Positions 1-64,000 of a DNA stretch of 64,000 bases are shown here, piece after piece. Source of the DNA: Pseudomonas tensinigenes (GTDB lineage: Bacteria > Pseudomonadota > Gammaproteobacteria > Pseudomonadales > Pseudomonadaceae); NCBI RefSeq assembly GCF_014268445.2, contig NZ_CP077089.1:3899501-3963500 (forward strand). The letters run 5' to 3'. Below the pieces are notes generated by a model. The model did no database searches, was not told where the DNA came from, and saw only the letters and a list, made by a program, of their open reading frames with translations. Numbering within the stretch: the stretch's first letter is position 1; each line of letters opens with the position of its first letter. The position numbers and the translations under genes are program-made.

Positions 1-44
1 TTGAGCACGGCAATCGAGATCAATGCTTCGGCAGACTTGCTCAT
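1..44 (-). CDS. Partial gene, 5' end only (unknown product)
   Basis: The first 14 codons of a minus-strand gene (MSKSAEALISIAVL) read from an ATG at 44 to the window edge. It begins 27 bases after the nfsB stop, with a GGAG-like ribosome site about 12 bases upstream, so it is probably the last known member of the same operon. Too little is present to name the product. Confidence 0.5.
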   Translation of the reverse strand, partial: MSKSAEALISIAVL

Positions 45-71
45 CTTCAATACTCCAGGGACCGGTTGCAT

Positions 72-725
72 TCAGAGAAAGGTAAACAGCGACTGGGCCG
101 GCAAGCGTGACTTGGGCAGGCCTGCGTTGAAGTCTTCGCTGCTGTGATAGCCCAGGCTGACCACGACCAGACTGGTGAAGCCCTGTTCGCGCAGGCCCAG
201 TTCACTGTCGAGGACTTTGCTGTCGAAACCTTCCATCGGCGTCGCGTCGATACCCAGCGAGGCGGCACCCAGCAGCAATGTGCCCAGCGCGAGGTAGGTC
301 TGCTTTTCCATCCAGTGCTGCAGGTCTTTCTGATCGAAGCGATGCAGATCGACAAAACCGCGCCGTCCACGCTCCTGCCCTGCTCGCGCCTCGGCATTGT
401 GAAAACGCCCGTCCATGGCTTCCTGAGCCAGCAACGCTTGCAGGTATTCCTCCGGCAGATGCGTGCGAGTACAAAAGACGATGACGTGCGACGCGTTGAG
501 TATTTTTGGCTGATTGAAGCTGAACGGTCCCTGGGTACTGTGGGCGATTCGCGCCCGGCTCTGATCACTCTCGGCAACCACGAAATGCCAAGGCTGGGAG
601 TTGACCGACGACGGGCTGTTGCGCAGTTGTTCCAGCAGCAACTCCAGTGTGTGCCTGGGAATCTTGCGGTCGGCATCGAAAACTTTTGTGGTGAAACGGC
701 GCTTGGCCAGAGAAACGAGATCCAT
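72..725 (-). CDS. nfsB: Oxygen-insensitive NAD(P)H nitroreductase, NfsB type
   Basis: The 217-residue product has the same length as Escherichia coli NfsB and matches it along its whole length as I recall that protein. Shared features are the N-terminal MDxxSxA start with basic FMN-contact residues near position 9, the NSPSSVNSQPWHF block around residues 36-48, the DASHV(I/V)VFC-type strand and the C-terminal EDFNAGLPKSRLP motif. The family is a homodimeric cytoplasmic flavoprotein that reduces nitroaromatics and quinones by two-electron steps. It lies 54 bases behind the royal-jelly-family gene on the same strand, in an operon of redox or detoxification flavour opposite a LysR gene. The assignment is firm; the physiological substrate is not known from the sequence. 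Confidence 0.92.
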   Translation of the reverse strand: MDLVSLAKRRFTTKVFDADRKIPRHTLELLLEQLRNSPSSVNSQPWHFVVAESDQSRARIAHSTQGPFSFNQPKILNASHVIVFCTRTHLPEEYLQALLAQEAMDGRFHNAEARAGQERGRRGFVDLHRFDQKDLQHWMEKQTYLALGTLLLGAASLGIDATPMEGFDSKVLDSELGLREQGFTSLVVVSLGYHSSEDFNAGLPKSRLPAQSLFTFL

Positions 726-779
726 GATTGAACTCCTGATCTGAAAAGTGAAAACGCAGAACTCAATGCAGCGTGAAAA

Positions 780-1952
780 TCAGCGCGTTGGCGCCGGCGC
801 TGCGTCGATCTTCAGGCGCATCAGGCTGTAAGGCTTTTGCCGCTGATCCTGCCCGGAACGGAATGCCGCCTGGCGATGCAACTGGTTGGCGATGAAATAC
901 AGATAGCCATCGGGGCCAATCGACAATGTGTCTGGCCAGAGCAGACGCGGGTCGTGGACCAGCGTTTGCCATTGGCCGTCCGGCAGTCGTTTGCGGATCG
1001 CGTTGTGCTCGTAATCGCCGGCATAGATGGCGCCGGCGGCGTCAGCCTCCAGACCATCGGACGCGCCCTTCTCCCCCAGATCCTGCACGGCAGCCGTCAG
1101 TTGCTGTTCACTGAAGTTGGCATCACGCAGCAACGCGGTGGCCACCGAATACAGGTGCCGACTCGACAGCGGTGTGAAATACAGCGTCTTGCCGTCCGCC
1201 GACAGCGCGATGCCGTCCGAGGCCACGCCCAGCGGTTTGCGCTTGCCGTCCGGACTTTCAACGGTGAGTGGCAGGCCTTCAACCACCGGGACAAACGTCG
1301 GGTCGACCGAGGTTGCCGGCACACCGCTCAAACGGCGCATGGCACTGCCGCTGGCGATGTCCATGACGATGATCGCGCCCGGTCCGCGCAGGGACGAGTC
1401 AGTGAGATAGACCGTCCCCTCGGGGCCTGTGCGAAAGTCGAAACGCATGTCGTTGACGTAGGTGCTCGGCAACATGACGTTGTCCGGGAACACCAGACGC
1501 TTGACGATCTGGTTGGTGACCAGGTCCACCGCGATCAGCTTCGCGCCCTTGGGTTTTGGGTCGGCGAAGCCCGGCGCGGCGGTATCGAGCAACCAGACAC
1601 GGCCCCGCCCGTCGGCCACCACGCTCTGTACGCTGATCAGACCATCACTGGGATCGTTGAGGTTTTCCCGGTTGATCGCCGCGTTCGGGTAAGCCACGAC
1701 TTTGCCGTCGCGGATCTCGCCCACGGTGAACGGCACGTTGTCGCCCCAACGCGGGAAGTTGACGAAGATTCGCCCGGTTTCGGTGACGGTCACGCCGGTG
1801 GGCATCGCGTCATAGAACGCATGGACCTGTTCGAGCGTGCCGAACGATCGGTCGGCGGGGGCATTGGCCGGCAACGCGACGGCGCTGATTGCATGGGCGA
1901 ACGGCGCCGCCATGACCATGGCCAATGCAGCAGAAAGCTTTTTCATACGCAT
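780..1952 (-). CDS. Exported major royal jelly/yellow-family protein (L-dopachrome tautomerase-related)
   Basis: The 390-residue protein starts with a signal peptide (MRMKKLSAALAMVMAAPFAHA). A beta-propeller-like body follows, with MRJP/yellow-family blocks such as VHAFYDAMPTGVTVTETGRI, the WLLDTAAPG segment and YVNDMRFDF. Bacterial members are annotated as L-dopachrome tautomerase-related or gluconolactonase-like; the true reaction is rarely known. The ATG is supported by a GGAGC site about 7 bases upstream. It sits between the quinone-oxidoreductase gene (48-base gap) and nfsB, so co-transcription is likely. The export signal puts it in the periplasm. I see no catalytic motif that decides a substrate. 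Confidence 0.85.
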   Translation of the reverse strand: MRMKKLSAALAMVMAAPFAHAISAVALPANAPADRSFGTLEQVHAFYDAMPTGVTVTETGRIFVNFPRWGDNVPFTVGEIRDGKVVAYPNAAINRENLNDPSDGLISVQSVVADGRGRVWLLDTAAPGFADPKPKGAKLIAVDLVTNQIVKRLVFPDNVMLPSTYVNDMRFDFRTGPEGTVYLTDSSLRGPGAIIVMDIASGSAMRRLSGVPATSVDPTFVPVVEGLPLTVESPDGKRKPLGVASDGIALSADGKTLYFTPLSSRHLYSVATALLRDANFSEQQLTAAVQDLGEKGASDGLEADAAGAIYAGDYEHNAIRKRLPDGQWQTLVHDPRLLWPDTLSIGPDGYLYFIANQLHRQAAFRSGQDQRQKPYSLMRLKIDAAPAPTR

Positions 1953-2000
1953 GAGCTGCTCCTGACCGGCCCGCGTACAGGCCCGTCTGAATGAGTGAAA

Positions 2001-3008
2001 TCAGAAACCTTCGAGCACCAGTTTGCCTCGGGCCTTGCCGCTCTCGACCAAGGCATGGGCACGGCGCATGTTTGCCGCGTTGATCGCGCCAAAATGTTCA
2101 CCGACAGTCGTTTTCAAAATGCCTTGGTCAATCAGATCGCTGACGCGATTGAGCAGGTGATGCTGCTCGATCATGTCCGGGGTTTCGTACAGCGAACGGG
2201 TGAACATCAGCTCCCAGTGCAGCGACAGCGATTTGCGCTTGAGCGGCATCACGTCGAGGCTTTCAGGATCGTCGATCACGCCCAGACGCCCTTGTGGTCG
2301 AAGCACTTCGATCAGTTGGGCAAAATGCTGCTCGGTATGGGTCAGGCTGGCGACATGGCTGACCTCGTCAATGCCCAGTGCCTGCAACTGTGCGAGCAGC
2401 GGCTGACTGTGATCAATGACGTGATGCGCGCCCAACTGGCGGACCCAGTCAGCCGTTTCCTGCCGCGAGGCGGTGCCGATGACGGTAAGCTGCGTCAACT
2501 GTCGGGCCAGTTGCACCAGCATCGAACCGACGCCGCCCGCTGCGCCCGTGATCAACAGGCAATTGCCCTGCCCTGAACCTTCGCTGACACCGAGACGGTC
2601 GAACAACAATTCCCAGGCGGTGATCGACGTCAACGGCAATGCTGCCGCATCCGCTGCACTTAACGAACGCGGTTTGTGCCCGACGATTCGCTCGTCCACC
2701 AGGTGAAATTCGCTATAACTGCCGGTGCGGGCAAGGGAGCCTGCGTAGAACACTTCGTCGCCAGGCTGAAACAGCGTCACTTCAGCACCGACCTCACGGA
2801 CGATGCCGGCGGCATCCCAGCCGAGGATTTTCGGTTCTTTGGTGAAAGTGCCGGCGCGCACTTTGGTATCGACCGGATTGACCGACACCGCACGAACTTC
2901 TACGAGCAAATCCCGTGGGCCGGGAGTCGGCACCGGCAGGTCGATGTCCTGCAACGATTGCGGATCTTCAATGGGCAAAGCGTGTTGGGTGAAGGTGATG
3001 GCTTTCAT
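2001..3008 (-). CDS. Zinc-type alcohol dehydrogenase family / NADPH:quinone oxidoreductase
   Basis: This is a 335-residue medium-chain reductase. A GroES-like half fills about residues 1-125, then a Rossmann fold with the nucleotide-binding GAAGGVGSMLVQLA at about 155-168. The four-cysteine structural zinc site of true alcohol dehydrogenases is absent, which fits the zinc-free quinone/enone reductases (ZADH family). The likely role is NADPH-dependent reduction of quinones or conjugated carbonyls in the cytoplasm. It is the first gene of the minus-strand operon and is divergent from the LysR gene across a 110-base promoter region, an arrangement typical of LysR-controlled targets. Confidence 0.87.
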   Translation of the reverse strand: MKAITFTQHALPIEDPQSLQDIDLPVPTPGPRDLLVEVRAVSVNPVDTKVRAGTFTKEPKILGWDAAGIVREVGAEVTLFQPGDEVFYAGSLARTGSYSEFHLVDERIVGHKPRSLSAADAAALPLTSITAWELLFDRLGVSEGSGQGNCLLITGAAGGVGSMLVQLARQLTQLTVIGTASRQETADWVRQLGAHHVIDHSQPLLAQLQALGIDEVSHVASLTHTEQHFAQLIEVLRPQGRLGVIDDPESLDVMPLKRKSLSLHWELMFTRSLYETPDMIEQHHLLNRVSDLIDQGILKTTVGEHFGAINAANMRRAHALVESGKARGKLVLEGF

Positions 3009-3118
3009 GGAAACTCGCTGTCTGAAGAGCTGATGTGCTCACTTGCCGCCATCTTCGACTTCCCAGACACAAAGAAAAACCAGCAGAATGGGCCAACACT
3101 TTCACTGCAGGAGTGAAA

Positions 3119-4012
3119 ATGATCCGCATTGATGATCTTGGTTTGTTCACCCGCAGCGCCGCGCTGGGCAGCTTCACCGCTGCCGCCCTCGAGGCCGATT
3201 TATTGCCCGGTCAGGTTGCCGCGGCGATCAAGCGTCTGGAGCGTGAACTCGACGTGCGCCTGTTTGCGCGCACCACCCGCAGCCTGCGATTAACCGCCGA
3301 GGGCGAGCAATACTTGCCCACCGCCCACTCGGTGCTGGAGGCGCTCAAGCAAGGCCAGGAAAACCTGCGCGGTGAAAACGCCACGTTGCGCGGTGTGCTG
3401 CAAGTGACGGCGCCGTCAGATCTGGGGCGCAACATTTTGCTGCCGTGGCTTACGCTGTTTCGCCGCCAGCACCCGGAGCTGACCTTGCGATTTTCTCTGT
3501 CGGACCAGATCGCAGACTTGTTTCGCGACCCGGTAGACGTGGCGATTCGATACGGCTCGAATGAGGATGCCAACTACGTGGCGCTGCCGTTGGCACCGTG
3601 GAACCGGCGGGTGCTGGTCGCCGCACCGGAATACGTGGAGCGCCACGGATACCCGCAAACACCGGACGATCTGCACAACCACCCTTGCCTGCTCTACCAG
3701 CAAGGTGGCCGGGTCTACGACAAGTGGAGCCTGGGCAGTGAAACGATCCAGGTCTCGGGACCGATGTTCAGCGACGACGCCGACGTCGTGCGCCGCTGGG
3801 CGTTGAGCGGCGAAGGCATCGCCAACAAATCATGGCTGGACGTCAGTGCAGACGTGATCGCAGGGCGGCTGATCGTGCTGCTGAAGGATTTCCCCGGCAA
3901 TGCCTCACCCTTGAGTCTGGTGTGCCCGCATCGCAAGCAGATCAGCCCGGCGGTGTCTCAGCTTTATACGTGGTTGAGTGGCCAGTTTGCCGCTCTGGAA
4001 CGCATCCAATAG
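3119..4012 (+). CDS. LysR-family transcriptional regulator
   Basis: The start is the ATG at 3119, preceded by GCAGGAG; upstream in-frame codons lack a comparable site. The 297-residue protein has an N-terminal winged helix-turn-helix at about residues 3-62 (the GLFTRSAALGSFTAAALE helix pair) and a periplasmic-binding-protein-like effector domain to the C-terminus, with the family's LFARTTRSLRLTAEG linker segment. Its closest style is the LysR regulators that sit divergently from oxidoreductase genes. By position it probably controls the operon at 3008-1. Confidence 0.9.
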   Translation: MIRIDDLGLFTRSAALGSFTAAALEADLLPGQVAAAIKRLERELDVRLFARTTRSLRLTAEGEQYLPTAHSVLEALKQGQENLRGENATLRGVLQVTAPSDLGRNILLPWLTLFRRQHPELTLRFSLSDQIADLFRDPVDVAIRYGSNEDANYVALPLAPWNRRVLVAAPEYVERHGYPQTPDDLHNHPCLLYQQGGRVYDKWSLGSETIQVSGPMFSDDADVVRRWALSGEGIANKSWLDVSADVIAGRLIVLLKDFPGNASPLSLVCPHRKQISPAVSQLYTWLSGQFAALERIQ

Positions 4013-4069
4013 CCCCCCCGTTGCTTGCCACATTGACGAACCGCCCGTCGGATGTTCAGATGCCGCCCT

Positions 4070-4250
4070 GTTTCAGGTGTCCCATGCCGCCGTGCATGGG
4101 GTGAAACGGGAAACCGGTACGTTCTTTTCGAACAAGTCCGGTGCTGCCCCCGCAACGGTATGCGCGTGATGCTTTCGACAGACCACTGTGGCCACTCGGC
4201 CATGGGAAGGTGAAAGCCTCGATACGCGCGAGCCCGGAGACCGGCCTGAA
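4070..4250 (+). promoter_or_regulatory. Cobalamin (adenosylcobalamin) riboswitch
   Basis: The 106-base stretch before the receptor start codon and the sequence further upstream carry the cobalamin-riboswitch blocks in order: AGGTGT near 4075, GAAACGGGAAACCGGT near 4103, the B12 core GCTGCCCCCGCAACGGT near 4143, CCACTGTGG, GGGAAGGTGAAAG near 4204 and the closing AGCCCGGAGACCGGCC at 4231-4246. This is direct sequence evidence that the downstream genes are switched off when cobalamin is plentiful, probably by blocking translation or transcription of the receptor gene. Confidence 0.95.
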
Positions 4251-4355
4251 ATGCTGTTTGGCAAAATCCTGCGGTGGGCGGGCATGGGCCGGTATTGGCT
4301 GTGCGCGATGCCTTCTCCTGCATGCTCTTCTGCGAAGATCCTTTTCGAGAAGACA

Positions 4356-6293
4356 ATGATTCGACCTTTCAACACTTGTGCTCCAACCCTGTTCCTTGGC
4401 TGCCTGTTCAGCCCGCTGCTACTGGCCGACGACACGCCGCTGGAACTCAATCAGCAAATCGTTTCTGCACCGTCAGTGGAATCGACCACTGTCGCCGACA
4501 TGGCCAGGTTCGGCAGTAAAGTCGAGATCGTCAGCCGCGAACAAATCGAACGCGCCGGCCCCAGCGCCGATGTCAGCCGCGTCATGCAGATGCTCATTCC
4601 CGGCCTGTACGTTGCGCCGAAAAACGGCCCGTTCGACTACGGTACCTATTCGCTGCTGGGCGGGCGCAACGACGACACACTGATCCTGCTCGACGGTGTG
4701 CGACTGAACAATCGCCTGTACGGCGGCCTCTATCTGGACACCCTGCCGGCCAACGCCATCGAACGCATCGAAGTGCTCAAAGGTGGCCAGAGCCTGTTGT
4801 TCGGCACCCAAGCCGTTTCCGGTGTGATCAACATCGTCACCCGCAGCCCGCAGTCGCGCAAAGCCTCCGGTGAAGTGAATCTGGGCGTCGACAGTTTCGG
4901 CGGCACCAGCGAAGACGCTCGGGTCGAGAATATCTTCACCAACGGTTTCGGCGATCTCGGCTTGCTGGCGTACGTCAGCCACAACGTCTCCGACGGTTAC
5001 CAGCCGTATCGCAACCGTGACATGAAAAACGTCAGCGAGAAGAACCGTGCCTACGAAGTCACCACCTTCGGCGGCAAGGCCATTCAGTCGTTCGGCGATG
5101 ATTCGCGGCTGGAACTGTTCTACCAATACGCCGACGCCAACCTCGATTTCGCCCGCCCGGTCGACAATCACACGACCACCAACGATCGCGTGCAGCAGAT
5201 CGCCACGGCGACCTTCGAGCAGAACATCAACGAGCGCCTGAGTTACTTCGTCAAAGGTCATATCAACGACTGGGACACGCGCTACACGCGGGTCAACAAC
5301 GTCGCCGGCGGCGGCACCAAAGTCATTAACCACAACGACTATTGGGGCTTCACCGACTGGGGTGTGCAGGCCGAAGGCAAGGCTGAATTGCCCGGCGGCC
5401 ATGTGCTGGTGTTTGGCACCGACAATCAATGGTTCAAGGGCCAGGACGATGTACTGATCATCGATAACGACAAGGCCGAAGCCCATGCGTTCTACACGCA
5501 ACTGCGCCCGCAGATCGACGCTCTGCCCGACTGGCATCCAAGCATCGGTGTGCGCCACGAAGCCATGAGCGGCGGCGACGGTGCCACCGTTGGCATGCTC
5601 ACTTCGCTGTATGACCTCAACGACAATTGGTCGGTGCGCGGCCAATACGGCAGCGCTTACAAACTGCCGAACGCCGAGCAACTGTTCGTCAATGAACCGG
5701 GCGACGAGATCGGCAATCGCAATCTGAAACCGGAAAAAAGCCGCAACGCGGAATTGGGTGTCGACTACAAAGGCTTTCTGCTGGATCGCGAATTCAGCGC
5801 CAGCGTGACCCTGTTCAAACGCAAGATCGACGACCTGATCACCCTCGACGGCATTCAGTGGGTCAACGGTGAAGGCCTGGTGCGCATGCGCGGTTTCGAG
5901 GCTGACGCGAAACTGACGCTCAACGATCAGTGGAGTCTGCAAGCGGACATGACCCGCAACCTCACCGAATCGCGCACGGGGGCGACGATCAATGACATCC
6001 CGAGCTTCTTCGCCCGTTCCCGCGTGGGTTATGAATCGGAAAATCGCCTGTGGGGTGCCGGCGGCGCGATCCGCTACATCCGCGACATCACCAGTTCGAA
6101 ACAGGTTGAATACGGCCACTATTCGGTGGTCGACGCCGACGCTTATCGCTACCTCGACAACGCCCACCAACACCGCGTGAGCCTGCTGGTGGAAAACCTC
6201 TTCGACCGCGATTACGTCACCAGCCGCTCGAGCAATGTCGACAACCTCGGCCGGCCGTTCACCTCCGAAGTGCGCTACACGTACCGCTTCTGA
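4356..6293 (+). CDS. btuB: TonB-dependent vitamin B12 receptor (BtuB type)
   Basis: The start chosen is the ATG at 4356 (MIRPFNTCAPTLFLG), which gives a 645-residue protein with a signal peptide. In-frame starts further upstream lie inside the riboswitch. A plug domain follows at about residues 50-170 (YSLLGGRNDDTLILLDGVRL, RIEVLKGGQSLLFGTQAVSG), then a beta-barrel ending in the aromatic residue expected of outer-membrane proteins (RYTYRF). It imports cobalamin or cobinamide across the outer membrane using TonB energy. The name rests mainly on the riboswitch in front and the BtuF-like gene behind. Its stop overlaps the next start (TGATG). Confidence 0.88.
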   Translation: MIRPFNTCAPTLFLGCLFSPLLLADDTPLELNQQIVSAPSVESTTVADMARFGSKVEIVSREQIERAGPSADVSRVMQMLIPGLYVAPKNGPFDYGTYSLLGGRNDDTLILLDGVRLNNRLYGGLYLDTLPANAIERIEVLKGGQSLLFGTQAVSGVINIVTRSPQSRKASGEVNLGVDSFGGTSEDARVENIFTNGFGDLGLLAYVSHNVSDGYQPYRNRDMKNVSEKNRAYEVTTFGGKAIQSFGDDSRLELFYQYADANLDFARPVDNHTTTNDRVQQIATATFEQNINERLSYFVKGHINDWDTRYTRVNNVAGGGTKVINHNDYWGFTDWGVQAEGKAELPGGHVLVFGTDNQWFKGQDDVLIIDNDKAEAHAFYTQLRPQIDALPDWHPSIGVRHEAMSGGDGATVGMLTSLYDLNDNWSVRGQYGSAYKLPNAEQLFVNEPGDEIGNRNLKPEKSRNAELGVDYKGFLLDREFSASVTLFKRKIDDLITLDGIQWVNGEGLVRMRGFEADAKLTLNDQWSLQADMTRNLTESRTGATINDIPSFFARSRVGYESENRLWGAGGAIRYIRDITSSKQVEYGHYSVVDADAYRYLDNAHQHRVSLLVENLFDRDYVTSRSSNVDNLGRPFTSEVRYTYRF

Positions 6294-6652
6294 TGAGTGA
6301 GATCAAAACCGTCGACGGCGTCGACACGCACCCGGACTGGTCGCACGTTCCCGAGCATGCGCGCCATGTGTTCCTCTGCACCGGCCCGCGCTGTACTCAG
6401 CGCGGCGCCCAACAGCTATGGAAAACCTTGCGCCGGCACCTGCTGGAGCACGATCGCATCGAAACCCCGGGCGGTGTCTTGCTGACGCGTACGCACTGCC
6501 AGTTTCCGTGCAATCTGGGGCCGATTGTCACGGTGTATCCGGAGCGCTGCTGGTATGGCGTGCGCAGCAACGATGAGGTGCGGCGGCTGGTCGAGGGGCA
6601 TCTGGTCGGCGGTGAAGTTGTTGCGGATTTGCTGATCAAGGCGCGGACATGA
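6293..6652 (+). CDS. (2Fe-2S) ferredoxin domain-containing protein, thioredoxin-like
   Basis: The 119-residue soluble protein has the thioredoxin-fold ferredoxin signature: HVFLCTGPRCTQRGA near the N-terminus supplies two cysteines, and THCQFPCNLGP near residue 70 supplies two more. Such small ferredoxins accompany cobalamin uptake and salvage genes in many pseudomonads; I recall no demonstrated function there, and electron supply for cobalt reduction is an inference. It is translationally coupled on both sides: its ATG overlaps the receptor stop, and its stop overlaps the next ATG (ATGA). Confidence 0.85.
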   Translation: MSEIKTVDGVDTHPDWSHVPEHARHVFLCTGPRCTQRGAQQLWKTLRRHLLEHDRIETPGGVLLTRTHCQFPCNLGPIVTVYPERCWYGVRSNDEVRRLVEGHLVGGEVVADLLIKART

Positions 6653-7566
6653 GATCGATCCTGGTGGCGCTTGGCGCCCTGCTCTGCTCACTGCCCGTAC
6701 TCGCCGACAGTTATCGCAATTGCAGCGAACAATGGAACGCCGTGAAGCCTTTACGCATCGTCGCGCTCAATCAGCATGCCGCCGATATCGTCCTGGCGCT
6801 CGGCGCGGGGCCTGCATTGGTCGGCGTGGCTTACCTGGATGACAACGCTGCCGGACAGCGACCATCCGAGTATTTCGGCGTTCCGGTGATCGCCCGGCAG
6901 TATCCGGCCAGCGAAGTGCTTTACGCTGCGAAGCCGGATCTGGTGATCGGAGGGTTTGCCTCGGCATTCGGCGACGGTGTGACTTCACGCTTGGGGCTGG
7001 CGCGTAATGGCGTCGGTTCGTATCTATTGGAGTCGGCCTGCAATGGGCATTCGCTGGATTACTTCGCGCATGTGCGCAATGACTTACTGACGCTGGGCAA
7101 GCTGCTGCACCAGCAGCAAAAAGCCCAAGCGTTGATCGACTCCATGGAAACCGACCTCGCCAGCGCCCGGGCCTTGGCTCGTACGGGCCAACCGTTGTCA
7201 GTGTTCTATCTCGACAGCGAAGTCAAAGGCCTCGACAGCGAAGGCCGACGTGGCTTCGTCACGACGCTGTTGGCCGCCGTCGGTGCACGCAATGTATTCG
7301 CCGACATCAATCTTTATCGGGTGACCGTCAACAGCGAAACCCTGCTGGCCAGCGACCCGGACGTGATCCTGCTGGCCGACGCCGAATGGTCGCCCGCCAT
7401 GCGCAAACGCTATCTGCTGACCCACGATCCGGTGCTCTCACAACTGCGCGCGGTGCGTGAAAACCGAATGATCGACATCCCTTTCACTCACCTGCTGCCG
7501 ACCTTTAACAGCGGTCGGGTGGCACTGGAACTCGCTCGCCAGCTCAACGCCTTGAACAAAAAATAA
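6649..7566 (+). CDS. ABC transporter substrate-binding protein, BtuF-like (cobalamin)
   Basis: The 305-residue protein opens with a cleavable signal sequence (MRSILVALGALLCSLPVLADS). Two lobes of the helical-backbone periplasmic binding type (cluster A-II, as in BtuF and FecB) follow, with blocks such as LRIVALNQHAADIVLALGAG and YAAKPDLVIGG. It would bind cobalamin in the periplasm and hand it to an inner-membrane BtuCD-like transporter, which is not encoded in this window. It overlaps the ferredoxin gene by four bases and belongs to the riboswitch-controlled operon. Confidence 0.85.
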   Translation: MRSILVALGALLCSLPVLADSYRNCSEQWNAVKPLRIVALNQHAADIVLALGAGPALVGVAYLDDNAAGQRPSEYFGVPVIARQYPASEVLYAAKPDLVIGGFASAFGDGVTSRLGLARNGVGSYLLESACNGHSLDYFAHVRNDLLTLGKLLHQQQKAQALIDSMETDLASARALARTGQPLSVFYLDSEVKGLDSEGRRGFVTTLLAAVGARNVFADINLYRVTVNSETLLASDPDVILLADAEWSPAMRKRYLLTHDPVLSQLRAVRENRMIDIPFTHLLPTFNSGRVALELARQLNALNKK

Positions 7567-7620
7567 ATGAACCTGCCGCACCCCACGCCACCTAACGCAC
7601 AGACCATCAGGAGGTAGCCA

Positions 7621-7824
7621 ATGCAAATCGAAACCGTGTGGATCGTACTGGCGGCAGTTCTTCTGCTTATCGAACTCTGGGCCATCAATCGGGTGCGCAA
7701 GAGCGAGGGGAAATCGAGCAATAAAGGCGTGTGGATCGTGCTGATCGTGTTTGTGCCGTTGTTCGGGTTGATTGCCTGGGCGTTGGCGGGGCCCAAGCAT
7801 GTCCGTCAGCATTCGGCGTCGTAA
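7621..7824 (+). CDS. Small membrane protein with PLD-nuclease N-terminal (PLDc_N) domain
   Basis: This 67-residue protein has two hydrophobic helices (about 5-22 and 37-56) around a basic loop. The VLLLIELWAINRV and IAWALAGPK pieces resemble the short PLDc_N domain found alone or at the start of cardiolipin synthases. It probably sits in the inner membrane; the stand-alone domain has no established function. A perfect AGGAGG lies 6 bases before the ATG, and a strong terminator follows at 7921. Confidence 0.75.
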   Translation: MQIETVWIVLAAVLLLIELWAINRVRKSEGKSSNKGVWIVLIVFVPLFGLIAWALAGPKHVRQHSAS

Positions 7825-7920
7825 TCTGACCCTTGATCCATAGCGACTGAGCATCCGTCACGGACTGGCATTCCAAATGCCCGCCGAAGATATGCCCGCT
7901 TAACCGGTTGCCAGCGTACG

Positions 7921-7946
7921 AGCCCGGCTTCGGCCGGGCTTTTTTT
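7921..7946 (+). terminator. Rho-independent terminator
   Basis: A perfect 8-bp GC stem (AGCCCGGC/GCCGGGCT) with a TTCG tetraloop is followed by seven T residues. It closes the btuB-to-PLDc_N stretch and isolates the oxidoreductase gene at 8008. Confidence 0.93.
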
Positions 7947-8007
7947 CTGGTTGCTCACAGCCTCTCCCTGCTGCAGGATCAGCCGATCGACAACAGGGAA
8001 TGTTGAA

Positions 8008-9096
8008 ATGAACCAGACAACACATCGGCGAATTGTGGTGGTGGGTGCGGGCATCGTCGGCGCCTCGATTGCGTATCACCTGTCCGGCAAAGGTGCGCAG
8101 GTCACGTTGATCGAGGCCGGCGAGATCGCGAGCGGCGTGACGGCAAGCTCTTTCGCCTGGATCACTGCCGCGCACGCCGGCGCTGATCCGATTGCGCAGT
8201 TGCGCGGTATGGCCATAGAAGCATATCGACGACTCGAAACCGAGCTGCCGGATTTGCAGATTCGCTGGACCGGGGCTTTGTCGTACAACGAATCAGCAGA
8301 GTATCCGGCGTCGGCGACATTGTTATCGTCTGCCGAGGTGCTTGCCCGCGAACCCAATCTGAAAAATCCCCCACCCTGCGCGTTATTTCTTGCGGAAGAA
8401 GGCGCACTCGAAGCCGTTCAGGCCACCCACGCCTTGATTGTCGGCGCCCAGGCGCTGGGGGCGCAATTGCTCACGCAAACCAGAGTGACCGCTTTCAAAA
8501 CCTGCAACGCAGATGTCACCGGCGTTGAAACCACAGCGGGCACGTTTGATGCCGACCTTGTTGTGCTTGCCGCGGGGACTGGCACCCGACAGTTAACACA
8601 GATGCTCAACGTCTCCCTGCCCATCGAGGCCTCGCCCGCCATTGTCATCCACTACCAGACCCAACCGGGCCTCGTCAAAGGCATCATCTCCGGCCCAGAC
8701 ATGGAAATTCGGCAAAGCGCCGACGGCACGTTGCTGGCCGCTGAAGATTATCTGGGAGAGGCGTCGGGCAACTCGCCGACAGACATCGCCCGGCAAACCG
8801 CCGAAGCCATACGCAAAGAACTTCACGGGGTGTCTTTCATTGCGCCGCAAACCGTCGCCGTCGGGCTGAGACCCATGCCCGCTGATGGCATCCCCGTGGT
8901 CGGTTACTTGCCAGGGGGCGGCGGGGTTTACGTTTGTGCGATGCATCCCGGTGTGACGCTGGCAGCAATCGTCGGGCGCCTCGCCAGTGAAGAGCTGCTG
9001 GATCGCCAGTCATCTGCTGCCCTTCAACCGTGCCGCCCAGAGCGCTTTTTTCAGAATTCCGGCACAGTGACAAACAACGCTGCTCTTACCCGCTGA
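8008..9096 (+). CDS. FAD-dependent oxidoreductase (DAO family, glycine/D-amino acid oxidase-like)
   Basis: The ATG at 8008 is preferred over an in-frame start 57 bases upstream, because the dinucleotide-binding motif VVVGAGIVGASIAYHLS then starts about 10 residues in, as usual for the family. The 362-residue protein has the FAD Rossmann GxGxxG, the acidic ribose contact in LIEAGEIASG and a C-terminal family block GLRPMPADGIPVVG. Family members oxidise secondary or primary amines of amino acids. The substrate cannot be read from the sequence. The neighbours on the same strand are a PchB-like enzyme and a MocR regulator. Confidence 0.85.
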   Translation: MNQTTHRRIVVVGAGIVGASIAYHLSGKGAQVTLIEAGEIASGVTASSFAWITAAHAGADPIAQLRGMAIEAYRRLETELPDLQIRWTGALSYNESAEYPASATLLSSAEVLAREPNLKNPPPCALFLAEEGALEAVQATHALIVGAQALGAQLLTQTRVTAFKTCNADVTGVETTAGTFDADLVVLAAGTGTRQLTQMLNVSLPIEASPAIVIHYQTQPGLVKGIISGPDMEIRQSADGTLLAAEDYLGEASGNSPTDIARQTAEAIRKELHGVSFIAPQTVAVGLRPMPADGIPVVGYLPGGGGVYVCAMHPGVTLAAIVGRLASEELLDRQSSAALQPCRPERFFQNSGTVTNNAALTR

Positions 9097-9141
9097 AAAC
9101 CCGCCGCACTATCACCAACAAATCGAGAGGCACCGACGCAC

Positions 9142-9462
9142 ATGGAAGTCATCAATACGTTACAACCCGCCGAATGTGCGGACATGCAAGATATTCGAAG
9201 TGAAATCGACCGACTCGATCAAGCGGTGATCAAACTGCTGGGCAAGCGCTTTCAGTACGTACTCGCTGCCTCGAAGTTCAAGACCTCGGCGACCTCAGTG
9301 CGGGCACCGGAGCGTTTTCAGGCGATGTTGGCAACCCGTCGCGACTGGGCCGAAAGCGAAGGCTTGAATGCAGATGCCATTGAGAAAATGTACCGCGACC
9401 TGGTCAATCACTTCATTGCTGAAGAGATGAAGCACTGGGCGGCGGCGCAGACCGACAACTGA
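9142..9462 (+). CDS. PchB-like isochorismate-pyruvate lyase / AroQ chorismate mutase
   Basis: This 106-residue all-helical AroQ-fold protein is clearly akin to PchB of P. aeruginosa: DIRSEIDRLD, GKR, AASKFKTS, RAPERFQAML, RRDWAESEGL and FIAEEMKHW align without gaps. The arginines at 19 and 36 and the lysine at 47 match the PchB active-site residues R14, R31 and K42 as I recall them. The position matching Gln90 of PchB is Glu95 here. PchB makes salicylate from isochorismate and has weak mutase activity. No pchA-like isochorismate synthase is nearby, so salicylate production is uncertain. Confidence 0.82.
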   Translation: MEVINTLQPAECADMQDIRSEIDRLDQAVIKLLGKRFQYVLAASKFKTSATSVRAPERFQAMLATRRDWAESEGLNADAIEKMYRDLVNHFIAEEMKHWAAAQTDN

Positions 9463-9518
9463 CTGCTTTGGCGCAATCTTCCGTTTGCGCCGTAGGCTGA
9501 CAATCAAGGAGAACAGCA

Positions 9519-10928
9519 TTGACGCCTCCCAAGGACACCGCGTTCGCCTTTCAAGCGGTCTACCACTACATCGTCGGCCTGATCGAGGTGGCCAGTGGCA
9601 CGACTGAGCAGAAACTGCCGTCCCTGCGACAACTGGCCCTGCGCCTCGGCGTTTCGGTGTCGACGACCAAATACGCCTATGCACTGCTCGAAGACGAGGG
9701 CCGAATTTACGCCAAAGCCAGATTCGGCTATTTCACCCGGTCAATACCAGCGGCGCCAGTGGCTATCAGCTCAGCCAATCTTCTGGACCACGTCTTCGCC
9801 AGCGCCCGTCGGCCCGGCATGCTGGCGCTGAGCAGCGATGCGCCGGCGATGCTGCTGTCGCTGCAAGGCCCATTGTTGACAATGGAGCGCGAACTGACCC
9901 GCCAATACCCGCACTCGCACGCGCCTCTTTATCAGTCCCTAGGTGAACCCGAATTGCGCGCGGCCCTGGCGGAACGCTACACCCGTTCCGCTCACAACCA
10001 CTGGCAGGCCGAGCAGGTGTATATCGGCGCGGACCTGAGCAGCGTAGTGGAGTTGTCGCTCAGTGCCTTGAATCTCGGTGGCACTGTGGCGCTGGTGGAG
10101 TCGCCCTGCTCATGGGCAATTCTGCGCCAGTTGCAGGCGGCCAACATCCGCGTCATCGAAATGCCCCTCGGCGATGACGGCCGCTTCGATCTACCCGCGT
10201 TGAAGGCGTTACTCACGCGCGAATCGGTGCGCCTGGCGGTGCTCTCCTCCACGGTGAATATTCCCCAAGGCCAGTTGATGCCAGCGCACGATAAACAGCA
10301 GATCTGTGACTGGCTGGCCGAGAGCGATATCTGGCTGTTCGAAAACGACACCTGGGGCGAGTTGAGCTTCTCCGATTCACCCGCGCGCTATCGCGATTTT
10401 GCCGACCCCGACAAGCTGCTGGTGTTCTCGACGTTCGACAAGATCATTGGCGGCGAAGCCCCGTATGGTTATGTGCTGTGCCGCCAGCAGGCCGCGCAAT
10501 TTCATCGATTGTTCATGCAGCGCGGATTTCGCCTCTCGCCAATTCGCCAGAAAGCGATTGCCAGACTTTACAGCTCCAGGCGCATCGACCAGCACCTGAC
10601 CACCCTGCGAGCACTGTTGCTCAAGCGCATGCAACAGCTACAGACTTTGTTGGAAGAACACGGTAACGGTCAGTGGCAGGTAGTCGCCCCACAGGGCGGT
10701 GCGAGCTTCTGGCTCAAAGCTGTGCGTCCAATCAACATGCAACGGGTGTTCGAGCGCCTGCTGACCGAGCGGATCGTCATCGCCCCCGGCGAAATCTTCA
10801 GCCAGCAAGGCGCCTGGAAGCAGCACCTGCGCCTGAGCTACACCCTCGATTGGGACAAGGATATCGGCCACGCGGTGAAACGACTGGCGCAGGCGTTCAC
10901 CGAAGAAAACCGCGTCTACAGTCCATAG
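9519..10928 (+). CDS. MocR-type regulator: GntR helix-turn-helix fused to aminotransferase-fold domain
   Basis: The 469-residue protein starts at a TTG with AAGGAG 9 bases upstream. Residues 8-75 form a GntR winged helix ([29 protein letters not shown] pattern). Residues 100-460 are a fold-type-I PLP domain with the Schiff-base lysine at about 308 (STFDKIIGG) and an ENDTWGEL block. MocR proteins sense PLP or amino-compound ligands and usually control adjacent metabolic genes. The candidate targets are the oxidoreductase and PchB-like genes upstream. The gene ends 13 bases inside the convergent PanB-like gene. Confidence 0.88.
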
Positions 10929-11731
10929 CAATGCCGCGCCTCAGGAAACCGACCATGGCGCACATCGTCAGCAAACTGTGCGCAAGCATCGCTGATCACC
11001 GCGCCGACATCGGCGTAGCGTTTGACGAAGCGCGGCAGATGCTCACCGCCCAGGCCGAGCACATCTTCGGTGACCAGCACCTGCCCGTCGCAGGCCGGTG
11101 AGGCGCCGATGCCGATGGTGGGCATTGGCGAGTCCAGGGTAATCTGCCGCGCCACGCCCTCCGCCACTCCTTCGAGCAACAGGCTGAAGGCGCCCGCGTC
11201 GAGATTGGCCCGGGCATCTTCGGCAATCACTGCACCGGTTTCAGCGGTCAAGCCCTGAGCCTTGAAACCGCCCATGACGTTGACGAATTGCGGCATCAGG
11301 CCGACATGGGCCATCACCGGAATCCCACGCGCCACGAGAAACTCGACAGTGGACGCCAAGGCCTTGTTGGCCTCCAGCTTGACCGCGTCGCAACCGGTGC
11401 GCGCCAATACCTGAGCGCAATTACGAAAGGCCTGCTCGTGGGATTCCTGATAACTGCCAAATGGCATGTCGGCGACCACACAGGCCAGGCGCGTGCTATC
11501 GACCACCGCCCGCGTGTGGCCGATGATTTCTTCGAGCTGCATGCTCAGCGTCGAGGCGCGGCCATAACCGACCATGGCCGTGGAGTCGCCGACCAGAATA
11601 AAGTCGACGACCGGGTCGATCAGCTTGGCGATGCTGCTGGTATACGCCGTCAGCGAGACGATTTTCTGTTGGCCTTTCATGGCAACCAACTGCGGCACGG
11701 TCAGGCGTTTGGTGCGGGTATGCAGGCTCAT
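10916..11731 (-). CDS. Ketopantoate hydroxymethyltransferase homologue (PanB family, orphan)
   Basis: This 271-residue TIM-barrel protein carries the PanB landmarks in order: the VSLTAY strand, FILVGDST (metal-binding aspartate), [12 protein letters not shown], a [13 protein letters not shown] segment and [15 protein letters not shown]. Canonical PanB makes ketopantoate from ketoisovalerate and methylene-tetrahydrofolate for pantothenate. Two features suggest a paralogue: there is no panC beside it, and several usual residues differ ([21 protein letters not shown] where glycine is usual). Its 3' end overlaps the convergent MocR gene by 13 bases. Ribosome site AAGGAGT precedes the ATG. Confidence 0.8.
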
Positions 11732-12043
11732 GGGTGACTCCTTGAGGCAGCCGCCCGTAAACGATAAATGTTGTCGAAATCAACGCAAAAATCTTCCATA
11801 CAGTGCTCAATTCCAAAGGTTTCGAGCGCTCGATTATTCGCCTGACGTAAAAACATTCAATGCACAGATCTACCTGAAAAAGCGACCCAGGGGCCCCCCG
11901 CGTCAGTCTGCCCGGTTGAAATGCCGATAGGCATCGGGATGCTTTATTTCGTCGTTTAACGCAGGATGTGTTGCTCGTGCAGCGCCCGCCACGCCTTTTC
12001 ATCCAGCACGCCGAATTCCTCACGTCCTAAAGGAAAGCCATTC
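11732..12043. other. Intergenic region between divergent panB-like and GNAT genes
   Basis: About 310 bases hold the divergent promoters. The part near 11760-11870 is AT-richer and could carry the promoters. A 29-codon minus-strand frame at 11956-12045 has protein-like composition but no ribosome site. No hairpin terminator was seen. Confidence 0.4.
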
Positions 12044-12526
12044 ATGGAAGAAGTCATTACCTACCGAACTGCCACCGCCGAAGATGCATTGGCGATGTGC
12101 GAACTGGGTCAATTACTCAATTCGGTTCACCACGCCGCCCGCCCCGATATCTACGCCGCCGCCACCGAAGATTTCGCCCGCGACTTGCCGCACTGGGCCG
12201 GGGTATTCGAAAAACCCGGGCAGATTGTCTTCATCGCCAGCGCCGGTGAACGGCCCGTGGCGTTCATTACTGCCACCCTGTCCGCCAGCGCCGGCCCTTT
12301 GATGCAGCCGCAGAATGTGGTGCGCATCGGCTCGGTGTGTGTCGCCGAACCGTTCTGGGGCAAAGGCATTGGCCGCGCGCTGATTCAACGGGTTAAGGAC
12401 TGGGCCATCGAGCAGAATGCACAGGACTTGCGCCTGACGGTCTGGCCTTTCAACGAGCGCGCGGTGCGCATGTATGCCGAGTTCGGCTTCGAGACCCGCG
12501 CCCTGGAGATGGGCGTGCGTTTGTGA
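12044..12526 (+). CDS. GNAT-family N-acetyltransferase
   Basis: The ATG at 12044 follows AAAGGAAAG and gives a 160-residue protein with the GNAT fold. The acetyl-CoA pyrophosphate loop is VAEPFWGKGIGRALIQ near residues 105-120, and the C-terminal YAEFGFETRALEMGV block is typical. It would transfer an acetyl group to an amine; the acceptor is unknown. The gene is monocistronic as far as can be seen and divergent from the panB-like gene. Confidence 0.85.
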   Translation: MEEVITYRTATAEDALAMCELGQLLNSVHHAARPDIYAAATEDFARDLPHWAGVFEKPGQIVFIASAGERPVAFITATLSASAGPLMQPQNVVRIGSVCVAEPFWGKGIGRALIQRVKDWAIEQNAQDLRLTVWPFNERAVRMYAEFGFETRALEMGVRL

Positions 12527-12693
12527 GGAGCGGCCAACTCCGATCATGAATAACCCCGGCAAAATATCAGCACGAACCCTATCGAATGGTTCGATCCTGC
12601 CGACAACATCCTGTGTGGACAGCGAGAGGTTTCAACGACGCAAGTCCGTCCCGTATAAAGCTACTTTCAATGACGATTCAAGAGGCTGCACCC

Positions 12694-14235
12694 ATGAGCA
12701 ATGCCTGGAATGAAGGTTATTTCACGGACGAAGGCTACACCTACAGCTATAGCCGGGAAATCAATCCGGTTTTCCAGCGTTATTGCCTGTTGTTGCGCGG
12801 CTTTGCCGGCCTGGACAATCCCGACGGTTATCACTGCGAGCTCGGTTTTGGTCAGGGTGTATCGATCAATATACACGCCACGGCCAACCCGGCAGGCTTC
12901 GTCGGTACCGACTTCCACCCCGGTCAGGCGGCCCATGCCATTGAGCTGGCGGAACTCAGCAACAACGGCGCAAAACTCTATGACGACAGCTTCGAGCAAC
13001 TGCTTGCGCGCCATGATTTGCCGCAATTCGACAGCATCAGCCTGCATGGCATCTGGACCTGGGTCAGCCGCGACAACCAGAAGCTGATCGTCGAATTCGC
13101 CCGCCGCCACCTCAAACCGGGTGGTCACCTGTACGTCAGCTATAACGCATTCCCGGGCTGGTCGCCTTCAGCGCCGTTGCGCCAGCTGTTCAGCCTGCAC
13201 GACCGCTTTGCCAGTCACTCGACGCGGGCGGATCAGCGCATCGATGCCGCGTTGCAGTTTTCCGAAGCGCTGCTGGCGGCCAACCCCAAGTACGCCATCG
13301 CCGCGCCGAGTCTGGGCGCCCGGCTGCAGACCATCAAAGGTCAGGACCGCCAATACGTCGCCCACGAATATTTCAATCGCGACTGGAACTGCATGTATTT
13401 CGCCGACATGGTGGATGCGCTGGCCCCGGCCAAGCTCGATTACGTCACGACGGCGGTGCCGCTGGATTCGGTCGACGTACTCAACCTGAGCGCCGAAGGC
13501 CTGGCCTTTCTCGACGGTATCGAACACCCGGTGATGCGCGAGCAGGCGCGTGACTACTTCGTCAACCAGGCTTTCCGTCGCGACCTGTATGTGCGCGGTG
13601 CCAACCGACTCAGCGCTGCCGAGCGCCGATCGCGAATGCTCAATACGCGATTTGTGCTGATGCAACCGACAGAAAACGTAGCGTCCAGTGTCACCGGCCC
13701 TGCTGGCGAAGCGTCACTGCAAGCGGAAATTTACCGCCCGGTCCTCGATGCACTCGCCGGCCAGACCTACGAAGCCAAAACGATGCAGCAGTTGCTCGAT
13801 GCGGTGTCACCAATGGCCTACGACGATCTGGAACAGGCCATCGCCATCCTGGTCAGCATGGGCTCGGTAGCCCCTTGCCAGAGCGAAGCCGCCGAGGCGC
13901 TGGTGTACGAACGCTGCGCCGCGTTCAACTTGCAACTGTGCAAGCGCGCGCTGTTCAACGCCGATATTCAGGTGCTGAGCAGCCCGGTTACCGGTGGTGG
14001 CGTCACGGTCAGTCGCTTCCAGCAACTGTTCCTGATCGCAATCCGCCAAGGCAAACAGCACCCGGCGGAGTGGGCGCAACTGGCGTGGAGCGTCATCGCC
14101 GAACAAAACGAAGTGTTGGTCAAGGACGGCAAAACGCTGACCACCGCCGAAGCCAACATCGCCGCACTGACCGAACAGGCCCAGGCATTTGCCGAGCAAT
14201 CGCTGATCGTGCTGAGTGCTTTGAAAATCGTTTGA
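12694..14235 (+). CDS. Class I SAM-dependent methyltransferase with methyltransferase-regulatory domain
   Basis: The 513-residue protein starts at the ATG at 12694 behind AAGAGG; an earlier in-frame ATG at 12670 is possible. The first 270 residues are a Rossmann-type methyltransferase, with the SAM-binding block LGFGQGVSINIHA and the acidic FHPGQA. The remainder contains the PKMT-type regulatory domain (EYFNRDWNCMYFADMVDALAPAKLDYV is in its characteristic junction). This architecture is found in predicted protein or small-molecule methyltransferases of proteobacteria, for which I recall no proven substrate. No obvious partner gene adjoins it. Confidence 0.82.
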   Translation: MSNAWNEGYFTDEGYTYSYSREINPVFQRYCLLLRGFAGLDNPDGYHCELGFGQGVSINIHATANPAGFVGTDFHPGQAAHAIELAELSNNGAKLYDDSFEQLLARHDLPQFDSISLHGIWTWVSRDNQKLIVEFARRHLKPGGHLYVSYNAFPGWSPSAPLRQLFSLHDRFASHSTRADQRIDAALQFSEALLAANPKYAIAAPSLGARLQTIKGQDRQYVAHEYFNRDWNCMYFADMVDALAPAKLDYVTTAVPLDSVDVLNLSAEGLAFLDGIEHPVMREQARDYFVNQAFRRDLYVRGANRLSAAERRSRMLNTRFVLMQPTENVASSVTGPAGEASLQAEIYRPVLDALAGQTYEAKTMQQLLDAVSPMAYDDLEQAIAILVSMGSVAPCQSEAAEALVYERCAAFNLQLCKRALFNADIQVLSSPVTGGGVTVSRFQQLFLIAIRQGKQHPAEWAQLAWSVIAEQNEVLVKDGKTLTTAEANIAALTEQAQAFAEQSLIVLSALKIV

Positions 14236-14268
14236 TCGGCGTGGGTGGTGCGCAACGGGCAGTAAATC

Positions 14269-14757
14269 TTAATCAAACGCCCCGTTGAGCACCTCGTAAA
14301 TCAGGCCGGTGGCCAACGCGACCAAGATCAGGTCCGTGCCCACCTGCTGCCATTCGTAGCCATCGTAATGCGGCAAATGACCGACCAGGCGTCCATCGAG
14401 CTTTTTCGCGATCCCGGGTGGCAACGGTTTACCGCGTGCAAGATTCTTTTGAATGCCCGGTGGCAGCGCAGGCCCCGGGCTCCAGTAGTCGCGGTAGCCG
14501 CCAACAATCCCGAGCACATTGCCGCGATCGATACTAGGGGCATGACTCCAGTCACCGCCAGAGTTGTTGCCCTTGTTGCCATTGCCTTTCTGGTTACCGT
14601 GACCCTGCATGTTCTGCGGATTGCCCTTGCCATTGCCATTGCCCTGCCCCTTGCCATTGCCGGGATCGGCCAATGCCATCGCCGAGCTGAAAACCAGGGC
14701 CAGGGAAGAAATCGTTGCAATCAACTTACGTGACTTGATCATGCGGCGCGCCTTCAT
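14269..14757 (-). CDS. CigR/RcnB-like exported protein with Gly/Asn/Lys-rich linker
   Basis: The ATG at 14757 is chosen because AGGAGC lies 9 bases upstream; an earlier in-frame ATG at 14793 has no such site. The 162-residue product has a signal peptide (IATISSLALVFSSAMALA). A low-complexity GNGKGQGNGNGKGNP stretch of about 40 residues follows, then a folded tail with LPPGIQKNLARGKPLPPG and a hydrophobic end (DLILVALATGLIYEVL). These features match the family annotated as anti-virulence regulator CigR in pseudomonads. The C-terminal hydrophobic segment may anchor it in the membrane. A role in virulence here is only by family name. Confidence 0.8.
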   Translation of the reverse strand: MKARRMIKSRKLIATISSLALVFSSAMALADPGNGKGQGNGNGKGNPQNMQGHGNQKGNGNKGNNSGGDWSHAPSIDRGNVLGIVGGYRDYWSPGPALPPGIQKNLARGKPLPPGIAKKLDGRLVGHLPHYDGYEWQQVGTDLILVALATGLIYEVLNGAFD

Positions 14758-14868
14758 GGTGGGATGCTCCTGTGTCATCTTGACGTTACACATCAGCTTA
14801 GTTTATTCCGGCTGACCGATCGTCGATTACAGCCCAGCCCATCGACACCGCCTGACAGGAGCTATTTC

Positions 14869-15324
14869 ATGGAGCTGAAGTTCAGCCACATCGACGTACT
14901 GGTCAAAGACCTTGAACAAGCTTGTGCCTATTACGCGCAGATACTGCAGGCGCGGATCTCCACAACGCAGATCTGGAATCGCGGGGGCCTGCACGTACGC
15001 TATGCCGTGGCGTTGATCGGTCAGGAACGCTTCATGCTGGTCCAGCCGCTGGCGGGCAATCTCAAGGAGCTGTTGGATACGGTGGGCGAAGGCATGATTT
15101 ACCGTCATTGCTACACGACCCCTGATATCGAACTGGCCTACGACGAACTGATCGCCAGCGGGGTTCAGCCGGAGGACGAAAACGGCCAGCCGCTGATTCG
15201 CGAGAACCTGCAGTCGCCCTCCGGGACACGCATCATCTGGCTGCCGAAACGCTTCGGGCATTTCTCGATCGAGATTCTTGAGGAGAAGGCGCTGGGGGCG
15301 TTTATCGAAGCCGCATTTGCCTGA
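14869..15324 (+). CDS. VOC-superfamily protein (glyoxalase/bleomycin resistance/dioxygenase fold)
   Basis: The 151-residue protein begins MELKFSHIDVLVKDLEQACAYY, the typical first betaalphabetabetabeta module with the metal-binding histidine at 7. A second module carries YRHCYTTPDIELAYDELIASG and ends with a conserved glutamate (FSIEILEE). The ATG at 14869 follows CAGGAGC. VOC enzymes use the metal for isomerisation, dioxygenation or conjugation; the substrate cannot be inferred. It is transcribed divergently from the CigR-like gene. Confidence 0.8.
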   Translation: MELKFSHIDVLVKDLEQACAYYAQILQARISTTQIWNRGGLHVRYAVALIGQERFMLVQPLAGNLKELLDTVGEGMIYRHCYTTPDIELAYDELIASGVQPEDENGQPLIRENLQSPSGTRIIWLPKRFGHFSIEILEEKALGAFIEAAFA

Positions 15325-15368
15325 ACGTTATGCAAGATCCTCGTGGGTATTTTTCAGTTTGCTGCCCC

Positions 15369-16352
15369 TCAATCCATTCGGTTGCGCTCAATGATAATGA
15401 CCGGAAAACGCTTTTCTTTGAACAAACCAAGCAACTTGCGCCAGGCAGCCCCGACCATCGCCGCTATCTGGGGAATATAGGGAAAAGAAACAAATACGCC
15501 AGGCGGTCCCGCTGACACTTGTCGATTACTCGCAGTCAATTGAAGGAGGATCGTACAAAGCTCATCCCAATCTGTTGCATTCGACGGATTCGTAGGTGCG
15601 CCGACGCTATAAACACCCCGCCTCGGTATGCAATCCACACCGACAAGAGTGTTATCGATCTTGGTCCTGTTAAATAAAGCCTCGATGACTTCACCCAGCG
15701 TGGTATTGCAGAGTTTTCCATGAACGGCAGGTGCGCACATCCACCTGGACCGCCAATTGCCGCTGGTGTTCCAGCCTGCACTTTTGCTTCCCGGAGCCGC
15801 GGCGTACCAACCATAAGGTGGCGGGCTGGAAAGGTGTTTCAGGGTAAAAGTGCCCAACAACGGGCCACGACAGCCATTCGCCAGATGCAAGTTAAACTCC
15901 GGCCAGTTGGAGAGTAACGCGAGTTCTTTATTGGTAGACAGATTGGGACGCGATGGCGAGAGTGCTGTTACCGGAACCGATGGAAGAGATGCCTTCGGGG
16001 CAGCCTTGGCCTGGATAATCAAGCCTCTGGTGCGAGTTCTGAAGGACTGATGATCGCGCGTGAAAACATCCATGACAAAAATCGCCGCGTCGCCCAATTC
16101 CACCGGACGGGTAATTTTTTGTTGATAAAAGTCTTCTGTACCTGAAACGGTCATATCCGCATAAGGTCTTTTGTCGATCCAGCCGAGTGTCACCGTTATC
16201 GCACCGTTGGTAGGATCTGCTGCGAGCGCTTGCTGCAGATCAGACACAAATGCCGGAGCGAAAAGTCGTCTCAACTGTTCAAGCTCTCCATAGCCGCCGA
16301 ACCCACGATATTGAAGAGAAATTGCCTTATCGATATCCGTACTTAAACTCAT
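15369..16352 (-). CDS. Uncharacterised protein, 327 residues
   Basis: I do not recognise this gene. The start is taken at the ATG at 16352 (MSLSTDIDKAISLQYRGFGG), which has AAGGAC 9 bases upstream; the frame stays open for another 24 codons. There is no signal peptide or clear membrane helix, apart from a short hydrophobic stretch near the C-terminus followed by a basic tail. Visible features are a WPEFNLHLANGCRGPLL segment in the middle and six cysteines. It opens a block of unknown genes (15.4-19.7 kb) that also holds a protease-like effector candidate, so it may be accessory. Confidence 0.6.
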   Translation of the reverse strand: MSLSTDIDKAISLQYRGFGGYGELEQLRRLFAPAFVSDLQQALAADPTNGAITVTLGWIDKRPYADMTVSGTEDFYQQKITRPVELGDAAIFVMDVFTRDHQSFRTRTRGLIIQAKAAPKASLPSVPVTALSPSRPNLSTNKELALLSNWPEFNLHLANGCRGPLLGTFTLKHLSSPPPYGWYAAAPGSKSAGWNTSGNWRSRWMCAPAVHGKLCNTTLGEVIEALFNRTKIDNTLVGVDCIPRRGVYSVGAPTNPSNATDWDELCTILLQLTASNRQVSAGPPGVFVSFPYIPQIAAMVGAAWRKLLGLFKEKRFPVIIIERNRMD

Positions 16353-16558
16353 GCCAGTCCTTGGTTGCGTCGTGGAAAAATATCCCAATGTCGAGGTTCT
16401 ACAGACCTTATAGAATTGTCGCAACAGTTCCAGGGTAAGTAGACTGTCCTCCTGCGTCCTTTTTCAGCGTTCAACCCACGAGCCATAAAGTCTCTTGCTG
16501 GCACGCTCCCACCTATTCCCACACAGAGCCTGAAAGCTTGGCTATTGAAGGAAATAAA

Positions 16559-17245
16559 ATGACCGCATCTATCAGGCGGGACGAAAATCTTCGACGTTTC
16601 AGAAAATATCTGCGCATTGACGCGGCTCTGTTTATCGCCAGCATGGTGGGAGCTTTCACCCTCAGCGGTTTTGCACACTTGGAGAAATTCTATCTGATAC
16701 TCGATGTACCGATCGAACGGGTGAACATCAGTGCACAGCAGTTTTCGGCCTATGGCGCCGCCGGATTCGGATCCTTCCTGGGTTCACTATTTTTTGCTAT
16801 GTCTCTGGTTGGAACCGTCACCCTTCTCATGTTGATTTTCGAGAAACCCCGGGGCGACACAGTTGATTCCGCAGCCAGCCCCAAGTGGATTGCCAACGTA
16901 CGTGACCGTGCTGCAGAAAATCGCGTTGGGTTCATTGCTGTCGGCATGCTCTGCCTGCTCACGTTTGTGCTGTTATCCACTTGGTATTTTTTGATACGCG
17001 CCCCTTCAAACACTGGCCGGGCAGCGGCGCTGAAACTTGCGTCCACATGCGATGTGCGTCATGTGGTTTACGCAAACCTCGACAAGTACGAGGGATGCCA
17101 GATCGCAGAATCCAACGACATGCTTTACTTCTTGAAGCGACACCACAACGACTCAACGGGCGTCGAGTTCCATACCTTTGAGTTACCGAAAGCAGGCATA
17201 AGAAGCATCACAGGGGAAAAGCAGAGGCTCACGTATAAACAGTGA
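16559..17245 (+). CDS. Uncharacterised inner-membrane protein, three predicted helices
   Basis: The 228-residue protein starts at the ATG at 16559 behind GAAGGAAAT. Hydrophobic segments lie near residues 20-40, 60-90 (GSFLGSLFFAMSLVGTVTLLMLIF) and 120-145 (VGFIAVGMLCLLTFVLLSTWYF). A soluble C-terminal domain of about 80 residues follows, likely periplasmic, beginning after SNTGRA with DVRHVVYANLDKYEGCQIAES. The layout (helices then a small soluble tail carrying cysteines) resembles that of the next membrane gene at 17773-18618, though they are not obviously homologous. Function unknown. Confidence 0.65.
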   Translation: MTASIRRDENLRRFRKYLRIDAALFIASMVGAFTLSGFAHLEKFYLILDVPIERVNISAQQFSAYGAAGFGSFLGSLFFAMSLVGTVTLLMLIFEKPRGDTVDSAASPKWIANVRDRAAENRVGFIAVGMLCLLTFVLLSTWYFLIRAPSNTGRAAALKLASTCDVRHVVYANLDKYEGCQIAESNDMLYFLKRHHNDSTGVEFHTFELPKAGIRSITGEKQRLTYKQ

Positions 17246-17275
17246 AACGACGAAAGCCGCTTACTTGCCAGGCAT

Positions 17276-17305
17276 AAAAAACCCGGCTGATAAGGCCGGG
17301 CTTTT
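17276..17305. terminator. Bidirectional rho-independent terminator
   Basis: A CCCGGC/GCCGGG stem with a 7-base loop is flanked by six A on the left and four T on the right. It can end the plus-strand membrane gene and, in the other direction, the convergent 88-codon repeat gene. Confidence 0.85.
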
Positions 17306-17331
17306 GCCAGTACTACGCTCATACTCTGCAT

Positions 17332-17598
17332 TCAGACTGCACGGCGTTCAAGCAGACGGTCTGCCCCACCTTCGGCAACCAGGTTGCCCTTCAGACGATC
17401 CGAACCATCGGCAGCGACCGCGTCGCTGAACAGTGGGTCAGTTTGAGTCGCAGCGGCAACGGCGTCGCTGAACAGTGGGTCAGTTTGGGTCGCGGCGGCA
17501 ACGGCGTCACTGAACAGTGGATCAGTTTGGGTCGCAGCGGCAAAGGCGTTCATTGCAAAGACCGAGAAAGCGATGCCGAGGATGGTTTGGCGTTTCAT
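17332..17598 (-). CDS. Small exported protein with three tandem 14-residue repeats
   Basis: The 88-residue product has a signal peptide (MKRQTILGIAFSVFAMNAFA) followed by AATQTDPLFSDAVA repeated three times in a row. A short tail contains DRLKGNLVAEGGADRLLERRAV. The VAEGGADRL-type tail occurs in other small exported Pseudomonas proteins that I recall only as hypothetical. The mature protein is about 68 residues, acidic in the repeats and without cysteine, suggesting an extended or binding peptide. The repeat is near-perfect at DNA level, so copy number could vary between strains. A terminator follows at 17276. Confidence 0.75.
   Translation of the reverse strand: MKRQTILGIAFSVFAMNAFAAATQTDPLFSDAVAAATQTDPLFSDAVAAATQTDPLFSDAVAADGSDRLKGNLVAEGGADRLLERRAV
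17420..17545. repeat. Three tandem 42-bp repeats inside the small exported protein gene
   Basis: Copies begin at 17420, 17462 and 17504 with exactly 42-base spacing and only a few substitutions between them. They keep the reading frame (14 codons each). Confidence 0.93.
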
Positions 17599-17772
17599 GT
17601 TGATGCTCCGTGTGCAGTGGGTGGGTATGGAGCTGATCTTACGCCGCGACAGCGATATGAGAACCTGATTGAGTTAATGGTTGTTATTGACGCAGTCAAT
17701 GGCACAGCTGAGCATCGTGGCGATGGCGGCTCTACGGCTCGGCGAGACCACCGGCGCTACCTCGGTTCGAAA

Positions 17773-18618
17773 TCAACGCTGGCCGCTGGTGTTGTAATCA
17801 CACACCAACGTTCTGAATGTCCGTGGGATCGGTACGTACTTCAACAAAGGGTAGATCGCAGGCTCGATATCTTCACTGGCAGTGATTTTCGGGGCGATGA
17901 GTATTTTGCTGCGACTGCTATCGAGGTAAAGCACGTCAAACTCGTCAGGATGGACTGTGCTGCAAGGCGAGTAGCTATTGAAGTCTGCCGCATGAGCAAA
18001 ACGATAGAGAACTTGGCCGCGACGCTCATCCGATGCCAGCACTTTGGTCACAAATATGGCCGTCAACAGAAACACCAGACAGTTTGATAAATGGCAGACC
18101 ATATAGCCGGCAGTCCGCTCACCTTTGCGACGTGCCTCGGAATACCGTACGAACATGGCGAATGAGGCAATGAAAATCAGGTAGAAAAGTAACTTCAGTT
18201 TAGCCACGGCATGCATGAATGTCGCTGCGGCCAAGGTCATCGGCAGCAGAGACGGGTCGACGTGAAACATCTGATTTATTTCTGCTTGAGCATCGATCTT
18301 GGCGAAAACACTCAGGCCACCCAGAAAAACCGCCCAGATCAGCAAGCTCGACTTCAAATGCATCAGCTTCTGAGCGAGTTTGATTTCGATCAGGCTCATC
18401 AGAATGTAGAAACTGAGAAGCATCGACACGGCAAAAGCCAGGACGAATATCGTCGGATAAGGCGTGCTTGAACGGACCGCGAAGCCAGCAATGACGATGA
18501 GCAGGAAGGCGATGACTGCCAGCACGCATAGTGCCCTGACCGTCGCAATCGGGTTGAGTGATTTGCTCTGCGTTTCACTATGGGTAACAGCTTGAGTCGG
18601 GAGGGGAATGTCCTGCAT
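17773..18618 (-). CDS. Uncharacterised inner-membrane protein, about four helices with soluble tail
   Basis: The start at 18618 (MQDIPLPTQ) gives 281 residues, with AAGGAC 9 bases upstream; an open frame extends to 18750, so a longer form cannot be excluded. Hydrophobic segments lie around residues 25-47, 53-75, 95-110, 130-160 and 180-200. A soluble C-terminal region of about 80 residues follows, with DEFDVLYLDSSRSKILIAPK. No family is recognised. It is divergent from the YopT-like protease gene and could be an associated membrane or protective protein, but nothing in the sequence proves this. Confidence 0.62.
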   Translation of the reverse strand: MQDIPLPTQAVTHSETQSKSLNPIATVRALCVLAVIAFLLIVIAGFAVRSSTPYPTIFVLAFAVSMLLSFYILMSLIEIKLAQKLMHLKSSLLIWAVFLGGLSVFAKIDAQAEINQMFHVDPSLLPMTLAAATFMHAVAKLKLLFYLIFIASFAMFVRYSEARRKGERTAGYMVCHLSNCLVFLLTAIFVTKVLASDERRGQVLYRFAHAADFNSYSPCSTVHPDEFDVLYLDSSRSKILIAPKITASEDIEPAIYPLLKYVPIPRTFRTLVCDYNTSGQR

Positions 18619-18899
18619 GGGCAGTCGGTCCTTGATTCGGGATTGAGGTTCTCGGCGCAGCATTCTTCTCAACGTATCGGCAATCAGTCCCGATGCTGAA
18701 GCGCCTGAAAGTGGCAACCCGGGATGTCGATCAACATTCATCAGGCACAAGCGGTTCCCGATGATTCACGACTATGCTGGAACTACGATGACATTTGCAC
18801 GGCCAGGCAAACCGAACGGTTTGCAGGCCTGGGCGGTGCGGCGCCCCTTTCACCCCTGCCGACTCAGGAAAACCGCGCTGAAGGACAAGGAGATCCGTC

Positions 18900-19667
18900 A
18901 TGCCCGATCATGCCCGCACCACCACCGCAGCCCTCCTCATCAGACACCCGACTGTCGAGATGGTCACTCCAACCTATCAAAGCGACGACGAGACCCTTGA
19001 CGGCGGTGTTTGCCGCGGCATGGCCAGCCGCTGGATCGGCGCACAATTGCTTGGCGGCAAGAACGTCGCCCAATTCCGCATACTTGCGAACAACACTGAC
19101 GGTAAAGTGAACATGGAGTTCGTCAGGTACCAGGCTGCATTCAACGCTGTTGGCAAAGAGTTCGATAGCGCGTGTGTCCAATACGAAAACCTCAGGGCCG
19201 AGGCCGATCGGCTGAAGGGCGTATTCAACGGGACGCTCGAGAAGGGCTGGTTCGAATGGATGCCGACCGCGCAAAGCGTTGCAGACGCTGAGGAGGCAGC
19301 GTTGAAAGCAGAGAAAACGCTTCTGGCATCAGTCAGCATTCTGTACAGATATATGTCGGGCGGACTTCACGAGGTCAAAAAGGTAACCGATGTTGACTAC
19401 ACCACCTTTGAGCAAGCGCTCCACACGCACCTCACGGGGAATGGTTTCTACTACATCGGTCTCGGCGGCACACACGCAATCGCCTTCTACATCGCACAAG
19501 CGGGCGAATGCCTGTTCATCGACGCCAATACTGGCGAATGGAAGTCGCCAGATCTTGCGACCTTGTCGACTTTTTTCAGCGACTATATGTCCAGCCTTTA
19601 CCTGACCGAGTACGCAGGAAAGCGAGTCGATATTTACCACCTCCCGCACATGCTCGACGCCACCTAG
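18900..19667 (+). CDS. YopT/AvrPphB-type (C58) cysteine protease domain protein, candidate secreted effector
   Basis: The 255-residue protein has the C58 papain-like signature in the right order and spacing. The nucleophile motif is GGVCRGMASRWI with Cys38, the histidine motif GGTHAIAFYI with His192, and the acid motif FIDANTGEW with Asp208. The 16-residue His-Asp gap equals that of YopT as I recall it. Residues 60-170 are a helical insert. C58 enzymes are type III effectors or toxin modules that cleave host proteins. AAGGAG lies 7 bases before the ATG. No chaperone, secretion genes or known N-terminal targeting sequence is visible nearby. Confidence 0.78.
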   Translation: MPDHARTTTAALLIRHPTVEMVTPTYQSDDETLDGGVCRGMASRWIGAQLLGGKNVAQFRILANNTDGKVNMEFVRYQAAFNAVGKEFDSACVQYENLRAEADRLKGVFNGTLEKGWFEWMPTAQSVADAEEAALKAEKTLLASVSILYRYMSGGLHEVKKVTDVDYTTFEQALHTHLTGNGFYYIGLGGTHAIAFYIAQAGECLFIDANTGEWKSPDLATLSTFFSDYMSSLYLTEYAGKRVDIYHLPHMLDAT

Positions 19668-19995
19668 CGACTTGTTGATTACGCGTGCTATTGCTGGTCG
19701 ATCGGGCCTGCTCACCTTCGATCCAGGGCGGTGACTCGGTATGGGCATTAATGGGAGCGTACGGACGTCTTTTTCGAAATCCTGCGAAACAGCTTTTTGC
19801 CGAGACTGCCAACGGTCTGGTTGTCCTCCTTCCACAGCGCAACGAGCGTGATGTATTGCGTGTGGTTGACGATGTTAGAAATGAGGTTGCCTGGACCCTG
19901 TCCATGCGTCAGGATTCTCCCGACTTTGTCCCGCAGGACGAGCAAACCAAATGCCCTTCGAGCGTCGAGACTTAACTGACAAACCGAGTATCACC
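19668..19995. other. Intergenic region without a convincing gene
   Basis: The only protein-like frame is on the minus strand at 19748-19945, starting at TTG and about 65 codons long, with no homology I recognise and a weak ribosome site. It might be a gene remnant. Promoter elements for the DUF2986 gene are not clear. Confidence 0.35.
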
Positions 19996-20154
19996 ATGAA
20001 CCGCCAGAAAAAGCTGCAGCAGTTGTTCAAAGAAAAAGCGAAAAAAGCCAGTGCAAAACTGGCTCCCAAGAAACCCAAATACATCAGCAAGGCTGATCGA
20101 GCGAAGCTCGAAGCTGAAGCGGGTTCTGACTCAGTGATGTCTTCTGAGAGCTGA
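19996..20154 (+). CDS. DUF2986 small basic protein
   Basis: The 52-residue protein begins MNRQKKLQQLFKEKAKKA and contains PKYISKADRAKLEAEA, which matches the DUF2986 family of short lysine-rich proteins as I recall it. The composition suggests an RNA- or nucleic-acid-contacting helix, but no function is established. The ATG at 19996 is preferred to an in-frame ATG 45 bases upstream because the family starts with MNR(R/Q)KK. Confidence 0.8.
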   Translation: MNRQKKLQQLFKEKAKKASAKLAPKKPKYISKADRAKLEAEAGSDSVMSSES

Positions 20155-20372
20155 TCCTTGTCTGCCGATCAAAGCAAAGTCGTCGACGCCTTCAGTGCGC
20201 ATTCCTGGCCGCAGTGTTGGGCGAGATCACATTGCCGCTCGACGTGGCGAGCGAATCGGTCAACGACGATCTGCCACTCCTCGCGCCGTTCTTCGTCCGG
20301 CTGCGCAGGATCGGCGTCGAACATCTGATGAACCACGACACCTTTGAGCCTGAAACGACTTTAGGAGCACGC

Positions 20373-20651
20373 ATGCTGGAACATGTTGATATCGAAGATC
20401 TGTATAAAATCGAAGGTTCTCTCCATAAGCATCTGCAAATTGAAGGGGCCTTGTCTTCACTCGGCGGCCCAGGCTGGGATGGCTTTGGCTTCAAGAACAG
20501 AGTTCTGAAAGAGCTGGGTTATGACGTCGATGCACAAGGCAACACCGACGCAATGAAAATCAGGGCTTACAACACGGCCGCTGACGCCATCAACAAACTC
20601 GGCGCAAAAATTACCGCCAAAAAGCTGCTGTCCGAGCTGGGCATTTCCTGA
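20373..20651 (+). CDS. Uncharacterised 92-residue protein
   Basis: The ATG at 20373 has TAGGAGC 6 bases upstream and gives a 92-residue helical soluble protein. It begins MLEHVDIEDLYKIEGSLHKH and ends ITAKKLLSELGIS. The frame is open to 20214, but the extra 53 codons have no ribosome site. No family is recognised and there is no signal or membrane segment. It is convergent with the ATPase remnant at 20671. Confidence 0.55.
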   Translation: MLEHVDIEDLYKIEGSLHKHLQIEGALSSLGGPGWDGFGFKNRVLKELGYDVDAQGNTDAMKIRAYNTAADAINKLGAKITAKKLLSELGIS

Positions 20652-20670
20652 CAATACGCTCAACCGCCAT

Positions 20671-21331
20671 TTACTTCGCTCGCCGGGCAGTCAAAACCGC
20701 ACTGATTGACTGACTGTCCGTTGGCTTAATCTTCAGGCCTTCTCCTGGCACGCTGAAAAGTGCTCGTACTCTAGTGCTGCCATCGTACGTTCTGTATATA
20801 AATCGAACCGCTGCCTTTGCAATATCGTCAGGAAGATAATTCAGAATCATTGGGCTGTGGTTAGTCACCAATACTTGCTGCCCCGAGGACCGAAGCACTT
20901 CTACCAACTGCTCGACGATTTCCGGATTAACGCCGTTTTCGACTGCATCAAAGAGAAGCAACGAGTTGCCGTGGCTCAATTGAGCAATAATTGCAAGAAT
21001 TCGAAGCAAACCATCGTTAACGTGCTTTGAATCAGTGTCTATTCGCTCGCCTTCAAACTCTTCAATGATTGACAGCTTCTTCCAGCCCGCTCTTTCTTGC
21101 TTGACCTTGAAGTCCACTACAGCAGGATAAAATTCCCTAAGCAGACTCACCAGCTTATCGCGTGCTTCACACTTGATCCCAAACAAAAACGAAGACAACC
21201 TCTCGCCACCAACACCGATATCAGTAGCAGCCTCTCGCAGAGAAGCCCCGCATCAGGTGTGGAGACAAAAGTTCAAGAGAGCGAATATTAGAAACTTTCT
21301 CTTTCAACTCAATTATTTCCGGCGTCAAAAC
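20671..21331 (-). pseudogene. Frameshifted, N-terminally truncated AAA/ABC-like ATPase remnant
   Basis: The intact 3' frame (20671 to about 21246) reads GASLREAATDIGVGGERLSSFLFGI, then VNDGLLRILAIIAQL, a Walker-B-like SLLLFDAVENGVNP and the switch VLVTNHSP. This is the C-terminal half of an OLD/RecF-style AAA ATPase. Just upstream, a different frame continues the same protein (EIIELKEKVSNIRSLELLSPHLMRG), meeting the first at a run of four C (plus strand 21246-21249). One missing base explains the break. No Walker A region is present further upstream. The gene is therefore broken twice: a 1-base frameshift and loss of the N-terminus. Confidence 0.75.
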
Positions 21332-21541
21332 TTACTAAATCAAACCACCCTGCATTTCACCCTCAATTCCCAACCGATGACACCGTTACGTTCGCCATGG
21401 ACAGCGCCTCGAACTGAATACGCAAGACGTTACACATTGAAACGTTATTGCGTGGTGGTTGCTGACGGAGCCTGCTCAAAGCAGAGACAAATTGTTCGAT
21501 TGTCAGCAAACAGGTCACCCTCTTCCTGCTAACCTGCGCCC

Positions 21542-22009
21542 ATGAAAACCGCCATCATCTCCGATACCCACGGCCTCCTCCGCCCTGAAGCCCTCACCTG
21601 CCTGCAAGGCTGTGACCTTATCATCCACGCCGGAGATATCGGTTGCCCTGAGATCCTCACGCAACTCACCTCTATTGCCCCTACCCACGCCGTGCGCGGA
21701 AACAACGACCTCAACCTGCCCTGGGCGGCCAACCTCCCGGACTATCTCACCTTTGAGATCAACAGCTGGCAAACCCTGCTGACCCACGATATCGCCGACG
21801 TCCCTGCCGATCTCGACAGCAAGATCAAACTCGTCATCACCGGCCACTCGCACAAACCCTGCATCCAATGGCACGGTGATTGTCTTTACCTCAATCCCGG
21901 CAGCGCCGGTCGCCGTCGTTTCAAACTGCCGGTCACATTGGCACTTCTCGACGTATCGGCTGATACGCTCACCCCTCAGCTGGTGCACCTGCTGGATTCC
22001 CCTGCGTGA
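21542..22009 (+). CDS. Metallophosphoesterase, YfcE/MJ0936 family
   Basis: The 155-residue protein has the full set of calcineurin-like metal ligands: ISDTHG at the N-terminus, HAGDIG near residue 30, RGNND near 57, TH near 79 and GHSHKP near 103. The length fits the YfcE family of manganese-dependent phosphodiesterases. The natural substrate of these enzymes is mostly unknown. The ATG has no strong ribosome site (TGCTAACCTGCGCCC precedes it), so expression may be weak. Confidence 0.88.
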   Translation: MKTAIISDTHGLLRPEALTCLQGCDLIIHAGDIGCPEILTQLTSIAPTHAVRGNNDLNLPWAANLPDYLTFEINSWQTLLTHDIADVPADLDSKIKLVITGHSHKPCIQWHGDCLYLNPGSAGRRRFKLPVTLALLDVSADTLTPQLVHLLDSPA

Positions 22010-22142
22010 TGGGACAGCCCGCTCGGCTGAAAACGTCAGCAGACAAAATGCGGCTGGAAATCCCTGCCACGTTTAGAGGTTATCCTTCAGTTAATCCACA
22101 GGTGCGAGTTTGCAGTCCACGCTATGACCGAGAGAATCGATC

Positions 22143-22925
22143 ATGAATATGTCATCCAATGTAAAACCACAAACAGCAACTCTGGCCAGCCGTTTGGCCT
22201 ATCTGTTTTACAGCCTGAGCTGTTATTTCATTTTCCTGCTGACGATTTTGTACTTGATCGGTTTTGTTGGCGGGTTGGTGGTCCCCAAGAACATCAACTC
22301 AGGCGACTATCGCAATCTGCCCCTTTCAATACTGATCGACATTGCCCTCATAACGCTGTTCGGTCTTCAACACAGCGTTATGGCCAGGCAAGGCTTTAAA
22401 GCAAGGTTGGCGCAATGGTTGCCTCCCGCCATGGAGCGAGCGACTTACGTGCTGTCGAGCAGCCTGATGCTGTTGCTGCTCTTCTATCTATGGCAACCCA
22501 TTCCCATGTCGATCTGGAGCATTCGATCGAGCTTTGCCGCCACGCTGGTTTCCGGGCTTTTCTGGGCCGGATGGCTACTCATATCGTTCGCGACCTTCTT
22601 GATCAGCCATTCCGAATTATTTGGCGTAAGCCAGGCAATTCGGGCTTTTCGGCGCACTGAAGTACAAACCTCACCCTTCATCACGCCATCGCTCTACAAA
22701 ATGGTCAGGCACCCCATGTATCTGGGTTTCCTCATCGCATTCTGGGCGACACCCAACATGACAGTCGGACATCTGGTCTTCGCCTTGACGTGTACGATTT
22801 ACATATTGATCGGCACTCATTTTGAAGAGCGCGATTTAGTCAGAACGTTCGGCAACAACTACCTCGACTATCAACAGCGAGTGGGCAAGCTTCTGCCCTT
22901 CTGGAAAAATTCAGACGACGTATAA
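22143..22925 (+). CDS. mddA: Methanethiol S-methyltransferase MddA
   Basis: The 260-residue membrane enzyme of the isoprenylcysteine-methyltransferase/NnrU type has about five hydrophobic helices. The family motifs are FGLQHSVMARQGFK near residue 75 and RHPMYLGFLIAFWATP near 185, with the SAM-binding ends FEERDL and NYLDYQQRV near the C-terminus. This pattern matches MddA, which converts methanethiol to dimethyl sulfide with SAM and is known from pseudomonads. The start at 22143 follows GAGAGAATC, a modest ribosome site. It stands alone, with no sulfur-cycle neighbours. Confidence 0.82.
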   Translation: MNMSSNVKPQTATLASRLAYLFYSLSCYFIFLLTILYLIGFVGGLVVPKNINSGDYRNLPLSILIDIALITLFGLQHSVMARQGFKARLAQWLPPAMERATYVLSSSLMLLLLFYLWQPIPMSIWSIRSSFAATLVSGLFWAGWLLISFATFLISHSELFGVSQAIRAFRRTEVQTSPFITPSLYKMVRHPMYLGFLIAFWATPNMTVGHLVFALTCTIYILIGTHFEERDLVRTFGNNYLDYQQRVGKLLPFWKNSDDV

Positions 22926-23068
22926 CCATCGAGATCCCAAGGGTAGCCAGCCTCAAAGGTGCGTCACGGAGCCGACGTTGCGCGCCATCCACCTGAAATT
23001 TTTTCTCGGCCCTCGCCCTGATCACCTAACCTCATAGACTGTGTGATCAATTCGAGCCTCCCCCCTCC

Positions 23069-25450
23069 ATGCGCAACACATTGAAGTCGCTGATCCTTGT
23101 CGCGCTCATGCTGCTTGTTCCCGCCGGTTCGTCAATGTGGGCGGCGGATTTGCCAGCGCCCTCGACGAGCGCCGCCGCGCCGCTTGCGGTCATCAATCAA
23201 AGTGACTTGCAGGCCCTGCAACTGCGTCTCGACGGGCTCAAGCAACAGATCTCGTCCGCGAACAACTACAACCAGCTCGAGGGTCCGCAGGATCGGGTGC
23301 AGGCGTTCATTCTGGATGTCGACCGGTTGTCGGCGGCGTTGTTGCCGCAGCAGGCGCAGTTGGCCGTGCAGTTGGGAGTGCTGGGGGCCGCGCCGGACGC
23401 AGAGGTAGCGGCGGAACAGGCGGATATCGTCGCGCAACGGGCGTCCCTGGCGGAGCAGAAGAACAAAGTAGACGGGACGCTGAAGAGCCTGGCGGCGTTG
23501 AAGCAGAGCGCGGCGGATCTGATTACGCAGATCGCCGGCATCCGTCGCACACTGCTGGAAAGTGAGCTGACGCTGGGCACTGACAGCGTGTTGAGTCCAA
23601 GTTTCTGGTCGCCACTGGTGAGTCCGACCGAGGATGATCGTCAGCGTCTGCGTTTTTTCGTCGCGCAGGTGCGTGACACATGGGCCACCGTGTGGGCCCC
23701 GGGCCAACGCGTCTATACCAGTGTGCTGATGGCGTTGGCGCTGATCATCTGGACGTTCGGGCGCTGGCTCGCGGAACGGGGTCTGACCTGGGTGTGCATT
23801 TACCGCATGCCCGAGGGACGCCTGCGCCGCAGTGCACTGGCGTTCGCCTCGGCGCTGGCGACCATCGCCACCACCGGCATAGCCTTGCAGTTGCTGTTCT
23901 ATGCCTGCACCCGCCATCAACCTTTGCCGCCGGTGCTGGAAACTTTCTCCGAAGAGTTCGAGAAGGTCGTGTATGCCTGCGTGCTGCTCACCGGGTTGAG
24001 CCGCGCGTTGCTGTCGACCGAACATCCCTCGTGGCGCCTGCCGGCGATTGCCGATCAGGTGGCGCTGGCGCTCAAGCCCTACCCGCGCATTCTGTCCTGC
24101 ACGTTACTGGTGCTGGTGACGCTGGTGCAGGTCAGCAACGCCACCGGTATGAGCAGCCAGATCGTGATCGCCGGGCGCGGGGTCATTTCGATCGTCGTGC
24201 TGGCGATCGTGACGGTCCTGCTGTTGCGCGTCGGCAAGGTGCACAAGGCGCTGGTCGCGGCCGATGATGCGGCGGCGAACAGTACGTTTGCCGGGGTGAT
24301 TTACACCATTGCCGGCATCTCGATGTTTGTCTCGGCGATCGCGCTGCTGGCTGGCTACGTGTCGCTGGCGCGGTTCATCAGTTATGAGCTGGTGTGGGCG
24401 TACATTGTCTTGTCGGGTTTCTACCTGCTGATCCAGTTGATCAAGGATGTCTGCGAGCACGTGTTTTCGCCACGGCACGCTAGCGGCAAGGCGCTCAAAC
24501 AGTTATTGGGTATCGGTGATCGACGACTCGATCAGATTTCGATTCTGCTGTCCGGTTTCAGTCGGGCCGCGCTGTTGCTGCTGGCGGTCATCGCTCTGTT
24601 TGTCGGCGGCATCGGCACCACGCTCGGGCAACTGGCGAGCAATATCATGGCAATCCTTGGCGGCGCCGGGTTGCGCAAGCTGAACATCGTTCCCGGCCAT
24701 CTGCTCAATGCCGTGCTGGCGCTGATGATCGGCATCTGGCTGATCCGCGCCCTGCGCCGCTGGCTCGACAATGAGTTCCTGCCCAAGACCGACATGGACC
24801 CGGGCATGTGCGCTTCGCTGAGCACGCTGTTTTCCAACATCGGTTATGCCTTTGTGATTCTGCTGACGCTGTCGTCGCTGGGCGTGCAGTGGACCAATCT
24901 GGCGTGGATCGTCAGTGCGTTGTCAGTGGGCATCGGTTTCGGCTTGCAGGAGATCGTGAAGAACTTCGTCTCCGGCCTGATTCTGCTCACCGAGCGTCCG
25001 GTGAAAGTTGGCGATTTGATCAGCATCAGTGGCGTCGAAGGCGATATTCGCCGGATCAACGTGCGCGCCACGGAAATCCAGCTCAGCGACCGCTCGATTG
25101 TGATCGTGCCGAACTCGCAACTGATCTCGCAGAACCTGCGCAACGTGACACTGGGCGGCAGCGCGCAAGGCGTCGCATCGCTGGAGTTGGTGTTCCCGCT
25201 GGACATCGATCCCGAAGCGGTCAAAGACCTGTTGCTCACAACTTATCGGGAGAACGAAACCATCCTCGATAAACCGGCGCCGTTCGTGCGCTTCAGCAAG
25301 CTGTCGCCGGACGGAATCACCTTGACGGTGACCGGGTACGTGGGCAGCCCGAGGATTGTCGGGGTGACCAAGAGCGATCTTTTGTTCGAAGTGCTCAAGC
25401 GTCTGGGGGCGGCGGGAATTGCGCTGGCGCAGCCGGCGGCGAGTACGTGA
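23069..25450 (+). CDS. MscS-family mechanosensitive channel with DUF3772 periplasmic domain
   Basis: The 793-residue protein has a signal-like first helix, then a coiled-coil-rich DUF3772 periplasmic region (about 45-190). About ten membrane helices (220-590) follow, and the MscS pore-lining and beta domains at about 600-785. The TM3-like segment is LSVGIGFGLQEIVKNFVSGLILLTERPVKVGD, and the beta domain contains IVIVPNSQLISQ. Such large channels open under membrane tension and protect against osmotic downshock. The gene is monocistronic on the plus strand and converges on the operon ending at 25455. Confidence 0.88.
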   Translation: MRNTLKSLILVALMLLVPAGSSMWAADLPAPSTSAAAPLAVINQSDLQALQLRLDGLKQQISSANNYNQLEGPQDRVQAFILDVDRLSAALLPQQAQLAVQLGVLGAAPDAEVAAEQADIVAQRASLAEQKNKVDGTLKSLAALKQSAADLITQIAGIRRTLLESELTLGTDSVLSPSFWSPLVSPTEDDRQRLRFFVAQVRDTWATVWAPGQRVYTSVLMALALIIWTFGRWLAERGLTWVCIYRMPEGRLRRSALAFASALATIATTGIALQLLFYACTRHQPLPPVLETFSEEFEKVVYACVLLTGLSRALLSTEHPSWRLPAIADQVALALKPYPRILSCTLLVLVTLVQVSNATGMSSQIVIAGRGVISIVVLAIVTVLLLRVGKVHKALVAADDAAANSTFAGVIYTIAGISMFVSAIALLAGYVSLARFISYELVWAYIVLSGFYLLIQLIKDVCEHVFSPRHASGKALKQLLGIGDRRLDQISILLSGFSRAALLLLAVIALFVGGIGTTLGQLASNIMAILGGAGLRKLNIVPGHLLNAVLALMIGIWLIRALRRWLDNEFLPKTDMDPGMCASLSTLFSNIGYAFVILLTLSSLGVQWTNLAWIVSALSVGIGFGLQEIVKNFVSGLILLTERPVKVGDLISISGVEGDIRRINVRATEIQLSDRSIVIVPNSQLISQNLRNVTLGGSAQGVASLELVFPLDIDPEAVKDLLLTTYRENETILDKPAPFVRFSKLSPDGITLTVTGYVGSPRIVGVTKSDLLFEVLKRLGAAGIALAQPAAST

Positions 25451-25454
25451 GTAA

Positions 25455-26573
25455 TCAATGAGGCGAACAACCGCCGATTTCCTGCACGACGCGGTCCGCC
25501 AAAGCCAGACAGCTCGTCAGCCCCGGAGACTCGATGCCAAACAGATTCACCAGACCCGGCACGCCATGCGCCGCTGGGCCACTGATGACAAAGTCCGCCG
25601 CCGGTTGCTGTTCGCCGCTGATCTTCGGGCGGATGCCGCTGTACGCCGGTTGCAGACTGCCATCGGGCAGCCCCGGCCAATAGCGGCGAATCGCCTGATA
25701 AAAGCTGTCGGCCCGCTGCGGGTCAACGCGGTAATCAACGTCCGCGACCCATTCCACATCCGGCCCGAAGCGCGCCTGCCCCGCGAGGTCGAGCGTCATG
25801 TGGACACCGAGTCCGGCGGCTTCGGGTGCGGGGTAGACCAGATGGCGAAAAGGTATCCGCCCGCTGAAGCTGAAATAGCTGCCTTTGCACAACCGCGGCA
25901 CGGGAATGAACGATGAGCACAGGCCGGTGATACGACTTGCGACTTGCGGCGCCGACAAACCGGCACAATTGACCAGTTCGCGACAACCCAGGGTCATGGG
26001 CTGCGCACCGCCCATCCGCAACTCGATCCCGGCAGGGTGACAGCGGGCGGATTCAAACGGGGTATGAAAGGCAAACGAGGTGCCCATGGACTCGGCATCC
26101 GCTTGCAGGGCGAGCATCAAGGCATGGGAGTCGACAATTCCGGTGGAGGGCGACCAGAGTGCCGCGACACAGGACAGTTCCGGCTCCAGCGCCAGCGCCT
26201 GGCGCGCGTCGAGCAACTGCAAGCCCTCGACACCGTTGCGCCGCCCCTGCTCCCACAAGCGTTGCAAGGCACCGCGCTGCGCGTCATCGGTCGCAACGAT
26301 CAGCTTGCCCAGACGCTGGCAAGCCACGGCGTGCGCCTCACAGAAGGCATACAGACGACGGTTGCCTTGCACACACATTTGCGCCTTCAAGCTGTTGCCG
26401 GCGTAATAGATACCGGCATGGATGACCTCTGAATTGCGCGAACTGATGCCCGTCCCGATGCCCTCGCCCGCCTCCACCACAATCACTTCACGCCCACTCG
26501 AGGCCAGTGCCCGGGCCACCGCCAGCCCGAGCACACCGGCGCCGATCACTACGCATTCGATATCGATATTCAC
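25455..26573 (-). CDS. FAD-dependent oxidoreductase, L-2-hydroxyglutarate oxidase (LhgO) family
   Basis: The start is a GTG at 26573, whose GTGA overlaps the stop of the aminotransferase gene. The 372-residue protein begins [24 protein letters not shown] (FAD Rossmann) and contains [21 protein letters not shown], the hallmark of the LhgO/L2HGDH group of DAO enzymes. Those oxidise 2-hydroxy acids. In this operon it may instead oxidise a hydroxyl of a sugar- or serine-derived intermediate, possibly making the keto substrate for the DegT aminotransferase; this is inference. It is the last gene of the nine-gene operon. Confidence 0.8.
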
Positions 26574-27673
26574 CGCCCCTCCGTGCGTTCGAATTGCTTG
26601 ATCAGCGTGGTGACCTTCTCCACCTCGCCATCCGACAAATGATGATGACAAGGAAGGGTGAGCATTTGCCGGGACAGACGTTCGGTATTGGCCAGCACGA
26701 GGCGCGGCTGACTGCTCAACCAGGCTTTTTGCCAATGGATGGGCAGCGGATAATGAATCGCCGTTTGCACATCGTACTGCGCCAGAAACGCCTGCAAGCG
26801 ATCACGATTTTGCGACTGCACGACATAGTGATAATAGGAATTTCCCGGCTTGCCGCCACCCAGGTCGGTACCCGTACGAGTGGTGCCGAGGACGTCATCA
26901 TAGAAAGCGGCGATTTCCACACGTCTTTTCAGCCATTGATCCAGATACTGCGCTTTGACATTGAGCGCCGCGGCCTGCAACGAGTCGAGGCGCGAATTGA
27001 TCCCGAACCGCACCGATTCGTTACGGGTTTCCAGGCCATGATTGCGTGCAATACGTGCGTATTCGGCAATCTTCGGATTGCGGGTGACCAGCATCCCGCC
27101 ATCCCCCAGGCCCCCAAGCGTCTTCAACGGATGCATGGAAAAGGCTGAGGCATCGCCTCGAGTGCCGACTTGCTGACCGTCGAGGGTAGTGCCGATCGCC
27201 TGTGCGCAATCCTCGATGACGGCCACTGCGCGGGCACGGCACAGGTCGAGGATGGCATCGATATTCAGCGGACGTCCGCGCAGATAGACCGGAATGACCG
27301 CTTTGGTCCGCTCATTCAAAAGGGGCGCGATCGTATCGACGTTCATCAGCTCATCGTCGCCCACGTCCGCCAGGATCGGCCGGGCACCTGCCGCCACAAT
27401 GGCACCGACGGTGGCGACAAAGGTATTGGCGCAGGTAATGACTTCGTCGCCAGGCCCGATATCCAGCGCACGCAATGCCAGAAACAACGCATCCGTGCCT
27501 GAATTGAGGGCCACCGCATGCGCCCCGCCACAGCGTTCCGACATCCAGGCTTCGAACGCCAGAACCTCTTCACCCAGGATGAATTCGCCTGACTGCAGGA
27601 GCGCCTGCCAGCGCTCGAAAATCTCGCTCGAAAGGTCTTGGGCCTGTTCCTGGACGTTATTGCACTTGATCAT
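26570..27673 (-). CDS. DegT/DnrJ/EryC1/StrS-family PLP aminotransferase (sugar aminotransferase)
   Basis: The ATG at 27673 has AAGGAG 8 bases upstream. The 367-residue protein has the family blocks [42 protein letters not shown] and the PLP lysine at about 184 in [15 protein letters not shown]. The histidine/lysine and C-terminal [10 protein letters not shown] substrate-pocket segment are also present. These enzymes place an amino group on keto-sugars, mostly nucleotide-bound, using glutamate. It overlaps the MFS gene upstream by 17 bases and the LhgO-like gene downstream by 4, so expression is tightly coupled. Confidence 0.9.
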
Positions 27674-28898
27674 TTCGCGCACTCCTTGGCATGAACATGA
27701 GGGAAGTCAGGACAATCAGCAGGGTCCCGACCGCACTGACAACAGCGGTAAGCGTGAGGGTCTGGGAGTAGCCGACGATTCCGCCGACCACACCGCTGCC
27801 CAGATAGATGAAGGGGTGCACGCCGCTGGTCACGAAGGTATCGACCGCCACGACCTTGCCCAGATCCTTCTCCGGGGAATGTGTCTGCATGGCAGTTGCC
27901 CAGCCGGTGAGCCAGGAGGCTTCGACGATGCCGACGAACGTCGCCCCCAGAATCGCCATCCACGCCGATGTGCCCAGCCCGAGCAAGGCCATTGCCCCCG
28001 CGAGGAACAATCCGCAAGTGACGGCGAGCCCCACCAGTCGCTCATGCCCCGAGGCCAGCACCGTGATGACCGAACCGATGCAAGCGCCGAACCCCGATGC
28101 CGCCAGGCAATAACCCCACATGTCTTCACTGAAGCGCTGACTGATCGCATAAGGGGCAACGACCAGAAAGATCGGGAAACACAACACGTTCACCACCAGC
28201 GTCGCGGCAAAACCCAACAGCAGCGTGGCGTTGTTGACGACCACGGTGATGCCGTTGAGCGCTTCACGCAGCGAGAACTCTTCTTCCGATTCATGGTGGC
28301 CGACATTCGGCAGCTGCGCGGTGTAAATGGCAGCGCAGAAGAAGGTCAGCCCATCGATCAGGATCCCCCACACTGGGTCCCAAAGAATGATGAACACCCC
28401 TAGCGTCGCCGGAAACAGAATGGCGACCAGGTTATCGATGAAGTTCATCGCCCCGTTGCCCGCCACCAGGGCCTTTTTCGGCAACAGATTGACCAGCAGC
28501 ACCTGTGCACAGGGTTTCGATACACCAATACCGATACCGAAGATCAGATACGCCAGCACCAAAAAGCCCCAGTGCGCCCCTGTCACCAGCAGCGCAACGG
28601 CGGCCAGTTGCGCAAGGCCTCGCGCCGTATCGGTGTAGATGAGTACCTGCCGGGGCGATTTGCGATCCGCCAGCATCCCCCCGGCCAGCGCACCGATAAC
28701 GGTTCCGACACCGACGGCAGCCATGATGAAACCAAATACATCACCACCGAAACCGTCGCGAATCAGTGCGATCGGCAGCGCCGCCAGGCAGATGGCATCG
28801 CCGGCCATCGACAGGCCCTGGCCAATCAGCAACTTGCGAAACGGCAAGACACCCAAGGCTTCGTTGTAAGGTGACAAGCGTTCTTTGATAGAAATCAT
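27657..28898 (-). CDS. Major facilitator superfamily transporter (MFS_3/EntS-like exporter)
   Basis: The 413-residue protein has about twelve hydrophobic helices. The between-helix-2-and-3 motif is GGMLADRKSPRQVLIYTD and the helix-1 segment is RKLLIGQGLSMAGDAICLAALPIAL, typical of the MFS_3 group that includes the enterobactin exporter EntS. In an operon with sugar and aminotransferase enzymes it most likely exports the product; import of a substrate cannot be excluded. ATGA overlap with the GH65 stop. Confidence 0.87.
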   Translation of the reverse strand: MISIKERLSPYNEALGVLPFRKLLIGQGLSMAGDAICLAALPIALIRDGFGGDVFGFIMAAVGVGTVIGALAGGMLADRKSPRQVLIYTDTARGLAQLAAVALLVTGAHWGFLVLAYLIFGIGIGVSKPCAQVLLVNLLPKKALVAGNGAMNFIDNLVAILFPATLGVFIILWDPVWGILIDGLTFFCAAIYTAQLPNVGHHESEEEFSLREALNGITVVVNNATLLLGFAATLVVNVLCFPIFLVVAPYAISQRFSEDMWGYCLAASGFGACIGSVITVLASGHERLVGLAVTCGLFLAGAMALLGLGTSAWMAILGATFVGIVEASWLTGWATAMQTHSPEKDLGKVVAVDTFVTSGVHPFIYLGSGVVGGIVGYSQTLTLTAVVSAVGTLLIVLTSLMFMPRSARNDQVQ

Positions 28899-31159
28899 GG
28901 GTGCCCCTCCTTGAGGCCTATTCGTCCATCCTCGCCGCGCTGGGTCGGCAACTGGCGATCGCCGTGGCGAATCTCCAGCTCGTCGTCACCGAGTACGGAA
29001 ATCCGCAGTCTTTGCCCGCGGAACTGCAGAGTGAAATGGTAAGCCTGCCAGTGTGCGGGCAACTTCGGTCGGAAGGCCAGTTGGCCCGATTCGATATCCA
29101 GCCCCGACAGCCCCTCGACCAATCCTTGCCAGGCGCCGGCATAGGCGGAAAGATGCAGCCCGTTGCTGTAGTCGTCGACCGGCGTGAAGTCGAGGTTATA
29201 GCGGCTGGCCCGGGCAATGAAATCGGCACTGGTGTGCGTCTCGCCCAGATGCGCGGCGACGACGGCATGCGGGCCGTAACTCAACGAGGACTCATGCACC
29301 GTACGCGGTTCATAGTAATTGAACGCGGCGCGCTTCACGGCCGCTGAAAAATCGTCGGGAAACATCGACATCAACAGCACGATGTCAGCCTGCTTGACCA
29401 GTTGCGAATCGAAGTTTTGCAGTTTCTCCGCGCTGTCGCGTTCGACCTCGTCGGCAAACTGCGGCCCACGCTGTTTGACCACACGCAGGCGGGTGTCCGG
29501 CAATGCCGCGTAACCTTCGAACTCCTCAGGAATGGCCACCCCGTCCACCGTGATCCACGGCAGGTAGACGTTATCGGCTATCGCTTGCCAGAGTCGGCGT
29601 TGCGCGCCAGACACCCCGGGAAAGCCCGGGCGGTCCAGCAATGAAAGCACCCGCCGGATACTCCAGCGCAGCAGGTAATTGGTAAAGAAACTGTTGTTCA
29701 CGTGGTAGTGATACTCGTCCGGGCCCATGACCGAATTCACCACATAGGCCTGCTTGCTCTCTGACCACTTGAACACCGATGCCGCGAATCGAGCGCTTTC
29801 AATCAGGATATCGAAGCCCCGAGACGCCATGAACGCGTCATCACCGGTTACCGCCCAGTACTTGTTCACGGCATAGCTGACGTCTGCCGAAATGTGCAGC
29901 ACCTCATCGACACTCCACTCTCGCCTTATGTCCTGTTCAGGATAGGACAACACATAATGCGGGCCATTTTCGCCGCCCTGATCGTTGGACGCCTCCGGGA
30001 ACCGTGCGCCGCAAAAGCCAGTGGAACGCGCGAACTGCAGCGCTTTTTCAATGAAGGTGTAGCGGTAGTCAATCAATGCCCTGGCAACGTCCGGCGCGTT
30101 CCAGATCCAGAACATGCACTTGTGCAGTTCGGTGTCGAAGAACGTCGCACCAGAATGGTAAGTGCTGGTCAGGCCTCGCGCCGGCGATATCGTGCCATTG
30201 ACGCCATGCGCTGCGCCGAGGCCATGTTGCAGTAATTGGAATACTGCGTACTTCATACCCAGATCAGTGCACGTGTGCGGAGCCTGAATGGTGACTTCAT
30301 GCTCACGCCAGAGGCTGTTCCATTGGCTCAAATGACAGCCTTGAATCCTTGCGACATCAAAGTCGCCGGCAAACGTGTCAGGGTGGGTCTGATCGCTATC
30401 GACGCCCACCCGCCAATGCGTCACCAACCGGTGCTGGCTGACCGCTGCAAAGTCGAGGGTCACCGAAGCCACACAACCCTCTTGCCCCTGCCGCCAGGAA
30501 ACGACGGAACTCGCCGTTGAATCCGCCTGTTCGACGCGCACGTCATAACGCAGCCGCTGCTCGGCCGTGTCGACGATCAGGCTGAACGACGCTTGATCGA
30601 CAACGCTTTGCCCGAAATGGTAATGCCGCGCGGTCAGCCAGTCACAAGCCCCGAGGTATTCGTTCGACGCGCTGCCATCCACTCCGTAATCAAGCCTCAA
30701 TCGATGGCCTGCGGTGCCAGTGCCGAGGCGTTTCAAACTGATCTGCGTCGACACCGCCGCCTGATCCGGGGCATCAATGAACTGGGTGACCGTCAGCTCA
30801 TATTGCACACCGGCCAGCTGAAACTGCTCGCAACTGCTGACGGTCGCCTGATCGAGTGCCAACACCACCACGGGTTCGTTGCTTGCCGGCTCAAGCGGCA
30901 ACCCCGTATCAACATCGTAAAGCCGCAGGATGGCCGGCGCGGGCAAGGCAATGATTTCCCGCGAGACGCCGACACCGGCCGCATACACCCCCGCCAACAG
31001 CAACTGCGTGCGCCGGCTGCGTGGCGATGCGTTGGGCATGTGCGCACGCACGCCGAGCAAGGGATTGGCCAGGGTCGCCACGCACGCCGCGAAGGACGAC
31101 GATCTCGCGTCGATCGCGACAATGTCTTCGCGGTGCTCGCCGTAGGAAATGCTCAGCAC
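28895..31159 (-). CDS. Glycoside hydrolase family 65 disaccharide phosphorylase
   Basis: The GTG at 31159 has AGGAGG 5 bases upstream and lies inside the end of the epimerase gene, giving 754 residues, the usual GH65 length. An N-terminal beta-sandwich domain is followed by the (alpha/alpha)6 barrel with the general acid in VMGPDEYHYHVNN (Glu near 484). The phosphate-site KQADIVLLM and HESSLSYGPHAV blocks follow, then a short beta domain. GH65 enzymes reversibly convert maltose, trehalose, kojibiose or similar sugars and phosphate to beta-glucose 1-phosphate. The linkage specificity is not readable. Beside a beta-phosphoglucomutase-like gene it could run in the synthetic direction. Confidence 0.88.
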   Translation of the reverse strand: MLSISYGEHREDIVAIDARSSSFAACVATLANPLLGVRAHMPNASPRSRRTQLLLAGVYAAGVGVSREIIALPAPAILRLYDVDTGLPLEPASNEPVVVLALDQATVSSCEQFQLAGVQYELTVTQFIDAPDQAAVSTQISLKRLGTGTAGHRLRLDYGVDGSASNEYLGACDWLTARHYHFGQSVVDQASFSLIVDTAEQRLRYDVRVEQADSTASSVVSWRQGQEGCVASVTLDFAAVSQHRLVTHWRVGVDSDQTHPDTFAGDFDVARIQGCHLSQWNSLWREHEVTIQAPHTCTDLGMKYAVFQLLQHGLGAAHGVNGTISPARGLTSTYHSGATFFDTELHKCMFWIWNAPDVARALIDYRYTFIEKALQFARSTGFCGARFPEASNDQGGENGPHYVLSYPEQDIRREWSVDEVLHISADVSYAVNKYWAVTGDDAFMASRGFDILIESARFAASVFKWSESKQAYVVNSVMGPDEYHYHVNNSFFTNYLLRWSIRRVLSLLDRPGFPGVSGAQRRLWQAIADNVYLPWITVDGVAIPEEFEGYAALPDTRLRVVKQRGPQFADEVERDSAEKLQNFDSQLVKQADIVLLMSMFPDDFSAAVKRAAFNYYEPRTVHESSLSYGPHAVVAAHLGETHTSADFIARASRYNLDFTPVDDYSNGLHLSAYAGAWQGLVEGLSGLDIESGQLAFRPKLPAHWQAYHFTLQFRGQRLRISVLGDDELEIRHGDRQLPTQRGEDGRIGLKEGHP

Positions 31160-32199
31160 GATGCGCCTCCTGACGCCTGGAACGACCAGTCGTTGTGCAG
31201 CATGTTGCGTACGTTGTGATAACGGATATCCGCTAACACATCGCCGCTGTCCTTGAAGTTCCCCGACTGCCACTGCTCGCAGATTTCGACGATCGCATCG
31301 CGGATCGAAAAGATGAATTCGAAACCCAGCGTCTGTTGCACCCGTCGGGAATCCAGCCGGTAGGATCGAACATCGTCACTGTGGGTCGTGGTGATCGGCA
31401 CATTGGTGCGGAAGTACCGATCGACAATCTCTTTTACCTGACTGGCAATGTCGGTCACCGTGTGGTTCTCGTAGCCGACATTGATTGCCGTCCCGGACAC
31501 CTCGCCTAGGGACTCCCGTTCGACCAGCATCGTATACAGCCGGGTCAGATCGCCGATATGCACGTTAGGGCGATACTGACTGCCGCCGAATACGGTGATT
31601 TCACCGCGCGCCAGCGCACTGGCGGTCAGGATGTTCACGGTCAGATCCAGACGTTGCCGAGGCGACCAGCCGCACACCGTGGCGGCGCGAACCGCGACAG
31701 TCTCGAACGATGAATCGGTCAGTTCGAAGAGTATCTTCTCGCCATCAGCCTTGAACCGGTTGTAGTCGGTGATGGGCACGCAGGGCTGGCGTTCGTCGAC
31801 AAAAGGTTCTGCATTGACGCCGTAGACACTCGCTGAAGACGCGTAGATAAAACGCCGGCAACCCAGACGCTTGGCGCTGCTCATGAGATGCGGCAGGCAA
31901 TCGATGTTTATCGATTGGCCCAGTTCCGGGGCCGAATTGAAACTCGGATCGTTCGCCACTGCAGCAAGATGCACAACGGTGTCGACACCTTGCAGCGACG
32001 TTTCCACGAGCGCCGGATCGCGTATGTCGCCCTTGATGAATTCCAGGCCGGGATGGTTCAGCAAACCTTCGAGCCCGTTGCCGAAATACAGCGCATCCAG
32101 CACCCGGACGCGGTACCCGGCGGCAAGCAGTTTGGGCACCAGACGCGAGCCAATGTAGCCAGCACCGCCGGTAACAAGAACAGTTGATTCCTTTTTCAT
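31153..32199 (-). CDS. NAD-dependent epimerase/dehydratase (extended SDR, nucleotide-sugar type)
   Basis: The 348-residue extended short-chain dehydrogenase has the NAD motif VTGGAGYIGSRLVPKLLAAG at about 9-27. The SSASVYG serine lies near 125, the catalytic YxxxK is YNRFK near 153, and a VNILTASALARGEITVFGG substrate-domain segment follows. It resembles UDP-glucose 4-epimerase and dTDP-glucose 4,6-dehydratase relatives. In the operon it would epimerise or oxidise the activated sugar. Ribosome site GGAAGGAA precedes the ATG, 2 bases beyond the HAD stop. Confidence 0.87.
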   Translation of the reverse strand: MKKESTVLVTGGAGYIGSRLVPKLLAAGYRVRVLDALYFGNGLEGLLNHPGLEFIKGDIRDPALVETSLQGVDTVVHLAAVANDPSFNSAPELGQSINIDCLPHLMSSAKRLGCRRFIYASSASVYGVNAEPFVDERQPCVPITDYNRFKADGEKILFELTDSSFETVAVRAATVCGWSPRQRLDLTVNILTASALARGEITVFGGSQYRPNVHIGDLTRLYTMLVERESLGEVSGTAINVGYENHTVTDIASQVKEIVDRYFRTNVPITTTHSDDVRSYRLDSRRVQQTLGFEFIFSIRDAIVEICEQWQSGNFKDSGDVLADIRYHNVRNMLHNDWSFQASGGASC

Positions 32200-32201
32200 G
32201 G

Positions 32202-32870
32202 TTAATTCCTTCCCTGTGATGAGTGCGCCAGCGTGAATTCATCAAGCGATGACAGTATTGAAGCGCGTGGATGGCTAGCCTTGGGTTCAAGCGGATCACG
32301 GCGAATCTGCCAGGCGCGCACGCCCAGGCCGCACGCCAGGTCAGTCGCATAGGGGCTGTCGTCGATCAGGTGAACATCCTGCGGAGCGTGGTCGCCGATC
32401 AGTTGTTGAACCAGTTTGTCGCGGGTTTGATGTGGTGCTTGCCGGGTAATCGAGACCGGCGCCTGTCCCCATACGTTCGCCCGTTTCAGCGCCGCCTCGA
32501 ACAATTGCGGAGCATTCAGCGACGCCGTATAGAACATCACCGGCTGCGCGGACGCTTCGATGCGCTGCAGCAATCGCAAAGAATCCTCGAACAGCTCGGT
32601 GCCCGGTGAGAGCCGCTGGAATTCCTCCTGTTTGTACGCGGCCAGTTCGTCGGCGCTGAACCTTGCGGACGTTGCACCGCCGGCATGACGGGTGGTCAGC
32701 GCCAGCAGTCGGGAAGCGCCTTCCATGCGTGGCCGCCCGGCGATGTGCTCGATGTATTGCTGCGATGTCAGTTGCTGTCCTGAAAACTCAAGGGCCGCAT
32801 TGCGCCAGGCTTCGAAATGCGGTGTGTCGATCATTGTTCCGTCGAGATCAATCAGTAAAAGGTTCGACAT
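32202..32870 (-). CDS. HAD-superfamily phosphatase/mutase, beta-phosphoglucomutase-like
   Basis: This 222-residue HAD enzyme has the nucleophile and acid DLDGT (Asp8 and Asp10). A helical cap carries HFEAWRNAAL and GRPRMEGASRLL, which resemble the substrate helices of beta-phosphoglucomutase. The threonine motif VMFYTAS and the acidic DDSPYATD end the core. beta-PGM partners GH65 phosphorylases by interconverting beta-glucose 1- and 6-phosphates. Without the full cap signature, a simple sugar-phosphate phosphatase is the alternative. It is 13 bases downstream of the nucleotidyltransferase gene. Confidence 0.78.
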   Translation of the reverse strand: MSNLLLIDLDGTMIDTPHFEAWRNAALEFSGQQLTSQQYIEHIAGRPRMEGASRLLALTTRHAGGATSARFSADELAAYKQEEFQRLSPGTELFEDSLRLLQRIEASAQPVMFYTASLNAPQLFEAALKRANVWGQAPVSITRQAPHQTRDKLVQQLIGDHAPQDVHLIDDSPYATDLACGLGVRAWQIRRDPLEPKASHPRASILSSLDEFTLAHSSQGRN

Positions 32871-32883
32871 GGTTGTTTACCTG

Positions 32884-33366
32884 TCAGCTGTTCTTGGCCA
32901 TGACCAGTTGAGCGATCCTGGAAGTCGAGTCGAATATCTTGTCGTCCGTCAGCACCATCCGCCCTCCCACGCTTTCAACCAGCGCCCGCTCCGCCTGCAG
33001 TCTGGTGTCCGATCCATCGGTGTAATCCGCGCCCTTGAAATACAAATTGGGGCGCAATGTCTTGATCATGAATTCAGCGGTAGCTGTATGGTTGACGATG
33101 ACGTAATCGCAATAACGGATGGAAGCGAGAAACTCCGCGCGCTTTCGATCGGGAAATACCGGCCGGTCCGCGCCTTTGTTCACGTATGGGTCTGCGGTGA
33201 CGGATACGAACAGTCGATCGACCATCGTATTGGCGCGCTGCAGATGATAAATATGCCCAGGGTGAACAATGTCAAAACAACCGTGACAAAGCCCGATCAC
33301 CAAACCTTTTTCGCGGCAATAAACCGCCTCGTCCTGCAATGCAGTAATGTCATTCAAAACGCCCAT
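32884..33366 (-). CDS. Nucleotidyltransferase, RfaE2/HldE-C or glycerol-3-phosphate cytidylyltransferase type
   Basis: The 160-residue protein has the HxGH nucleotidyl-transfer motif in CFDIVHPGHIYHL (35-38) and DRPVFPDRKRAEFLASI, the second family block. The RxxG-type KGADYTDGSDT lies near 115-125. The family activates sugar phosphates (D-glycero-beta-D-manno-heptose 1-phosphate with ATP) or polyol phosphates (glycerol 3-phosphate with CTP). It would supply the activated NDP or CDP sugar or aminoalcohol for the operon. It begins 7 bases after the GNAT stop. The nucleotide used cannot be told from the sequence. Confidence 0.85.
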   Translation of the reverse strand: MGVLNDITALQDEAVYCREKGLVIGLCHGCFDIVHPGHIYHLQRANTMVDRLFVSVTADPYVNKGADRPVFPDRKRAEFLASIRYCDYVIVNHTATAEFMIKTLRPNLYFKGADYTDGSDTRLQAERALVESVGGRMVLTDDKIFDSTSRIAQLVMAKNS

Positions 33367-33373
33367 GATAAAT

Positions 33374-33877
33374 TCAATCCTTTGATTTGAGAGATTTAGC
33401 CATGATGTTCAAGTGTTCAAACTCACCCCAATAATCGGGAAGTTGCCCGACGATCTGAAAGCCATTGCGTAAATGAAAGCGGTAGGCCGCCCGTTCTCTG
33501 TCGATATTGCCGATATCGAGACACAGCCAGGCCTTCTTATGTTCCAGTGCAAACTTTTCAATCTCGTCATATAACAAGGACGCAACGCCATATCGACGAT
33601 ATTCACTGTCAACAATCAACCAGTCTGCCCATAACACATGCTTTGACGGGATAGCGCCCGGAGCGCACCCCATGGTTCCGATGACCACATCGCCAAGTGC
33701 GGCAATAAAACGATCGCCCTCATGGTTTGGGTCAGCGAGTTCCCGGGCAAATTGCTCACCGGCAGATTCAGTCAAGTCCTCGCTGGAACCAATTTGTGCG
33801 ACCAGTGCCAGCACTGCCGGCATATCGGACTTTATGAATCGGCGAATGCAAATATCCCGATCAAGTTCATTTTCCAT
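33374..33877 (-). CDS. GNAT-family N-acetyltransferase of the biosynthetic operon
   Basis: The ATG at 33877 (MENELDRDICIRRF) lies inside the last codons of the class-III aminotransferase gene, an 11-base overlap that implies coupling. The 167-residue protein has the GNAT core: LIVDSEYRRYGVASLLYDE for acetyl-CoA binding near residues 85-105 and the end motif YRFHLRNGFQIVG. In this context it probably acetylates the amine made by one of the two aminotransferases, a self-protection or tailoring step. Confidence 0.85.
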   Translation of the reverse strand: MENELDRDICIRRFIKSDMPAVLALVAQIGSSEDLTESAGEQFARELADPNHEGDRFIAALGDVVIGTMGCAPGAIPSKHVLWADWLIVDSEYRRYGVASLLYDEIEKFALEHKKAWLCLDIGNIDRERAAYRFHLRNGFQIVGQLPDYWGEFEHLNIMAKSLKSKD

Positions 33878-35180
33878 GGAATGGAATCCTCTTGAGTGCC
33901 GAATCCAGTCGCTCACAGGCATCCGCGATCATTTCCGCTGTGTGCGCCGCGCTAAGTGTTACCGGCTCAGGACAGTAACCAAGGGGCATCAGAAAGCCAT
34001 ACAGGTTGTATTCGCAGGACAACAGATAAAACAACTTCTGGGCAAAATCGATCGGATAAAAACCTTCTATCTCCTTCATTGTCCGAGGACGTTCGGAAGT
34101 GCCGATATGGACGCCGATTCGACCGCCATAACCATCGATATGGCAAGGAATCCGGTGTTTATCGAAGACATCCCGAAGTCCCGATTTCAACTGAGACTCC
34201 AGCGCGGCGACGTGCCGATGCACCGCACCGTCCTGCAGGTGATCGATAGCGGCAAGTGCGGCGGACACAGAAAGATAGCGCCCGGTGTTGGTGCCACTGA
34301 TCTGCACCGGACCGCGGGGCGCGATGACATCCATGTACTCGGCTTTACCGGCAATCCCGGCGATGGGCATGCCGCAACCGAACGCCTTGCCGAAGGCGGC
34401 AATGTCAGGAGTGACCGCGAAATCTTTCTGCGCACCGCCGATATTGGCGCGAAACCCGGTCAGCACTTCATCGAAAATCAACAACGCCCCGTGCCGCGTG
34501 GTCAGTGCCCGCAACTCTTGCAGAAAGCCCTCGTCCGGTTTGATGCAGCCGAGGTTCAGGGCGACAGGCTCCAGAATCACGCCCGCGACATCGTCCTTGT
34601 ACTTTTCAAAGGCGTGCTCCACGGCTTGCAGATCGTTCCAAGAAACCGCCACCGTCAAACTTCCGAATTCGTTCGGAATACCCACAGTACCTGACAGACG
34701 CTCCAGTTCTCCGCCGGCCAATACCTCACCCGAGCGTGGCGAAGAATCCACGTTCCAGGTCAGCGAATCATTGAGCCCATGAAAATGGCCTTCAAACTTG
34801 ATGATGATTCGTTTGCCGGTAACGGCACGGGCAATGCGCGTTGCATACATGGTGGCTTCCAGGCCGGAGTTCACCAGTCGCAACTTCTCGGCGCACGGCA
34901 CCACCGCGCAAAACTTCTCGCTCAACAGGCGATGTTCATCGGTTTCGTATTGTTGGAGAAAACCTCGCTCCAAGGCTTTGCTGATCGAATGTTTGATGAC
35001 CGGACTGTCGTGCCCTAACAGGCATGAACCCCAGCCCATAATATAATCGTCGCACCATTCGCCAGAGGATAATTGAATACGCGCACCCGCAGTATTCTGC
35101 ACATTGATCGGCCCAACTACCGACAAGTGATTCCATCCTGACAGTACATTTCCAACACGTGTTTCCCTTAAACAATCCAT
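33867..35180 (-). CDS. Class-III PLP aminotransferase, glutamate-1-semialdehyde aminomutase-like
   Basis: The ATG at 35180 has AAGGAGTG about 10 bases upstream and gives 437 residues; the in-frame ATG at 35201 is an alternative. The fold-type-I blocks are NSGLEATMYATRIARAV, KFEGHFHGLND, LIFDEVLTGFR and the PLP lysine at about 265 in AFGKAFGCGMP. The closest known type is HemL-like enzymes that move or transfer an amino group on small aldehydes. HemL for haem is an unlikely role, since the gene leads an accessory operon. In other bacteria such paralogues serve in surface-sugar or natural-product pathways. Confidence 0.85.
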   Translation of the reverse strand: MDCLRETRVGNVLSGWNHLSVVGPINVQNTAGARIQLSSGEWCDDYIMGWGSCLLGHDSPVIKHSISKALERGFLQQYETDEHRLLSEKFCAVVPCAEKLRLVNSGLEATMYATRIARAVTGKRIIIKFEGHFHGLNDSLTWNVDSSPRSGEVLAGGELERLSGTVGIPNEFGSLTVAVSWNDLQAVEHAFEKYKDDVAGVILEPVALNLGCIKPDEGFLQELRALTTRHGALLIFDEVLTGFRANIGGAQKDFAVTPDIAAFGKAFGCGMPIAGIAGKAEYMDVIAPRGPVQISGTNTGRYLSVSAALAAIDHLQDGAVHRHVAALESQLKSGLRDVFDKHRIPCHIDGYGGRIGVHIGTSERPRTMKEIEGFYPIDFAQKLFYLLSCEYNLYGFLMPLGYCPEPVTLSAAHTAEMIADACERLDSALKRIPFHGK

Positions 35181-35809
35181 GACCACTGACACTCCTTTCA
35201 TACCATTGAGTGTGAATAACAACCCTGCACTCACGCAGGACACAGGCGCTATAAGGCATGCAAAAAAACTCACACGAAAAATCGCGCGACATTCGAAATC
35301 AGACAAATACTTAGTCAAGTAAAGTTGTGAAGAAAGAACCTAGTCTCGCCCCCTCACAGCGTCAATTTAAAAACTAAATCGCAAACACAACAAGCTGATT
35401 CCCATGAAGAAAAACTTTCCTTAAACACAAACAGCCAAACAACCCGCGCAGCTTATTTCAAAAAATTATAAATTAATTAAACAGCAAACTTATCAGCAGG
35501 TTATGCCATCCATTCCTACCAACGCTTCAATATAAAAAATCTGATACGCAAATTCCTCGAGCATCTGAGATGATCAATTAATTGTCCGACTATTCAAGAA
35601 GCAAAGGTCATCACTTAACAATTGGCGCACGGCAGCACATACCCGAAACTGACGCGAACCGCTTTAAAACCCTTGGACATGAAACGATTAAATACGCCGC
35701 AACCTCTTATTCCAGAAATAGAGGCCATGTAAGTTTTTTAATCTTTTATCGCTATTTAGCTCGCATTCTATAATTGCCCCGCCTGCACTCATATAAGAAG
35801 GAAAGCTCC
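35181..35809. promoter_or_regulatory. AT-rich divergent control region of the nine-gene operon
   Basis: About 600 bases between divergent transcription units are clearly richer in A and T than the rest of the window, especially 35330-35580 (for example the run ATAAATTAATTAAACAGC at 35470). No convincing gene is present; a 63-codon frame at 35582-35773 looks random. The low GC, in a GC-rich genome, suggests a silenced or horizontally acquired promoter of the kind bound by H-NS-like MvaT proteins. Individual -10/-35 boxes are not assigned. Confidence 0.55.
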
Positions 35810-36271
35810 ATGCCAAAACGCTTGTTACTGGTTGCACTGTTCGTTGCGGTCGCCGGTTGCGCCAGCCCTCCTCCCGCCTCTGTTCACACCCACAATCCAT
35901 CCAGTTCCACTCTGCAGGGCGACGCCTCGCGTCCGGCGCAGGCGCAGTGGATTCGCACCGAGCTGTATTTCTCGGTGGGTTCGATCGATGGCAAGGACGG
36001 TGCAGTCAGTCCGGCGCGCTGGCGCGAGTTTCTTGATCAGGAGGTGACGTCGCGGTTTCCTGATGGATTCAGTGTGCTTGATGCTTATGGGCAATGGCGG
36101 GATAAGGGCGCCAAGGAGCCTGAGCGGTTGAGTACCAAGGTGATTGTGATTTTGCATGAGAACAGCGCGAAGAATGGGGCCAACATCGAAGCGATTCGAC
36201 TGGCTTACAAGCGTATTACCGGGGACTTGTCGGTGCTGCGGTTGTCGCAGCCGGCAGAGGTCTCCTTCTAG
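35810..36271 (+). CDS. DUF3574 lipoprotein
   Basis: The ATG at 35810 has AAGGAAAG upstream. The 153-residue protein has a lipoprotein signal (LLLVALFVAVAGC, lipobox cysteine near 20). The DUF3574 domain follows, with WIRTELYFSVGSIDG, WREFLDQEVTSRFPDGFSVLD, GQWRDKG and VIVILHENS. It is probably anchored to the outer membrane. Function unknown. A REP-like element directly follows the stop. Confidence 0.85.
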   Translation: MPKRLLLVALFVAVAGCASPPPASVHTHNPSSSTLQGDASRPAQAQWIRTELYFSVGSIDGKDGAVSPARWREFLDQEVTSRFPDGFSVLDAYGQWRDKGAKEPERLSTKVIVILHENSAKNGANIEAIRLAYKRITGDLSVLRLSQPAEVSF

Positions 36272-36280
36272 AATCAGAAG

Positions 36281-36490
36281 CCCCTCACCCTAGCCCTCTC
36301 CCAAAGGGAGAGGGAACTGAGTCGGGGAAATTGAAGAAGTCCGCCGACCTGATACTGGCTCACTGAATCCATAATCGACCTCGACTTGTATTTGCTTCAA
36401 GCCATAATCGATTCGGTCTTTCAGGTCGATGTATCACCCAAGACACCTCGGTCGGCTCCCTCTCCCTCCGGGAGAGGGCTGGGGTGAGGG
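36281..36490. repeat. Long inverted-repeat element (CCCTCACCC family)
   Basis: The arms CCCCTCACCCTAGCCCTCTC (36281-36300) and its near-complement GGGAGAGGGCTGGGGTGAGG (36470-36489) flank about 170 bases. The interior also contains GACCTGA...TTTCAGGTCGA inverted pieces. The same arms and interior recur in the element at 48672. The end of the permease gene lies in it. Confidence 0.85.
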
Positions 36491-37821
36491 CTTGGCGTCA
36501 GTCGGCTCAATACTGCCAGTATCACCGCACCCACCAACAACACCGCGATCCCGAAAAACGCCCCACACCCCACCACCGTCACGCTGGAATACAGCATGTA
36601 CAGGCACAACCCGAAGAACAGCAACGGCAACAGCGGATACCACGGCACCTTTACCGGCCGCGGCACATGGGGAAAACGTCGCCGCAAAATAATCAGCGCT
36701 ACGCTGCTCAAACTCAGAAACAACCAATAAACCGGGGTCAGGTATTCAACCATGGTGTTGAAGCCGCTCTGCGTGAAACTGCCAAACAGCACCAGCAGCA
36801 ACGCCACCGCACCTTCTGCCAGCAACGCTTTGCGCGGCACACCATGCCGGTCATCCCAGGCGCCGAAACTGCGCAGTTGCGGCACATCACGCGCAGCCGC
36901 GTAAGTGGTGCGAGCGCCGACCAGCAAGGTCGAGTTGATGGTCGCGATCGCGGCGATGCCAACCATCAGCAAAATCAGCAGGACACCCGGCGCACCGAAT
37001 GCGCGGTTCAACAACTCAACCGCCGGTGCATTGCTGGCGGCCAGTCCGGCGAATCCCAGGCCTTCAACGAACGCCCAATTGAGCGCCAGATAAATCGCCA
37101 TCAACACGCTCAGCGCACCGAGCATGGCAATGAAAATCCCCCGCCGGTCATCACGCACTTCTGCCGATAACGTCGCCGCATCGCTCCAGCCTCCGAACGC
37201 CAGAAACACAAAAATCATCGCCGCCGAAAACCCGGCCACACCGGTGTTTTCCGCGACGGGCGCAAGACTCGGCGCAGGCGCTTCGATGCCTTGCCAGGCC
37301 AAAAAAACGCCGGCACTGGCAATGCTCAAAAAACCCAGTGCAAGCAGGCCAACCAGCAAGGTCTGCGTGATGAAGCCGATGTGTTTACCGGCAAGATTAA
37401 GCAGCACCAACGCCGCAATCACCGCCCCGGCAAACAGCCCCGAACCGTACGGTCCCAGCGGCACCACCGCGTTGACGTAATCGGCAAACATGAACGCCGA
37501 CAAGGCAATCCACCCGGTGTGCATCACCGAAAACCGCGACCAGGCGAACAAGAATCCCATACGCTCGCCATAAGCGGTGCGCAGAAAGTGATAGTCACCA
37601 CCCGGGTGCGGAAACGCTGTGGCCATCTCGGCAAAACACAGCGCACCGATCATCGACGCGACACCACCAAGCACCCACACCAAGTAGAAATGCTCCGGTC
37701 CGACGTTGAGCGCCACGGTCGGCGCGGTTTTCAGGATGTCGGTGGTGATCACCATGCCCAGCGTGATCAGCAACGCCTGAAAAACCGGCAGATGGCGCCC
37801 CGGCCCCGCGTCAGAAACCAT
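36421..37821 (-). CDS. APC-superfamily amino acid permease
   Basis: The ATG at 37821 (MVSDAGPGRHLPVFQALLITLGMVI) lies inside the last codons of the receptor gene (11-base overlap in another frame). The 466-residue protein has about twelve helices. The APC helix-1 region is LLITLGMVITTDILKTAP and GALCFAEMATAFPHPGGDYHFLRTAYGE is the helix-2/3 consensus. The C-terminal 25 residues (PHPSPLPEGEGADRG...) are encoded by the inverted-repeat element, so the native stop was probably lost by element insertion. By coupling, its substrate likely enters through the TonB receptor. Confidence 0.87.
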   Translation of the reverse strand: MVSDAGPGRHLPVFQALLITLGMVITTDILKTAPTVALNVGPEHFYLVWVLGGVASMIGALCFAEMATAFPHPGGDYHFLRTAYGERMGFLFAWSRFSVMHTGWIALSAFMFADYVNAVVPLGPYGSGLFAGAVIAALVLLNLAGKHIGFITQTLLVGLLALGFLSIASAGVFLAWQGIEAPAPSLAPVAENTGVAGFSAAMIFVFLAFGGWSDAATLSAEVRDDRRGIFIAMLGALSVLMAIYLALNWAFVEGLGFAGLAASNAPAVELLNRAFGAPGVLLILLMVGIAAIATINSTLLVGARTTYAAARDVPQLRSFGAWDDRHGVPRKALLAEGAVALLLVLFGSFTQSGFNTMVEYLTPVYWLFLSLSSVALIILRRRFPHVPRPVKVPWYPLLPLLFFGLCLYMLYSSVTVVGCGAFFGIAVLLVGAVILAVLSRLTPSPHPSPLPEGEGADRGVLGDTST

Positions 37822-40198
37822 AGGTGGCGCGGGCGTAGTAGTAAGCGCCGTTGGTGCCGATTGGCGACAGTACGTCGTACGGCAGGTTGCCGCCGTAGTT
37901 GATCGCCGAGCCGGAACGCTCCGGGTAGTTGTCGGTGAGGTTGTTGCCGCCCACCGCGATGTTGAATTTCGGCGTGAATTTGTAAGCCACCTCGGCGTCC
38001 AGTTGCCACACGGCACCGTAGGTTTGCTCCGGTTGCGAGTCGCCGAAATCGAACACGCGAGTGGTCTCGCCCTGGCGCGTCAAGCGTCCGAGCAGGCCCC
38101 AGTGTTCGCTGGCCCAGTTGGCGGAAAAGATGAAGCGATCCTTCGGCGCAGCGTCGGTCAGGGTGTTGGTTTCTTCGACGCCAACGAGCGCGTCATTGCC
38201 GATGCCCAACGCCGTCAGTTGCGACGGCGTGCCTTTGGTGCTGGTGACTTTGGTGTGGTTGTAGGTGTACGCGGTGGTCAGGCCCAGTTGCCCTTCGTAA
38301 AACGGCTGATGGTAGTTGAGCACCAGTTCGGCGCCGTCGGTGCTGGTGTCCGCCGCGTTGGTGAAGAAGTTGACGTCGTGCACGCCAGCAACGCCGAAGT
38401 TGTCGTTGATGTAGTTTTCCAGGGCATCGCTGCCAATGCGTTGCGACAGGGTGATGCGGTCTTTGACGTCAATGCGGAACACGTCCAGCGAGGCATCGAA
38501 GCGTTCGTTCAACTGAAAGGTCAGACCGAGGCTGAAGTTTTTCGAGGTTTCCGGATCAAGCTTCTCGGCGCCGAGTGCACGGGCGATCGGATCGTTGACC
38601 GAGAGCACACGGATGTCGGTCAGGGTACCGCCATCGCCGAAGTTGCTGGTGGTGTTCTGGAAGCCGCTTTGGGCCAGCGACGGCGCGCGGAAGTTGTTCG
38701 AGACGGCACCGCGCAAGGCCCATTGTTCGGTGAGTTTGTAGCGACCGCTGAGTTTACCGGTGAGTTTGCTGCCGGCATCGTCGTAATGCTCCCAGCGCGT
38801 GGCGGCGTCGACGAAGAAGCGGTCGGTGAGATCGCCGGACAACTCGGCGTAAGTGCCGAACACGTTGCGATCCAGATCCGACTCTTCGCTCGGGCGCAGG
38901 CCGTTGGCGCCGTCGGCTCCGGAGCCGATGTAGGAGGCCTCGTCACCGGCATAGGTCAGGTAGTTTTCGTAGCGGTATTCGCCGCCGACCGCCAGTACGA
39001 ACGAGCGCCCGCCCAGGCGAAGTTCGCGGCTGAAATCGAGGTTGCTGGTGGTCTGGCGCAGCTCGTAATCGCCGGTGTCGAACTTCGTCGGTGAGTCTTC
39101 GCCGAGGCTGACGTTAAGCGTGCGCCGGGTCGAGCCATCGAAGCGGTTGCGACCGTGAGTGACGCTGCTGTCAAAGTCCCACTCGTCACCGAGCAGGCCT
39201 TTGAAACCGGCGGTGGCGGAGACGTCCTTGTTGTCACCGAGCGATTGCGGCAAGTAGCCGTTGGGGTAGAACTGCGGCTGTTCGTACGGGTAGCGATAGA
39301 ACTCGGCGCCGGTGGTGTGGCGCTGGTTGTATGTGCCAAAGCTGTAGGCCTTGCCGCCGGCCAGCGGCAATTCGCTGTTGAACCAGAGGTTGACGTCCCG
39401 CGCGACGCCGTCGCCCATCACATAGTTGCGTTGGCCGGGGGTGTCGGCAAAACCGTCGAAACCGGCGCGGTTGGTCGGGTTGCGATCCTTGTATTCGGTA
39501 CCGCCACGAATAAACCCGCCCTCCTCGCCCAGGCGCGTGCCGATCTTCGCGGTGGTGACGCTGTTCTGGCCGTCGGTGGTGGTCTTGTCGATGGCGTCCT
39601 GACGGGTGTGATAGGCGCCATAACTGGTGGACACCTCGCCGCCCTCGGGCGCGTCGTCGAGAATGATGTTGATCACCCCGGCGATCGCATCGGAGCCGTA
39701 CTGCGCACCGGCGCCGTCACGCAGCACTTCAATGCGTTTGATCGCGCTGAGCGGGATCGAGTTGAAATCCACCGGTGCGGTACCGCGCCCGATCTTCGAC
39801 GAGTCGTTGACCACCGCTGACGTATGGCGACGCTTGCCGTTGACCAGCACCAGCACCTGATCCGGACTCATGCCGCGCAGTTGCGCCGCGCGCACGTGGT
39901 CGGCGCCGCCGGAGTTGGATTGGCGCGGCAGGCTGAAGGACGGCAACAGCGTCTGCAACGCCGCGCCCAATTCACCGTCAGCGGCGCCGGCGGATTTGAG
40001 GTCTTCGGCAGTGAGCACGTCGACCGGCATCGGCGAATCGAGCACGGTGCGCGAAGTGCCACGGGTGCCGGTGACCAGCACGGTACCGAGGCGGGATTCG
40101 CTGTCAGCGCTGACGGAAGTTTCTTCGGCGTTGGCCGGAAGTTGCCAAATAGCGGACACAACGGCAGCCGCCAGTAATGAACGGGAACGGTAATGCAT
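37811..40198 (-). CDS. TonB-dependent outer-membrane receptor
   Basis: The ATG at 40198 has CAAGGAG 7 bases upstream. The 795-residue protein has a signal peptide (SRSLLAAAVVSAIWQLPANA) and a plug domain at about 40-180 (LGTVLVTGTRG, DQVLVLVNGKRRHTS, IEVLRDGAGAQYGSDAIAGVINI). A 22-strand barrel follows, ending in aromatic RATYGF. There is no N-terminal signalling extension for sigma/anti-sigma control. Ligand unknown; nearby genes handle amino acid and sulfur compounds rather than siderophores, so it may not be an iron receptor. Confidence 0.9.
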   Translation of the reverse strand: MHYRSRSLLAAAVVSAIWQLPANAEETSVSADSESRLGTVLVTGTRGTSRTVLDSPMPVDVLTAEDLKSAGAADGELGAALQTLLPSFSLPRQSNSGGADHVRAAQLRGMSPDQVLVLVNGKRRHTSAVVNDSSKIGRGTAPVDFNSIPLSAIKRIEVLRDGAGAQYGSDAIAGVINIILDDAPEGGEVSTSYGAYHTRQDAIDKTTTDGQNSVTTAKIGTRLGEEGGFIRGGTEYKDRNPTNRAGFDGFADTPGQRNYVMGDGVARDVNLWFNSELPLAGGKAYSFGTYNQRHTTGAEFYRYPYEQPQFYPNGYLPQSLGDNKDVSATAGFKGLLGDEWDFDSSVTHGRNRFDGSTRRTLNVSLGEDSPTKFDTGDYELRQTTSNLDFSRELRLGGRSFVLAVGGEYRYENYLTYAGDEASYIGSGADGANGLRPSEESDLDRNVFGTYAELSGDLTDRFFVDAATRWEHYDDAGSKLTGKLSGRYKLTEQWALRGAVSNNFRAPSLAQSGFQNTTSNFGDGGTLTDIRVLSVNDPIARALGAEKLDPETSKNFSLGLTFQLNERFDASLDVFRIDVKDRITLSQRIGSDALENYINDNFGVAGVHDVNFFTNAADTSTDGAELVLNYHQPFYEGQLGLTTAYTYNHTKVTSTKGTPSQLTALGIGNDALVGVEETNTLTDAAPKDRFIFSANWASEHWGLLGRLTRQGETTRVFDFGDSQPEQTYGAVWQLDAEVAYKFTPKFNIAVGGNNLTDNYPERSGSAINYGGNLPYDVLSPIGTNGAYYYARATYGF

Positions 40199-40662
40199 AT
40201 AACAGCTCCTTGAATCGCAGTTAATACCCAGCCGTTGCCGACAATAAAAGTGCGGCAAGCAATGCGCGGCAATGTCTGCTGTAGTTTTGGATTTCTGGAA
40301 GGCAGTGAAGGCTTTTCAGGTTTTGATAATGGCTGTTGCGTAGTTTCCCCAGCGTGAGTCGTTTCCCCTTGAAACTCGATGCTAGACGAGCGGCTGCGGG
40401 CCGTAAAAGAACCAATAACGCTTAGGTTAGATCGCTCTAAAAAGTTGTTCTTAGTCCAACAGAAGTGTTGCTGAGCCAACACCAGAACCAACTAACCTAC
40501 AACTAAGCAAGGTGCGGAATACATCACCCTGTGGGAGCGAGCCTGCTCGCGAAAGCGCTGGATCAGTCACCAAAAAGGCAACTGGCCCGGCCCCTTCGCG
40601 AGCAGGCTCGCTCCCACAGGTTGATCGTATTCCAATGTTTCAACAGGCTGCGTCCTGGAGAC
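40199..40662. other. Intergenic region with receptor promoter and a REPIN
   Basis: The left part (40199-40460) should carry the receptor promoter; no Fur box was recognised. A REPIN lies at 40530-40618. No gene is seen. Confidence 0.5.
40530..40618. repeat. REPIN (two inverted REP sequences)
   Basis: The REP arm TGTGGGAGCGAGCCTGCTCG and its reverse complement at 40596-40618 face each other across about 45 bases. This is a fluorescent-pseudomonad REP type. Confidence 0.93.
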
Positions 40663-41328
40663 TTAATCGAACGCTTTCTCCAGCCAGGCATCCTCGGCAA
40701 TATCCAGTTCATCCCCACTGAATCGCTGCTCGGCAAACGGATCAGCGTGCAGGTGAAAGCCGTTCTGCTCCCAGAACCCCGGTTGTTCCTGCTCGACGAA
40801 TTCAAGCCCGCGCAGCCACTTCGCGCTCTTCCAGAAATACCGCCCCGCCACCACCAGCCGTAGCGGCCAGCCATGTTGCGCGGTCAACGGCTGGCCGGCG
40901 TAATGGGTGGCCAACAGACTGTCGGGGTGCAACAGATCATCGAGTCGCAAGTTGGTCTGGTAATCGGGGTCGGCATGAGCCATGACGAACGCTGATGTCG
41001 GCTGGATATCGAACGCCTGCAACAAATCCTGCAGATGCACCCCGCTCCACTCGGTGTCGAACTTCGACCAGCGTGTCACGCAATGGATGTCACATCGCAG
41101 TTGCCGCTGTGGCAGTGCCTGCAGATCGGCGTAACGTAATTCGATTGGCTGTGCGAGCGTGCCGGACAGGCGCAGCGACCAGTTGGCGAGGTCGTATTCT
41201 GGCACTTCGCCTTCGTGCAGGATTGGAAAACGCTCCGTCAGCACCTGGCCTGGGGGTAGTCGTTCCCCGAGCACCGGATCGGCTTTCGGCGAACGGCTTT
41301 TGCGAAGGCGTGCAGCTTTGTTGTGCAT
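40663..41328 (-). CDS. Sulfite-oxidase-like molybdopterin oxidoreductase
   Basis: The 221-residue cytoplasmic-looking protein has the sulfite-oxidase fold pieces: WSLRLSGTLAQPIELRYADLQALPQ, then the molybdenum-ligand cysteine in LRCDIHCVTRWSKFDTEWSG (cysteine before VTRW). HGWPLRLVVAGRYFWKSAKWL with the H/R cofactor contacts follows. There is no Tat or Sec signal, unlike YedY. The substrate is unknown. It is the last gene on the minus strand after the ABC importer operon, with a REPIN between, so it may be a separate unit. Confidence 0.85.
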   Translation of the reverse strand: MHNKAARLRKSRSPKADPVLGERLPPGQVLTERFPILHEGEVPEYDLANWSLRLSGTLAQPIELRYADLQALPQRQLRCDIHCVTRWSKFDTEWSGVHLQDLLQAFDIQPTSAFVMAHADPDYQTNLRLDDLLHPDSLLATHYAGQPLTAQHGWPLRLVVAGRYFWKSAKWLRGLEFVEQEQPGFWEQNGFHLHADPFAEQRFSGDELDIAEDAWLEKAFD

Positions 41329-41374
41329 GTAAACTCCAGAACTCCCCTCAGTTTGCGCAACTACGCATTACCCC

Positions 41375-41464
41375 TGTGGGAGCGAGCCTGCTCGCGAAAG
41401 CGGTGGGTCAATCAACAGAAATATCAACTGATCAGACCTCTTCGCGAGCAGGCTCGCTCCCACA
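41375..41464. repeat. REPIN (two inverted REP sequences)
   Basis: Same arms as the copy at 40530 (TGTGGGAGCGAGCCTGCTCG and its complement), between the molybdopterin gene and the sugar-binding-protein gene, where it could stabilise mRNA ends. Confidence 0.93.
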
Positions 41465-41487
41465 TGGGCGATGTCGTGGCAAATGTT

Positions 41488-42543
41488 CTAGTTGGCCACG
41501 GGAATCCACGGGGCCCGCGCGACATTAGCGGTATCACCGAAGCTGGGGAGCTTCTGCGCCAGATCTCGAACATTCTTCACATCCAGATCCAGCAACTGCT
41601 GGCGAGTAATCAGCGTCGGCGGTACCAGCACCTGATGCCCCGGATTTTCCCCGGCAATCAACATCGCCAGGCTGCGCACGCTGATCGCCCCGGCGACTTG
41701 CGGATTGACCGCCGCCGTCGCCACCCAAGCGCTTTCCGCTTCTTTCATGATCTGAATATCAGCGGTAGAAATATCGGCGCTGTAGATCTTCACCTTGCTC
41801 GTCAGCCCTGCCTCATCAACGGCAATTTTCGCGCCTTTGGCAAACTCATCGAACGGCGCAAAAATCACGCTGATGCCTGGATTGGCTCGAAGCACGGCGC
41901 TGGCCTGATCCGCCACCGAGTTGGCGATCGGCGGATTCAACGTGCCAAAGCGTGCCTTCTCGACGATCCCCGGATTGGCTTTCTTCACCTGACTCCAGAT
42001 CTCGTCGCGACGCTCCATCGGCGTAAAACCGCTGATGTACACGTAGCCGGCATCAAACTGCGTGCCGTTGTCCTTGACTGCTTGATCCAGCGCCAGACGT
42101 GCCAGCGCGTGGTGATCCTGCTCGACCTGGGTCACTTGCGGCGTGTTCAGATCGACATCGAAAGCGACGACCTTGATGCCTTTGGCGATGGCCCGGTCAA
42201 TCGGCGCTTTCAGTGTTTCGGCCAGGCCGAGCTGAACGATGATGCCGTCGACGCCGAGATCAATCGCCTGATCGATCATCTCGCCCTGGCTTGCCGCCTG
42301 CTGTCGGGCATCGAATACGCGCAGGTTGGCACCCAGCGCTTCGGTCTGTTTTTCCACGCCACGCAAGTACGCCTCGGGGAAGTCCCCGGAAAACAAATAC
42401 CCCACCAGCGCGATCTGCACCTGACCTTTATCAAACGGTGCGGGCGCGCCGGGCAAGGCTTTGGCCTGAGCGCTCAGCGCCATTGCCGAAAGCAACGCAC
42501 CGGCGAGGCAGTGACGGGCGAATTGTGTGATTGAACCGTGCAT
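41488..42543 (-). CDS. Ribose-type ABC transporter periplasmic binding protein
   Basis: The ATG at 42543 has AAGGAAG 7 bases upstream. The 351-residue protein has a Sec signal (CLAGALLSAMALSAQA) and the two-lobed peripla_BP_4 fold of RbsB relatives: QIALVGYLFSGDFPEAYLRG, DQAIDLGVDGIIVQ, KVVAFDVDLN and IFAPFDEFAKGAK. It binds a sugar or related polyol in the periplasm. The ATPase and permease of the same transporter precede it. Family relatives also bind autoinducer-2 or inositols, so the ligand is uncertain. Confidence 0.87.
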   Translation of the reverse strand: MHGSITQFARHCLAGALLSAMALSAQAKALPGAPAPFDKGQVQIALVGYLFSGDFPEAYLRGVEKQTEALGANLRVFDARQQAASQGEMIDQAIDLGVDGIIVQLGLAETLKAPIDRAIAKGIKVVAFDVDLNTPQVTQVEQDHHALARLALDQAVKDNGTQFDAGYVYISGFTPMERRDEIWSQVKKANPGIVEKARFGTLNPPIANSVADQASAVLRANPGISVIFAPFDEFAKGAKIAVDEAGLTSKVKIYSADISTADIQIMKEAESAWVATAAVNPQVAGAISVRSLAMLIAGENPGHQVLVPPTLITRQQLLDLDVKNVRDLAQKLPSFGDTANVARAPWIPVAN

Positions 42544-42566
42544 ACAACTTCCTTGCATAAAGCGGC

Positions 42567-43592
42567 TCAACGCGCCCGATGCGCGAGGCCGAAGGTGAAC
42601 ATCAGGGCCAGCACCAGCACCAGTCCCTTGACGAAATCCTGCGCGTAATATGGCGCGTTGAGCATGGTCAGGCCGTTGAGCAGCGCTGCCACCAGCAGCG
42701 CACCGACCAGCGTGCCGAAAGCATTGGGCTTCTTCGCACCAAGCACGGCAAAACCGATCAAAGCGGCGCCGAGGGCATCCAGCACCAGACCGTTACCCGA
42801 ACTGACGTCGCCGCGACCCAGGCGCGCAGCCAGCAACAATCCGCCCAGCGATGCGAGCAACGCCGAGAGCACGTAAGCCAACAACTTGAAGCGCTGCACC
42901 GGCGCACCGGCCAGTCGTGCGGCCTGCTCGTTGCCGCCGATGGCATAGAACAAACGACCAATGCGCGTGCGTTCGAGAAACAGCCACACGGCTAAAGCGA
43001 CTGCGGCGGTAATCAGCACGGGAATCGGCACCACCTCCCACAATCGCCCACGCCCCAGCGCCAGAAATGCGGCACTGAACGTACCTTCGGTTTCCTCACC
43101 ACTGGGCAAGGTCATGCCCACTGCAATCGAGCGTCCACCGGTGGGAATCAGCTGCACGCCGATCACCAGAAACATGCTGCCCAGCGTCGCGAGAATGTCC
43201 GGCACCCGCAGTTTGACGATCAGCCAGCCGTTGAGCAGGCCGACCAGCGCCCCGCCCGCCAGACTGATCAATACCGCAGGCACCGCACCCCAGCCGAGCA
43301 CGACCATCACGTAGCTGGCGATCATCAGGCTCATCGCCGCCACAGCGCCAATCGACAAATCGAGGCCGCCGACGGCCATGGTCAGCGTCACGCCCAGCGC
43401 CAGCAGCGCAACAATCGACACCGATTGCAGGATGCTGAACAGGTTGCCGACGCGCAGGAATGCCGGCTCGGCCACACTGAAAAACACCACGATCAACGCC
43501 AGCAGCCACAGCAGGCCGTAGCGAATCAATACGTGCAGCAGGCGCTCGGCGGGTGCCGCTGCGCTCGATAACAGTGAACTTGAATCAGGCAC
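42567..43592 (-). CDS. Ribose-type ABC transporter permease (RbsC family)
   Basis: The start is a GTG at 43592 inside the end of the ATPase gene, with GGAGCAG upstream. The 341 residues form about ten helices. The RbsC-family blocks are LLALGVTLTMAVGGLDLSIGAVAAMS, GWLIVKLRVPDILATLGSMF and YAIGGNEQAARLAGAPVQRFKLLAYVLSALL. It forms the channel with the ATPase at 43585-45141. Confidence 0.88.
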   Translation of the reverse strand: MPDSSSLLSSAAAPAERLLHVLIRYGLLWLLALIVVFFSVAEPAFLRVGNLFSILQSVSIVALLALGVTLTMAVGGLDLSIGAVAAMSLMIASYVMVVLGWGAVPAVLISLAGGALVGLLNGWLIVKLRVPDILATLGSMFLVIGVQLIPTGGRSIAVGMTLPSGEETEGTFSAAFLALGRGRLWEVVPIPVLITAAVALAVWLFLERTRIGRLFYAIGGNEQAARLAGAPVQRFKLLAYVLSALLASLGGLLLAARLGRGDVSSGNGLVLDALGAALIGFAVLGAKKPNAFGTLVGALLVAALLNGLTMLNAPYYAQDFVKGLVLVLALMFTFGLAHRAR

Positions 43593-45141
43593 TCGCTCTG
43601 CTCCTTGGCGTGGCTTGAGGGGAATGTTCGGTGACGTCGCTGCCGGCCAATGCAGCGACCAGATCAGCACGATTGAGGCCGGCGCGCGGGTACTCGGCGA
43701 CCACGGCGTGATCGCGCACCAGCAGGATGCGGTCAGCAATTTCCAGGGCTTCATCGACGTCGGCGCAAATCACCAGCGTCGCTCGGCCCTTGGCGCTGTC
43801 GCGCAGCAGTTGGCCGATGTCGCGGCGGGCGCGCACGTCGACGCCTTGAAAAGGTTCATCGAGGATCAATACCCGCCCTTCGCCGAGCAGCCAGCGGCCG
43901 AGCACGACTTTCTGTTGATTGCCGCCTGACAGTGCGCTCATCGGCACATCGATACCGCCAGTCTTGATCCCCAGCGCCGCCACTTGTGCCTCGACCGCCG
44001 TGGCTTCGGCGCGGTTGCGGATAAAACCGCCACGGCTGAAGCGTTCGAGAAACGGCAAGGTCAAGGTCCGGCGCAGGGAAAAGTCCGGCACTAGTGACTG
44101 ACTGGCGCGGTCTTCGGCGGCGAAGAAAACCCCGCTTTGAATGGCCTGGCGCGGTGAGTTTGCGTGCCACGCAACACCATCCAGTTGCACGCGGCCCGAC
44201 AGCGCTTTACGCAGGCCGAACAGCACCTCGGCGATTTCACTTTTACCGGCGCCCAACAGCCCGGTCAGCACCACCACTTCGTTTTCGTGCAGGGTCAGAT
44301 CGAACGCGGCGGAACGCGACAGAATTTGCATGGCGTTGAGTTTCAACACCTCGCGCCCGGCCACGCGCGGCTGGTAGACATGCTCGGCCAGCGCCTGTCC
44401 CAGCATGGCGCTCACCGCTTCCGGCAATTGCCGAGCGGTGAACTCGCCCGCGAACTGGCCATCCCGCAACACAATGGCGCGATCTGCCACGCGTTGCAGG
44501 TCGGAGAGTCGATGGGAGATGTACAGAATCGCCACGCCGCGAGTGCGCAAGGTGTCGATCAAACCAAACAAGCGCTGCGCTTCGGCATCGGAAAGTGCTG
44601 CTGTCGGCTCATCCAGAATCAGCAGGCGCGGCTGCAAAGCCAAGGCTCGAGCGAGCACCACCAATTGCCGTTCGGCCTGACCGAGATGCTCGATTGGCTG
44701 CTCCAGCGGCAAGGTCAAACCCAACCCGGCAGCAATGCTCGCGGCGCGCTCCAGCAGGCGTTTACGATTGAGCCAGAAGTCCGCGTCCGGCTTGCACAGT
44801 TCATCGAGCAGAAGGTTTTCCGCGACGCTCAAACCCGGTGCGATGCCCTCGTTGATCTGCTGGTGCACCGCGACAATACCGAAGCGTCGCGCCGACAGCG
44901 GCGAACTGAAATGGCGTGGCGCGCCGTCTAGCCAGATCTCGCCAGCATCGGCGGTCTGGCTGCCCGCGAGGATCTTCACCAGAGTTGACTTGCCCGCACC
45001 ATTGGCGCCGAGCAGCGCCACCACTTCGGCGGGATAGATGCCCAGGCTGACGGCATCCAGCGCCCGGCTCGCACCAAATATTTTGCTCAACTCACGTACA
45101 CGAATCAGCGGCTCACGGGCCACAGCGACCGGCACCCTCAT
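43585..45141 (-). CDS. Ribose-type ABC transporter ATP-binding protein, duplicated (RbsA family)
   Basis: The 518-residue protein has two ATPase domains. The first has Walker A GANGAGKSTL near residue 50, a degenerate LGQAERQLV signature and Walker B LLILDEPTAAL. The second has a GLLGAGKSE loop near 293, LSGGNQQKVVLGRWL and VLILDEPFQGVD. Typically one site is catalytically weak, as in RbsA. It starts 9 bases after the MetI-type permease stop, so the two importers appear to be one transcript. Confidence 0.9.
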   Translation of the reverse strand: MRVPVAVAREPLIRVRELSKIFGASRALDAVSLGIYPAEVVALLGANGAGKSTLVKILAGSQTADAGEIWLDGAPRHFSSPLSARRFGIVAVHQQINEGIAPGLSVAENLLLDELCKPDADFWLNRKRLLERAASIAAGLGLTLPLEQPIEHLGQAERQLVVLARALALQPRLLILDEPTAALSDAEAQRLFGLIDTLRTRGVAILYISHRLSDLQRVADRAIVLRDGQFAGEFTARQLPEAVSAMLGQALAEHVYQPRVAGREVLKLNAMQILSRSAAFDLTLHENEVVVLTGLLGAGKSEIAEVLFGLRKALSGRVQLDGVAWHANSPRQAIQSGVFFAAEDRASQSLVPDFSLRRTLTLPFLERFSRGGFIRNRAEATAVEAQVAALGIKTGGIDVPMSALSGGNQQKVVLGRWLLGEGRVLILDEPFQGVDVRARRDIGQLLRDSAKGRATLVICADVDEALEIADRILLVRDHAVVAEYPRAGLNRADLVAALAGSDVTEHSPQATPRSRASA

Positions 45142-45149
45142 ACAAATCC

Positions 45150-45821
45150 TTAGCGGCGATGCGCCAGCGAACGAACCAATCGATCGCCCAGGCTTTGCAC
45201 GCCCTGGACGAGGATCACCAACACCACCACCGTGGCAACCATCACTTCATTGTTGAACCGCTGATAGCCGTAACGAATCGCCAGATCACCGAGCCCGCCA
45301 CCGCCGATCACCCCGGCCATCGAGGAAAAACCGATCAGCATCACCAGCGTCAAGGTGATCCCGGCCAGCAACGCCGGCAGCGCTTCGGGCAACAGCACTT
45401 TGAAGATCACATGACCAATGTCGCCGCCCATGGCGAGGATCGCTTCGATGCGACCCTTGTCGACTTCGTCCAGAGCGTTTTCGACGATGCGTGCGAAGAA
45501 CGGAAACGCGCCGATGGTGATCGGCACCACAGCGGCGGTGCTGCCCAGCGTCGTACCCACCACCAGCCGCGTCAGCGGGATCAGGGCAATCAGCATCACC
45601 ACGAATGGCAGCGAACGGCCGAGGTTGACCACGCCACCCAGCACGGCATTCAAGCGTGGCATCGGCAACAGTCCGTCGCGGCGACTGATGAACAGCAACA
45701 CGCCCAGCGGCAGGCCGATCAGCAGCGTGAACAGCCCCGCGAGCAAGACCATGTACAGGGTTTCACCGGTGGCGGTGAACACCAGTTGCAGGATTTCATC
45801 CCAATTGACCGTGCGGTTCAT
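45150..45821 (-). CDS. Methionine-type ABC transporter permease (MetI family)
   Basis: This 223-residue protein has five or six helices. The MetI blocks are [47 protein letters not shown] and the EAA-loop [22 protein letters not shown]. It ends with [25 protein letters not shown], which is strongly typical. It works with the ATPase and NlpA/MetQ protein just upstream. The ATGA overlap with the ATPase stop shows coupling. A second importer follows in the same direction. Confidence 0.9.
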
Positions 45822-46618
45822 GAGTGCGCCGCCCGTACGCCGTATTGTTTGAGAAAACTCAGGCCCAGCTCAGCGTGGCCCAGCGGCAAGCCACAGGTCG
45901 GCCGCAGCGAAGCGCCGAGTTGCGATTGCGCATCGGCCAGCAGACGGGGCACCGGCCCGGCTTCCACCAGACGTCCATTGGCCATGAACGCAGCGTGATC
46001 GCAGATCGACTTGACCACGTCCAGTTCGTGGGTGATCAACACGATGGTCACGCCCAGTTGCCGATTGATATCGCGCAGCAATTGCAGGATCGATTCGGTG
46101 GTTTCCGGGTCGAGTGCACTGGTGGCCTCATCCGAGAGCAGGTACGCCGGCTCAGCGGCCAAAGCGCGGGCAATGCCGACGCGCTGTTTCTGCCCGCCGG
46201 ACAACTGCGAGGGAAACGCCTGCGCTTTGTCACTCAAGCCAACCAGCTCCAGCAGTTCGCGCACCCGCACATGGCGCCACGGCTTGCCGACATTGGCGAT
46301 TTCCAGCGGGACCGCGATGTTGTCGAACACCGTGCGCGAATGCAGCAGGTTGAAGCCCTGGAAGATCATGCCGATGCGCTGGCGCTGCTGGCGCAGTTCG
46401 CTGACCGACAGTGTCGTCAGGTCAACGCCATCCAGCACAATGCGTCCGCTGTCCGGTCGCTCGAGCAGATTGAGGCAGCGCAGCAGCGTCGACTTGCCCG
46501 CCCCGCTACGCCCGAGAATCCCGTAGACCGCGCCGTCGGGAATGCTCAGCGAGACCTGATCGAGTGCCGGTTGCGCGGCCGAAGGATAAGTCTTGCTCAA
46601 CTGCTCGACGGCGATCAT
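45818..46618 (-). CDS. Methionine-type ABC transporter ATPase (MetN-like, without NIL domain)
   Basis: The 266-residue protein has Walker [12 protein letters not shown] near 36, the signature [15 protein letters not shown] near 140 and Walker [19 protein letters not shown], all as in MetN. Canonical MetN has about 340 residues because of a C-terminal NIL (ferredoxin-like) domain that binds methionine and shuts the transporter. Here the protein stops about 40 residues after the ATPase core, so trans-inhibition should be absent or different. Overlaps both neighbours by four bases. Confidence 0.87.
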
Positions 46619-47424
46619 GGCTTGCTGCCCGCCACCGGAATCACCGAGCCGGCGAAGTTGTCGCTGATGTATTTGGCGACCTCTGGCGACGTCAGGTCCT
46701 TGGCCAGTTGCGCGATACGCGGGTCGTGTTCGAGCTTGGGCGTGGTCACCAGAATGTTGGCGTAAGGATTGTGCTCGGCTTTTTCCAGGCCCAAGGCATC
46801 CTTGGCCGGCACCAGGCCTGCGTCGAGCGCGTAGTTGCCATTGATCACGGCCAGATCGACGTCGTCCAGCGAGCGCGGAATCTGCGGCGATTCGATCTCG
46901 AGAATCTTCAGTTGTTTCGGGTTCTCGGCGATGTCTTTGGGCGTTGCCTGATCCGCCGCCGGGTCGTTGAAGCCGGGTTTGAGCTTGATCAGGCCGTTGT
47001 CCTGCAACAGATACAACGCACGACTAAGGTTGGTGACGTTATTGGGCACGGCGACGGTGCCTTTTACCGGTACATCGGCGAAGCTTTTATGGCGATGCGA
47101 GTAGATGCCCAAGGGTTCGATGTGCACCGTGGCGGCCACCGCAAGTCTCTCGCCGAGGGCCTTTTCCTGGGATTTCAGGTACGGCAAGTGCTGGAAGTAA
47201 TTGGCGTCGACGTCACCGTGCACCAACAGCTCATTGGAGTTCACCCCGTTGGGGATCTCGATGACTTTGAGATTCAGTTGCGGATCGATTTTCTGGATGT
47301 ACGCCAGAATCTGCGCGTGGGGCACCGGGTCGGCAGCCACTCGCAACGGCTCCAGCGCCTGCGCACCGAACGACGTCACCAGCGCGCCGAGCACGGCCAG
47401 GGTCAAACCTGCTTTCTTGATCAT
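46615..47424 (-). CDS. MetQ/NlpA-family periplasmic binding protein
   Basis: The 269-residue protein has a signal peptide ([20 protein letters not shown]) and the NlpA blocks [37 protein letters not shown] and [20 protein letters not shown] [18 protein letters not shown]. Unlike many MetQ proteins I see no lipobox cysteine at the cleavage point, so it is probably a free periplasmic protein. It would bind methionine or a related sulfur compound. ATGA overlap with the ATPase gene. Confidence 0.88.
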
Positions 47425-47451
47425 GTGCGGAGTCCTTGAGCGAGTGATGAG

Positions 47452-48498
47452 TCAGGCGGATTTACGAACGGGCGGTGGCGGCAGTAGCGCATCGGCGTAG
47501 AAGCGCTGCGCGACATCGGGATGCGAGCGCAAACGACCTTTGAGGTAGTTCCAGCCGACATCGCGAAACAGCGGATTGAGCGGATCACTCGCCGGCCCGC
47601 GCGCCTCGCGCAACAGTGCGGTGGGCAGCGGATACAGCGGCACCACGGCATCCAGTTGCGCACCGAGGAAGAACGCGACAGACAGGCGTTCGCTATCCGC
47701 CGGAGGTGAAACCACGCGATGCACCGTGGCCCGCAGATAACCGTTGCTGGCCAGTTCGAGCAGTTCGCCGATGTTCACCACCAGGGTGTTCTCGCGCGGC
47801 AACGCATCGATCCAGCGGCCATCTTCGATCTCGACCTGCAGACCGGCCTGCTGGTCTTGCAGGAGGAAGCTGAGGAACCCGGAATCTTTGTGCGCGCCGA
47901 CACCTTGATGGCTCGACTCGCTGTTCTGGCCGGGATAGCGCATCAACTTGATGTGTTCGTTGGGTTTGTCGCCGTAGAGCTGATCAAACGCATCGGCGCG
48001 CAGCGAGAGTGCCTGAGCGAACGCACGCAGTAGGCGCAACGACATCCGCGTCATCGCCTCTTGCCATTCCAGCAGCAAAGGTTTCAGTTCCGGCAGTGCC
48101 GCCGGCCATTGGTTGGGGCCTTGCAGCCGCGTCCAAAACGGGCTGTTCGCCGTCAATGGCAACGCCTCGCGCTCGGCGCCCAGATCAAACTGCTCGCGCA
48201 GATCAGGCTGGCCACGGGTGATCTCCGAAGCGGCACGGTTGTAACCGCGAAAGTGCGGTGAATTGATCATGCCGACAGCGGTTTTCTCGCTGTCGGGCAA
48301 GGCGAAAAACTGGCGGGCGTGGGTCTGCACCTGCTTGAGCAAGTCGCTGTCGATACCGTGGCCGGTCAGGTAAAAGAAGCCGACGTCGCGGGCGGCGTGG
48401 CGCAGGTTTTCGAGAAATTCGTAGCGCTGTTGCGCTGTGCCTTCGAACTGCGACAGGTCCAGCGTCGGTAATGTGGAGATATCGAGGGTATGCGGCAT
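47452..48498 (-). CDS. 2-oxoglutarate/Fe(II) oxygenase, isopenicillin-N-synthase family
   Basis: The 348-residue protein has the N-terminal DIOX_N half (LPTLDLSQFEG, RDVGFFYLTGHGID, FRGYNRAASEITRGQ). The double-stranded beta-helix follows with the iron ligands: HKDSGFLSFLLQDQQAGLQV (His, Asp near 217-219), and ATVHRVVSPPADSERLSVAFF supplies the distal His and the RxS 2-oxoglutarate or substrate contact. Relatives oxidise small molecules or close rings. It leads an operon with two importers, so a catabolic oxidation of the imported compound, perhaps organosulfur, is likely but unproven. Confidence 0.85.
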   Translation of the reverse strand: MPHTLDISTLPTLDLSQFEGTAQQRYEFLENLRHAARDVGFFYLTGHGIDSDLLKQVQTHARQFFALPDSEKTAVGMINSPHFRGYNRAASEITRGQPDLREQFDLGAEREALPLTANSPFWTRLQGPNQWPAALPELKPLLLEWQEAMTRMSLRLLRAFAQALSLRADAFDQLYGDKPNEHIKLMRYPGQNSESSHQGVGAHKDSGFLSFLLQDQQAGLQVEIEDGRWIDALPRENTLVVNIGELLELASNGYLRATVHRVVSPPADSERLSVAFFLGAQLDAVVPLYPLPTALLREARGPASDPLNPLFRDVGWNYLKGRLRSHPDVAQRFYADALLPPPPVRKSA

Positions 48499-48995
48499 GA
48501 TTCACTCCCGTGTGAATCAAACCTGAAGAACCTGTGATCGATTCAGCGTGTGCCGTCATGGCAATCGGGGGTCTATCGGTTTGATGCGTTTTGATTCGTC
48601 GTTGCGACAAAACTAAACGATCTTAAAAATACGTAGCCAATATCTTTTTCGCATTACCTTAGGCCTGATTTCCCCTCACCCCAGCCCTCTCCCAGAGGGA
48701 GAGGGAGCCGACCGCGTTGTCTTGCGTTATGCGCCGACCTGAAAAACCGGGTTGGATTCGGTAAAAAACGTTCAGGTCGGCGTAGCGCTAAAGATCACCT
48801 CGGTCAGTCCCCTCACCCCAGCCCTCTCCCGAGGGAGAGGGAGCCGACCGCGTTGTCTTGCGTTATACGTCGACCTGAACAACCGGGTTGGATTCGGTAA
48901 AAAACGTTCAGGTCGGCGTAGCGCTCAAGATCACCCCGGTCAGTCCCCTCTCCCTCTGGGAGAGGGTTAGGGTGAGGGAACCAGACGACTCGGTA
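48499..48995. other. Promoter region of the importer operon plus tandem repeat element
   Basis: Bases 48499-48671 should hold the promoter of the oxygenase-led operon; AT-richer sequence near 48610-48660 is a candidate. The rest is the tandem element at 48672-48980. No gene is seen. Confidence 0.5.
48672..48980. repeat. Tandemly duplicated inverted-repeat element, about 137-bp unit
   Basis: Two near-identical units begin at 48672 and 48809, followed by a closing inverted arm at 48944-48980. Each unit has arm CCCCTCACCCCAGCCCTCTC and an inner palindrome whose halves read CGCCGACCTGAA and TTCAGGTCGGCG (the left half is CGTCGACCTGAA in the second unit). The same family occurs at 36281. It also sits at the 3' end of catA, where it may act as a terminator. 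Confidence 0.9.
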
Positions 48996-49913
48996 TCAAG
49001 CGTCCTGCAACGCACGCGGCCGCTGACTGCGTTGTTCGGCACTGGCGTCCGGCGCCGGTTGCAACTGGAAGTCGAACTTCAGCTCGGCATAACGCCCCAA
49101 CGCTGCGTCCTCACGGAACACCACCTCCCCGACCAAGCCTTCACGGGTCGCATAGGCAAAGTCATCCCACAAATATTGATCACCCGACAGATTGATCTGC
49201 GTCGTCAGGTGCCGATGCCCCGGCGCGCTGATGAAAAAGTGCACATGTGCCGGACGCTGGCCATGGCGCCCGAGCTGGTTCAGGCATTCCTGGGTCGGCC
49301 CCTGCGGGTCGCAGCCATAGCCGGACGGCACGATGCTGCGAGCGCGGTAGCGGCCGTCGGCGTCGGTAATGATGCGTCGACGCAGGTTGTACTCGGACTG
49401 GCTCGAGTCGAAAAACGAATAGGTGCCCTTGGTGTTGGCGTGCCACAGGTCAACGGTAGCGCCGGCCAATGGTTGGCCGTGAAGATCGAATACCTGGCCT
49501 TCAAGGTGCATGACGGTGGCGACGCCCTCTTCGCTGCCGTCATCCATTCGGCATTCACCTTCGCACAGGGGCGCGCCGGCAACGTACAGCGGGCCTTCGA
49601 TGGTGCGTGGCGTGCCGCCGGTCAAGCCGATCTGTGCATCCTTGGCGTCCTGCAACAGGTCGAGGAAGTGCTCGATGCCAAGGCCGGCGACCAGCAGTCC
49701 GGCTTCGGAACGCGCGCCCAAACGGTTGAGGTAGTCGACCGCTTTCCAGAACTCGTCCTCGCTGATTTCGAGGTCTTCGATGATTTTCGCGCTGTCCTGC
49801 AAGATGCGCAGGACGATGTTTTTCAGCCGGGAGTTGCCGTCGTCGTTGGTAAAACCGGCGGCTTCTCTGAAGAAGGCTTGCAGCTCGGCGGTGTGGGCAA
49901 TTTTCACGGTCAT
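48996..49913 (-). CDS. catA: Catechol 1,2-dioxygenase
   Basis: The ATG at 49913 (MTVKIAHTAELQAFF) gives 305 residues; the open frame continues upstream only into the REPIN. The ferric ligands of intradiol dioxygenases are at Tyr165 (GTYSFFD), Tyr199 (PSGYGC), His223 and His225 (RPAHVHFF), and the N-terminal helical dimerisation domain is intact. It cleaves catechol to cis,cis-muconate. It lies last in the ben-cat transcript after catC, separated by the REPIN. Confidence 0.93.
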   Translation of the reverse strand: MTVKIAHTAELQAFFREAAGFTNDDGNSRLKNIVLRILQDSAKIIEDLEISEDEFWKAVDYLNRLGARSEAGLLVAGLGIEHFLDLLQDAKDAQIGLTGGTPRTIEGPLYVAGAPLCEGECRMDDGSEEGVATVMHLEGQVFDLHGQPLAGATVDLWHANTKGTYSFFDSSQSEYNLRRRIITDADGRYRARSIVPSGYGCDPQGPTQECLNQLGRHGQRPAHVHFFISAPGHRHLTTQINLSGDQYLWDDFAYATREGLVGEVVFREDAALGRYAELKFDFQLQPAPDASAEQRSQRPRALQDA

Positions 49914-49971
49914 GGTGGTTACCTCATCTTGTTGTTTTGTTGGCGCAGTTTCTTGGCTCCCCCCGATCCCC

Positions 49972-50061
49972 TGTGGGAGCGAGCCTGCTCGCGAATGCGG
50001 TGGATCAGTCACTATTGATGCCGAATGACATATCGCTTTCGCGAGCAGGCTCGCTCCCACA
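49972..50061. repeat. REPIN inside the ben-cat operon, between catC and catA
   Basis: Arms TGTGGGAGCGAGCCTGCTCG and its reverse complement at 50039-50061 flank about 45 bases. The transcribed hairpin could lower or stabilise expression of catA relative to catBC. Confidence 0.93.
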
Positions 50062-50084
50062 AGGTTTTCGGGGCGGACCGGAAT

Positions 50085-50375
50085 TTAGCGATCGTCCGTA
50101 TGGATCGACGACGGATGCCGGCAGAGACCATCAACCTCAATGTCCATGTAGGGAAACAGCGGCAAGCGCATCAGCGTGTCGTGCAGGGCCTCAACACTCG
50201 GCACATCGAACACGCTGTAATTGGCGTAGTGCCCGGCGATGCGCCACAAGTGCCGCCAGACGCCGTCGCGTTGCAGCCGTTGCGCCAATTCCTTTTCGTC
50301 CGCCTTGAGCCGGGTGGCCAGCGACGGGTCCATGTCGACGGGTAATTTCACGGTCATTTTTACGTGGAACAACAT
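50085..50375 (-). CDS. catC: Muconolactone delta-isomerase
   Basis: The 96-residue protein begins MLFHVKMTVKLPVDMDP and contains EKELAQRLQRDGVWRHLWRIAGHYANYSVFDV, the well-known CatC sequence with catalytic histidine and glutamate region. It forms a decamer in other bacteria and converts muconolactone to 3-oxoadipate enol-lactone. It follows catB by 15 bases. Confidence 0.95.
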   Translation of the reverse strand: MLFHVKMTVKLPVDMDPSLATRLKADEKELAQRLQRDGVWRHLWRIAGHYANYSVFDVPSVEALHDTLMRLPLFPYMDIEVDGLCRHPSSIHTDDR

Positions 50376-50390
50376 GGTGACTCTCCTGAT

Positions 50391-51512
50391 TCAGTGGCGA
50401 CGAAAACGCGCCAGACGCTCTTCGTCCAGCGTCAGGCCAAGGCCTGGAGTTCGCGGGATATGCAGGTGGAAATCGCGGTACTGCGGCGTTTCAGTGACGA
50501 TGTCTTCGGTCAGCAACAACGGCCCAAACAGCTCGGTGTCCCAGGTCAGTTGTTTGAGCGTGAGGAAGGCGTGCGCCGAGGCCAGCGTGCCGATGGAGCC
50601 TTCGAGCATGGTGCCGCCGTACAGCGCGATGCCGGCGGCCTCGGCGATTTGTGCGGTGCGCAATACGGCGCGCGGGCCACCGTTTTTGGCGATCTTCAGG
50701 GCGAATACACTGGCAGCGCCGTCGGCCGCGAGGCTGAAAGCATCCTCGACGCTTTCGATCGATTCGTCGGCCATGATCGGCGCCAGGCTGCGCTGATTCA
50801 GGCGAATCTGCCCGGAGCGGTTGACCCGCGAAATCGGCTGTTCAATCAGGTCGATACCGTTGTCACCGAGCACCTGACAGCCGCGAATCGCCTGGGATTC
50901 ATCCCAATACTGGTTGACATCAACCCGCACGCTGGCGCGCTCGCCCAAGGCTCTTTTGATCGCCACCACGTGTTTGAGATCCTGTTCCAGCGGGTTGGCG
51001 CCGATCTTCAATTTGAAGATGCGATGGCGACGCGCTTCGAGCATCTGCTCGGCTTCGGCGATGTCGCGGGCGGTGTCGCCGCTGGCCAGGGTCCAGGCCA
51101 CTTCGAGGCTGTCACGCACGCGGCCGCCGAGCAGTTCGCTGACCGGCAGACCGAGGCGCTTGCCTTGGGCGTCGAGCAATGCGCTTTCGATACCGGACTT
51201 GGCGAAGGTGTTGCCCTTGGCGATCTTGTCGAGCCGCTGCATCGCGGCGTTGATGTTATTGGCGTCCATGCCGACCAGCGCCGGCGCCAGATGCGCGTCG
51301 ATATTGGCTTTGATGCTTTCCGGGCTTTCATAACCGTAGGCGAGGCCGCCGATGGTGGTCGCTTCACCGATGCCTTCGATACCGTCACTGCAGCGCAGAC
51401 GCAGAATCACCAGGGTCTGTTTTTGCATCGTGTGCATCGCCAGCTTGTGCGGGCGAATGGTCCGCAGATCGACGATGATCGTCGATACGCTTTCAATCAG
51501 AATTCTCTGCAT
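50391..51512 (-). CDS. catB: Muconate cycloisomerase
   Basis: The ATG at 51512 has AAGGGACA upstream. The 373-residue enolase-superfamily protein has an N-terminal cap (VDLRTIRPHKLAMHTMQKQT) and a barrel with KLKIGANP supplying the catalytic lysine (KxK near 167-169). The metal ligands follow at VDVNQYWDE, DLIEQPI and the ADES segment, and the second lysine in ALKIAKNGG. It converts cis,cis-muconate to muconolactone with Mn2+. Together with catC and catA it is fused behind benD, with no catR gene beside it. Confidence 0.93.
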   Translation of the reverse strand: MQRILIESVSTIIVDLRTIRPHKLAMHTMQKQTLVILRLRCSDGIEGIGEATTIGGLAYGYESPESIKANIDAHLAPALVGMDANNINAAMQRLDKIAKGNTFAKSGIESALLDAQGKRLGLPVSELLGGRVRDSLEVAWTLASGDTARDIAEAEQMLEARRHRIFKLKIGANPLEQDLKHVVAIKRALGERASVRVDVNQYWDESQAIRGCQVLGDNGIDLIEQPISRVNRSGQIRLNQRSLAPIMADESIESVEDAFSLAADGAASVFALKIAKNGGPRAVLRTAQIAEAAGIALYGGTMLEGSIGTLASAHAFLTLKQLTWDTELFGPLLLTEDIVTETPQYRDFHLHIPRTPGLGLTLDEERLARFRRH

Positions 51513-51535
51513 GTCTGTGTCCCTTGAAAACGTGA

Positions 51536-52297
51536 TCAACCGAGGTCGCCGCCACCGACCGGCAAAGTCACGCCGGTGATGTACGAGGCGTCATCGGAGG
51601 CCAGAAAGAGGATCGCGCCGACCTGTTCGTCGAGGCTGCCGTAGCGTTTCATCAGGCTGCTGTCGAGGGTTTGCGCAACGATTTCCTGATACCAGGCCTG
51701 CTCCTGCGCCGACTGTTCGCCGGCATTGCGCGGGATGCGCCGGGGCGGCGCTTCGGTGCCGCCCGGTGCAGTAGCGTTGACGCGAATGCCGCGCTCGGCG
51801 TTCTCGAACGCCAGGCACGCGGTCAGCGCATTGATGCCGCCCTTGGCCGCGCCGTACGGCACGCGATTGATGCTACGGGTGGCAATCGACGAGACATTGA
51901 CGATGGCGCCGCGCCCTTGCTTGAGCATGTACGGCAGCGCGGCGTGGCAGCACCACAGGGTCGGGAACAGCGAGCGGCGGACTTCGGCTTCAATCTGTTC
52001 GACTTCGTAATGCTCGAACGGCTTGGCCCAGATCGTGCCGCCGACGTTGTTGATCAGGATGTCGAGTCGGCCGAAGGTGTTGATGGCTTCAGCCATGACC
52101 CGTGCACAATCGGCGTATTGCTCAAGGTCGGCGGTCAACGCGAGAACGCCCTCGCCTTGCAGTTCGTGAACCAGCTCGGAGCGATCAACCGCGACCACTT
52201 GCGCGCCTTCGTTCAGCAGGCGTTCGCAGACGCGGCGGCCGATACCCTGCGCCGCGCCGGTGACCAGCGCGACCTTGTTGGAGAATCTGTTGTTCAT
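51536..52297 (-). CDS. benD: Benzoate cis-diol dehydrogenase (1,6-dihydroxycyclohexadiene-1-carboxylate dehydrogenase)
   Basis: This 253-residue short-chain dehydrogenase has the NAD motif VTGAAQGIGRRVCERLL, the NNVGG block, the catalytic Ser...YGAAKGG near 155, and the BenD-typical insert PGGTEAPPRRIPRN. It re-aromatises the benzoate diol to catechol with loss of CO2. It follows benC by 20 bases. Confidence 0.93.
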   Translation of the reverse strand: MNNRFSNKVALVTGAAQGIGRRVCERLLNEGAQVVAVDRSELVHELQGEGVLALTADLEQYADCARVMAEAINTFGRLDILINNVGGTIWAKPFEHYEVEQIEAEVRRSLFPTLWCCHAALPYMLKQGRGAIVNVSSIATRSINRVPYGAAKGGINALTACLAFENAERGIRVNATAPGGTEAPPRRIPRNAGEQSAQEQAWYQEIVAQTLDSSLMKRYGSLDEQVGAILFLASDDASYITGVTLPVGGGDLG

Positions 52298-52317
52298 GAC
52301 AACCTCGAAAAAGGATT

Positions 52318-53331
52318 TCAGGCAGCCGCAGCGGCAAATTTTTCGTAGTAGAAATTCGCGGGAGTGATGCCCTGCTCGCGGATGTATTGGCTGACCGCTT
52401 CGACCATCGGCGGCGGGCCGCAGAGGTACACGTCGACGTCGCCTTCATTGAGGTGGCGCGGCTCGATGTGCTGGGTGACGTAGCCCTTGAGTGGATGCGC
52501 ACTCTGCGGGTTGGCCACGCAGGCGCCGAAACTGAAGTTCGGGATGCGGGCGGCGAAGACTTCGAGACGATCAAGTTCAACCAGATCGAAATCGTTGGTC
52601 ACGCCGTAGATCAAATGCACGGGATGATCGCTGCCCTGCTCGGCGATCTTTTCCAGCATCGCAGTGAACGGTGCCAGGCCGGTGCCGCCCGCCAACAACA
52701 GCAGCGGCCGCTTGATCTCGCGCAGGTAGAAACTGCCTAAAGGCCCCGCCAGGTTCATGCTGTCGCCGGCCTTGGCCAACCCGGTGAGGAAGCTGCTCAT
52801 CAAACCGCCAGGCACGTTACGGATCAGGAAGCTGACTTCGCCGTCCTTCTGCAACGAGCTGAAGGAGTAGGCGCGGGTCTGCTCACTGCCGGGCACTTGC
52901 AGATTGACGTACTGGCCCGGCAGAAACGCCAGTTTGCTCAGCGCTTCGCCCTTGATCGACAGCGCGATAGTGCTTTCGGACAACTGCCGGACAGCGCTGA
53001 TCGATGCCTGGAAGTTCGCTTGTTCGGTCTTGCACACCTGCGAGCCTGCCGGCACTCGCACCACACAGTCGCTTTCAGCGCGCATCTGGCAGGTCAGCAC
53101 ATAGCCTTGCGCAAGCTCGTCGTCGCTCAAGGCGTCTTCAATGAAGTTGTCGCCCATGTCGTACCGCCCGGCTTCGGCGAAACATTTGCAGGTGCCGCAG
53201 GCGCCATCGCGGCAATCCAGCGGGATGTTGATGCCTTGGCGATACGCCGCGTCGGCCACGGTTTCATGGCCGCTGGCCTCGATGAAACGGGTGACGCCGT
53301 CTTCAAAATTAAGCGCGATCTGGAAATTCAT
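52318..53331 (-). CDS. benC: Benzoate 1,2-dioxygenase electron-transfer component (reductase)
   Basis: The ATG at 53331 gives 337 residues. A plant-type 2Fe-2S ferredoxin comes first (CRDGACGTCKCFAE and a distal TCQM cysteine). The FAD domain follows (RAYSFSSLQ near 145) and the NAD domain (LLAGGTGLAPFTAML, then YLCGPPPMVEAV). It passes electrons from NADH to BenAB. The domain order matches the family exactly. Confidence 0.94.
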   Translation of the reverse strand: MNFQIALNFEDGVTRFIEASGHETVADAAYRQGINIPLDCRDGACGTCKCFAEAGRYDMGDNFIEDALSDDELAQGYVLTCQMRAESDCVVRVPAGSQVCKTEQANFQASISAVRQLSESTIALSIKGEALSKLAFLPGQYVNLQVPGSEQTRAYSFSSLQKDGEVSFLIRNVPGGLMSSFLTGLAKAGDSMNLAGPLGSFYLREIKRPLLLLAGGTGLAPFTAMLEKIAEQGSDHPVHLIYGVTNDFDLVELDRLEVFAARIPNFSFGACVANPQSAHPLKGYVTQHIEPRHLNEGDVDVYLCGPPPMVEAVSQYIREQGITPANFYYEKFAAAAA

Positions 53332-53351
53332 GGTGCACCTCGTCGTGTCGA

Positions 53352-53840
53352 CTAGATGTGATAAATGTCGATGACCTGACGGACGTAATCGTTTTTCAGC
53401 ACGACTTTCTTGGCCTTGATCAGCGGCTGTTCGCCACGCAGATCGAGGGTGTAGAAACTGCTGCCGAAGTAGCTGTCGGTGACCTGATAGCGAAAGCTCA
53501 GGGTGTGCCAGTTGAAGCGCACCAGGCACTGGTCTGCGCTCTGCTCGACGATTTCGATGTTGCTCAGGTTGTGCGAAGTGCGGGTGTCGGGGATGGTCGC
53601 GCTGGAGCGCTCGGTCTTGATCCGAAAGATGCGGTCTTCGAGGCCGCCACGGTTGCCGTACCAGATCAGCGAGATTTCGCTTTGCGGGTCTTCGGTGAGC
53701 GTGTCGTTGTCGTCCCAGGCCGGCATCCAGAAGGTCGCGTCGGCGGCGTACAGTTCCAACCATTGATCCCACTGGCCGTCATCGAGATAACGTGCTTCGC
53801 GATAGAGGAAGTCACGCACGGTGTCGTAGCGGTTGCTCAT
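53352..53840 (-). CDS. benB: Benzoate 1,2-dioxygenase small (beta) subunit
   Basis: The 162-residue NTF2-like subunit begins [20 protein letters not shown] and includes WLELYAADATFWMPAWDD and HLNSNIEIV-like SHNLSNIEIVEQS, as in BenB/XylY. It supports the structure of the alpha3beta3 oxygenase and has no cofactor. Its ATG overlaps the benA stop (TGATG). Confidence 0.94.
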   Translation of the reverse strand: MSNRYDTVRDFLYREARYLDDGQWDQWLELYAADATFWMPAWDDNDTLTEDPQSEISLIWYGNRGGLEDRIFRIKTERSSATIPDTRTSHNLSNIEIVEQSADQCLVRFNWHTLSFRYQVTDSYFGSSFYTLDLRGEQPLIKAKKVVLKNDYVRQVIDIYHI

Positions 53841-55195
53841 CACACGGCCTCCACGGGGATCAGTTGTGGTTCGCTGGCAGCGGCTTTGAGCATGGTTTCC
53901 TGCCAGTACTTGTGTTGCAGCACGAACAGGCCTTCGTCTTCGGTACGCATGCCGGAGAGCAATGGTTTAAGGTCGATTTCTTCGGCGGCGGCGTCGGCGC
54001 CTTCGACCCAATGGGTGGCGCCACGGGACATGTCGTTCCAGCCGCGACCCGCGCCATAACCGGTCTGGCATGAGCGGAACTCTTCCAGATCATCCGGCGT
54101 GGCCATGCCGCTGACGTTGAAGAAGTCTTCGTACTGCCGAATGCGTTTGGCTCGGGCTTCGGCGCTCTCACCTTTGGGGGCGATGCAGTAAATGGTGATT
54201 TCGGTCTTGTCGACCGAGATCGGCCGGGCGATACGGATCTGCGAACTGAACTGATCCATCAAGTAAACGTTGGGGTACAGGCACAGGTTGCGCGAGTTTT
54301 CGATCATCCAGTCGGCGCGGGCCTGGCCGAAATCACGGGCCAGTTCGTCGCGGCGCTCATAGGCCGGACGGTCTTCAGGGTTGGCCCAACGGGTCCAGAG
54401 CAGCAAATGGCCGTGATCGAACGAGTAGAAACCGCCGCCCTTCTTCGCCCAACTGCCGGCGCTCATGGTCTTGATCGCTTCACCCGCTTCGCGCTGCTGG
54501 CGCTGGTTCTGGGTGGCGGCGTAGTTCCAGTGCACCGAGCTGACGTGGTAGCCGTCAGCACCGTTTTCGGCGGTGAGTTTCCAGTTACCTTCGTAGATAT
54601 ACGAGCTGGAGCCGCGCAACACTTCCAGGCCTTCTGGCGACTGATCGACGATCATGTCGATGATCTTCGCGGATTCGCCCAGATGTTCAGCCAGGGATTT
54701 CACATCGGCATTCAGGCTGCCGAACAGGAAGCCGCGATAGGACTCGAAACGCGCAACTTTGGTCAGGTCATGGGAGCCTTCGCAGTTGAAGCCTTGCGGG
54801 TAACCGGCCTCGCTCGGGTCTTTGACCTTGAGCAGTTTGCCGCTGTTGTTGAACGTCCAGCCGTGAAACGGGCAGGTGTAGCTGGAGCGATTGCCGGACT
54901 TGTGCCGACAGAGCATCGCACCACGATGGCTGCAGGCATTGAGGAACGCATTGAGCACACCGTCCTTGTTGCGTGCGATGAAGATCGGCTGGCGCCCCAT
55001 GGTGGTGGTGAGAAAATCGTTGTTGTTGGGGATCTGGCTTTCATGGGCGAGGTAAATCCAGTTACCTTCGAAGATGTGCGCCATTTCCAGTTCGAACAGA
55101 CGCGGATCAGTGAACATCTCCCGCTTGCAGCGGTAGGCGCCCTTCTCTTGGTCTTCATCAAGCATGGCATTGAGGTAGTCGATTCCCAGGGACAT
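53840..55195 (-). CDS. benA: Benzoate 1,2-dioxygenase large (alpha) subunit
   Basis: The start is the ATG at 55195 ([15 protein letters not shown]), with GGAGG 8 bases upstream, rather than the ATG at 55210; it gives 451 residues, the usual BenA length. The Rieske cluster is CSHRGAMLC...CPFHGWTF near 88-110. The mononuclear iron site contains [13 protein letters not shown] with its two histidines. It dihydroxylates benzoate with BenC electrons. It is the first gene of the operon, about 60 bases downstream of the BenR box. Confidence 0.95.
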
Positions 55196-55258
55196 GGCCG
55201 GGGCCTCCATTGTTATTGTTCAGGCCAGGTCAGATTAGGGAGGCGATGCACGGGGCAA

Positions 55259-55294
55259 TAGCCGAATCCTGCAGATCGCTATCCGTTTTGTGCA
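55259..55294 (-). promoter_or_regulatory. BenR/XylS-type operator of the ben-cat operon
   Basis: On the minus strand two 15-base direct repeats fit TGCA-N6-GGNTA perfectly: TGCACAAAACGGATA at 55294-55280 and TGCAGGATTCGGCTA at 55273-55259. They are separated by 6 bases (21-base period), the geometry known for XylS at the Pm promoter. The proximal repeat lies 64 bases before the benA start codon. Confidence 0.9.
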
Positions 55295-55347
55295 GGATGG
55301 CGCGGCAGATGATTCGGCGTGTTTCGGAAGGGGTTTAGCGCAGTGTT

Positions 55348-56304
55348 TTAGTGGCGGCGTTTGAAGGTCTGCGATGGCAGTTCGCCGTACTGTTGGCGAT
55401 AGCTATCGGAGAAGCGGCCGAGGTGCAGAAAGCCGTAGTCCAGGGCCAGCTCGGTGAGATTGCGTACCGGGCAGCGTGGGTCGCTGAGGCAGGCGTGAAT
55501 GCGTGCCAGTTTGCGCTGGCGGATGTATTGCATTGGCGTGACGCCGAGTTGGCGTTCGAACAAGCTGTACAGCGAGCGCGGGCTCATGCTCGCCTGTGCG
55601 GCCAGATGTTCGGCGGCCAAATCCAGTTTAAGGTTGCGTTCGATGTAATCGAGAATGCGCTCGAAGCTGACATTCGGTGCGCTCAGGCACTCACGGCTGA
55701 CGTTGGTGTTCATCAGCGAAATCAGTTTGCTGCCGATGATCTGCGCGTAATGCTCCTGTACCCGCAGCAACGGATCGCTGGCCTCGGCTTCCTGACAGAT
55801 CATCGCCAGCAGGTTGGTGAAGCCTTCCAGCTCATCCAGCCGATAGTGATTGCGCAGGAAACGGATACCGCTTGCCGGACGCTGCCAACGCTGCTCGTCG
55901 CACACCGATTCGAGCACGCTGACCGGCACCTTGAGAATGAATTTCTCGCAGTCTTCCGAGTACGTCAGATCAACCGGATCATCCGGGTTGATCAACAGCA
56001 ACTCGCCGGGCACCAGATGCTGTTCGCGCTTGTGCCCGCGCCACAGGCAATTGCCTTGCAAGAGCACTTGCAGGTGGTAAACGGTCTCCAGCGCCACTGA
56101 GGTCACGCGCACGCTGCCGCCATAGCTGATGCGGGCCAGATCGAGATCGGCGAGTTTGCGATGGTTGAGGCTGGCTTGCGGGTGGGTGGTTCTGGACAGG
56201 CCGATGAAGTGCTGGCCGACGTGCTGATTGACGTAGTCGGAGACGGCATAAGGGTCAGCGTGACGGAACACGCTGCTGCGATCGCTCAGCAGATGGCTGT
56301 CCAT
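55348..56304 (-). CDS. benR: AraC/XylS-family activator of benzoate catabolism
   Basis: This 318-residue regulator has an N-terminal cupin-like sensing domain (SYGGSVRVTSVALETVYHLQVLL, GELLLINPDDPVDLTYSEDCEKFI). The C-terminal double helix-turn-helix reads AAEHLAAQASMSPRSLYSLFERQLGVTPMQYIRQRKLARI and LALDYGFLHLGRFSDSYRQQYGELPS. It matches BenR/XylS as I recall them, responds to benzoate in that family, and the operator fits. It is transcribed in the same direction as, and upstream of, benA. Confidence 0.92.
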   Translation of the reverse strand: MDSHLLSDRSSVFRHADPYAVSDYVNQHVGQHFIGLSRTTHPQASLNHRKLADLDLARISYGGSVRVTSVALETVYHLQVLLQGNCLWRGHKREQHLVPGELLLINPDDPVDLTYSEDCEKFILKVPVSVLESVCDEQRWQRPASGIRFLRNHYRLDELEGFTNLLAMICQEAEASDPLLRVQEHYAQIIGSKLISLMNTNVSRECLSAPNVSFERILDYIERNLKLDLAAEHLAAQASMSPRSLYSLFERQLGVTPMQYIRQRKLARIHACLSDPRCPVRNLTELALDYGFLHLGRFSDSYRQQYGELPSQTFKRRH

Positions 56305-56540
56305 GGGGCATTGCTCGTTGTTGTCGTTATTTTCGGATCACGGGGTTTCAGGCATCACGAGTCACAGTACGCCGGAGTGTCGGGGTGGGCAATTGGGCGA
56401 AGGTTTGGGTACTCGATAATCGAACGCTTTTTGCGGACTACAGAGTGGTTTGAACAACGCCTACACTTGCCGAAGAAATGCCCTACACGCAAAAAAAACC
56501 CGACACAGAAAAATCCTACTTATGACAGTTTTATAAAACA

Positions 56541-56573
56541 AAAAAAACCCGTTCCAGTCGAAACTGAAACGGG
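56541..56573 (-). terminator. Rho-independent terminator for the 32-codon gene
   Basis: On the minus strand the stem CCCGTTTCAGT/ACTGGAACGGG with a TTCG loop ends in eight T. It starts 22 bases after the small ORF stop. Confidence 0.9.
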
Positions 56574-56594
56574 CTTCTCCCACCTCAACGGCCG

Positions 56595-56693
56595 TTACTT
56601 CAGGTCGTCAAAGCGGTCTCGCAGGAACTCGTAAAAGCGAAATGCTTTAAACAATCTCCATACAAGGCTCAGCGTACGCAGCAAAAGCTTCAT
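56595..56693 (-). CDS. Putative 32-residue membrane-active or leader peptide
   Basis: The frame reads MKLLLRTLSLVWRLFKAFRF and ends DRFDDLK, an amphipathic, basic and aromatic-rich peptide. GGAGG lies 9 bases before the ATG and sits at the 3' arm of a hairpin (GTTTGGCC/GGCCAAAAC at 56698-56724) that could hide the ribosome site. A strong terminator follows the stop. Small size, hydrophobic basic residues and structured leader suggest a type I toxin-like peptide or small regulatory protein; I recognise no family. Confidence 0.55.
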   Translation of the reverse strand: MKLLLRTLSLVWRLFKAFRFYEFLRDRFDDLK

Positions 56694-56764
56694 ACGTTTT
56701 GGCCTCCAGGGCTGGGGGCCAAACCTCCGGCAAACTTACCGGATCATGCTTGCCTTCAGCCTGC

Positions 56765-57081
56765 ACGTTAAAGCAGCTAGTGAGGCGGCCGGTTGAAATC
56801 CCTCCGAAACATCATTCCGGCACGGGTGCAAAACCGTGTCAAAGGGCATGAAACCGTTTAGTCACCAGCCTGGCCTCAGCGCTGCTCGAACAAGTGAGCG
56901 CCCGCATCATAACCTTCATTCAAAGGCTTTCAGGAAAAGTAATTTTCTGTTTTGTTAACCATTATTTCTGCCAGCTTTTTCTGGAAACCAAATAGCGCAG
57001 ACAACCAGTTTATTACGAACTTTAACCTTGCAAGGGGGCACAAAGACTCCTACCATGAGCGAACGTTAAAGCAGCTAGTGA
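56765..57081. repeat. 19-bp direct repeat pair, 298 bp apart
   Basis: ACGTTAAAGCAGCTAGTGA occurs perfectly at 56765-56783 and 57063-57081, both on the plus strand. The flanks are not alike, so it is not simply a duplicated gene end. Confidence 0.88.
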
Positions 57082-57141
57082 AGCAACAAACCTCAGCCGC
57101 AAACCGAGGTTAAAAAACCACCCCGCTAAGGTGGTTTTTTT
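57030..57141 (+). ncRNA. Candidate small regulatory RNA with terminator
   Basis: A likely RNA 3' end consists of hairpin AACCTC-N11-GAGGTT (57091-57113) followed by terminator AACCACC-CCGCTA-GGTGGTT (57116-57137) with an eight-T run. The 5' end is not defined; AT-rich sequence near 56930-57020 could carry its promoter. It contains the second copy of the 19-base repeat ACGTTAAAGCAGCTAGTGA. No known family is recognised. Confidence 0.55.
57116..57141 (+). terminator. Rho-independent terminator
   Basis: Stem AACCACC/GGTGGTT followed by T8, on the plus strand. It ends the candidate sRNA and also faces the convergent regulator gene at 57181. Confidence 0.9.
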
Positions 57142-57180
57142 TCGTCTGCCTTTTCACTGCACTCGACGATGAAAATCAGA

Positions 57181-58104
57181 TCACAGCACCCGCGCCCACG
57201 TCTGACTCACCAGATCCTTGCCAAAGCTGTGAACCGCTTCTTCCTCCACCAGTTCAAACCCGGCCTGCTGATAAATCTTGCGTGCAGCCGTCAGGTTGCT
57301 GGTCGTCCACAGGGTCATTTTCTGGTAGCCAACCTGGCGGGCGAAACGCAGGCACTCCTCGACCAGACGGCTGCCAATGCCCAAGCCCCGCGCGCTGGCG
57401 TCGACGTAGAGCATGCGCAGTTTGGCGGTGGTGGCGTCCTGACGGACGATGAACACGGAGCCGATGACCTTGCCGTCCTTTTCCGCAATCCAGCAGCGCT
57501 CGCTCGTCGGGTCGTAATCACGCAGGTACTTGGCGACCACCTCGGCCACCAGCGCCTCGAACTCCGAATTCCAGCCGTATTCACGGGTATACAGGGCCGC
57601 TTGTTGCTGCATCACCGTGCCCATGTCGCCGGGCTGCGGATCGCGTAATACGTAGGTTGCGTCTTTGTTGCCTTGCAGCAGTGTCTGGATCAACGTCATG
57701 GCGCCGATCAGTTGCTTCTGCTGCGGTTCAGGCAATCGCTCGAGCATGGCGACGATCTGTTCGCGGGAGGCCTTTTCCAGCGGGATCAGGATTTCACGGC
57801 CCAGGTCAGTAAGGTGTAATTGCGCAGCGCGAGCATCCGTGGGTGACGGCACTTTCTGGATCAGGCCGCGCTTCTCGAAACCGCTGATGATGCGGCTCAT
57901 ATAACCGGCGTCGAGGCCGAGCATCTGGCGCAGATCCGCGCTGGTCAGATCACCGCGCGAGGCCAGCTCATACAAAATGCGTAGCTCGGTCAGCGAGTAG
58001 TCGCTTTGCAGCAGATGCTCCTGCAGTACGCCGATCTGATGGGTGTAGAAGCGATTGAAGCCGCGCACGACGTCGGCTTGCTCGAGGAGATGGCTGCTGG
58101 ACAT
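57181..58104 (-). CDS. MarR-type HTH fused to GNAT acetyltransferase
   Basis: The ATG at 58104 gives 307 residues. Residues 1-140 are a MarR winged helix (LTELRILYELASRGDLTSADLRQMLGLDAGYMSRIISGFEKRGLI). Residues 155-307 are a GNAT domain with the acetyl-CoA loop VDASARGLGIGSRLVEECL and KIYQQAGFEL. This fusion is common in pseudomonads; the GNAT part may sense acetyl-CoA or modify a small molecule. The gene lies behind its own palindromic operator at 58122-58155, suggesting self-regulation. Confidence 0.88.
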   Translation of the reverse strand: MSSSHLLEQADVVRGFNRFYTHQIGVLQEHLLQSDYSLTELRILYELASRGDLTSADLRQMLGLDAGYMSRIISGFEKRGLIQKVPSPTDARAAQLHLTDLGREILIPLEKASREQIVAMLERLPEPQQKQLIGAMTLIQTLLQGNKDATYVLRDPQPGDMGTVMQQQAALYTREYGWNSEFEALVAEVVAKYLRDYDPTSERCWIAEKDGKVIGSVFIVRQDATTAKLRMLYVDASARGLGIGSRLVEECLRFARQVGYQKMTLWTTSNLTAARKIYQQAGFELVEEEAVHSFGKDLVSQTWARVL

Positions 58105-58121
58105 GGCAAACACTCAGATAA

Positions 58122-58155
58122 TTGCTTAAGGCAACTATATATTTGCCTAAAGCAA
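58122..58155. promoter_or_regulatory. Inverted-repeat operator before the MarR-GNAT gene
   Basis: TTGCTTAAGGCAA (58122-58134) and TTGCCTAAAGCAA (58143-58155) are inverted copies with one mismatch, around CTATATAT, which may be the -10 element. The geometry fits a MarR dimer binding site. Confidence 0.8.
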
Positions 58156-58171
58156 CCATGTCAACAGAAAG

Positions 58172-58447
58172 CTATTTACATTTGGCCAAGACCACCTGAC
58201 AGGTGTTCGGCGTGCCCCCGGAGCGCCCGGCATAACGGATGCAGTTGTTCATCGATTTCTGCCGGGCCATGTTCAGACTGGAGCCCCACGCCAGACCGCC
58301 CTCGCCGACCGACGGCAAGGCTTTGGCGTAGCAGGCGTCCCCAACGCCGGAGGGCGGATAGTGTTTGCGGCTTGAGCAGCCTGCCGTCAGCGCCAGGCTG
58401 AGGGCGATCAAGGTGAGTAAAACCCCACGCGAGCATCGGTTCATCAT
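58172..58447 (-). CDS. Small lipoprotein, about 90 residues
   Basis: The start at 58447 or 58444 (two adjacent ATG) follows a GGTGGAA ribosome site. The signal and lipobox read LTLIALSLALTAGC. The mature part has conserved-looking cysteines (GDACYAK, MNNCIRYAG, NTCQVVLAKC), so one or two disulfides are likely in the periplasm or outer membrane. No function is recognised. It may share the region with the MarR-GNAT promoter. Confidence 0.75.
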   Translation of the reverse strand: MMNRCSRGVLLTLIALSLALTAGCSSRKHYPPSGVGDACYAKALPSVGEGGLAWGSSLNMARQKSMNNCIRYAGRSGGTPNTCQVVLAKCK

Positions 58448-58584
58448 CGCATTCCACCTGTCGCCAAAGGGGCCGTGACCTACAGAGTCTAGCCCCCTCA
58501 CCTGCACAAATCTTCTAAACGTCGACGAGCATTGCGCGGTATTTTATGGGGCCGCACCTTTCAATGGCGAACTCTGGAGCCTTC

Positions 58585-59421
58585 GTGGATAAACGCAACT
58601 GGATCGAGCTGTCCCAGGATGTCGACACCGGGATTGAATCGATTCGCGCTCACTTTGAGGGCCATGCCTACGATCCGCACTGGCATGACAGCTTCCTCGT
58701 CGGCGTTACCGAGCAAGGTGTGCAGCAGTTCAATTGCCGCCGCGTGCGCCATCGCAGTACGCCGGGCAACGTGTTCCTGCTGGAGCCGGGGGAGATCCAC
58801 GATGGGCAAGCGCCGACCGAGGAAGGTTTTACCTATTCGATGCTCTACCTCGATCCGCACTGGCTGGAGCGTGAACTGCATGCGCTGTTCGAAGACGCAC
58901 CGTCCGACAGCCAGCCCGGTTTTGCCGACACGCTGAGTCAGGACCCGCGTCTGGCCACAGCGATCAGCCACGCTTTCCAGGCGTTGCATGACGGCGATCT
59001 GCGCATCGTCCGGCAGACCGCCGTCGATGGCTTGCTGAGCTCGCTCACGCGGCATCTCGACTGGCGCAAGCGCCAGGTTTTCGATCCGCGCCTGCCGTTG
59101 GTGGCGCAACTGGCGCGGGATTATCTGCACGCGCACACCTATGAAGATATCGGTCTCGATGATCTCGCGCAGGTCTGCGGAGTAGACCGTTTTCGTCTCA
59201 GCCGCGCCTTCAAGTCTGCTTTTGGCCTGGCGCCGCACGCGTACCTGATCCAGCTGCGCTTGGCCAAGGCGCGGCAGTTACTGGCTCGGGGTGAAACGCC
59301 GGCGCAGGTCGCCAGCGTGCTCGGTTTTGCTGATCAGAGTCACCTTGGGCGCTGGTTCCGCCGGGCCTACCAACTCACTCCCGCCGACTACCGCAAGCGC
59401 TGCTCAAACCTTCCAGACTGA
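58585..59421 (+). CDS. AraC-family regulator with cupin-like N-terminus
   Basis: A GTG at 58585 with GGAG 6 bases upstream is preferred (VDKRNWIELSQD); ATG starts at 58546 and 58564 give longer forms. The 278-residue protein has HFEGHAYDPHWHDSFLVGVTEQG and GNVFLLEPGEIHDG in the sensing domain, then the double HTH QVCGVDRFRLSRAFKSAFGL and VASVLGFADQSHLGRWFRR. Such regulators sit beside LysE exporters and control them; the gene pair here fits that. Confidence 0.87.
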   Translation: MDKRNWIELSQDVDTGIESIRAHFEGHAYDPHWHDSFLVGVTEQGVQQFNCRRVRHRSTPGNVFLLEPGEIHDGQAPTEEGFTYSMLYLDPHWLERELHALFEDAPSDSQPGFADTLSQDPRLATAISHAFQALHDGDLRIVRQTAVDGLLSSLTRHLDWRKRQVFDPRLPLVAQLARDYLHAHTYEDIGLDDLAQVCGVDRFRLSRAFKSAFGLAPHAYLIQLRLAKARQLLARGETPAQVASVLGFADQSHLGRWFRRAYQLTPADYRKRCSNLPD

Positions 59422-59476
59422 CGCACGTCAACTGGCGATCATGGATGCCTGTTTTCATTTTCAGGGAATCCGGATC

Positions 59477-60073
59477 ATGGCGTCATTATTGCCCTTCCTG
59501 CTGTTTGCTTTCGTTGCCTCGATCACGCCGGGGCCGACCAATATTCTGGTGCTGAGCCACAGTTCGCGCCAAGGCTTGCTCGCCACTCTTCCAATCATTT
59601 TTGGCGCCTGTGCGGCGGCGGCGCTGATTGTGTTGGTGGTCGGCCTCGGTGCCGGCGAAACCTTGCTGCGCTACCCGCGCGTGCAGCAAGCCATGGCCTG
59701 GGGCGGTGTGCTCTGGTTGAGCTGGCTGGCGTGGCAGATCTTCCGCAGCGCGCCGCCATCGCTGGACCCGACGGGTACGCAGGAAGAAGGTTTCAGCGTG
59801 CTGGGCGCCGCCATGCTGCAACTGGTCAACCCCAAGGTGTGGATGATGGCCGTGGCGGTGGTCAGCGTGTTTGTCGGCGGTGATGACAAGACCTTGCGGC
59901 TGCTGGTTTTGTCACTCGCGTTTCTGCTGGTGTCGTTGCCGTGTATGACGTTGTGGGCGTTACTGGGCGTGGGCAGCGCGCGGTTGGTGGGATCGCCGAA
60001 AGCGTTCAAGCGGATGAATGCGGCACTGGCGCTGTTGTTACTGCTCTCGGCATGGCTGACTGTCCTGAAATAA
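59477..60073 (+). CDS. LysE/RhtB-family amino acid exporter
   Basis: The ATG at 59477 gives a 198-residue membrane protein of about six helices with the LysE start LPFLLFAFVASITPGPTNILVLSHSSRQG and GAAMLQLVNPKVWMMAVAVVSVF near the middle. It would export an amino acid or derivative. It lies 55 bases behind the AraC gene and ends at a REPIN. Confidence 0.88.
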   Translation: MASLLPFLLFAFVASITPGPTNILVLSHSSRQGLLATLPIIFGACAAAALIVLVVGLGAGETLLRYPRVQQAMAWGGVLWLSWLAWQIFRSAPPSLDPTGTQEEGFSVLGAAMLQLVNPKVWMMAVAVVSVFVGGDDKTLRLLVLSLAFLLVSLPCMTLWALLGVGSARLVGSPKAFKRMNAALALLLLLSAWLTVLK

Positions 60074-60080
60074 CTCCACT

Positions 60081-60163
60081 GTAGGAGCTGCCGAAGGCTG
60101 CGATCTGTTGATCTTGATCTTAAAAAACAGAATCAAAAGATCGCAGCCTTCGGCAGCTCCTAC
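60081..60163. repeat. REPIN of the GTAGGAGCTGCCGAAGGCTG type
   Basis: Arm GTAGGAGCTGCCGAAGGCTG at 60081 and its exact reverse complement ending at 60163 flank about 33 bases. It lies between the convergent LysE and PAS-AraC genes and may terminate both. Confidence 0.93.
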
Positions 60164-60185
60164 ATAGCGCTTCAATACCATTTCA

Positions 60186-60956
60186 TCAGGGTGAGGTGGC
60201 CTGCCGATACTCGCGCGGAGTAAACCCGGTCGAGGCCTTGAACTGCCGAGTGAAGGCGCTGTGATCGGTGTAGCCGCATTGCAGCGCCACATCGGTAATC
60301 GGCAGGTCGGTGTGCAGCAAGCGGTGCGCATGTTCGAGGCGCACTTTCTGGATCATCTGCCGTGGCGTCAGGTGGAACACCCGTTTGCAGTAACGCTCCA
60401 GTTGCGCCACGGAAATACCGGCGATACGGGTTAACTCACCCAACGTGACGCGGCGATTGAAATTCGCGCGGATGTGCTCATCGACAGCCGCCAGCCGCTC
60501 GAATGCCGGATGCGTTTCACTGGCCGATTGCAGGTCCACGGAAATCCCCGCCAGGCCAATGATCACGCCATCACGGTTGTACAGCGGCTGCTTGTGCGTC
60601 AGGCACCAGCCCGGTTCGCGACTGCCATACAGGTGCAGCTCCAACTGATCCTCCAGTACAAAGCCCTCTTCCAGCACCTTGCGATCCTGCTCGGTGTAGC
60701 CCGGCCCAAGTTGCGCCGGGAACACCTGCGCGCTGGTCTTGCCCAGTAACGGGCGTAAATCCTTCAAGCCACAGCGCTGCACCAGCGTGCGATTGGCGAG
60801 CACGTAACGGGCCTGCACATCCTTGATGAAAATCGCCGCGTTGGGGATCACATCGAGCATCGGCAACAACAGCGCCGCACCGGCCAACAACTCCTCCAGT
60901 GTTTGCGGACGATGCCCATCAATGTCTTGTGACAGGATCGAAAACGCCTGTTGCAT
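60186..60956 (-). CDS. PAS-domain AraC-family regulator of the hydroxyproline genes
   Basis: The ATG at 60956 gives 256 residues. A PAS domain at about 30-135 (NAAIFIKDVQARYVLANRTLVQRCG, GWCLTHKQPLYNRDGVIIGLAGISVDL) is joined to a C-terminal AraC double HTH (LTRIAGISVAQLERYCKRVFHLTPRQMIQKVRLEHA and ALQCGYTDHSAFTRQFKASTGFTPREYR). It is divergent from the permease gene, so it most likely activates the hydroxyproline pathway. The PAS ligand is unknown. Confidence 0.85.
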   Translation of the reverse strand: MQQAFSILSQDIDGHRPQTLEELLAGAALLLPMLDVIPNAAIFIKDVQARYVLANRTLVQRCGLKDLRPLLGKTSAQVFPAQLGPGYTEQDRKVLEEGFVLEDQLELHLYGSREPGWCLTHKQPLYNRDGVIIGLAGISVDLQSASETHPAFERLAAVDEHIRANFNRRVTLGELTRIAGISVAQLERYCKRVFHLTPRQMIQKVRLEHAHRLLHTDLPITDVALQCGYTDHSAFTRQFKASTGFTPREYRQATSP

Positions 60957-61187
60957 CAAACAACACCCTCGTAACGTGGATGGACGAAGCGCCCGCCATG
61001 CGGCCTTCGTGTGCAGATTGCAGCATCGCTCAAGACCTGTCGAGGGCCACGTTTCGCCAGTGCGATTGTGCTGATTTCGTCATCGAAGCCGCCGCAAAAC
61101 ATCAATCGCCACACCATCGATGAGTTCAAAGTCTGGCCGTCCCAGTGACACAACTGCCTATCCAATAACTCACAAGAAGGCGATGCC

Positions 61188-62813
61188 ATGTCAGGCCAAG
61201 GCAAGTTCAAAAAACAGCTTTCACTGATCGACCTCACATTTATCGGGCTCGGGGCGATCTTCGGTTCCGGCTGGTTGTTCGCGGCCAGTCATGTGTCCGC
61301 CATTGCCGGGCCGGCGGGGATTTTTTCCTGGCTGCTGGGCGGTTTTGCCGTGTTGTTGCTGGGCATCGTCTATTGCGAGCTGGGCGCTGCATTGCCGCGA
61401 GCCGGCGGTGTGGTGCGCTATCCGGTTTACTCCCACGGGCCGCTGCTGGGCTACCTGATGGGCTTCATTACCCTGATTGCGTTTTCCAGCCTGGTGGCGA
61501 TCGAAGTGGTTGCCTCACGCCAATACGCGGCGGCATGGTTTCCCGAGCTGACCAAGGCTGGTTCTGGCGATCCGACGATTCTCGGCTGGCTGGTGCAGTT
61601 CGGCCTTCTGTGCGTATTTTTCCTGCTCAACTACCGCAGCGTAAAGACCTTCGCCAAGGCCAATAATCTGGTCAGCGTGTTCAAGTTCATCGTGCCGCTG
61701 CTGGTGATCGGCGTGCTGTTCACCTTCTTCAAACCGGCGAATTTCCAAGTACAAGGTTTCGCCCCGTTCGGCTTGTCCGGTATCGAAATGGCGGTGTCGG
61801 CGGGCGGTGTGATTTTCGCTTACCTAGGGCTGACGCCGATCATCTCGGTGGCCAGTGAAGTGAAGAATCCACAGCGCACCATTCCCATCGCACTGATCCT
61901 CTCGGTGCTGCTGTCGACGCTGATTTATGTACTGCTGCAAATGGCCTTTCTCGGCAGCATCCCGACGGAAATGCTCGCCAATGGCTGGGCCGGTATCAGC
62001 AAGGAATTTTCCCTGCCGTACCGCGACATCGCGCTGACGCTGGGCGTGGGCTGGCTGGCGTATCTGGTGGTCGCCGACGCAGTGATCTCGCCGAGCGGCT
62101 GCGGCAACATCTACATGAACGCTACCCCGCGAGTGATTTACGGTTGGGCGCAGACCGGCACCTTCTTCAAAGTCTTCACCCACATCGATGAAAAATCCGG
62201 CATCCCGCGACCGGCGCTGTGGCTGACCTTCGCCCTGTCGGTGTTCTGGACCCTGCCGTTCCCGTCGTGGGAGGCGCTGATCAACGTGGTTTCCGCTGCG
62301 CTGGTGTTGAGCTACGCCGTAGCCCCTGTGACCGTGGCCGCGCTGCGCCGCAATGCGCCGGACATGCCGCGCCCGTTCCGGGTCAAGTGCATGGGTCTGC
62401 TCGGGCCGGTGTCGTTCATCATCGCCGCGCTGATCGTCTACTGGTCGGGCTGGAACACCGTGTCGTGGCTGCTCGGCCTGCAAATCCTGATGTTCGTGGT
62501 CTACCTGCTCTGCGGTCGTTTTGTGCCGACCGCTCACCTCAATCTGGCCAGCCAAGTGCGCTCCTCGGCGTGGTTGATCGCCTTCTACGCGGTGACCATC
62601 GTGCTGTCGAAGCTCGGCACCTTTGGCGGCCTCGGCATCCTCGCACACCCGTTCGACACCATCGTCGTCGCTGCTTGCGCCACCGGCATTTATTACTGGG
62701 GCGCCGCGACCGGTGTGCCGGCGCATCTGCTGCGTCTTGAAGAGGACGATGAGGAAAGCGAAGTCACCGCCTCCGCCGCGACCGTGGCTGCGCGCCCTGC
62801 CGGCGCCTACTGA
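61188..62813 (+). CDS. APC-family amino acid permease (likely hydroxyproline)
   Basis: This 541-residue protein has about twelve helices. The APC helix-1 sequence is IDLTFIGLGAIFGSGWLFAASHVSAIAGPAG, and GIVYCELGAALPRAGGVVRYP is the second consensus block. The acidic tail ends EEDDEESEVTASAA. The ATG at 61188 has CAAGAAGG upstream. Substrate is inferred from the epimerase gene 22 bases downstream and the divergent regulator. Confidence 0.88.
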   Translation: MSGQGKFKKQLSLIDLTFIGLGAIFGSGWLFAASHVSAIAGPAGIFSWLLGGFAVLLLGIVYCELGAALPRAGGVVRYPVYSHGPLLGYLMGFITLIAFSSLVAIEVVASRQYAAAWFPELTKAGSGDPTILGWLVQFGLLCVFFLLNYRSVKTFAKANNLVSVFKFIVPLLVIGVLFTFFKPANFQVQGFAPFGLSGIEMAVSAGGVIFAYLGLTPIISVASEVKNPQRTIPIALILSVLLSTLIYVLLQMAFLGSIPTEMLANGWAGISKEFSLPYRDIALTLGVGWLAYLVVADAVISPSGCGNIYMNATPRVIYGWAQTGTFFKVFTHIDEKSGIPRPALWLTFALSVFWTLPFPSWEALINVVSAALVLSYAVAPVTVAALRRNAPDMPRPFRVKCMGLLGPVSFIIAALIVYWSGWNTVSWLLGLQILMFVVYLLCGRFVPTAHLNLASQVRSSAWLIAFYAVTIVLSKLGTFGGLGILAHPFDTIVVAACATGIYYWGAATGVPAHLLRLEEDDEESEVTASAATVAARPAGAY

Positions 62814-62835
62814 AATCACCTAAAGGAATCTATCC

Positions 62836-63762
62836 ATGAAAAAACTACACGTCATTGATTCCCACACCGGCGGTGAACCCACGCGTCTGGTGATGACAGG
62901 CTTCCCCGATCTGCCCGGCAACAGCATGGTGGAAAAACGCGATGCGCTGCGCACTGAGCATGATCAATGGCGCCGCGCCTGCCTGCTGGAGCCCCGTGGC
63001 AATGATGTATTGGTCGGCGCGTTGTATTGCGCGCCAGTCTCGCCGGACGCCACGTGCGGGGTGATTTTCTTCAACAACGCCGGTTATCTGGGCATGTGCG
63101 GCCACGGAACGATTGGTCTGATCAACTCGTTGCAGTACCTGGGGAAAATCGAACCGGGCGTGCACAAGATCGACACCCCGGTCGGCCCGGTCAGCGCCAC
63201 TTTGCATGGCGACGGAACCGTCACCTTGGGCAACGTCCCCGCTTATCGCCACCGCAAACAGGTACCGGTGGATGTGCCGGGTTACGGCCGCGTGTTGGGC
63301 GATATCGCCTATGGCGGCAACTGGTTCTTCCTGGTTTCCGAGCACGGCCAGACGCTGACCATGGACAACGTCGAACATCTTACGGCGTACACCTGGGCGA
63401 TGCTCAAGGCTCTCGAAGACCAAAGCATTTTCGGCGAAGACGGTGCCGTCATCGATCACATCGAACTGTTCGCCGATGACGATCGGGCCGACAGCCGCAA
63501 CTTCGTCATGTGCCCCGGCAAAGCCTACGACCGCTCCCCGTGCGGCACCGGCACCAGCGCCAAACTCGCCTGTCTGGCCGCCGACGACAAGCTGCAACCC
63601 GGCGCAACCTGGGTGCAGGCGAGCATCACCGGCAGCCAGTTCGAAGGCCGCTTCGAATGGCAAGGCGAACGCATTCGTCCGTACATCACCGGACGCGCGT
63701 ACATGACCGCCGACAGCACCTTGCTGATCGATGAAGCAGACCCGTTCGCGTGGGGCATCTGA
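62836..63762 (+). CDS. 4-hydroxyproline 2-epimerase
   Basis: The 308-residue proline-racemase-family enzyme has the two catalytic cysteines, Cys88 in MCGHGT and Cys236 in SPCGTGTS, plus [15 protein letters not shown] at the N-terminus. The His in MCGHGT and the absence of a second Thr in place of Cys236 mark it as an epimerase, not a dehydratase. It turns trans-4-hydroxy-L-proline into cis-4-hydroxy-D-proline. Ribosome site AAAGGAATC precedes the ATG. Confidence 0.92.
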
Positions 63763-63817
63763 GCCACCGCGCAGACTTTTCACCTTACTTTGAATGATGT
63801 GCCAAGGAGTTAAAACA

Positions 63818-64000
63818 ATGAGCGACAACATCTTCACCGGTTGCATGCCGGCCCTGATGACCCCGTGCACCGCCCAGCGCAAACCGGACTTCGACGCGTT
63901 GGTGGCCAAGGGTCGCGAACTGATCGATATCGGCATGAGCGCCGTGGTTTATTGCGGTTCGATGGGCGACTGGCCGTTGCTCACCGAGGCTGAACGGCAG
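63818..64000 (+). CDS. DapA-family lyase, partial (likely 1-pyrroline-4-hydroxy-2-carboxylate deaminase)
   Basis: The first 61 codons run off the window edge: MSDNIFTGCMPALMTPC, then DFDALVAKGRELIDIGMSAVVYCGSMGDWPLLTEAERQ. The GSMGDWP piece replaces the GTTGE of dihydrodipicolinate synthase, as in the hydroxyproline-pathway deaminase. It follows the epimerase by 55 bases with a CCAAGGAG site. Confidence 0.85.
   Translation, partial: MSDNIFTGCMPALMTPCTAQRKPDFDALVAKGRELIDIGMSAVVYCGSMGDWPLLTEAERQ

Follow-up and report, generated by a model that had tools for sequence, protein, structure and literature searches.

A horizontally moving operon with an eight-gene core that may direct synthesis of an amino-sugar glycoside

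What could an operon make that brings together two different aminotransferases, putative sugar-activating enzymes, a glycoside phosphorylase and an exporter? We examined this question in a 64,000-nucleotide stretch of DNA from Pseudomonas tensinigenes, hereafter the window. Cluster-detection programs key on signature genes, and this operon is built without them; as originally noted, no glycosyltransferase, NRPS or PKS model matches any of its nine proteins (Pfam, E ≤ 0.001). Our preferred reading, to which we give roughly even chances, is that this horizontally moving operon makes and exports a small N-acetylated glycoside containing an amino sugar, probably bioactive. The reading starts from what we observed directly, namely the gene set and its order, co-occurrence, transfer, selection, family assignments and GH65 active-site residues, and from these we infer the reactions, step order, a cofactor loop and the product.

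Layout, distribution and mobility of the operon

The locus (25455-35180, minus strand) consists of nine intact ORFs, A (first) to I (last), all on that strand. With refined starts, the junctions from A to I measure -11, +7, +13, +2, -7, -4, -26 and -4 bp. Intergenic gaps are thus at most 13 bp and five of the eight junctions overlap, in agreement with the tight packing first described. The unit itself differs from the nine-gene set first proposed: it is an eight-gene core, from the class III PLP aminotransferase gene A (33867..35180; PF00202, 7e-49) to the DegT/DnrJ sugar aminotransferase gene H (26570..27682; PF01041, 1.1e-95), with I as an optional ninth. Among the listed NCBIfam matches of the core proteins, the sole one above its cut-off is the broad domain TIGR00125 in C (52.1 over 27.7). 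A defence system was rejected, since none of the eight core proteins matches a PADLOC anti-phage model at 1e-5; I matches one desaturase-type model at 3.5e-6.

The core is found in identical order in 15 distinct loci including the window, in Pseudomonas, a Klebsiella sp., Xenorhabdus, Photorhabdus, Paraburkholderia/Trinickia and a P. aeruginosa mobile element, its carriers being plant-, insect- and human-associated bacteria. In this count, L047 (same genome as L002) is merged with L002 and L031 with L030, from which it differs by one base in the operon, while L003, L004, L009 and L010 are included despite frame breaks or missing ends. Outside it stand L008 (contig edge), L014 and L019 (one genome, relic), L026 and L049 (G232, relic), L015 (a distant Streptomyces GH65) and a third P. 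aeruginosa record, H2. No scattering among relatives is seen: of 298 genus genomes, 4 carry both the class III gene (E ≤ 1e-100) and a full-length GH65 gene (E = 0), and the remaining 294 carry neither (Fisher p 3e-9, a statistic that ignores shared ancestry). The core is also co-linear across genera. Weaker GH65 matches are present in ten further genomes of the genus, two of which are relics of the block. An order-wide search of 390 genomes at E ≤ 1e-120 returned the window genome alone. Across the 10 loci passing a full-length filter, pairwise protein distances of the eight core genes correlate at 0.78-0.99.

All nine genes are under purifying selection, with dN/dS of 0.04-0.24 between the window and L006. 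The same order in other genera and these dN/dS values show that the gene set exceeds what chance would assemble. It is extremely unlikely that the block is mostly decayed or selfish cargo without function: relics and frame breaks exist at several loci (L003, L004, L009, L010, L014 and G232), but the nine window genes are open and their dN/dS is well below 1 in every case.

Acquisition by transfer, proposed at the outset, is upheld by an empty site and by differing flanks. In a blastn comparison of the window with L045, about 10.3 kb (25424..35734, strand not assigned, ends uncertain by tens of bases) has no match in the relative G011, in which the same flanking genes are separated by about 200 bp. 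The flanks of the core differ between loci, except among close relatives. A tRNA-targeted island was rejected, as no tRNA genes were found within the window. The 520 bases upstream of A are AT-rich (GC = 0.41), as noted originally. A candidate promoter recognised there by eye, TTGACG-17-TAGGTT (35337..35365, minus strand), has similar counterparts in L002, L006 and L030, and is weak because it is absent from the list of a consensus promoter scan. A riboswitch was rejected, as an Rfam search across 801 bases of the AT-rich leader gave nothing at E ≤ 1.

Enzymes of sugar activation, oxidation and amination

The families first assigned to the nine proteins agree with Pfam and NCBIfam, with two amendments: E, called an epimerase, may be a dehydrogenase, and the flavin enzyme I belongs to the L-2-hydroxyglutarate oxidase superfamily and is not an evident product-tailoring oxidase.

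D (32202..32870) is a C1-capped HAD protein without a Pfam match at 0.001, and its score against the NCBIfam beta-phosphoglucomutase family (42.5 bits) is below the cut-off of 153. All 19 distinct PDB sequences matched at E ≤ 0.01 are nevertheless named beta-phosphoglucomutase. The motif I DxD (D8, D10) and the cap Arg and Lys (R48, K80) are invariant in 14/14 sequences, the last two presumably being the counterparts of R49 and K76 in the Lactococcus enzyme. The AlphaFold model (pLDDT 87.6) has as its top Foldseek match 4uw9, a beta-phosphoglucomutase, with pseudouridine-phosphate phosphatase at ranks 2 and 3. D is thus predicted to be beta-phosphoglucomutase-like, and a phosphatase role could apply instead.

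C (32884..33366; cytidylyltransferase-like, PF01467) appears related to the HldE C-domain (RfaE-II type) nucleotidyltransferases. Its best-scoring NCBIfam model, TIGR02199 for beta-heptose-1-phosphate adenylyltransferase, gives 101.8 bits and the curated score of 181.5 is not reached, so the assignment is putative as regards heptose. The motifs HxGH and KGADY are invariant in 12/12 sequences. The plasmid relatives of C and E that rank next after the P. aeruginosa copies share a single region of Azospirillum, which also holds a sugar kinase domain, a SIS isomerase and nearby glycosyltransferase genes. A heptose pathway proper was rejected, since the kinase and SIS isomerase genes paired with C/E in Azospirillum are missing from the window block.

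E (31153..32199; PF01370, 5.5e-38) falls in the nucleotide-sugar epimerase/dehydrogenase group of SDR proteins, and we propose that it is an NDP-sugar dehydrogenase. SASVYG and YxRxK are kept in 12/12 sequences, and the structure model is of low confidence (pLDDT 57.4). E matches 6vo6, which we take to be Cj1427, at 112 bits, with a common SPRxRLDLxVN stretch that is not in the other three PDB alignments of E printed. This stretch, which is not known to be a marker of 2-oxoglutarate use, gives E a resemblance to Cj1427-type dehydrogenases, in which tightly bound NADH is re-oxidised by 2-oxoglutarate. Cj1427 is described as a C4-dehydrogenase of Campylobacter capsular heptose that acts on a GDP-heptose, serves the capsule and reduces 2-oxoglutarate to L-2-hydroxyglutarate (PMC10680097); the likeness of E to it is one of sequence. 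WbpB of P. aeruginosa O:3a,d is likewise described as using 2-oxoglutarate as NADH oxidant (PMC10622841), a parallel we propose for E.

The PDB matches of H include QdtB and WbpE. A scores 316 bits against the HemL model, below the cut-off of 527; its best PDB sequence matches are glutamate-1-semialdehyde (GSA) aminomutases, and its translation has an FGKA lysine motif. B (33374..33877; PF00583, 1.4e-9) is a GNAT N-acetyltransferase with four weak PDB matches, and in a 13-sequence alignment its relatives are 59-93% identical to the window copy. A module for decorating surface polysaccharide or LPS would fit the glycosyltransferase genes near the Azospirillum relatives of C and E and the O-antigen enzymes within the H family. 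We hold it very unlikely, as the nine genes include no glycosyltransferase, flippase or polymerase and have an MFS exporter instead, and the flank comparison found no polysaccharide neighbour genes common across genera.

The optional FAD oxidoreductase I (25455..26573; PF01266) scores 197.7 bits in the window and 196.4 bits in L002 against the L-2-hydroxyglutarate oxidase model NF008726, short of its cut-off of 299. Its PDB matches are 3dme (500 bits) and 8w75 (107 bits), the latter presumably an L-2-hydroxyglutarate dehydrogenase. A different LhgO, which passes the same cut-off (564.5-585.7 bits), occupies the same place in all three genomes scanned, those of Xenorhabdus szentirmaii, Photorhabdus khanii and Photorhabdus bodei. 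The ninth gene was apparently captured twice, and I may recycle 2-hydroxyglutarate produced by E. At E ≤ 1e-15 the L004 and L005 genomes lack any LhgO-family match, and in Klebsiella L003 only a broken remnant of I is left; therefore, a 2-oxoglutarate loop is not obligatory. Since genes of this kind are common without the cluster (an I-type gene in 65 of 298 genus genomes, 4 of which carry the cluster, and lhgO in 19 of 30 Xenorhabdus), the place of I could be partly opportunistic.

Could the operon instead take up and degrade an amino-sugar glycoside? Genes for a GH65 enzyme with a beta-phosphoglucomutase, and for an L-2-hydroxyglutarate oxidase, are typical of catabolism, and in both Xenorhabdus genomes that we inspected a TRAP transporter gene precedes the resident lhgO. 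Catabolism nevertheless seems very unlikely to us, because the nucleotidyltransferase, DegT aminotransferase and N-acetyltransferase indicate synthesis, and Pfam finds no regulator, binding protein or secreted hydrolase among the nine proteins. In addition, the MFS protein G (27657..28898; PF07690, 4e-25; TIGR00900, 112 bits, below the cut-off of 320) resembles exporters of the H+-antiporter type.

Active site of the GH65 protein

F (28895..31159; PF03632, 2e-77, and PF03633) is placed in GH65 by Pfam, and its best PDB match is kojibiose phosphorylase. We aligned 13 sequences (window and L002-L013), leaving out those of G019, G098 and P. aeruginosa. The general acid Glu in GPDEYH is kept in 13/13. 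The phosphate site of GH65 phosphorylases is described as Lys, His and two Ser (PMC8626586); in F, His and both Ser are kept in 13/13, while the predicted position of the Lys is Arg in 13/13, where 3wiq, 1h54 and 6w0p have Lys and 4ktp/4ktr have Arg. F thus appears to have the phosphate site of a phosphorylase, with the Lys position itself a predicted one. GH65 hydrolases have these residues replaced and carry a general base, Glu616. Because the residues are kept, F is likely to be a phosphorylase rather than a hydrolase by the published criteria (PMC8626586), a call judged on the phosphate site.

The sugar-binding subsites are altered. For glucose at -1, the donor site comprises Trp, Asp, Lys and Gln, of which the Trp is described as conserved in GH65 (PMC8626586) and is present in all five solved relatives aligned. 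F keeps Asp, Lys and Gln but has Phe for Trp in 13/13, and so lacks the full glucose site. Glucose as donor is therefore in doubt, and plain glucosides look less likely. This argument is drawn from the Trp-to-Phe change. A second change, of W-E to E-A, lies at the acceptor site (PMC8626586, PMC8537180): where kojibiose phosphorylase has the motif W391-E392-T417, the first two residues in F are Glu and Ala in 13/13.

We tentatively suggest, as a possibility short of probable, that the GH65 donor has switched from glucose to a beta-linked amino-sugar phosphate made by the pathway (or an NDP-beta-sugar). Alpha-glycosides would then be formed without a glycosyltransferase, and the operon would own a 2-oxoglutarate/L-2-hydroxyglutarate loop (SDR, DegT, LhgO-type oxidase) that it picked up on two occasions from the gene pools of its hosts. 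If F is indeed the glycosylating enzyme, it would be a phosphorylase recruited to biosynthesis and using a new donor. The best-known role of GH65 phosphorylases is breakdown, and they are often paired with beta-phosphoglucomutase. The same operon might accordingly use F, with D, to degrade trehalose or another host alpha-glucoside to beta-glucose-1-phosphate, the type of phosphate that C would take, and the product would not be a glycoside. We find this doubtful, as the donor Trp of the solved relatives is lost in all 13 cluster sequences aligned and D by itself could provide the phosphate.

A proposed route, known systems and exporter relics

Under our preferred reading of a biosynthetic operon, D would convert a sugar-6-phosphate to a beta-sugar-1-phosphate, the intermediate common to C, D and F, and C would convert it to an NDP-beta-sugar. 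E would use NAD to oxidise C3 or C4 of the NDP-sugar, and its NADH may be re-oxidised, by analogy with Cj1427 and WbpB, by 2-oxoglutarate to give L-2-hydroxyglutarate. H would transaminate the keto-sugar with glutamate as donor and B would acetylate an amine, A supplying a second amine on the same or another fragment. Taking the place of a glycosyltransferase, F would use reverse phosphorolysis to attach a beta-sugar-1-phosphate to an acceptor and so form an alpha-glycoside, or it might work in the opposite direction and supply the sugar phosphate. G would export the product and I, if present, would return 2-hydroxyglutarate to 2-oxoglutarate. The proposed steps lead to direct predictions in vitro. 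The pathway would be a conserved, transferable one for a small molecule, found in Pseudomonas, in the insect associates Xenorhabdus and Photorhabdus, in relatives of Burkholderia and on a mobile element of P. aeruginosa.

As originally stated, we found no published pathway or cluster with the eight core families, in a search that covered best-ranked papers, with most subscription journals outside it. The WbpB-WbpE-WbpD route to 3-acetamido NDP-sugars of P. aeruginosa O-antigen shares the logic of dehydrogenase, DegT-type aminotransferase and acetyltransferase, but the folds of WbpB and WbpD differ from those of the SDR E and the GNAT B, and the window adds GH65, the beta-phosphoglucomutase-like HAD, the HldE-type nucleotidyltransferase, the class III aminotransferase and the exporter. 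Kojibiose phosphorylase with beta-phosphoglucomutase shares the general acid, phosphate-site residues and partner enzyme; F differs from it in its donor and acceptor changes and in its biosynthetic-type gene set. Two other small operons were rejected as the same pathway by gene content. The Photorhabdus adg operon for 3'-amino-3'-deoxyguanosine likewise combines an aminating enzyme with an MFS exporter, but four of its five genes are homologues of puromycin pur10, pur4, pur7 and pur3, and the available text names neither GH65 nor phosphoglucomutase (PMC9239236). The Pantoea PNP-1 cluster, with an aspartate-aminotransferase-family gene, an MFS gene and relatives in Pseudomonas, differs in its carbamoyltransferase, formyltransferase and SGNH-hydrolase genes, and its gene table shows no GH65, nucleotidyltransferase or DegT (PMC4010436).

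The exporter also persists in decayed copies of the block. Five relic loci carry it, broken in two of them (L014/G038 and G264). Its frame is intact in G232, G275 and G292, where the class III gene and a full-length GH65 are absent, and the G232 and G275 copies differ by dN 0.029 and dS 0.152. These exporter-only relics hint at self-protection and at a bioactive product.

Layout and conservation of the operon

The operon consists of nine minus-strand genes, read from 35180 down to 25455 in the window. According to Pfam and NCBIfam, their products are, from the first transcribed to the last, a class III aminotransferase (A), a GNAT protein (B), a nucleotidyltransferase (C), a HAD protein (D), an SDR (E), a GH65 enzyme (F), an MFS exporter (G), a DegT aminotransferase (H), and an FAD oxidoreductase (I). 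With refined starts, the successive junctions measure -11, +7, +13, +2, -7, -4, -26, and -4 bp, which confirms the original observation of nine genes with tiny gaps or overlaps. Since the junctions lie between -11 and +13 bp, apart from the single 26-bp overlap, A-I are likely to be on one transcript. The leader upstream has a GC content of 0.41 and no match in Rfam. By eye, it contains a candidate promoter, with similar ones in loci L002, L006, and L030, which a consensus promoter scan did not recover. A search with F finds one GH65 match in the host genome (one contig, 6.6 Mb). Elsewhere in the window, a predicted protein (18900-19667) has a sub-threshold Peptidase_C58 match (21.1 bits versus a cut-off of 23).

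Scanning a single genome for each species identified 14 loci with GH65 relatives, one of them (L015) distant. Once close relatives and plasmid records were included, tblastn revealed an identical A-H order in 15 distinct loci, found in Pseudomonas (the window, G019, L006, L002, G098, L004, and L005), Klebsiella sp. BIGb0407 (L003), Xenorhabdus (L007 and L009), Photorhabdus (L013), Paraburkholderia/Trinickia (L010-L012), and, amid integrative-element genes, a P. aeruginosa element (L030/L031). A and full-length F are confined to the same 4 of 298 genus genomes; the genes are thus not scattered, which was the co-occurrence check originally proposed. Some copies are damaged: L003 and L010 have A in separate frames or fragments, L004 has both A and C in this state (with A also running into the contig end), and in L009 E and F are incomplete. 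The G019 HAD gene (L046, 9311-9976) stops six residues short of the usual end, which is probably harmless.

Transfer between genomes

The operon is a unit that moves between genomes, as had been proposed, which is evidenced by an empty site and by flanks that differ across loci. In the relative G011, ~200 bp separate the same flanking genes that enclose ~10.3 kb in the window, and this intergenic segment (L045, 2659-2859) contains a long near-perfect inverted repeat such as is typical of Pseudomonas REP elements. When 13 loci and the window were compared, flanking-gene sets were common only to the window and L006, L004 and L005, and L008 and L013; between other loci, overlap was limited to a handful of individual broad families (ABC or LysR types, for instance). 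The flanks in G019 are those of the window. The window GH65 is equally close to those of Klebsiella and Pseudomonas L002 (79 and 76%). Between the window and L006, the dN/dS of the nine genes is 0.04-0.24. For G019, it is measurable for eight genes, the value for C (0.61 at a dS of 0.01) reflecting too little change to judge. In the P. aeruginosa records, integrative-element and conjugation genes surround the operon, and L030 is a circular record of 22 kb carrying the same segment.

Predicted chemistry

Among the best-ranked literature matches (where there were any, the top 12-20 of 20 to 1,559 per search, with few subscription journals covered), there was no description of this gene set. We therefore regard the operon as a pathway of the amino-sugar type in which the enzymes are combined in an unusual way. 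For D, all 19 PDB profile hits are beta-phosphoglucomutases, and its structure model best matches an archaeal beta-phosphoglucomutase, followed at ranks 2 and 3 by a phosphatase. The top-scoring curated model for C, which scores below its cut-off, acts on beta-heptose-1-phosphate, and the GH65 family makes or uses beta-sugar-1-phosphates. From these family assignments, we therefore infer that C, D, and F converge on one unusual anomer, a shared beta-sugar-1-phosphate. Relatives of C and E also occur on an Azospirillum oryzae plasmid (L032, 12926-22456), in a gene set with a kinase-NTase fusion, a SIS isomerase, three SDR-type genes, a split transketolase, and two DegT genes.

All 13 aligned F sequences keep the acid Glu, the His and both Ser of the phosphate site, and Asp, Lys, and Gln of the donor site. 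At the position inferred for the phosphate-site Lys, F has Arg, as does 4ktp, while 3wiq, 1h54, and 6w0p have Lys. PMC8626586 describes the GH65 donor site as a conserved Trp, Asp, Lys, and Gln; the Trp is present in all five solved chains aligned and is Phe in F. Kojibiose phosphorylase has Trp391-Glu392 as acceptor residues, for which F has Glu-Ala. F is therefore expected to act as a phosphorylase on a new pair of substrates. According to PMC8537180, some GH65 subgroups have no characterised member, and the six enzymes it chose from such subgroups all come from other genera.

As for oxidation and amination, among the four PDB alignments listed for E, only that of 6vo6, which we take to be Cj1427, shares the motif SPRxRLDLxVN; the PDB matches of H include QdtB and WbpE. 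In Cj1427, bound NADH is re-oxidised by 2-oxoglutarate, yielding L-2-hydroxyglutarate (PMC10680097). WbpE works together with WbpB, for which 2-oxoglutarate is a substrate in P. aeruginosa O:3a,d but not in every organism (PMC10622841).

The ninth gene and the exporter relics

I is a member of the L-2-hydroxyglutarate oxidase (LhgO) superfamily scoring under the curated cut-off. At its place, X. szentirmaii, P. khanii, and P. bodei have a different LhgO, which passes the cut-off and is the sole copy in these genomes (E <= 1e-15). In X. lircayensis, the LhgO at the cluster is broken and an intact copy lies elsewhere (E <= 1e-15). Resident lhgO in two Xenorhabdus genomes lies just after a TRAP transporter gene and has no flank in common with the cluster-linked copies. 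Of the 298 genus genomes, 65 have an I-type gene (4 of these with the cluster); among 30 Xenorhabdus genomes, 19 have lhgO. The simplest account is that the ninth gene was captured twice from host pools, which fits with 2-hydroxyglutarate being recycled, as I or LhgO at the cluster would do. Counting against this account are the clusters with no I or LhgO gene (L004, L005, L010-L012, and the P. aeruginosa element) and the absence of any LhgO-family match (E <= 1e-15) in the genomes of L003, L004, L005, and the relic L014; the genomes of L010-L012 have a match outside the cluster.

The exporter G is found in 9 of 298 genus genomes: the four complete clusters, relics in G038 and G232, and, by tblastn of the nine proteins, alone nearby in G264 (L059), G275 (L058), and G292 (L060). 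G232 (L049) retains scraps of F and H beside it. In G292, the exporter is at a contig end, and a whole-genome search for A and F gave no match. Exporters kept in this way would fit a possible role in self-protection against a bioactive product. Exporter frames in G232, G275, and G292 are intact; those in G038 and G264 are broken. Since the G232 and G275 exporters have neighbours in common, they probably descend from one insertion. With a dN of 0.029 and a dS of 0.152, these two show constraint, weaker than in complete clusters.
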